Shown here piece after piece: positions 1 through 22,494 of a DNA stretch of 22,494 bases (within the stretch, counting starts at the first letter, position 1; each line of letters begins with the position of its first letter). The notes under the pieces were generated by a model. It did no database searches. It was not told the DNA's origin and saw only the letters and a program-made list of their open reading frames with translations. This DNA comes from a virus. Location of the stretch: positions 1 through 22,494 of the IMG/VR virus record IMGVR_UViG_3300031355_000050. One strand, written 5' to 3'. A program made the translations under genes and the position numbers.

Positions 1-164
1 CAAGTATTTTGGAAGATGCTAAAAAGAAAAATGTAGAGATATTAAATATTTGCCCTGATAGTGAAATTGTATCTTTTAGAAAATTGACATTAAAAGAGTT
101 CTTACAGGAAAATCCTTCATATGTTGTAAATAAAGTAGAACATATGGAAAATGTAATGATATGA
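1..164 (+). CDS. C-terminal end of an unrecognised gene (partial)
   Basis: The reading frame is open from the window edge and ends in TGA at 162-164, leaving about 53 residues (first full codon at 3). The visible end is charged and mixed alpha/beta in character (it includes LNICPDSEIVSF), with no membrane segment. I do not recognise the family. The stop overlaps the ATG of the fucosyltransferase gene at 161 (ATGA), the same coupling seen between most genes downstream. It is therefore probably the preceding member of the glycan-modification island, though this is inferred from position only. Confidence 0.7.
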   Translation, partial: SILEDAKKKNVEILNICPDSEIVSFRKLTLKEFLQENPSYVVNKVEHMENVMI

Positions 165-958
165 ATGTAATAAAATTACAGGGGGGATTAGGTAATCAGC
201 TATTTCAATATGCTTTTGGTATGGCTAAAGAAGAGTATGGCCTTAAAGTTTATTATGATGATACGTGGTATGAGAGGAATAAAAATTTAGAGTGGCCTAG
301 ACCATATCGATTAGATAAGTATGATATTAATGTAAAAATTAAAAACAGAACTAGACTTTTAAAAATATACGATAGGAAGAATGATGCTAATAGGAGAGTT
401 ATCGTTTTGGATGGCTGTTATTTTGATGGTTATTGGCAATATATAAAATTTTACAATAAGATTTTACCTATTTTAAGAAATAAATTTTGTGTTGAGAGAA
501 AATGGTATACTGATGATTTCTTACAATATGTAGAAATGATTACTTCCGAAGAATCAGTTTCAGTGCATATTAGAAGAGGTGATTACGCTCAACCACACAA
601 ATTAGATGCCTTGACACCATTGCCTTTGCAGTATTATTATAATGCCTTAAAACTAATTGATAAAGGAAGTATCTTTATATTTAGTGACGAAATAGAATGG
701 TGCAAGGAACATTTTAATCAGGAAAATTTTGATAGAAAAATAACTTTTGTTAGTTTGGAAGATTATTTGGATTTAGAATTAATGAAGTTATGCACTCATA
801 ATATAATTTCTCACAGTACTTTTAGTTGGTGGGCAGCTTATTTAAATAATAATGAAAGTAAAAAGGTAGTAGCCCCTTCTCATTGGATTATTTCAAAAAA
901 GAAATGGAGTACTTATGATGATTCAGTACATTACCCAAAAGAATGGATAAAAATCTAA
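161..958 (+). CDS. Alpha-1,2-fucosyltransferase-like glycosyltransferase, family GT11
   Basis: Predicted to transfer fucose from GDP-fucose to a sugar hydroxyl in the cytoplasm. The 265-residue protein carries the family hallmarks in order. The N-terminal GGLGNQLFQYAFG is at residues 8-20, the donor-binding HIRRGDY at 136-142, FIFSDEIEW at 172-180, and HSTFSWWAAYL at 218-228 followed by VVAPSHW. Bacterial GT11 enzymes are usually a little under 300 residues, so this one is essentially complete. There is no signal peptide or membrane span. The ATG at 161 overlaps the upstream stop. GDP-fucose must come from the host or from genes outside the window, because no GMD/FCL pair is visible. The family call is strong; the acceptor and exact linkage are unknown. 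Confidence 0.93.
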   Translation: MNVIKLQGGLGNQLFQYAFGMAKEEYGLKVYYDDTWYERNKNLEWPRPYRLDKYDINVKIKNRTRLLKIYDRKNDANRRVIVLDGCYFDGYWQYIKFYNKILPILRNKFCVERKWYTDDFLQYVEMITSEESVSVHIRRGDYAQPHKLDALTPLPLQYYYNALKLIDKGSIFIFSDEIEWCKEHFNQENFDRKITFVSLEDYLDLELMKLCTHNIISHSTFSWWAAYLNNNESKKVVAPSHWIISKKKWSTYDDSVHYPKEWIKI

Positions 959-961
959 TGT

Positions 962-1588
962 ATGCTATTTACTAATTTTGAAAAATATTTAAAGGAATGT
1001 AGGGGGGCTATTCATGTAGGGGCACATGAAGGACAGGAAAGATTTTGGTATGTTCGAAAGGGATTTGAAAAGGTTATTTATTTTGAACCTAATAACGAAT
1101 TGTTTGATAGATTAGTAAAGAATATTTCTGTTTTTTGTGGGCATTATGCCTATAATGCAGGTGTGCATGATATTTTAAAAAGTGCAACTTTGAATATTTC
1201 CAATAATGACGGACAAAGTTCTTCAATTCTCACGCTTCATTTACATAAACTGTACCATCCTAATGTTTATTATGTAGGTGAACAAAAAATAAAAATGGTA
1301 CGTTTAGATGAACTTTTTGATTCGGGTGAAAGACAAATTGAAGATTTTAATTTTCTCAATATAGATGTTCAAGGTGTAGAATTGAGTGTAATTAAAAGTA
1401 TGGGGAAATACCTTGATAAAATTGATTACATTTATACTGAAGTAAACGAAGATGAATTATATAAGGGGTGCTGTTTAGTAACTGAAATTGACGAATATTT
1501 AAAATTGTATGATTTTGTTCGTATGGCTACTAAAATGACTAAAAACAAATGGGGGGATTCTTTTTACATTAAACGAAAATTAGTATGA
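962..1588 (+). CDS. FkbM-family SAM-dependent methyltransferase
   Basis: Predicted sugar O-methyltransferase of the FkbM family, 208 residues. The SAM-binding glycine motif appears as IHVGAHEGQE at residues 17-26, followed by VIYFEPN at 38-44 (the acidic residue that normally binds the SAM ribose). The family motif FLNIDVQGVELSVIKS lies near residue 130, and YIYTEVNED follows. FkbM proteins often occur in glycan clusters and cap sugars by methylation. It starts 3 bp after the fucosyltransferase stop. An ATG at 958 opens only a six-codon frame, so 962 is the start. Its own stop overlaps the next gene (ATGA at 1585). The glycan substrate is inferred from context. Confidence 0.88.
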   Translation: MLFTNFEKYLKECRGAIHVGAHEGQERFWYVRKGFEKVIYFEPNNELFDRLVKNISVFCGHYAYNAGVHDILKSATLNISNNDGQSSSILTLHLHKLYHPNVYYVGEQKIKMVRLDELFDSGERQIEDFNFLNIDVQGVELSVIKSMGKYLDKIDYIYTEVNEDELYKGCCLVTEIDEYLKLYDFVRMATKMTKNKWGDSFYIKRKLV

Positions 1589-2316
1589 AATTCTCATTAG
1601 CTATACCTACTTTTAATCGGCCTGATTTAACAATGGAATCATTCGCTAAGGTGTTATCGAATGAATGTATTGATGAGATTGTTATTTTGGATGATTGTTC
1701 TACAATAGAAAATTATTCGAAACTATTTGAAAGTATCATATATGATACTGGTTTGGATGTGCGAAAAATAAAAATTTACAGAAATTCATCCAATTTAGGG
1801 CCTCTTCGTAATAAGTATGAAGTTGTAAAGAAATGCAATAATGAATATGTGATTCTTCTCGATTCTGATAATATAATTGATGAAAACTATGTGAAATGTT
1901 TTGGCCAACTTCATTTTTTTGATAAGAATGTGTTGTATTGCCCTGAAAAACTAATGAGTTTGGATGGAAAGGTGCAATGGGATTATAGCGAATTTTGTCA
2001 TTTAGATATTGATCACACCAACGCAAAGAATTATTTAGACGTTGGAAGTTTTGAAGCTTGTTTAAATACTGGTAATTATTTGGTAAACAGAGCTATGTAT
2101 TTACAAGTATACGAATCGTATGATAAAGACAACCTACTTAGTTATAATGATGCTATGTATTTTTCTTGTTTATGGTTATTATATGGAAATATGATTAAAA
2201 TAGTTCCAGGGTTATACTATACGCATAGGTTACATAGTGGAAGTTGGTATAAACAAAATAATGACAAATGCAAACAGGCAACAAAAATATTAAGAAACTT
2301 TATTAATTCGTTTTGA
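1585..2316 (+). CDS. GT2-like (GT-A fold) glycosyltransferase
   Basis: A 243-residue inverting glycosyltransferase of the GT2 type. It begins with the usual nucleotide-binding strand (FSLAIPTFNRPDL), continues with VILDDCST at residues 33-40 and NLGPLRNKYEVV, and has the metal-binding DSD at 93-95 within YVILLDSDNIID. The second half contains TGNYLVNR and ends in a charged tail. No membrane helix is seen, so it should act in the cytosol on a soluble or protein-bound acceptor. It overlaps the methyltransferase gene by four bases. Donor and acceptor cannot be deduced. Confidence 0.87.
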   Translation: MKFSLAIPTFNRPDLTMESFAKVLSNECIDEIVILDDCSTIENYSKLFESIIYDTGLDVRKIKIYRNSSNLGPLRNKYEVVKKCNNEYVILLDSDNIIDENYVKCFGQLHFFDKNVLYCPEKLMSLDGKVQWDYSEFCHLDIDHTNAKNYLDVGSFEACLNTGNYLVNRAMYLQVYESYDKDNLLSYNDAMYFSCLWLLYGNMIKIVPGLYYTHRLHSGSWYKQNNDKCKQATKILRNFINSF

Positions 2317-2318
2317 TT

Positions 2319-3185
2319 ATGATTGATTTTATAACTGGTGAAAAATTCAAAACAATTGCTGATTTTACGTATTCCCCTAAACAGAAAATGAGGGATGATT
2401 ATGATAATTTGCAAAATACAATGGAATTGTCAAATTTAAAAGATAGAAATATTGTATATACACATATTTCATATGCCCCTAAATTGCTTAATTTAATAGC
2501 ACATTTAAAAGGACAATTTATTTTGATTACACATAGTTGTGATTGTAGAATTGAAGACAAGAGCATTATTCGTCCAAATGGGAGGGGGGAAGTTGAATCC
2601 GTGACACCTTATGTATTGCCAGATAATTTAATTAAATGGTACACCAAAAATGTGAATTGTATACATCCTAAAATTGAATCAATTCCTATTGGTTTGGAAA
2701 ATAGCATGTGGTTTCCAGATGTGCGCAAGAAAGAAAAAATACTTCAAAGTTCTTTAATATCCACTAAACCACCACTTCGTAATTTGGTTTATTTGAATGT
2801 GAATCGCGACACGAACATGGAACGACTTAAATTATATAGCATGTTTCGTGATAAAACATGGGTAACGTGTGAAAATGGGGTGAATGGTAGGGATTTTGAT
2901 CGTTACCTTGATAATTTGCAAAGACATCGATTTGTGTTTAGCCCCCAGGGGAATGGCATGGATACGCATAGAACTTGGGAATGCCTTTATGTGAAAACGA
3001 TACCTATTGAAAAGAGGAATTTAAACAATAGATTTTATACTGATTTGCCTATTTGTTTTGTTGATGATTGGAGTCAAGTAACTTATGAATTTTTACTATC
3101 TGAATATACTAGAATTTGGAAAGAAAATTGGGATTACAGTAAATTGACTTTTGAATATTGGAAAAATAAAATATTGAATACATGA
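2319..3185 (+). CDS. Exostosin/RXYLT1-C-like glycosyltransferase
   Basis: The C-terminal half carries FVFSPQGNGMDTHRTWE (about residues 205-221) followed by CLYVKTIPIEKR. This is the donor-binding GT-B pattern shared by exostosin-type enzymes and the RXYLT1 (ribitol xylosyltransferase) C-terminal domain. The N-terminal half has SIPIGLENSMWF (about 121-132), also typical of this group. I chose ATG 2319 (288 residues) over the in-frame TTG at 2313: the ATG lies 2 bp after the upstream stop, whereas TTG adds only two residues. The family placement is from motif recall. The donor sugar is unknown; a pentose is possible by analogy only. Confidence 0.78.
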   Translation: MIDFITGEKFKTIADFTYSPKQKMRDDYDNLQNTMELSNLKDRNIVYTHISYAPKLLNLIAHLKGQFILITHSCDCRIEDKSIIRPNGRGEVESVTPYVLPDNLIKWYTKNVNCIHPKIESIPIGLENSMWFPDVRKKEKILQSSLISTKPPLRNLVYLNVNRDTNMERLKLYSMFRDKTWVTCENGVNGRDFDRYLDNLQRHRFVFSPQGNGMDTHRTWECLYVKTIPIEKRNLNNRFYTDLPICFVDDWSQVTYEFLLSEYTRIWKENWDYSKLTFEYWKNKILNT

Positions 3186-3940
3186 AGTATTTGCTTTGCA
3201 TAGCAGATTACAAGGATGATAGACAAGATCATTTTTTAAACTATCATTCACCCCGCAATAAAATGTATTGTGAATATCATGATTTTGAATATATTGAAAT
3301 TTTGGATATTAAAAATCAAGTCACATTTCATAGAGGAATTGTATGGGATAGATTTTTTTTAATTCGAGATTGGATATTAGGTGGAAAAATAAAAGAAGGT
3401 GATATAATTTCTATGATTGACGCTGATATTTGTATTGTAAATGGTGCACAATCATTCGAACCACACGGAGGAAAAAGTTTTGCTTATGCGATTGATTCAT
3501 GTAATACACATTGTATGGGGGCCGTTTCTATACGAGTCAGTAATTGGTCAAAAGAAATGTTAAATTATTTACTTAGTGAAAGTAGATATGATAAGTTTAA
3601 AAACAACCCATTTTGGAAAGTGTTTCATGAGCAAGCTTCGTGGTATTCATTGGCTGGCATAGATGATGTTTTTGCCGATCCGAAACAGAAAAGTTGGATG
3701 AATTTTGACCATAAAGGTTGGTGTTCTACTGGTAAAAATCAACCTGTTTATTCTATTGAGGATTTAGAAAAGAATGTAGATATATTACCAGTAGAATGGA
3801 ATGTTACTTCGTGGCATGATACTAATCAATTTTATAAAATACCCACCACATCTGGTAAAGTGGAGGATGTAATTTTTAGACATTTTGCAGGGAGTAAAAA
3901 ATGGGATAGTACTTGGTCATTGGTAAAAATGATGCAATGA
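3182..3940 (+). CDS. Putative DXD glycosyltransferase (nucleotide-diphospho-sugar transferase fold)
   Basis: A 252-residue soluble protein. Its start (MKYLLCIADYKD), the central ISMIDADICIV with a DXD metal site at residues 80-82, and the late VIFRHFAGSKKWDS resemble GT-A enzymes of the GT34/GMA12 and related nucleotide-diphospho-sugar transferase groups. The HF motif near the end would match the histidine that commonly completes the metal site. The sequence is unusually rich in W, F and Y. ATG 3182 overlaps the preceding stop and its own stop overlaps the next ATG at 3937, so it is translated as part of the coupled chain. Glycosyltransferase activity is likely; the exact family is uncertain. 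Confidence 0.72.
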   Translation: MKYLLCIADYKDDRQDHFLNYHSPRNKMYCEYHDFEYIEILDIKNQVTFHRGIVWDRFFLIRDWILGGKIKEGDIISMIDADICIVNGAQSFEPHGGKSFAYAIDSCNTHCMGAVSIRVSNWSKEMLNYLLSESRYDKFKNNPFWKVFHEQASWYSLAGIDDVFADPKQKSWMNFDHKGWCSTGKNQPVYSIEDLEKNVDILPVEWNVTSWHDTNQFYKIPTTSGKVEDVIFRHFAGSKKWDSTWSLVKMMQ

Positions 3941-4524
3941 GTAATTTAATTGATATATACTTTGAAAAAAAGCATACTACAGATAAGTATGGGGAAAATA
4001 ATCATACTTATCTTTCATTATATAATGTTTTATTCTCAAGATTTAGAGAAAAGAAAATTAAAATATTGGAAATAGGGGTATATCAAGGGGATTCGTTAAA
4101 TTTGTGGGCTGAATATTTTAGTAATTCTATTATTTATGGAATTGATTGTGATTTGAGGCAAGTGAATGTTCCATTATATAGTAATATACATGCAATACAA
4201 GCGAATGCATATAGTTATGTAACTATACAACAATTAACTCAACTAGGTAAATTTGATATTATTATTGATGATGGCTCTCATGTAGTGGGTGAACAAATTT
4301 TTGTGGTTAATAATTATTTGAATTTACTTAAAAACGATGGGATTTTAATTATTGAAGATGCTGCATGTTGGATTAAATCTTTGAAAGAAAAGAAACGTAT
4401 GTTGCAATTGATTATGGAACAATTTCCAAAAGATATTCAGCATTGTGTTTATATTGATGATCGTAGGTATATAAAAGGGAATGATCATGATGTTTTGATT
4501 ATTTGTGATAAAAATTTATTATGA
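3937..4524 (+). CDS. Class I SAM-dependent methyltransferase
   Basis: Predicted small-molecule or sugar methyltransferase of 195 residues. Motif I is ILEIGVYQGDSLNLW, followed by IIYGIDCD with the acidic ribose-binding residue, and FDIIIDDGSHVVGEQ as the motif IV region, then LLKNDGILIIED. The THTYLSLY-type N-terminus plus the DDGSH motif recalls the macrocin/mycinamicin O-methyltransferase and cephalosporin-hydroxylase-like groups. An in-frame TTG at 3913 would extend it by eight residues, but ATG 3937 overlaps the upstream stop as ATGA, matching neighbouring genes, and is preferred. It is the second methyltransferase in the island and is distinct from the FkbM enzyme. Confidence 0.82.
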   Translation: MSNLIDIYFEKKHTTDKYGENNHTYLSLYNVLFSRFREKKIKILEIGVYQGDSLNLWAEYFSNSIIYGIDCDLRQVNVPLYSNIHAIQANAYSYVTIQQLTQLGKFDIIIDDGSHVVGEQIFVVNNYLNLLKNDGILIIEDAACWIKSLKEKKRMLQLIMEQFPKDIQHCVYIDDRRYIKGNDHDVLIICDKNLL

Positions 4525-5285
4525 AAATAAAAGAAATAACTATTTGCTTACATTGTGGTTGCAATATGAAAGTGGTAAATGATCAAATGGATGCTTTAGA
4601 AGGTTTAAATGATTATTACAAGGTATATTGGAACAATCGTATTGATCGACATCCTGGTTCTTACGATTCCTTTTCAGAATTGATTAATCATTCAATTGTA
4701 ACTTCTCCAACAGAGTATATGTTATTTCTTAATGACCGTGTAAAGCCTACATTTTTTGATGCAAAACACATACTTCAATTGTTAGAGAATGGTTTTGCAA
4801 TGGCCACCAAATACAGTGTTGGTTTTATGGGTTTTTCAAAACAATTGATTCGTAAAATTGGATGGTGGGATGAAGGGTATTTTGGTGGTGGTTTTGAAGA
4901 TGATGACTTTGTATTAAGATTACGGTTAGCAAATTTGGCTTATTATGAATCTGAGGAAGCTGAATATGATCAGTCTTGGAAAAGCCCTTTATTTCCAAAA
5001 GGGGCAGAAGCTTGTAAATATTCGGGGGTTTGGTTTCGTCATAAATGGAAGGTGACGAGTAGTGAAGTTAAAAGAATGGTTTGTGAAGAACCTTATTTTA
5101 AATATGATGGAAAAATAGGTGATCATGTTCCTGCGATTGAAGCAAATTGGAAAGATTGGTCACATTCCCAATTAGGAATTATGTTTAAAGAGAGAATAAA
5201 AAGCAGTAAAGGGGGGCCATCAAGAACAAGATTATTTATGAAAGATGATTATAAAACAGAATATCGTAAAGTAACGAGTATATGA
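4521..5285 (+). CDS. GT-A glycosyltransferase with galactosyltransferase-type C-terminal motif
   Basis: A 254-residue protein with GT-A features. YMLFLNDRVKPT at about residues 66-77 occupies the usual DXD position but reads NDR. GWWDEGYFGGGFEDDDF at 114-130 closely follows the conserved WGWGxEDxD-like acceptor/catalytic block of beta-galactosyltransferase-type enzymes (PF02709 style). The tail (GPSRTRLFMKDDYKTEY) is basic. There is no membrane anchor, unlike animal relatives. ATG overlaps the previous stop and its stop overlaps the epimerase ATG. The missing first aspartate of the DXD may mean a variant metal site rather than inactivity, because the EDDD block is intact. Confidence 0.75.
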   Translation: MKIKEITICLHCGCNMKVVNDQMDALEGLNDYYKVYWNNRIDRHPGSYDSFSELINHSIVTSPTEYMLFLNDRVKPTFFDAKHILQLLENGFAMATKYSVGFMGFSKQLIRKIGWWDEGYFGGGFEDDDFVLRLRLANLAYYESEEAEYDQSWKSPLFPKGAEACKYSGVWFRHKWKVTSSEVKRMVCEEPYFKYDGKIGDHVPAIEANWKDWSHSQLGIMFKERIKSSKGGPSRTRLFMKDDYKTEYRKVTSI

Positions 5286-6250
5286 AAAATGTTTTAATAA
5301 CAGGTGGATTAGGATTTCTTGGTTCTCATTCAATTGAGAAATTCAAGGCCGAGGGGTGGAACGTTACCGTTGTTGATAATCTTTCATCCAGTGTTATTAC
5401 ACCTGATGACCCGATTTGTAAAGATGTAAATGTTGTTATTTGTGATCTTTTGGATTATAATTGGGGTTCAACCCAATTTAATTTGATTCTTCATTATGCA
5501 AGTCCGGTTGGCCCTGTTGGAGTTCTTAAACATTCGGGGCAAATGGCAAATATGATTCTTGAAGATACCTATAGAGTCATTTTAGGAGCCAAAATTAATA
5601 GGAACTGCCCTTTGATATTCGTTTCGACTTCGGAAATATACGGATATAGGGATCATGCAATAATGTTGAAAGAAAACGATGACAAGGTGCTTGTCGGTGA
5701 ATTTTCGGTTCGGAATGAATACGCCCAGGCAAAACTACTTGCTGAAATTGTTCTTTGTAATACTGCAAAAACATCCAATTTAAAATATCAAATTGTTCGT
5801 CCTTTCAACATTAGTGGGGCAAGACAATTAAAAGCAGGGGGATTTGTTTTACCTACATTCGTTACACAAGCTTTGGAAGGGAAAGATATAACAGTGTTCG
5901 GGAATGGTGAACAGGTTCGGGCTTTTACACACGTAAAAGATATTGTTGATGGTATTTATTTAGTTTCTACCATGAACAAATATAATCAAATTTGGAACAT
6001 TGGAAATTCACATAATATTTCAACCATTAATTACATTGCCAATTGTGTAAAGGAAGTTACGAAGAGTAAAAGTAAGATTATACATGTAGATCCTAAAACG
6101 ATACATGGACCTCTTTTCGAAGAGACTTGGGACAAAGTTCCGAACTCTGAAAAAATAAGTAGTGAATTGGAGTGGTGTCCAATATATGATCGTGAATATA
6201 TAATTCATGATGTTATAAATTTTTATAGGAGCAAATACAATGGAAAATAG
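5282..6250 (+). CDS. NAD-dependent sugar-nucleotide epimerase/dehydratase (extended SDR)
   Basis: A 322-residue extended short-chain dehydrogenase. It has the Rossmann signature GGLGFLGSH (residues 8-16), VVDNLSS at 30-36, the catalytic serine region FVSTSEIYG (113-121) and the YxxxK pair Y147/K151 in NEYAQAK. RPFNISGARQLKAGG and ITVFGNGEQVRAFTHVKD follow as sugar-nucleotide-binding segments. The pattern is closest to UDP-glucuronate decarboxylase, dTDP-glucose dehydratase and GDP-mannose dehydratase relatives. It is the only visible enzyme that makes a sugar donor rather than uses one, so it may supply a sugar that the host lacks. The last 11 bp overlap the next gene. Substrate is not resolvable by eye. 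Confidence 0.9.
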   Translation: MKNVLITGGLGFLGSHSIEKFKAEGWNVTVVDNLSSSVITPDDPICKDVNVVICDLLDYNWGSTQFNLILHYASPVGPVGVLKHSGQMANMILEDTYRVILGAKINRNCPLIFVSTSEIYGYRDHAIMLKENDDKVLVGEFSVRNEYAQAKLLAEIVLCNTAKTSNLKYQIVRPFNISGARQLKAGGFVLPTFVTQALEGKDITVFGNGEQVRAFTHVKDIVDGIYLVSTMNKYNQIWNIGNSHNISTINYIANCVKEVTKSKSKIIHVDPKTIHGPLFEETWDKVPNSEKISSELEWCPIYDREYIIHDVINFYRSKYNGK

Positions 6251-6914
6251 ACGTACAGTTGTATTAGTTTTAAAAAGTAGTGGAGATTTTACTTTTAATG
6301 ATGTTGAATTGATTGCACATCATATAAATACAAAATGGAAATCTGAAATCAGACCAAGAGTTATTTGTTTGTGGGATCAGACTGATGTTGAATTTTCTTT
6401 AACAGTAGGTGTTGAAGTAATCCCTTTAAGAAATAATTATATTGGAACTTGGTCAAGAATGCAATTGTATAGTCCGGAAATGGAAAAATACAGACCGTTC
6501 TTATACATTGATTTGGATACTGCTGTTATTGATTCTGTAGAGTATTTTTTTGACTTAGTAACGGATCCTACTAAATTTATTACCCTTGAAGATTTTTGGC
6601 AAAAGGGGCAATTAGCAACTGGATTGGTTTGGTTTCCGGCTAATTCCGAAAAAATAAAGCAGGTTTGGAATAATTGGCATCCCAATAAAATGGTGGGTAA
6701 AAGAATGGATTATTTTTTAAAGAAACATATATCGGCTGATCTGTATTGGCAAAGTATGACTAATGGAATTAAAGATTTCAAACCGAGGACCCGTGAATTA
6801 CTAATGTCGTTGCCAAATGATACAAAAATTGTGTGTTTTCATGGAAAACCTCGTATATTTGCAGCATCACGTATTGGATGGATAAATGAGTATATTAATT
6901 CCGTTCCATTATGA
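6240..6914 (+). CDS. GT8-like glycosyltransferase
   Basis: A 224-residue protein resembling short GT8/glycogenin-type retaining transferases. It has IGTWSRMQLYSPE at residues 68-80, FLYIDLDTAVIDSV with the DXD motif at 91-93, and VCFHGKPRIF near the end, where the histidine completes the metal site. It overlaps the epimerase gene by 11 bp and, unlike most genes of the island, has its own good ribosome site (AGGAG at 6227-6231, eight bases before the ATG), so it may be translated more independently. There is no membrane segment. Donor and acceptor are unknown. Confidence 0.82.
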   Translation: MENRRTVVLVLKSSGDFTFNDVELIAHHINTKWKSEIRPRVICLWDQTDVEFSLTVGVEVIPLRNNYIGTWSRMQLYSPEMEKYRPFLYIDLDTAVIDSVEYFFDLVTDPTKFITLEDFWQKGQLATGLVWFPANSEKIKQVWNNWHPNKMVGKRMDYFLKKHISADLYWQSMTNGIKDFKPRTRELLMSLPNDTKIVCFHGKPRIFAASRIGWINEYINSVPL

Positions 6915-7522
6915 AAGTGACAATAATTATACCATATAAAATTGATAGAGGATGGCTCAAACAAGCAATTGATAGTGTTCCATCTGATGTTCAATTAATT
7001 TTGAGTCAGGGAAATGGAAATTGGCCTCGGAATTTCAATAAAGCTCTTCCACAAGCTCAAGGGGATTTAATCAAATTCTTACATGAAGATGATATACTTC
7101 TTCCAGGGGCTATTGAACAATATATCAAAGCATTTGAATCCCCTACATTTGAAAATGTGCATTTTGCTCATGGAAATGCTCGTGAAATGTATTTAGATGT
7201 TGGTTTTTATTCAAAGACATATGTACCATCAATTAAACTACCTACTTTAAATGATCTTCTTAAAAAGAATGTAATTCATAGTAGTTCTTTAATATATCGT
7301 AAAGAAGTATTTGAAAAAATAGGGGGTTTTAATGAAGATCCCAAAATGCACTCGTTTGAAGAGTTGGAATTTAATTTAAGATGTTTAAAAGCAAGATTTA
7401 ATATTGGATATATTGATTTTGCATTTGAAGGGTATCGTAGGCATCCTAAACAAATAATTCGTACTTGTGATTCAGTGTCTCGTAAAAAGAATAGACGTCA
7501 ACTTATTAATAGTTATTTATGA
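6911..7522 (+). CDS. Short GT2-family glycosyltransferase
   Basis: A 203-residue GT-A enzyme: MKVTIIIPYKIDRGWLKQAI at the start, GDLIKFLHEDDILLPGA with the metal-binding EDD at residues 59-61, and SSLIYRKEVFEKIGGFNED plus SFEELEFNLR, the usual acceptor-side block of GT2 proteins. It is somewhat shorter than many GT2 enzymes but has all core motifs and ends with a basic tail. ATGA overlaps join it to both neighbours. It is the last of seven predicted glycosyltransferases in the island. Confidence 0.87.
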   Translation: MKVTIIIPYKIDRGWLKQAIDSVPSDVQLILSQGNGNWPRNFNKALPQAQGDLIKFLHEDDILLPGAIEQYIKAFESPTFENVHFAHGNAREMYLDVGFYSKTYVPSIKLPTLNDLLKKNVIHSSSLIYRKEVFEKIGGFNEDPKMHSFEELEFNLRCLKARFNIGYIDFAFEGYRRHPKQIIRTCDSVSRKKNRRQLINSYL

Positions 7523-8205
7523 TGAATGTAATTGATTCACCGATTTTTGTTACAGGAATAGAACGATCAGGAAGTTCTATTATTGCAAGAATTTTGCAAA
7601 TGTGCGGGGCATACACGGGGCGAACGAGTGAAATGATGGAAAATGATCAAGTTAAGAACTTGGTAGATAAATACTATTCAGATTTGCATGTTGATAAAAA
7701 TGGTCGTTACCCACTTCCAGATACTAAAGAACTTTTAATTCCTGTTAATTGGGCTAAGGAAGTCAAATTGAGAATACAACTATACAGTGATGTTACATGG
7801 TTATATAAAAGTTCACGAATTGCGCAAGTATGGCCCGTTTGGAGTTGTGCTTTTCCAAATGCTAAATATGTTATAGTTCGTAGACGTACGGGTGATATTA
7901 TTTCTTCGTGCATGAAAACGGCGTATATGGATACATTTAAATTAAAAGTAAATCAAAAGGCTGTAGGGGCTGATTCGGAAAATGACGGATGGTTGTGGTG
8001 GGTTCATCAACATGAAAAATTATTCATTGAAATGATTGAAAGTGGTTTAAATTGTAAAGTAATTTGGCCTGAACGTATGGTGTATGGTGACTATTGTCAA
8101 ATACATGAATTACTCAAATGGGTTGGGTTATCTTGGAATAGTAATGTAGTTGCATTAGCGGAGTCTTTATTACAAAATAGTCCTCAAAGAAAGAAAGGAG
8201 AATAA
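7519..8205 (+). CDS. Sulfotransferase-family protein (PAPS-dependent)
   Basis: A 228-residue P-loop protein. IFVTGIERSGSSIIARIL (residues 9-26) matches the 5'-phosphosulfate-binding loop of bacterial sulfotransferases, and KYVIVRRRTGDIISSCM (116-132) matches the 3'-phosphate-binding segment with its conserved arginine and serine. It would transfer sulfate from PAPS to a sugar hydroxyl. It is shorter than many family members, with little after the PAPS site, so substrate recognition may be minimal. It overlaps the GT2 gene (ATGA; a second ATG follows at 7522) and ends 1 bp before the head-tail connector gene, making it the last gene of the island. PAPS would have to come from the host. Confidence 0.82.
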   Translation: MMNVIDSPIFVTGIERSGSSIIARILQMCGAYTGRTSEMMENDQVKNLVDKYYSDLHVDKNGRYPLPDTKELLIPVNWAKEVKLRIQLYSDVTWLYKSSRIAQVWPVWSCAFPNAKYVIVRRRTGDIISSCMKTAYMDTFKLKVNQKAVGADSENDGWLWWVHQHEKLFIEMIESGLNCKVIWPERMVYGDYCQIHELLKWVGLSWNSNVVALAESLLQNSPQRKKGE

Positions 8206-8206
8206 A
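8193..8206 (+). promoter_or_regulatory. Ribosome binding site at the island/structural junction
   Basis: AAAGGAG (8194-8200) lies inside the 3' end of the sulfotransferase gene, six bases before ATG 8207. It is one of the few strong Shine-Dalgarno sites on the + strand and marks the change from coupled island genes to structural genes. Confidence 0.7.
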
Positions 8207-8590
8207 ATGGCACTAATTACAGCAATTGAAATAAGAGAAATAATGGATGATACTACGATTCCAGATGCTTTGATAGCTGCATGTATGGCTGCTGCGGAAG
8301 CTGTTATTGATAAAGTATTTGAAGGGGATGGGGATATTACGGATACTTTAAAGAAAGAGATTTCCAGGTGGTTTACGGCACATATGGTTGCATCAACACC
8401 TAACTACAGAACAACGATTGAAGAAAAGGTTGGAGAAGCTCAAGTAAAATATACAGGGAAATATGCAGATTTCCTTTCTTCTACACCATTTGGACAGATG
8501 GCACTTCAATTAGATGTAACTGGAAAGATGGCGAATTATGCAGGTAAGAGGTCTGCTAATATTTATGCAATAACTAGTTTTGATGATTAA
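8207..8590 (+). CDS. Head-tail connector / adaptor protein (HK97 gp6-like)
   Basis: A 127-residue, mostly helical protein at the position where phages place the adaptor that docks under the portal. It has the pattern of these connectors: an N-terminal helical segment (TAIEIREIMDDTTIPDALIA), a short loop, a helix ending WFTAHMVA, and the C-terminal STPFGQMALQLDVTG that recurs in gp6-like or DUF4054-like adaptors. It is followed within 3 bp by the head-closure gene. The assignment combines motif recall with gene order. Confidence 0.75.
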   Translation: MALITAIEIREIMDDTTIPDALIAACMAAAEAVIDKVFEGDGDITDTLKKEISRWFTAHMVASTPNYRTTIEEKVGEAQVKYTGKYADFLSSTPFGQMALQLDVTGKMANYAGKRSANIYAITSFDD

Positions 8591-8592
8591 TC

Positions 8593-8985
8593 ATGGGAAT
8601 AGCTAATATCATAGAGAGAAACTTAGATCAAACTGCTGTTTACTGGGGAAACCCAGTAAATGATGGTTATGGTGACAAAACTTTTGATTCACCTGTTGAA
8701 ATACAATGCAGATGGGAAGATAGAAATGAGGTGTTTGTCGCTCCAAATGGGGATGAGCTTATTGCAAAGTCTATTGTATATATTTCTCAGGATGTTGACG
8801 AAGAAGGATGTTTGTGGTTAGGTACTTTGGATGCTTTGTACGAAAGTGACAGTGCAGGAGTAACTATTGACCCTAAAGATGTAGAAGGGGCTGCAATTAT
8901 AAAACGATTTGATAAAACACCTGTATTAGGATCAAATAGTAAGTTCTTACGTAAAGTATATTTGTCAAGTAAAAATATGGTATAA
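8593..8985 (+). CDS. Head closure / head-tail joining protein
   Basis: A 130-residue, beta-rich protein (VYWGNPVNDGYGDKTFDSP, then VEIQCRWEDRNEVF) that fits the small stopper/head-closure proteins between connector and neck proteins. Gene order supports this: connector, then this gene, then an HK97-gp10-like gene. The stop and next start share one base (TAATG at 8983-8987). No catalytic motif is expected or seen. It would seal the portal channel after packaging. Confidence 0.65.
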   Translation: MGIANIIERNLDQTAVYWGNPVNDGYGDKTFDSPVEIQCRWEDRNEVFVAPNGDELIAKSIVYISQDVDEEGCLWLGTLDALYESDSAGVTIDPKDVEGAAIIKRFDKTPVLGSNSKFLRKVYLSSKNMV

Positions 8986-9479
8986 TGGCATATGCAGGAT
9001 CAGGGCATATTAAGGGGTTTGATGAAGTATTTAAAAATTTAAATGCTGAGATTAAAAATATAAAAGGTAGGACAATGAAAGGTCTTTTGAAATCCGCCAT
9101 AAAGATCAGGCGTGATATGGATCATACTCCACCTGTTATTCCTGTAGATTACGGGAATTTACGAGCATCTTGGTTTGTGGTATCTGCTAAAAAAGTAGAG
9201 TCGAACCCTCCTTCTTTTAAAGGTGATAATGCAAGTAACATTGAACAACAGTATAGTGCAGCAGTGGGTGAAGCGGTGACAATGACACAATCTAATCCTA
9301 ATGCTTTGTTTTTAGTGATTGGATTTGGGGCAAATTATGCAGCTCCTGTGCATGAAATGATAGACCCTGGCATAAATTGGAAAAGAAAAAACTCTGGGCC
9401 TAAATTCTTTCAAAGGGCAGTATATGCTAATAAGGATACTATTTTGAAAATAATAAAAGAAAACGCACAAATCAAATGA
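8985..9479 (+). CDS. HK97 gp10-like neck / tail completion protein
   Basis: A 164-residue protein with the HK97-gp10 pattern: an N-terminal helix (FDEVFKNLNAEIKNIKGR), a TPPVIPVDYGNLRASW block like the usual TPVDTGNLRAS motif, then NYAAPVHEM and a C-terminal FFQRAVYANKD helix. These proteins join head and tail or finish the tail end. It is coupled to both neighbours (TAATG upstream, ATGA overlap with the terminator gene at 9476). Confidence 0.82.
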   Translation: MAYAGSGHIKGFDEVFKNLNAEIKNIKGRTMKGLLKSAIKIRRDMDHTPPVIPVDYGNLRASWFVVSAKKVESNPPSFKGDNASNIEQQYSAAVGEAVTMTQSNPNALFLVIGFGANYAAPVHEMIDPGINWKRKNSGPKFFQRAVYANKDTILKIIKENAQIK

Positions 9480-9877
9480 ATGCTACCTCAAAAGATATTG
9501 CAGATATGTTGGAAGTTGATAGTAGTTTAGGATTGGTTTTTGCCAGTAATTTGTTTATTGGTAAAGAACCTGCTACTCCTAAAGATACTGTTACCATATT
9601 TGATACGCCAGGATTTCCTCCTCAACTTACTCTTGATGGTAAAGGAGGAAATTATGAATATCCATCTATTCAAATAAGAGTTAGAAATAAACATTATATA
9701 GATGGAATGACATTGACTCAAAAAATTAAAGATTCATTACATGGCCGGGCAAAAGAGACATGGGGTGGATCTTTATATTCGGTTATCTACTGTTCGAGTG
9801 GTCCTGCGTTGCTCGATTGGGATGATGGTGCGAATGCTCGATTTATTGTAAATTTTAATATTCAACGCAGATTTTAA
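9476..9877 (+). CDS. Tail terminator-like protein
   Basis: A 133-residue protein in the tail terminator position directly before the tail tube gene. The layout helix (SKDIADMLEVDSSLG), TVTIFDTPGFPPQL, IQIRVRNKHYIDG and a final strand with NFNIQRRF matches the fold of small phage terminator/minor capsid proteins that cap the tail tube. It ends 17 bp before the tail tube start, and the strong ribosome site of that gene lies in the gap. Confidence 0.68.
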   Translation: MNATSKDIADMLEVDSSLGLVFASNLFIGKEPATPKDTVTIFDTPGFPPQLTLDGKGGNYEYPSIQIRVRNKHYIDGMTLTQKIKDSLHGRAKETWGGSLYSVIYCSSGPALLDWDDGANARFIVNFNIQRRF

Positions 9878-9880
9878 AAA

Positions 9881-9886
9881 AGGAGG
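9881..9886 (+). promoter_or_regulatory. Strong Shine-Dalgarno site that fixes the tail tube start
   Basis: AGGAGG is eight bases before ATG 9895 and four before ATG 9891. ATG 9891 stops after three codons (ATG TAT GGC TAG), so 9895 is the productive start. This places initiation in the frame that is later broken. Confidence 0.8.
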
Positions 9887-9894
9887 AAAAATGT

Positions 9895-10315
9895 ATGGCT
9901 AGTAACGCAAAAGCTGGAGTTGGAACCGAATTTCGCAGATGGTCTGGTAGAAATTGCAGAAATTAATTCCATCACAGGCCCTGGTATGTCCAGGGACACA
10001 ATAGACGTTACCTCCCTTAGTTCTACTGGGGGGTATAGGGAATTTATAACGGGTTTTCGTAATGCTGGCACAGTTGTACTTGCAATGAACTTTACAAGAT
10101 CAACATATGATCTTATGAAAGATGATTTTGAAAGTGATGTGGCAAGAAATTACGAAATATTACTTCCGGATGATGAAGCTACTTCATTAGAATTTGAAGG
10201 TTTGGTAATTGATTTACCATTAACTATTCCTGCTGATGATAAGATCACAGTAAATGTAACTATCCAAATTTCTGGACAAGTTGTGATTAATAGTGGTTCG
10301 GGTTCTGGAACTTAA
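9895..10315 (+). CDS. Major tail tube protein, split by a +1 frame change near its N-terminus
   Basis: The main body (open to TAA 10313-10315) reads EIAEINSITGPGMSRDTIDV, then GGYREFITGFRNAG, NFTRSTYDLMKDDFESD and IPADDKITVNVTIQISG, which is characteristic of HK97/lambda-like tail tube proteins. That frame has no ATG upstream of the body, only a TTG at 9920. The only well-placed start, ATG 9895 behind AGGAGG, opens another frame (MASNAKAGVGTEFRRWSG) that stops at 9964-9966 after 23 residues, and this peptide itself looks like the usual tail tube N-terminus. The two parts join only with a +1 shift between about 9931 and 9950. Explanations are a base-call or assembly error, a real mutation, or +1 recoding, with UUU-C at 9931-9934 as a candidate. 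Joined length is about 139 residues. Confidence 0.8.
9979..9995 (+). other. GC-rich hairpin inside the tail tube gene
   Basis: CCCTGG (9979-9984) and CCAGGG (9990-9995) form a perfect six-pair stem with the five-base loop TATGT. It lies roughly 30 to 45 bases after the region where the frame changes. It encodes GPGMSRD-type residues, so it may be incidental. Confidence 0.4.
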
Positions 10316-10327
10316 TTAAGTATTATT

Positions 10328-10351
10328 TAATTCTAATCAAGAATTATTTTT
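10328..10351 (+). terminator. AT-rich hairpin with T-run after the tail tube gene
   Basis: TAATTCT (10328-10334) pairs perfectly with AGAATTA (10340-10346) around a five-base loop, followed directly by TTTTT (10347-10351). The stem is weak because it is AT-rich. Placed in the only sizeable gap of the tail operon, after a gene needed in many copies, it could act as a partial terminator or as a 3' end that stabilises the mRNA. Confidence 0.45.
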
Positions 10352-10374
10352 AACAAGTTTTTAATCAAAAAATT

Positions 10375-10806
10375 ATGGCACTTTTAAACAGAGAAGATTT
10401 ATTAAAAAAGGATGACCTTAAAGTAGAAAAGGTTGATTTGGGGGAAGATGAGTATATATATGTTCGTTGCATGACTGGACATGAAAGAGATAAATTTGAA
10501 CAATCCCTCATGAAAGAAAAAACGGATAGTAAGGGGAATATAAAAGGATTTGACCGTGCAATGGAAGATTTCAGGGCAAAACTTGCAGTGTTAACTATTT
10601 GTGATGAAAAAGGGGAATTGCTACTTCGACACAATGATTATGTTGCATTAAGTAGAAATATGCGTATTGACAAATTGGAAAAAATAATTGAAGCATCCCA
10701 AAAGTTAAATAAAATTACTGACCAGGATAAGGAGGAGATGGTAAAAAACTCAGATGCCGGCCTGGAAGACAATTCCAGTTCCGGCTTTGTAGAGAACTTG
10801 GAATAG
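10375..10806 (+). CDS. Tail assembly chaperone, short form (gpG-like)
   Basis: A 143-residue protein immediately before the tape measure region, in the lambda gpG position. It begins MALLNREDLLKKDDLKVEKV, contains YIYVRCMTGHERDKFEQSL (residues about 28-46), a helical middle, and ends in an acidic, serine-rich tail (SSSGFVENLE). Short chaperones of this type coat the tape measure protein during tail tube assembly. The gene carries a -1 frameshift signal at 10743-10785, so a minority of ribosomes should make the longer GT product. No Shine-Dalgarno site precedes the ATG, only A/T-rich sequence. Confidence 0.85.
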   Translation: MALLNREDLLKKDDLKVEKVDLGEDEYIYVRCMTGHERDKFEQSLMKEKTDSKGNIKGFDRAMEDFRAKLAVLTICDEKGELLLRHNDYVALSRNMRIDKLEKIIEASQKLNKITDQDKEEMVKNSDAGLEDNSSSGFVENLE

Positions 10807-11183
10807 TACATCCTGATTACCTTTTGGATCATCTTAATGCTTTTCAAATAGCTGAATGGGAAGCATACGATAAGATAGATCCAATTGGTACTTGGAGGGA
10901 TGATTTTAGGTTTGCTAAACTTACTGCATTAATACAAAATATAGTAAATACGTTGTATTGTGAAAAAGGGAAAGAACCTATTTTAGTTTCTATAATAGAT
11001 GAGATGCCAGATTGGTTGGATGAAAAGGAAACATCTATTGACAAAAAACAGTCTGTGGAGGAAATGAAGGGTATTTTATTAAGTATTGCAAATACTCAAA
11101 ATAAAAGGGAGGCAAGAAAAAAGACACAACGTCCCCCACCACGTAAGCTTAAAAAAGTTGATAATTCACCTAAAAACTTGTAA
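10375..11183 (+). CDS. Tail assembly chaperone, frameshifted long form (gpGT-like); T part 10749-11183
   Basis: Slipping one base back at A AAA AAC (10743-10749) joins 125 codons of the short chaperone to a second frame that runs to TAA at 11181-11183, about 269 residues in all. The second frame is open only from 10731 and has no ATG start in a useful place; the TTG at 10824 would cut off the conserved part. Just after the shift it reads RELGIVHPDYLLDHLNAFQ, then IAEWEAYDKIDPIG, a block typical of the T domain of siphovirus GT proteins. The T part ends in a proline- and lysine-rich tail (RPPPRKLKKV). It is expected to bind both the tape measure and the tail tube protein. Frame order and signal agree with the lambda model. 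Confidence 0.85.
10743..10785 (+). promoter_or_regulatory. Programmed -1 ribosomal frameshift signal
   Basis: The heptamer A AAA AAC (10743-10749) is in the correct phase of the short chaperone frame (gtA AAA AAC). After six bases, GCCGG (10756-10760) plus CTGGAA (10762-10767) pair with TTCCAG (10773-10778) and CCGGC (10781-10785). This makes an 11-pair stem with a GACAA loop, one bulged C at 10761 and TT at 10779-10780. The stem is strikingly GC-rich for this sequence. Shifting here joins the short chaperone frame to the T frame. Confidence 0.88.
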
Positions 11184-11185
11184 AA

Positions 11186-14137
11186 ATGCACATAGGAACG
11201 TTAACAGCTTCATTAGGAGTAGATACACACGGTTTAAATAAAGCAGGGGCAGCAATGAATCAATTTAGACAGAAAGCAGAGTTAAATTTGTCTTCTGTTG
11301 CTAAAACATTGGATAAAACAGGACGTAATATTTACTATTTTGGAACGGCTGCCGGAAGGTTTTTGACATTGCCTTTAGTATTGGCTGGTGGGGCTGCTAT
11401 TAAAATGGGAAAGGATTTTGAAAGTTCAATGCAAAAGATTGTGGGTTTGGTTGGTGTTTCTCAAACGCAAGTAGATGCTTGGAGTAAATCATTATTGGCG
11501 TTTGGCCCTGAAGTAGGAAAAGGCCCAAAGGAATTGGCAGATGCTTTGTATTTTGTTACATCGTCTGGTTTTAAAGGTGCGGAAGCGTTAAATATAGTAG
11601 AACAATCTGCAAAAGCAGCAGCATCAGGATTAGGTGATACAAAAGATATAGCTGATTTAGCCACTTCTGCAATGAATGCATATAAAAATTCAGGTTTAAC
11701 AGCAAGTAGGGTTATGGATGTACTAACAGCGGCTGTACGTGAAGGTAAGGGGGAAGCATCTGATTTTGCGAAGCAAATGGGGGATGTTATTCCAATAGCT
11801 TCCAAAATGGGGGTGAGTTTTGATCAGGTTGCAGCTGCAATGGCTTCTGTGACGTTAACAGGGATGAATGTTGCCGAAGCAGCGACTGGAATTAAAAGAA
11901 TATTGGTTACTCTGTTGAATACCACTCCTAAAGTAGAAAAAGCATTACATTCAATGGGTACTTCTGGGGCTGAAATGCGGGATATATTTGCGGGACAAGG
12001 GATGTTAGCCGGGTTACAAAAAGTAAATATACTTGTAAATAAGTTTGGTGAAGATATGATTGGTAAAGTATTTCCGAATGTACGCGCCCTTATTCCAGTA
12101 CTATCCTTAACAGGAGACAGATTAAATGAAAATGTAAAACTGTTTGATGTTGTTAATAAATCTGTTGGAAGTAGTGCTAAGGCTTTTGAAGCAGTGACTA
12201 AAACTATTGATTTTAAATATAACAAAGCAGTAGCAACAGCACAAAAAATGATGATTGAGTTTAGTGCTGCTTTAAAAGGCCCTATAATTGGTTTTATGGA
12301 AGGGTTTACACAAAAAGTACAAGCATTGACTAAATGGTTTACTAATTTAACAAAAGCACAACAGGAAACAGTATTAAAATTTGGTGTATTTTTAGCTGCG
12401 ATAGGGCCTTTGGCCGTAGGAATTGGTTTACTTTCCAGAGCTTTAGCTGGTTTAACATTGGCTTTAAATTTTATGAAAATGTCTTTTGTGGCTTTAATTT
12501 CTCCAATGGGGCTTGTGCTTACCGCTGCATCTTTATTAGTAATAGGTTTATTTAAATTAAGTGGAACATTTTCTGATTTATCTGGGGAATATATAACGCA
12601 CGCTGAGTCTTTAAGAAGAATGGAAAGTGCTCATTCCGCATTTTTAGGAAATTTAAATAATGAAGAGGGTTCGTTATATTCTTTATTCGGGGCATTAAAA
12701 AGAACGAATGAAAATACAGAAGTACGCAAAAATTTGATTGATACTATTAATACAAAATATGGAGAATATTTACCTAATCTATTAACTGAAAAAACAACAT
12801 TAGCAGAAATAGAGAAAATTGAAAAAGACACAGTAAAAGCAATGTCGTCTAAGTTAGCTTTGCAAACACAAACGGAAAGGATTAATGCTATTTTACAACA
12901 ACAAATGGAAGATGAACAATCTATGTTGTCTGCTTTATCTAAAATAGAAACAGGTGTACAAGCCCCATTAACATCATGGATTGTTGCATTAAATGATTAT
13001 GAAAAACATTGGAAAGAAGTAATAACAACATCTAATGATGGTTTTAAAGATGCTGTAAATGGGTTTAAGCATGTTAAACAAGAAACAGTTTCTGCTTCTG
13101 ATGAACTTATGGCATTAGCAAAAGTTACAGGATTGCCCTGGCAAAAAATAGCTGATAGTTTTGATGAATTAATTGAAAAAAGGAATATGGACGGTAAGGC
13201 TATTGAAGGTATTTTGGCTTTATATGAGAAGTATATTACAAAAGTAAAAGAAGTGAACACCACTGCCAGTGAAATAACTGTAAAGTCTAACCCATATAAA
13301 AAGATGTATGATGATGCACGAGAAGCATTAGATATGTACAGTAAAGAAATGGAAAAATTAACGGCTCCTGTTGTACAAGCTCCCGAATTTGCTGAACCAA
13401 TAGATTATCGAAAACATTTTATGCGTATAGCAGATGTTGGTGGCCCATTGGAAAATTTAAATAACCAATTAGCTCGAATTGCTTTGCATAACGCTTTGGT
13501 TACCGATTCATTTAATGCTTCGGAAATGTCAATGAAAACATTAGATGAACAGATACAGTACACTTCTCAGATGTATGATCTATTGTTTTCAATATATCCA
13601 AAAGGGAATGCTTTAGTAGATATCTATATAGAAAAACTAAAAGAACTGAAAACACAACAAGAATCAGTAAATAGGACTACTGAAATAGGGAATACCGTAG
13701 CTAGAGAGTTTGCACAAGCATTAGATGGGAATATTGAAAGTTTACAAGATTTAGGAAATGCTTTACGTCGAGCAACTATTAATGCTATTTCTGCTTATAT
13801 TGCAGATGCAGTTGTTTACAATGCAAAACAGGCAGTTAAAACCTCTAAAAATCCATATATTGCAATTATAAAAGCAGCAGCGATTGCAGCTGCTACCAGA
13901 GCGACAATGGAATCAATTGTACCTAAATTTGCAGAAGGTGGGAAAGTACCAGCGGGATACCCTAATGATACATATCCGGCACTTCTTACATCAGGGGAAA
14001 TCGTAACACCTCCGGGTAAGTTAGAAAATTTGCAGAAACAAGGGGGCATGAAAGATGGTGAAGTTGTATTTAGAATAGAAGGGTATGATTTAGTGGGGAT
14101 TCTTAAAAAATATTCTAACAAATTAAATACTGTATAA
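11186..14137 (+). CDS. Tail tape measure protein
   Basis: The longest gene of the window, 983 residues, directly after the chaperones. The N-terminal third matches the phage minor tail/tape measure domain (MGKDFESSMQKIVGLVGVSQ, ALYFVTSSGF, VTLTGMNVAEAATGIKRIL). A hydrophobic stretch at about 395-460 (FGVFLAAIGPLAVGIGLLSR, then LISPMGLVLTAASLLVIGLF) would allow insertion into the host membrane during DNA injection. The middle is helical and coiled-coil-like. The C-terminus has KFAEGGKVPAGYPNDTYPAL plus LTSGEIVTPPG, a common tape measure ending. Length scales with tail length; from the usual 0.15 nm per residue rule this suggests a tail near 150 nm (estimate from a general rule). Confidence 0.93.
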   Translation: MHIGTLTASLGVDTHGLNKAGAAMNQFRQKAELNLSSVAKTLDKTGRNIYYFGTAAGRFLTLPLVLAGGAAIKMGKDFESSMQKIVGLVGVSQTQVDAWSKSLLAFGPEVGKGPKELADALYFVTSSGFKGAEALNIVEQSAKAAASGLGDTKDIADLATSAMNAYKNSGLTASRVMDVLTAAVREGKGEASDFAKQMGDVIPIASKMGVSFDQVAAAMASVTLTGMNVAEAATGIKRILVTLLNTTPKVEKALHSMGTSGAEMRDIFAGQGMLAGLQKVNILVNKFGEDMIGKVFPNVRALIPVLSLTGDRLNENVKLFDVVNKSVGSSAKAFEAVTKTIDFKYNKAVATAQKMMIEFSAALKGPIIGFMEGFTQKVQALTKWFTNLTKAQQETVLKFGVFLAAIGPLAVGIGLLSRALAGLTLALNFMKMSFVALISPMGLVLTAASLLVIGLFKLSGTFSDLSGEYITHAESLRRMESAHSAFLGNLNNEEGSLYSLFGALKRTNENTEVRKNLIDTINTKYGEYLPNLLTEKTTLAEIEKIEKDTVKAMSSKLALQTQTERINAILQQQMEDEQSMLSALSKIETGVQAPLTSWIVALNDYEKHWKEVITTSNDGFKDAVNGFKHVKQETVSASDELMALAKVTGLPWQKIADSFDELIEKRNMDGKAIEGILALYEKYITKVKEVNTTASEITVKSNPYKKMYDDAREALDMYSKEMEKLTAPVVQAPEFAEPIDYRKHFMRIADVGGPLENLNNQLARIALHNALVTDSFNASEMSMKTLDEQIQYTSQMYDLLFSIYPKGNALVDIYIEKLKELKTQQESVNRTTEIGNTVAREFAQALDGNIESLQDLGNALRRATINAISAYIADAVVYNAKQAVKTSKNPYIAIIKAAAIAAATRATMESIVPKFAEGGKVPAGYPNDTYPALLTSGEIVTPPGKLENLQKQGGMKDGEVVFRIEGYDLVGILKKYSNKLNTV

Positions 14138-16246
14138 ATGGCGTATGAATTAAAATATCAGTCAACCGTATACCCACTTTCGGAAGTAGATCCTGTTTAT
14201 ATTAGTATATACGAGGATGATTATTCTGGAAGTGTTACGGCTTTGACTATTGCTAGAGATGGTACTAAAGTAACAATGGATACAACAGATTATTTTGATT
14301 CGATCGTTTCCGTTAATGCTGAAATACAGATTATAAACGATAGGGATGATTTTTTCGAGTTGGAAGATTTGTTTACGGTAAATGATTTTCAATTCTATGT
14401 TAAAATACATGATGCTTCTATCACTTATTTTGAAGGGTTTATTCCTTGTGCTATTGTAGAACAATCCTTTTTGTCCAAAGGAATTGTTATTGTCAATGCA
14501 ACAAATAATTTAAAGAGATTATCTTCGTTCCAACCGACAATGTTTACTACTCGGACAACATACACCTTGATTAGTATTATAAAACATTGTTTGTCTTTTA
14601 CGGGTTTGACTTTGCCAATATATGTAAGTTGTTCTTTGCATGAATGGGGGGATTCATCTGGTTTTGATTATGCAACTGCAACATCTTCTTTATTTGAAAA
14701 ATATGTTCATTCTGATTTATTTTTAGAAAATGATAATGAATACCAAGACTGTTTAACTATTTTACAGGCAGCAATAGAATCTTTTGATTGTAAAATTTAC
14801 TATTGGAACCATAAATGGTATATTGAACGTGTAAAAGATTTAGGATGGGCTACAAAGCATTATGTAGTTTATGAAATAAACGATACGAAGTCCACGGATG
14901 ATGAAACAAATACTATTTATGAAACAGGTAATGATAATGCAAAATTAAGATATACGGAACGTTCACAAAGATTAACATATAAACCTGGGCTTAAGGAAGT
15001 TCGTATAAGTTTAAATGAAAAACTTAAAATCAATTTACTAAATTATTATTATGATAATTTAATTGAAACTGCAAGTGGAAGTGACCCGGATGTGGAAGAT
15101 ATTGTACCTGACTATTTGACTTGGCAAATTGATGCTAATACAGATTGGGTATATAGAACCAATTATTACTATATGGCCAATTGTGCGGATTTACAGAATA
15201 CATTGATTAATTATACATCACAAAACACTATTTATGAGTTTTTATTTGGAACAGCATTTACATACAGCCATATGTATGAGGCTTACACTGAATCTTTATC
15301 AGGATTGTATACTGCTTTTAAGATAACTCTAAATCAATCTAATGATACGACTTTAACCTTAAAATTTAGATTTAGGATTCCTCAAAATTTTATAGATAAT
15401 CTTTCTTCTTTTTTGACTGATTGTAGGGCACATCCAAATGATCATGTATTCTATGTAAGATTCTTTTTACGTGAAGACTTCTTTGGGGCAGGTCAATATG
15501 TAGTGTATAATTCGGATGACGGAAAGTATGAAATGGTTACACGATCTGATATTATTTTAAATGATGCAAGTAAAATAGATCCAGCGATTATTGTTAAACC
15601 TATTGCATATGCAAATTTTACAGAACCAGAAACATTTTCTACTGAATTTTCTATTTCTATTGCTGTTGATGATTTTAAGGAAGATTTACAGAGTACAGCG
15701 CCTTCTTTTGTGTTTGGCCTATGTCAATTAGGTTATTATAATCCTTTTGCTTCTGTACCTTATAATTTTTATGTTGTAGATCCGCCATGTCATTATGCTT
15801 TGAAAAATTCTGTATTTGGGGATATTGTTATAAGTGTAAATGGGGATGTTAATGATAATGAACATAAGGGTTCTGTTTCAGATAATTTCGTAGACACAAT
15901 GCAAAAGGAAATAACATTGTATGATGGAGCTTCTTTAAACATGCTTAATTCTATTCTTAATTCTGAAGACACACTAGATTTAACAGAACAATGGGAAGAC
16001 GGATTCAGTCAAGGCCCTTTGCCTTTAGTTCAGAAATTGATTGAAGATCGATATCAAATTTTTAATAAAGTTAGACGAGAAATAACTAGTGACGTCTTTT
16101 ATAGAATATTGAAGCCTTTTAGTTTAGTAGATGCTCAATATTTTGGAAATAATTTTTATGTAAATGGGTATCGTTACAGTATAGAATCTAAAACGATGAA
16201 TGATTTGAGCTTAAAGGAATTTGTAGATGATGATGACATTTCTTAA
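14138..16246 (+). CDS. Distal tail / baseplate hub-like protein
   Basis: A 702-residue protein that starts immediately after the tape measure stop (TAA then ATG), the position of distal tail and hub proteins in siphoviruses. The N-terminus is beta-rich (YPLSEVDPVYISIYEDDYSG) and contains FYVKIHDASITYFEGFIPCA, a segment reminiscent of the edge of the distal tail barrel. A middle domain includes CLTILQAAIESFDCKIYYWN and KWYIERVKDLGW, similar to hub or tail-lysozyme-fold domains. No hydrolase motif is evident. The call rests mainly on position, size and composition. Confidence 0.65.
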   Translation: MAYELKYQSTVYPLSEVDPVYISIYEDDYSGSVTALTIARDGTKVTMDTTDYFDSIVSVNAEIQIINDRDDFFELEDLFTVNDFQFYVKIHDASITYFEGFIPCAIVEQSFLSKGIVIVNATNNLKRLSSFQPTMFTTRTTYTLISIIKHCLSFTGLTLPIYVSCSLHEWGDSSGFDYATATSSLFEKYVHSDLFLENDNEYQDCLTILQAAIESFDCKIYYWNHKWYIERVKDLGWATKHYVVYEINDTKSTDDETNTIYETGNDNAKLRYTERSQRLTYKPGLKEVRISLNEKLKINLLNYYYDNLIETASGSDPDVEDIVPDYLTWQIDANTDWVYRTNYYYMANCADLQNTLINYTSQNTIYEFLFGTAFTYSHMYEAYTESLSGLYTAFKITLNQSNDTTLTLKFRFRIPQNFIDNLSSFLTDCRAHPNDHVFYVRFFLREDFFGAGQYVVYNSDDGKYEMVTRSDIILNDASKIDPAIIVKPIAYANFTEPETFSTEFSISIAVDDFKEDLQSTAPSFVFGLCQLGYYNPFASVPYNFYVVDPPCHYALKNSVFGDIVISVNGDVNDNEHKGSVSDNFVDTMQKEITLYDGASLNMLNSILNSEDTLDLTEQWEDGFSQGPLPLVQKLIEDRYQIFNKVRREITSDVFYRILKPFSLVDAQYFGNNFYVNGYRYSIESKTMNDLSLKEFVDDDDIS

Positions 16247-16257
16247 ATAAATTACTT

Positions 16258-18600
16258 ATGGCAGGAGAAATTACATATAGTTCATATCGAAGAAATAATT
16301 ACGATGAAAGAAATTATTATAGTATTATAGGTGGTGGGTCTAGTACAGGTGCTTTGGGTAGTTATTTACTCAAAACGGGGGATGACGCTACTGGAAGTTA
16401 TACATTTGATACAGACACCTTATTTATTGATGCAGATAATCATGCGATAGGGATGGGGATTGGTTCGGATGCACCTGGAACGTTACTTGATATGGAAGGG
16501 GCATTAACGATACGGGGTATAGCAGCTCCAAGTGTTTCTACTGCTGGGCAAGGTATTATTTATTTTGATAGTACTGCAAATACTTTCAAAATGTCCGAAA
16601 ATGGTGGGGCTTACAAAGATATTTATGGCGGATATTGGACTCCAAATGGAAATGATATTTATAATAATAATTCAGGAAATGTTGGATTAGGAGTTACTGC
16701 ACCATCTGTCAAATTAGATATAAATAGTACAGACAATAATCAATTGATCATAAGAAGAATTAGTGGAACTGCCGCTAATGTAGATCATGCTATTGCTTTT
16801 ATAAGTGATGCTGGCACGGATCTTGTTGGAAGGATTGGGCATCTGGGTACATTAACAGGTGTTTGGTCTTTTGATATGTTTACAGATGAAGCCGCTCCAT
16901 TAACTTTTTGGAACTCTTCTGTGGAAAGAATGAGAATAAGGGCTGATGGTAATGTTGGAATAAACGAAACAGATCCTAATTTTAAATTAACAGTAGATGG
17001 TACTGGTTATTTTACAGGAGAAGTTTTATTTGAAGACAACATTGGAAGTGAAACATTTTTTAGTGGCTTTGCCGGTAGTGGTTGGCGTTTGGAAGAAGAT
17101 TCTTCGGGGGTGAATACATTATCTGTAGATAATTTGTATGTTCGCAAATCAATGAATGTATATGAACTTGTTATTAATCAAATTAGGGCTACAAACGGTT
17201 CTTTATGGGTTACTGATTCTGTTAAATTAACGGGGTATGCTTTAAACCCTTATTATGACAGTTACCCTGGTGCTGGAAATGGGTATACATGTTATATAGA
17301 TGATGATAATTTTCCTATTGGTGGGGATCCACCTTTTGTGGGAGGGGATTTTGTACGTTGTCAAAAATGGACTGGTACAGGCGTTAAGTATTATACAGCG
17401 TATATCGCAGCAAGAACAGGATCCCCATATGTAGATACGTTTTATATGCGTATTATAGATGGTGCAGGTACGCCATCTGTGGGGGATGTGTTAGTTAGGG
17501 TTGGAAATGAGTATATAACAAATAGGCAAGGAGCTATTTATATAACCTCTAGTGATTCAAATGCCCCTTATATTGATGTTTTAGATGGAATAGATGATGG
17601 TTATACTTTTACAGATAAAACAAAAGTTAGATTAGGCAAGTTAACTGGAATAACTGATGCCGATTTTGGTGGGGCTTTAAGTGGGTATGGATTATACTCT
17701 GATAATATTTATTTGAAAGGACAAATAATTATCGCTAATCCAGGTGATATAGATCAAACAACATTGGATAATGCTGCGGCTGCGGGGGCAACCGTAGGTG
17801 CTAATTGGAATACAAATTTGTCAAATATACCAGGAACATTAGGAACACCTACCGGAAGCGGCTTATTTTTATCTTCTACATACATGGGTTATTATACTTC
17901 AGGGGCATGGAAAACCTATATGGACAATTCCGGCAATATGGTACTTGGTGATTACGCTGGTGGTGGTGCAGGGTTATCATGGGATCAGAGTGGTGCGGCA
18001 TTGAGTATTAGAGGGGTAATTAATGCAACATCAGGGGATATAGGAGGTTGGACGATAAATTCTGCATATTTAGCTAAAGATACAGGAACTGCAACGTCAT
18101 CATCGGGCATGGCTCCTACTGATTATCCTTTTTATGCTGGATCTACATATGCGAACAGAGCGACAGCCCCATTCAGAGTAAAACCAAGTGGTGAAGCGTA
18201 TATAAATGATTTAGTAGTTGGCACTGGGAATAAGTCTGTAAATTATATACACATGAATACAACAGGAGCGTCTTTTGAAATATGGTCTCCTGCCCCGGCA
18301 AACTATTCTCCTTTATTTAAATTAATCGGAAGAGAAAATTCTTCAAATATTGATCCTTATTTTGAATTTAGAAAGGATGCCAGTGTAGATAGTGATAGTG
18401 ATTATGATTGGATATTATATGCTGATAACAGCTTAATTAGTATGAAAAAAGGCTATGAGAATTTATTTGAAGTAGAAACAACGAGTTCTACAATGTTGAT
18501 GTATATAAAAGGTATTGCTAATTATACGGGGGGAAATCCGGACGTGAGAAATTTATGTGTAGATACTGTGACTGGGCAGGTGTTTTATAATTTTTCTTAA
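16258..18600 (+). CDS. Tail fibre / receptor-binding protein
   Basis: A 780-residue protein rich in G, S, T, N and D, as in fibrous phage proteins. Three copies of a fibre repeat are visible: NHAIGMGIGSDAPGTLLDM (residues 61-79), GNVGLGVTAPSVKLDI (140-155) and GNVGINETDPNFKLTVDGTG (231-250). A later block, SGDIGGWTINSAYLAKD plus FYAGSTYANRATAPFRVKPS, is common in tail fibre and central tail proteins. No C-terminal S74 chaperone motif is seen. It should lie at the tail tip and touch the host surface. The receptor is unknown. Confidence 0.8.
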   Translation: MAGEITYSSYRRNNYDERNYYSIIGGGSSTGALGSYLLKTGDDATGSYTFDTDTLFIDADNHAIGMGIGSDAPGTLLDMEGALTIRGIAAPSVSTAGQGIIYFDSTANTFKMSENGGAYKDIYGGYWTPNGNDIYNNNSGNVGLGVTAPSVKLDINSTDNNQLIIRRISGTAANVDHAIAFISDAGTDLVGRIGHLGTLTGVWSFDMFTDEAAPLTFWNSSVERMRIRADGNVGINETDPNFKLTVDGTGYFTGEVLFEDNIGSETFFSGFAGSGWRLEEDSSGVNTLSVDNLYVRKSMNVYELVINQIRATNGSLWVTDSVKLTGYALNPYYDSYPGAGNGYTCYIDDDNFPIGGDPPFVGGDFVRCQKWTGTGVKYYTAYIAARTGSPYVDTFYMRIIDGAGTPSVGDVLVRVGNEYITNRQGAIYITSSDSNAPYIDVLDGIDDGYTFTDKTKVRLGKLTGITDADFGGALSGYGLYSDNIYLKGQIIIANPGDIDQTTLDNAAAAGATVGANWNTNLSNIPGTLGTPTGSGLFLSSTYMGYYTSGAWKTYMDNSGNMVLGDYAGGGAGLSWDQSGAALSIRGVINATSGDIGGWTINSAYLAKDTGTATSSSGMAPTDYPFYAGSTYANRATAPFRVKPSGEAYINDLVVGTGNKSVNYIHMNTTGASFEIWSPAPANYSPLFKLIGRENSSNIDPYFEFRKDASVDSDSDYDWILYADNSLISMKKGYENLFEVETTSSTMLMYIKGIANYTGGNPDVRNLCVDTVTGQVFYNFS

Positions 18601-18628
18601 ATTTATTAATCAAATAAATAGTAAAACA

Positions 18629-18919
18629 ATGACAATTAAAATTAACGAAGAATTGAAAAACATAGACGGAAAAACGTCTATTATTGAAAAAGGTAATCCT
18701 TTAACCTTAAAGGAAGTGTGTATTGCGGCTGTTCTAACCCCTATGGAAGGGGATGACCGTAAAAAGAAATTTGAAAAGTGGGAAATCTATAAAAAATTTA
18801 GGGACAGTATAGATACTGTGACTTTATCGGCTGAGGATGTTGCAATCATCAAAGATTCAATCGGTAAATTCTATCCGCCACTTATTTTAGGACAGAGTTT
18901 TGAAATGTTAGAATCATAA
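18629..18919 (+). CDS. Small conserved phage protein, function unknown
   Basis: A 96-residue soluble protein (GNPLTLKEVCIAAVLTPMEG, FEKWEIYKKFRD, LSAEDVAIIKDSIGK, PPLILGQSFEMLE). Proteins of this size and pattern recur near the tail genes of many siphoviruses, judging from memory of the pattern, but I know of no established function. It has no signal peptide or membrane helix. It is the last gene of the rightward operon, 28 bp after the fibre gene and just before the terminator. Confidence 0.7.
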   Translation: MTIKINEELKNIDGKTSIIEKGNPLTLKEVCIAAVLTPMEGDDRKKKFEKWEIYKKFRDSIDTVTLSAEDVAIIKDSIGKFYPPLILGQSFEMLES

Positions 18920-18958
18920 ATTTGGGTTTTTTGTTTTTATTGGGTTGATTAAGTAGAG

Positions 18959-18993
18959 CCTTGACGTCGTGAGATTTCAAGGTTTCTTTTTTT
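18959..18993 (+). terminator. Terminator of the rightward late operon
   Basis: CCTTGA (18959-18964) pairs with TCAAGG (18977-18982) across a 12-base loop, followed by TTTCTTTTTTT. It lies between two converging operons. The T-run is only on the + strand side, so it should stop rightward transcription. The 3' arm contains the stop codon of the leftward gene. Confidence 0.65.
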
Positions 18994-19333
18994 CTTCATT
19001 TATGTATTCCCAATTGTATTTGTGTTCAGTTTTATAATTATGTTTTATTGCATTTGCAACAGTATTCCGTGAATATTTCATTCCTCGTGCGGCAGCAGAT
19101 GCACTATCCCACACTTTTATTTCTTTTCCATTTAATAGTTGTCGAACTTTTTTTCCATGCCCAATTTCAAATCTACCTTTGTCATATCCTGCTGTAAAAG
19201 CAAGTTCTAAATAAAATTGTACAAATCTAATAGGAACATAATGATCTATCGTTGGAGTGTAATCGGGTGTAGGTAGAATACTCTTGGTCCTAATTTCCAA
19301 GAGTATTCGATTTATGGTTTCTTCTTTATTCAT
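18977..19333 (-). CDS. NUMOD1-like DNA-binding protein without a nuclease domain
   Basis: A 118-residue protein. The C-terminal half, about residues 69-110, reads GKEIKVWDSASAAARGMKYS then RNTVANAIKHNY and YNWEYI. This follows the NUMOD1/AP2-like helix-turn-helix pattern normally attached to HNH or GIY-YIG homing endonucleases. No such nuclease motif is present. The N-terminal half (RFVQFYLELAFTAGYDKGRF) is helical and I do not recognise it. It could be a regulator, a remnant of a homing endonuclease, or a partner of a separate nuclease. It is the last gene of the leftward cluster, 14 bp after the ATPase gene. Confidence 0.6.
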   Translation of the reverse strand: MNKEETINRILLEIRTKSILPTPDYTPTIDHYVPIRFVQFYLELAFTAGYDKGRFEIGHGKKVRQLLNGKEIKVWDSASAAARGMKYSRNTVANAIKHNYKTEHKYNWEYINEEKKKP

Positions 19334-19347
19334 CTTTCTTTGTTTTT

Positions 19348-19971
19348 TTATAATTCATTTACTTTACTTCGTTTATTACGTATTGTAACTTCAATTACTT
19401 TGTCCGCCGATTCCATTATTTCCTCGCGTGATATACGTTCGTCGCTAACCATAATTACTTGCATACCCATTTTATTAGAAATTTCACGTATCATTTCCAG
19501 AACAAGTTTATTAGGTTCCTCCCCTTTCAAATATTTAAAAGGTTCGTCTTGTATGAGTATATTTTGGGAACGTGGAGTTTGCATTGTCCAACAACCAACA
19601 CGAAGAGCTATTGCAGCCACATCAACAGCACCAAATCCAGATGCTTCCATAGGATCTATTCTATTTCCGTCACGTTCGAAGTACAGATCACATTCCGTTT
19701 TGTTTCGACGTTGTACAAACTCTACTTGCAACGTGTACGGTTCTGGAAATACCGAATCCATTGCCATCGAAGCTATGTCAGAAATATGGGTTTGTAATTG
19801 TTGCTGTGTTTTCATTCCGACTTCTCGAATGATTTCCCTGGCTTCCTCATGCCTTTGTAAATTCCTTTTACATTCCTTAATTTCTAATCGGATGGAATTT
19901 ATCGTTTTCCCAATACTGGAACGTTCCCCCTTTATTCTTTCCAGCCTGTTTCTGATCTCTTTTATATTCAT
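19348..19971 (-). CDS. Rad50/SbcC-like ATPase, C-terminal half only
   Basis: A 207-residue protein. Residues 1-60 form a charged coiled-coil arm. Then come MEASGFGAVDVAAIALR (108-124), matching the ABC/SMC signature region, and NILIQDEPFKYLKG (137-150), a Walker B with D142/E143. QVIMVSDERIS (171-181) follows at the switch position, where a histidine is usual but serine is seen here. There is no Walker A (GxxGxGKS/T) anywhere, so on its own it cannot make a complete ATP site. It would need a separate N-terminal half or a partner. A Mre11/SbcD-like phosphoesterase encoded about 1.5 kb upstream on the same strand supports a role in DNA end processing or recombination. Confidence 0.75.
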   Translation of the reverse strand: MNIKEIRNRLERIKGERSSIGKTINSIRLEIKECKRNLQRHEEAREIIREVGMKTQQQLQTHISDIASMAMDSVFPEPYTLQVEFVQRRNKTECDLYFERDGNRIDPMEASGFGAVDVAAIALRVGCWTMQTPRSQNILIQDEPFKYLKGEEPNKLVLEMIREISNKMGMQVIMVSDERISREEIMESADKVIEVTIRNKRSKVNEL

Positions 19972-20000
19972 TCTTTATCAGTTTTTCGGCATTTATATAA

Positions 20001-20225
20001 TTACTTTTTGGTATTTTGTAAGCAGTGTAAAATCGCTTCGTATATGCTTACTTTCCTGCCCTTTATCCAATATGTATCTTTATATAAAATTCTAGTACCT
20101 ATTGGACGATTGGTAAATAAACTTTTGAACCATTTCAAACCCAATATCCCCCATATGCAACATTTGATGAAAAATGCAAATAAATATAGGAATGGAATTG
20201 CTATTGCTTTTAGAATTGTTTTCAT
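20001..20225 (-). CDS. Small single-pass membrane protein, function unknown
   Basis: A 74-residue protein with one strong hydrophobic segment at about residues 7-30 (AIAIPFLYLFAFFIKCCIWG) and a basic, soluble C-terminus (RPIGTRILYKDTYWIKGRKV). It starts 3 bp after the outer-membrane-like gene and has AAGGT just before its ATG, so the two are probably made together. It is not recognisable as a known holin or spanin. An opposite-strand frame of equal length overlaps it, but the spacing, start site and direction of neighbouring genes favour this one. Confidence 0.55.
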   Translation of the reverse strand: MKTILKAIAIPFLYLFAFFIKCCIWGILGLKWFKSLFTNRPIGTRILYKDTYWIKGRKVSIYEAILHCLQNTKK

Positions 20226-20228
20226 ACC

Positions 20229-20663
20229 TTAAAAATTAAAACCCACACCAATATTTGATTCCCAATTCCATATATCTGACATTAACAAGATTGAAAACCG
20301 ACCTGCAACTGTGCCGCTTATTCCAATGTCAAATGAAGTTTTATGAATTTTGTTTACTCCACTTATTTCTAAATTATAGGAGTTAAAAAAGTAATTATGG
20401 TTTATGCCAACATAAACTCTTCCTAATCCATTTATCTTGTAAGAAGTACCAAGACCTACTTTAATGTTTTTAGTATAGAAATAGGGCATGTCTTTTTTTG
20501 ATTTAATCGTTCCGTACCATGCTTTAGCATACAAACCAAACTTGTCAAAGTTTTGTCCGTACATTATTCCTGGCCTAAAATGAGCTGGTTCAATGGTAAC
20601 AAATAATTGAGCATTTAAACTTAGTTTTAAACTCAATAGTAATAAAATTAAAAGTATTCTCAT
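20229..20663 (-). CDS. Small outer-membrane beta-barrel-like protein (possible moron)
   Basis: A 144-residue protein with a clear signal peptide: MRILLILLLLSLKLSLNAQ, cleavage likely A|Q as is common in Bacteroidota. The mature part alternates polar and hydrophobic residues with many glycines and aromatics (FGLYAKAWYGTI, VGLGTSYKINGLGRVYVGIN, TSFDIGISGTVAGRFSILL) and ends in GVGFNF. A terminal phenylalanine is the usual sorting signal for outer-membrane barrels. The size suits an eight-stranded barrel, comparable to OmpX and phage lambda Lom. A phage outer-membrane protein made by the host could block superinfection or alter cell-surface behaviour; this is inference. A candidate promoter precedes it at 20690-20718. 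Confidence 0.7.
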   Translation of the reverse strand: MRILLILLLLSLKLSLNAQLFVTIEPAHFRPGIMYGQNFDKFGLYAKAWYGTIKSKKDMPYFYTKNIKVGLGTSYKINGLGRVYVGINHNYFFNSYNLEISGVNKIHKTSFDIGISGTVAGRFSILLMSDIWNWESNIGVGFNF

Positions 20664-20689
20664 GTTTTCAATATTAAAATGGTTTTACA

Positions 20690-20718
20690 CAAATTTATTT
20701 GATAGTAATTCCTATAAA
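20690..20718 (-). promoter_or_regulatory. Candidate Bacteroidota-type promoter for the outer-membrane-like gene
   Basis: On the - strand TAAATTTG (20697 down to 20690) matches the -7 consensus TAnnTTTG of the Bacteroidota primary sigma factor. TTTA (20718-20715), 17 bases upstream, is one mismatch from the -33 TTTG. It lies in the 57-bp gap before the gene, about 26 bases from the ATG at 20663. Confidence 0.45.
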
Positions 20719-20720
20719 CA

Positions 20721-20963
20721 TCAGTTGTCGTCAAAATCATATTTAGATTCAAGTTCAATTAATCCCTTTTTAATCTGGCTGGATATTTTGGTGAGTTCCG
20801 TGCCCATTTCCATCAGTTTTTTTTCAGCTTCCTTAATTGTAGTACATTCCCAATTATCTTTCAATTGTTTCATTAGTGCTACTTGTTGACCTTTTAAAAC
20901 GTTCAAATTTGTTTTTGCTTCGTCAACTTTCCTTTTCAGTTGCATTAGATCATTTTCATTCAT
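20721..20963 (-). CDS. Small coiled-coil protein, function unknown
   Basis: An 80-residue, highly charged, almost wholly helical protein (LMQLKRKVDEAKTNLNVLKG, LMKQLKDNW, IKEAEKKLMEM) with heptad-like spacing and an acidic end. I chose the ATG at 20963 rather than 20969: GGAGG at 20977-20973 is nine bases before 20963 but only three before 20969, and the tail tube gene shows the same arrangement. The start lies inside the end of the DUF3820 gene. It may pair with the Rad50-like coiled coil encoded downstream, but that is inference from context. Confidence 0.65.
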   Translation of the reverse strand: MNENDLMQLKRKVDEAKTNLNVLKGQQVALMKQLKDNWECTTIKEAEKKLMEMGTELTKISSQIKKGLIELESKYDFDDN

Positions 20964-21162
20964 CTTCATTTTCCTCCTTTTCTTTTTCGATTTCTATTAT
21001 AAGAGCTTTTAGATTTTCTAAAATGTACTCCGCAACATCGTGACTTGCATACCCTTGCTCTTTTATATAGAGTAAATAGGAAGCTGGAACATTTGCCATC
21101 TTCGTCCCTTTGTATTTTCCATATGGCATTTTTGATTCATCTGTTAATTTTTGCATTTTCAT
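20956..21162 (-). CDS. DUF3820-like small protein
   Basis: A 68-residue protein carrying MPYGKYKGTKMANVPASYLL then YIKEQGY (residues about 12-38), which closely follows the DUF3820 pattern MPFGKYKG...P.YL.W. This domain is found alone in phages and is also seen with exonuclease-related proteins; its role is not established. The acidic tail (EIEKEKEENEDE) overlaps the start of the coiled-coil gene and contains its ribosome site. A second Met at 21156 could also be the start. Confidence 0.72.
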   Translation of the reverse strand: MKMQKLTDESKMPYGKYKGTKMANVPASYLLYIKEQGYASHDVAEYILENLKALIIEIEKEKEENEDE

Positions 21163-21198
21163 ATCCCCAAAATTAGTTTAATATTTTTGTTTAGTAAA

Positions 21199-21279
21199 TC
21201 AAATGTTTGAATAAATATTATTTGCTACTATTTTTTCTTTCATTGCAGCAAATTCATCATATTTATGTGTTTCACTCAT
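21199..21279 (-). CDS. Possible 26-residue peptide
   Basis: ATG at 21279 opens MSETHKYDEFAAMKEKIVAN then NIYSNI, stop TGA at 21201-21199. It starts 11 bases after the stop of the preceding small gene and has ordinary composition, but no Shine-Dalgarno site or homology support. It may be a real micro-protein or chance. Confidence 0.35.
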   Translation of the reverse strand: MSETHKYDEFAAMKEKIVANNIYSNI

Positions 21280-21290
21280 ATTTTTAAATT

Positions 21291-21449
21291 TTAACAATAT
21301 TTATAATACCATTCTGCTGGATGAAAATCTAAAAGTTCTGGAAAACTTTTTAAATATTTATCAATAACTTCCTTTGCTTGTTTATCATTCATGTGATATG
21401 TACTACAACGAATATTATTCACTAAATTTTCATATACTTTTCTTGTCAT
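21291..21449 (-). CDS. 52-residue small protein, function unknown
   Basis: ATG at 21449 overlaps the stop of the phosphoesterase gene as ATGA, and the frame ends in TAA at 21293-21291. The product reads MTRKVYENLVNNIRCSTYHM, NDKQAKEVIDKYLKSFPELL, DFHPAEWYYKYC. It looks like a compact helical protein with two cysteines. The four-base coupling to a clear gene and the protein-like composition support it. The family is not recognised. Confidence 0.65.
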   Translation of the reverse strand: MTRKVYENLVNNIRCSTYHMNDKQAKEVIDKYLKSFPELLDFHPAEWYYKYC

Positions 21450-22309
21450 TTTCCTATAGATTTATAAACTATTTCCATTACTGATTTACGTATACTATTT
21501 TCTTTTTCGAACTGTTCCAAATTGTCTTCAAAAGATAAAGCAGCTTTAAATTTTGTATTTAAAGAATTTACGAATATTTCAATTCTTTCGTTACGTGCTT
21601 CAACTTTGTCTAAATGTTCCCGTGTGTAGGTTTCTTTATGGTATGGCAAATAAATAGGTTCTACCGTGTTCGTATCCGAATACCACAAATAGACACGTGG
21701 TAAATTAGTTTCACCTGCTTTTTGTAAAGTTAATGGCCCAGGATTAACCAATATTCTATCCTCATACTCTTCTACAAATGGGGTATGATTATCGCCTGTA
21801 AGAATTAAACTAAAACGTGAGTATTTTTTTAATAATTCAATAGCAGGTAAATGTACACAACCAGGCCATGGACGTGTACCTTGCCATGTGAAACGATGCC
21901 AAACTAAAATATCATCGTCATTTTCAAAAGGAACCATTCCCCAACTTAAAAATTGCATTCCTTTAGGTGTAATACCATTTACGATATCTGCTTGTTCTAA
22001 AGTATATATACCACTTTTTTCTTGTAAATTTAAGTTATGCTGAGGCAAATCATGATTGCCATATACAGTATAAAACTTTTTAGGCAAATGTATTATTGTT
22101 TTGGACAATAACCACGGAGAAGGTTTCCAATAATTAAACAGATCACCAGCATGTAAAACAGGGCAATTATGTTTACATTGCAAGTTTGCTACAAAGTCAA
22201 CTGCTTCCCATTGTTCTTTTTGAAAATCTGTTCTGCATATTGGTGTATCTTCCCGGATATGCCAGTCAGAAGTTAAGATGAGATCCGGCTGTTTCTTCTT
22301 TCTAATCAT
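21446..22309 (-). CDS. Mre11/SbcD-like metallophosphoesterase
   Basis: A 287-residue calcineurin-like phosphoesterase with all five metal motifs: SDWH (residues 14-17), HAGDLF (53-58), GNHD (84-87), VWH (136-138) and TGDNHTP (171-177), followed by LVNPGPLT (188-194). The order and spacing fit the SbcD/Mre11/YfcE side of the family. Mre11-type enzymes are nucleases that process DNA ends with a Rad50-type ATPase, and a half Rad50-like gene lies downstream on the same strand. A Mre11 capping domain is not obvious, and the C-terminal 80 residues are helical. A stand-alone phosphodiesterase is the alternative. It overlaps both neighbours (8 bp upstream, 4 bp downstream). Confidence 0.82.
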   Translation of the reverse strand: MIRKKKQPDLILTSDWHIREDTPICRTDFQKEQWEAVDFVANLQCKHNCPVLHAGDLFNYWKPSPWLLSKTIIHLPKKFYTVYGNHDLPQHNLNLQEKSGIYTLEQADIVNGITPKGMQFLSWGMVPFENDDDILVWHRFTWQGTRPWPGCVHLPAIELLKKYSRFSLILTGDNHTPFVEEYEDRILVNPGPLTLQKAGETNLPRVYLWYSDTNTVEPIYLPYHKETYTREHLDKVEARNERIEIFVNSLNTKFKAALSFEDNLEQFEKENSIRKSVMEIVYKSIGK

Positions 22310-22494
22310 CTTTTTCTAAATGATAATGTTTTATTGTTTCAATCAGTTCTTTTACAAAATCCTTCGTGGCATACATAGTAACATCTACTGTTACTATATC
22401 GTCTGCTGGAAGATGAATCGTAATTGATGTTATTTCATGTGCATTTAATTTTAGAGCTCTACATAACTCTTCCCCTATGTCTACACCTCTTATG
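22302..22494 (-). CDS. C-terminal end of an unrecognised phage gene (partial)
   Basis: The frame enters from the right edge and ends in TAG at 22304-22302, leaving 63 residues: RGVDIGEELCRALKLNAHEI, ITIHLPADDIVTVDVTMYAT, then a charged helix ending HYHLEKDD. It has one beta hairpin-like part and helices and no membrane span. It overlaps the phosphoesterase start by 8 bp. Not recognised. Confidence 0.65.
   Translation of the reverse strand, partial: IRGVDIGEELCRALKLNAHEITSITIHLPADDIVTVDVTMYATKDFVKELIETIKHYHLEKDD

Follow-up and report, generated by a model that had tools for sequence, protein, structure and literature searches.

What does a run of glycan-modifying enzymes do directly before the head-tail connector gene of a tailed phage? 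The window, an entire IMG/VR fragment of 22,494 bp, had been predicted to encode seven glycosyltransferases, two methyltransferases, a sugar-nucleotide epimerase and a sulfotransferase that build a methylated, fucosylated and possibly sulfated glycan on virion proteins. The ORFs, their strand and order, and the single base pair that separates them from the connector (8205/8207) were all re-found as that prediction had given them: an ORF check placed eleven soluble genes at 161–8205, all on the (+) strand and mostly overlapping by 4 bases. To these comes a twelfth ORF, at 3–164, which adjoins the eleven complete genes on the left, is cut by the contig end and encodes the C-terminus of one more enzyme. 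The genes of this cassette, its right border and a candidate acceptor are listed below.

3–164, (+): C-terminal end of a GT42/Maf (MptE/DUF115-like) transferase, conserved first cassette gene, cut by the contig end (homology to relative L002)
161–958, (+): GT11 glycosyltransferase, fucosyltransferase family, HIRRGDY motif (PF01531, 1.3e-23; phrog_2644, 1.1e-38)
962–1588, (+): FkbM-type methyltransferase (PF05050, 1.6e-17; TIGR01444, 4.8e-18, above cut-off)
1585–2316, (+): GT2 glycosyltransferase (PF00535, 3.1e-13)
2313–3185, (+): GT114-type xylosyltransferase homologue, chlorovirus A075L family (phmmer, 6.8e-41 to 8q8i/8avq/8asa)
3182–3940, (+): unclassified protein, putative GT-A glycosyltransferase with a DxD-like motif, IDAD (motif only)
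3913–4524, (+): class I SAM methyltransferase, likely start 3937 with an ATGA overlap (PF13578 Methyltransf_24, 4.6e-6; phrog_21658, 3.6e-20)
4521–5285, (+): putative GT7-like glycosyltransferase (PF02709, GT7C, 1.8e-4, weak, under the Pfam cut-off)
5282–6250, (+): NAD-dependent sugar-nucleotide enzyme, nearest UDP-glucuronate decarboxylase, i.e. UDP-xylose synthase (PF01370 Epimerase, 1.3e-36)
6240–6914, (+): phage glycosyltransferase (PHROG 1962, 2e-24)
6911–7522, (+): GT2 glycosyltransferase (PF00535, 2.5e-8)
7519–8205, (+): PAPS-type sulfotransferase, conserved last cassette gene (PF13469 Sulfotransfer_3, 4.1e-9)
8207–8590, (+): head-tail connector, right cassette border (PF13262 DUF4054, 1.2e-6; phrog_302)
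9920–10315, (+): major tail tube protein, candidate acceptor, ending ...QVVINSGSGSGT (PF16460, 3.2e-13)

The spacings from 161–958 through the connector (3, −4, −4, −4, −28, −4, −4, −11, −4, −4 and +1 bp) resemble those of one translationally coupled operon, and the −28 overlap becomes −4 if the gene at 3913–4524 begins at the ATG at 3937. A promoter scan gave no excess over shuffles. Both methyltransferases, the epimerase and the sulfotransferase were borne out by their Pfam matches, as were five of the seven glycosyltransferases by family assignments; of the other two, 4521–5285 is weakly supported and 3182–3940 remains unclassified. The latter is kept in 6 relatives at 53–63% identity, had no match in Pfam, NCBIfam or PDB and gained no family in a profile search, and is counted as a putative glycosyltransferase solely on its DxD-like motif, IDADICIVNG. 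The best PDB match of the enzyme at 5282–6250 was UXS1 (3.6e-27), and NCBIfam did not decide between dehydratase, UXS and GalE models, none of which reached its cut-off. Homologues of the PHROG 1962 glycosyltransferase occur in the cassettes of many relatives, and in L002 its equivalent is fused to that of the following GT2 enzyme.

As the window is the entire fragment, the major capsid protein (MCP) gene lies outside it, and the placement of the cassette inside a structural operon was established through relatives. We used 76 de-replicated uncultured related viruses whose MCP and connector genes share a contig, members of a siphophage-type clade whose longest contigs reach about 62–75 kb, and made the comparison at the capsid-connector slot that the original prediction had proposed as a check. 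A cassette filled this slot in nearly all 76 viruses, which is evidence of linkage only, not of activity. Whole relatives carry a single late operon in the order terminase, portal, MCP, cassette, connector and tail; their cassettes hold up to 14 genes, and 566 of 571 cassette genes lie on one strand. Polysaccharide export genes just left of the window would have refuted the prediction; the left neighbours in relatives are the MCP and a small head gene. The idea that this small gene ("p129") encodes a dedicated acceptor of the glycan was dropped, because the distant phages MaInes and Hardycor1 have a similar small gene there without a cassette.

The cassette starts with a Maf-like gene in 69/74 cases and ends with a sulfotransferase in 61/74, both genes being present in 63. 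In a few relatives the cassette lacks the sulfotransferase or the Maf-like gene, and in L235 and L238 cassette and sulfotransferase are both absent. Between these fixed borders the middle genes turn over freely, such that viruses with 86%-identical capsids can have zero middle families in common. Association tests on this set overstate independence, since the sequences are related.

The window holds just the last 53 residues of the Maf-like protein, which are 47% identical to the end of L002:3424-4125, and the fold was therefore examined with a model from relatives, 71/76 of which have the family. This AlphaFold2 model (pLDDT 94.6) was nearest to the Campylobacter sialyltransferase CstII (Foldseek E 5.7e-5, prob 1.00, TM ~0.5), and the protein has a weak Pfam MptE-like match. 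The likeness to Maf/GT42 transferases thus lies in predicted fold, whereas sequence identity is just 15–17%. Maf proteins act on flagellin. The isolate-genome loci L228 and L230, which encode distant Maf-like proteins, were rejected as further examples as they lack this cassette.

At the other border, the sulfotransferase motifs are kept in 53 sequences (5'-PSB TGxxRSGTS; 3'-PB R122-x3-D126-x3-S130). Searched as a single sequence against PDB and cultured phages, this protein gave no useful match; the nearest folds to its AlphaFold2 model (pLDDT 94.9) were STF9 and tyrosylprotein sulfotransferases 1 and 2, all at prob 1.00. With such neighbours the enzyme may sulfate protein rather than sugar, and a virion-protein glycan could be made and remain unsulfated while the sulfotransferase targets a structural protein's tyrosine or some other acceptor. 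We regard this variant as unlikely, while keeping it in play: STF9 ranks equally high and the similarities are modest (TM 0.54–0.62), so the fold does not reveal which class of acceptor is used, and the enzyme is tied to the glycosyltransferase cassette, with which it is missing in L235 and L238. An APS kinase is present in 7 relatives and adjoins the sulfotransferase in 6/6 with gene order laid out, which backs the suggestion of sulfation; the product is unproven. One further APS kinase candidate, L030:12275-12811, proved to be a methyltransferase.

The likeness to chlorovirus capsid glycosylation, raised originally as an analogy, turned out to be in part true homology. The protein at 2313–3185 belongs with A075L, the chlorovirus PBCV-1 enzyme that xylosylates the capsid glycan (PMC11571054), with matches of 6.8e-41 by single sequence and 3.8e-54 by profile that span the donor domain. 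In A075L, Asp73 is catalytic and Arg158 and Arg208 bind phosphate (PMC11571054). These residues, with Glu211, Asn202 and Gly203, correspond to D77, R171, R220, E223, N214 and G215, which are invariant in 18/18, the Asp being matched by profile register. The gene has no Pfam family; it is invisible to Pfam-only annotation and was recovered by PDB search. Among relatives, GT11 and GT114 genes occurred together in 16, alone in 3 and 1, and neither in 54 (Fisher 2e-12, kinship ignored), as expected if GT114 xylosylates fucose. This co-occurrence and the UXS-like neighbour are consistent with a UDP-xylose donor and a fucose acceptor, the activity being inferred from sequence. Fucosylation as predicted rests on GT11 membership and this tight association, and here too the product is unproven.

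The acceptor is likewise inferred. Runs of at least 4 S/G/T residues were found in 55/92 tail-tube C-tails versus 1/13 controls, which include two relatives without a full cassette. We take the Ser/Gly-rich C-tail of the tube protein, the capsid or both as the likely acceptors. Ser/Gly tails may also be plain linkers.

Phages are known to modify host surface polysaccharides with Gtr clusters, and the cassette might similarly alter the LPS, capsule or S-layer glycan of an infected host, leading to superinfection exclusion or serotype conversion. Surface polysaccharide loci typically contain GT2, GT11, GT9, GT29 and sulfotransferases, the turnover of the cassette recalls O-antigen loci, and soluble glycosyltransferases could also work on host surface precursors. 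What this reading lacks is a membrane component. As the original prediction had held of the window, the enzymes are soluble and no flippase was found: the 566 cassette proteins include no multi-spanning one, and neither the flippase family Polysacc_synt (PF01943) nor GtrA (PF04138) was found in 17 related contigs, whereas controls were detected. With no PF01943 and no multi-spanning protein, the criterion for a lipid-linked polysaccharide or O-antigen locus (Wzx, Wzy, initiating transferase) is not met, and nor is that for Gtr serotype conversion (GtrA flippase plus membrane glycosyltransferase). The position between capsid and connector genes is, moreover, fixed in nearly all 76 viruses, and many late-expressed enzymes would poorly suit an early or lysogenic function. 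We therefore consider host-surface modification quite improbable.

Phage glycosyltransferases also frequently act on DNA, and diverse phage DNA glycans have been reported (Pyle 2024, as cited in PMC12619734). Glycosylation of hypermodified bases against restriction would require hydroxymethylated pyrimidine synthesis, a criterion not met: no thymidylate synthase family member (PF00303) was found in 17 related contigs, with 9/14 controls detected. A sulfotransferase, an APS kinase and a capsid-glycan-enzyme homologue do not fit DNA modification, and the genes lie beside structural, not replication, genes, leaving this reading with scarcely any credibility. Both readings were found weaker than virion glycosylation.

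The function that we consider probable is thus that virion proteins are glycosylated and sulfated in the cytoplasm. Every computable prediction of that reading was met; the product is unproven, as no virion has been analysed and there is no cultured member. In the mechanism we propose, whose activities, order of steps and biological role are inferred, the structural operon would yield the enzymes at a late stage of infection, and these would put the sugar chain straight onto virion protein in the cytoplasm, with no lipid carrier involved. The GT42/Maf-like enzyme, nearly always the first gene, probably starts or attaches the glycan, which the variable glycosyltransferases, sugar-nucleotide enzymes and methyltransferases would lengthen and methylate. 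In the window, the GT11, UDP-xylose-synthase-like and GT114 enzymes may make a fucose/xylose motif resembling the one in the chlorovirus capsid glycan. The sulfotransferase, usually the last gene, would transfer sulfate from PAPS, which some relatives may supplement through their own APS kinase. Since middle genes are exchanged between relatives, the coat would differ among phages.

More tentatively, and with somewhat more doubt than conviction, we suggest a virion "serotype locus", in which a fixed Maf-like/sulfotransferase frame holds exchangeable enzymes, partly common to chloroviruses, that decorate tail tube, capsid or both with a methylated and sulfated glycan specific to each phage. Diversification would then be driven by whatever recognises the particle, and phages may diversify their coats in much the way that bacteria do their capsules. 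If so, tailed phages own giant-virus-like glycan machinery, including sulfation, that is tied to capsid genes and as variable as a bacterial capsule locus; phages are linked to an enzyme family of the chlorovirus capsid glycan; it becomes testable whether host receptors, surface layers, grazers or other binders exert antigenic-type selection on phage particles in nature; and a soluble, carrier-free toolkit for protein glycosylation and sulfation is at hand. We know of no earlier phage system for sulfated virion glycans, and our literature search found no paper describing such a cassette.

Among known systems, the Gtr clusters of temperate phages share phage-borne glycosyltransferases of variable specificity, whereas the present cassette has no GtrA flippase or membrane protein and differs in position and size. 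Mycobacteriophages encode glycosyltransferases that act on their virion proteins (Freeman et al. 2023, Cell Host Microbe, via PMC12619734 and PMC12363180), and capsid and tail-tube subunits bear glycans at their C-termini. The genes named in those sources are single glycosyltransferases, e.g. Che8 gp110 and Corndog gp38. The present phages likewise encode glycosyltransferases, here linked to structural genes (linkage only), but their slot, fixed in position and exchangeable in content, holds as many as 14 genes, sulfotransferases, methyltransferases and sugar-nucleotide enzymes among them, and modification is inferred. The mimivirus group has clade-specific clusters of glycosyltransferases, methyltransferases and sugar-nucleotide enzymes, some with SAT/APS kinase (PMC9614988), a combination that the phage cassettes echo, some including APS kinase; those clusters serve surface fibrils, have no capsid-to-connector slot and belong to a different kind of virus (PMC9614988). 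PBCV-1 is a eukaryotic giant virus with an N-linked glycan on VP54, and homology to its enzymes is not shown beyond GT114; the phage cassette adds the sulfotransferase and Maf-like bookends. The two nonetheless share a homologous xylosyltransferase with the same catalytic residues, the PBCV-1 machinery is virus-encoded, soluble and directed at the capsid (PMC11571054, PMC9614988), and the GT11-family and UDP-xylose-synthase-like enzymes of the window are consistent with its fucose-xylose motif.

The window spans an entire IMG/VR record, a linear fragment of 22,494 bases, in which the cassette genes (161-8205) all lie on the plus strand, mostly with 4-base stop/start overlaps, and run into the connector gene at 8207. 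The intergenic gaps across the cassette are 3, -4, -4, -4, -28, -4, -4, -11, -4, -4 and +1 bp. The gene families and flanking genes are as follows:

161-8205, plus strand, in order: GT11, FkbM, GT2, a gene with no Pfam match, a gene with no family, methyltransferase
continuing to 8205, plus strand: weak GT7C, NAD epimerase, PHROG-1962 glycosyltransferase, GT2, Sulfotransfer_3
3' of the connector, in order: head closure, neck, tail terminator, tail tube, chaperone, tape measure and fibre genes
19348-19971, minus strand, leftward early region: SbcC-like ATPase fragment (by eye)
21446-22309, minus strand, leftward early region: SbcD-like nuclease (by eye)

The gene list of the original prediction was right in outline. 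Among its seven glycosyltransferases, 3182-3940 is supported by nothing beyond a DxD-like motif, and the GT7C match of 4521-5285 is weak, falling below the Pfam cut-off; a twelfth enzyme, at 3-164 and cut by the contig end, had been left out. The 3182-3940 product belongs to a conserved 250-aa family (the window and six members, 53-63% identity) without a match in Pfam, NCBIfam or PDB, and is a candidate, on sequence grounds, for a new glycosyltransferase family.

PBCV-1 A075L, the founder of GT114 and a beta-xylosyltransferase that joins xylose to fucose in the glycan of the chlorovirus capsid, has a homologue in the gene at 2313-3185 (E = 6.8e-41 for the single sequence, 3.8e-54 with a profile). 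Among the residues that the A075L structure paper (PMC11571054) points out, those equivalent to Asp73, Arg158, Arg208, Glu211, Asn202 and Gly203 show no variation across the window and 17 relatives, and the Asn148 equivalent is retained in 15 of these 18 sequences. Sixteen cassettes carry both GT11 and GT114, 4 carry one of the two and 54 neither (Fisher 2e-12, relatedness uncorrected). The epimerase at 5282 is nearest to UDP-glucuronate decarboxylase, i.e. UDP-xylose synthase, and NCBIfam does not settle its activity; that of the related locus L002 is clearly a GDP-mannose 3,5-epimerase (1e-88).

Connector and terminator searches identified L002 and a second related locus, L004, in which a homologous island is bordered directly by the major capsid protein (MCP) gene and a single small head gene on one side and by the connector on the other. 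Capsid protein relatives numbered 271 in IMG/VR and 11 in genome contigs, the latter either from metagenome bins of mixed taxonomy or distant matches in Brevibacillus, and capsid identity to cultured phages was 35% at most. HMMs built in this analysis and run over 244 loci yielded, after de-replication, 76 viruses whose MCP and connector genes share a contig, 0.1-10.7 kb apart. In nearly all, this slot is filled by a Maf-like gene, variable glycosyltransferases and a sulfotransferase, the Maf-like gene being first in 69/74 and the sulfotransferase last in 61/74. Whole contigs carry a single late operon on one strand: terminase, portal, Mu F-like, DUF2213, MCP, cassette, connector and tail. Since the cassette is absent altogether from relatives L235 and L238 (MCP-connector gap 83-94 bp) and from the cultured but distant phages MaInes and Hardycor1, it looks like an acquired trait of the clade. 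Only 12-21% of genes have a Shine-Dalgarno motif, a low rate that would fit Bacteroidota hosts, although only weakly. At L254:2241-6659 (contig 3300027902_000156, 22241-26659), upstream of the protease and capsid genes, a series of consecutive genes without known function includes another member of the GT11 family, and the series may be a second cluster of sugar enzymes.

Excluding the Maf-like, sulfotransferase and p129 (small head) genes, the cassette middles comprise 106 families, of which 67 occur just once. Capsid identity is a poor predictor of cassette content (rho 0.10 over 2,346 pairs); the capsids of L046 and L058 are 86% identical, and these viruses have no middle family in common. 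The turnover is cassette exchange between fixed borders. The cassette nearest to the window's, that of L173, has an almost identical gene set, with the epimerase elsewhere and one methyltransferase fewer. The head gene region of L173's contig encodes a 675-aa protein (L246:12870-14897) that matches Laminin_G_3 (lectin-like), DUF2341 and, weakly, GH43, possibly a carbohydrate-binding virion protein.

All 566 cassette proteins have at most one hydrophobic segment, and no flippase, GtrA or thymidylate synthase was found in 17 related contigs, while control genomes were positive. We therefore infer that the cassette products most simply go on cytoplasmic virion proteins before lysis. The best acceptor candidate is the tail-tube protein, whose last 15 residues average 31% Ser/Thr versus 6-26% across the remaining head and tail proteins compared, the upper value being the tail chaperone. 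A C-terminal run of at least four S/G/T residues ends 55/92 tail-tube proteins of the clade versus 1/11 cultured-phage homologues. The Ser/Gly tail is missing from the tail-tube protein of the cassette-free L238 and from the C-terminal extension of that of L237, whose cassette is reduced to the sulfotransferase (Fisher 5e-4 with both counted as controls, phylogeny uncontrolled). By eye, the L237 protein (L237:13952-14641) has an Ig-like-looking C-terminal domain in place of the tail. L004:7634-8665, between sulfotransferase and connector, encodes a second tail-tube paralogue with a FISUMP-like C-terminal domain (by eye), possibly a displayed tail decoration.

The sulfotransferase contains both PAPS motifs, and its confident structure model is nearest to STF9 and tyrosylprotein sulfotransferases. 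Seven relatives encode an APS kinase (PF01583, 1e-13 to 1e-20; best PDB match 2yvu, 2e-11). Because it adjoins the sulfotransferase in 6/6 relatives with gene order laid out, sulfation is the likely predicted function. For the Maf-like family (53 aligned, AF2 pLDDT 94.6) the nearest fold is the sialyltransferase CstII, and comparable folds are present in further phage proteins and in mimivirus proteins. Distant Maf-like proteins are encoded in other phages at L228:10001-10591, L230:10001-10582 and L229:3830-4492, the latter two near head or tail genes without a sugar cassette.

The whole analysis rests on homology and comparison of contigs that are fragments, and the data do not bear on what the coat is for (shield, adhesion, charge). 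No description of such a cassette was found in the literature searched, which left subscription journals mostly outside. In mycobacteriophages, phage glycosyltransferases glycosylate the C-termini of capsid and tail-tube proteins (Freeman 2023, via PMC12619734 and PMC12363180), and giant viruses carry glycan gene clusters, some with an APS kinase (PMC9614988). If our inference holds, the cassette would work like these systems and belong to virus-encoded virion glycosylation, with features of its own: it is large and modular, lies in a tailed phage, and has sulfation genes and fixed bookends.
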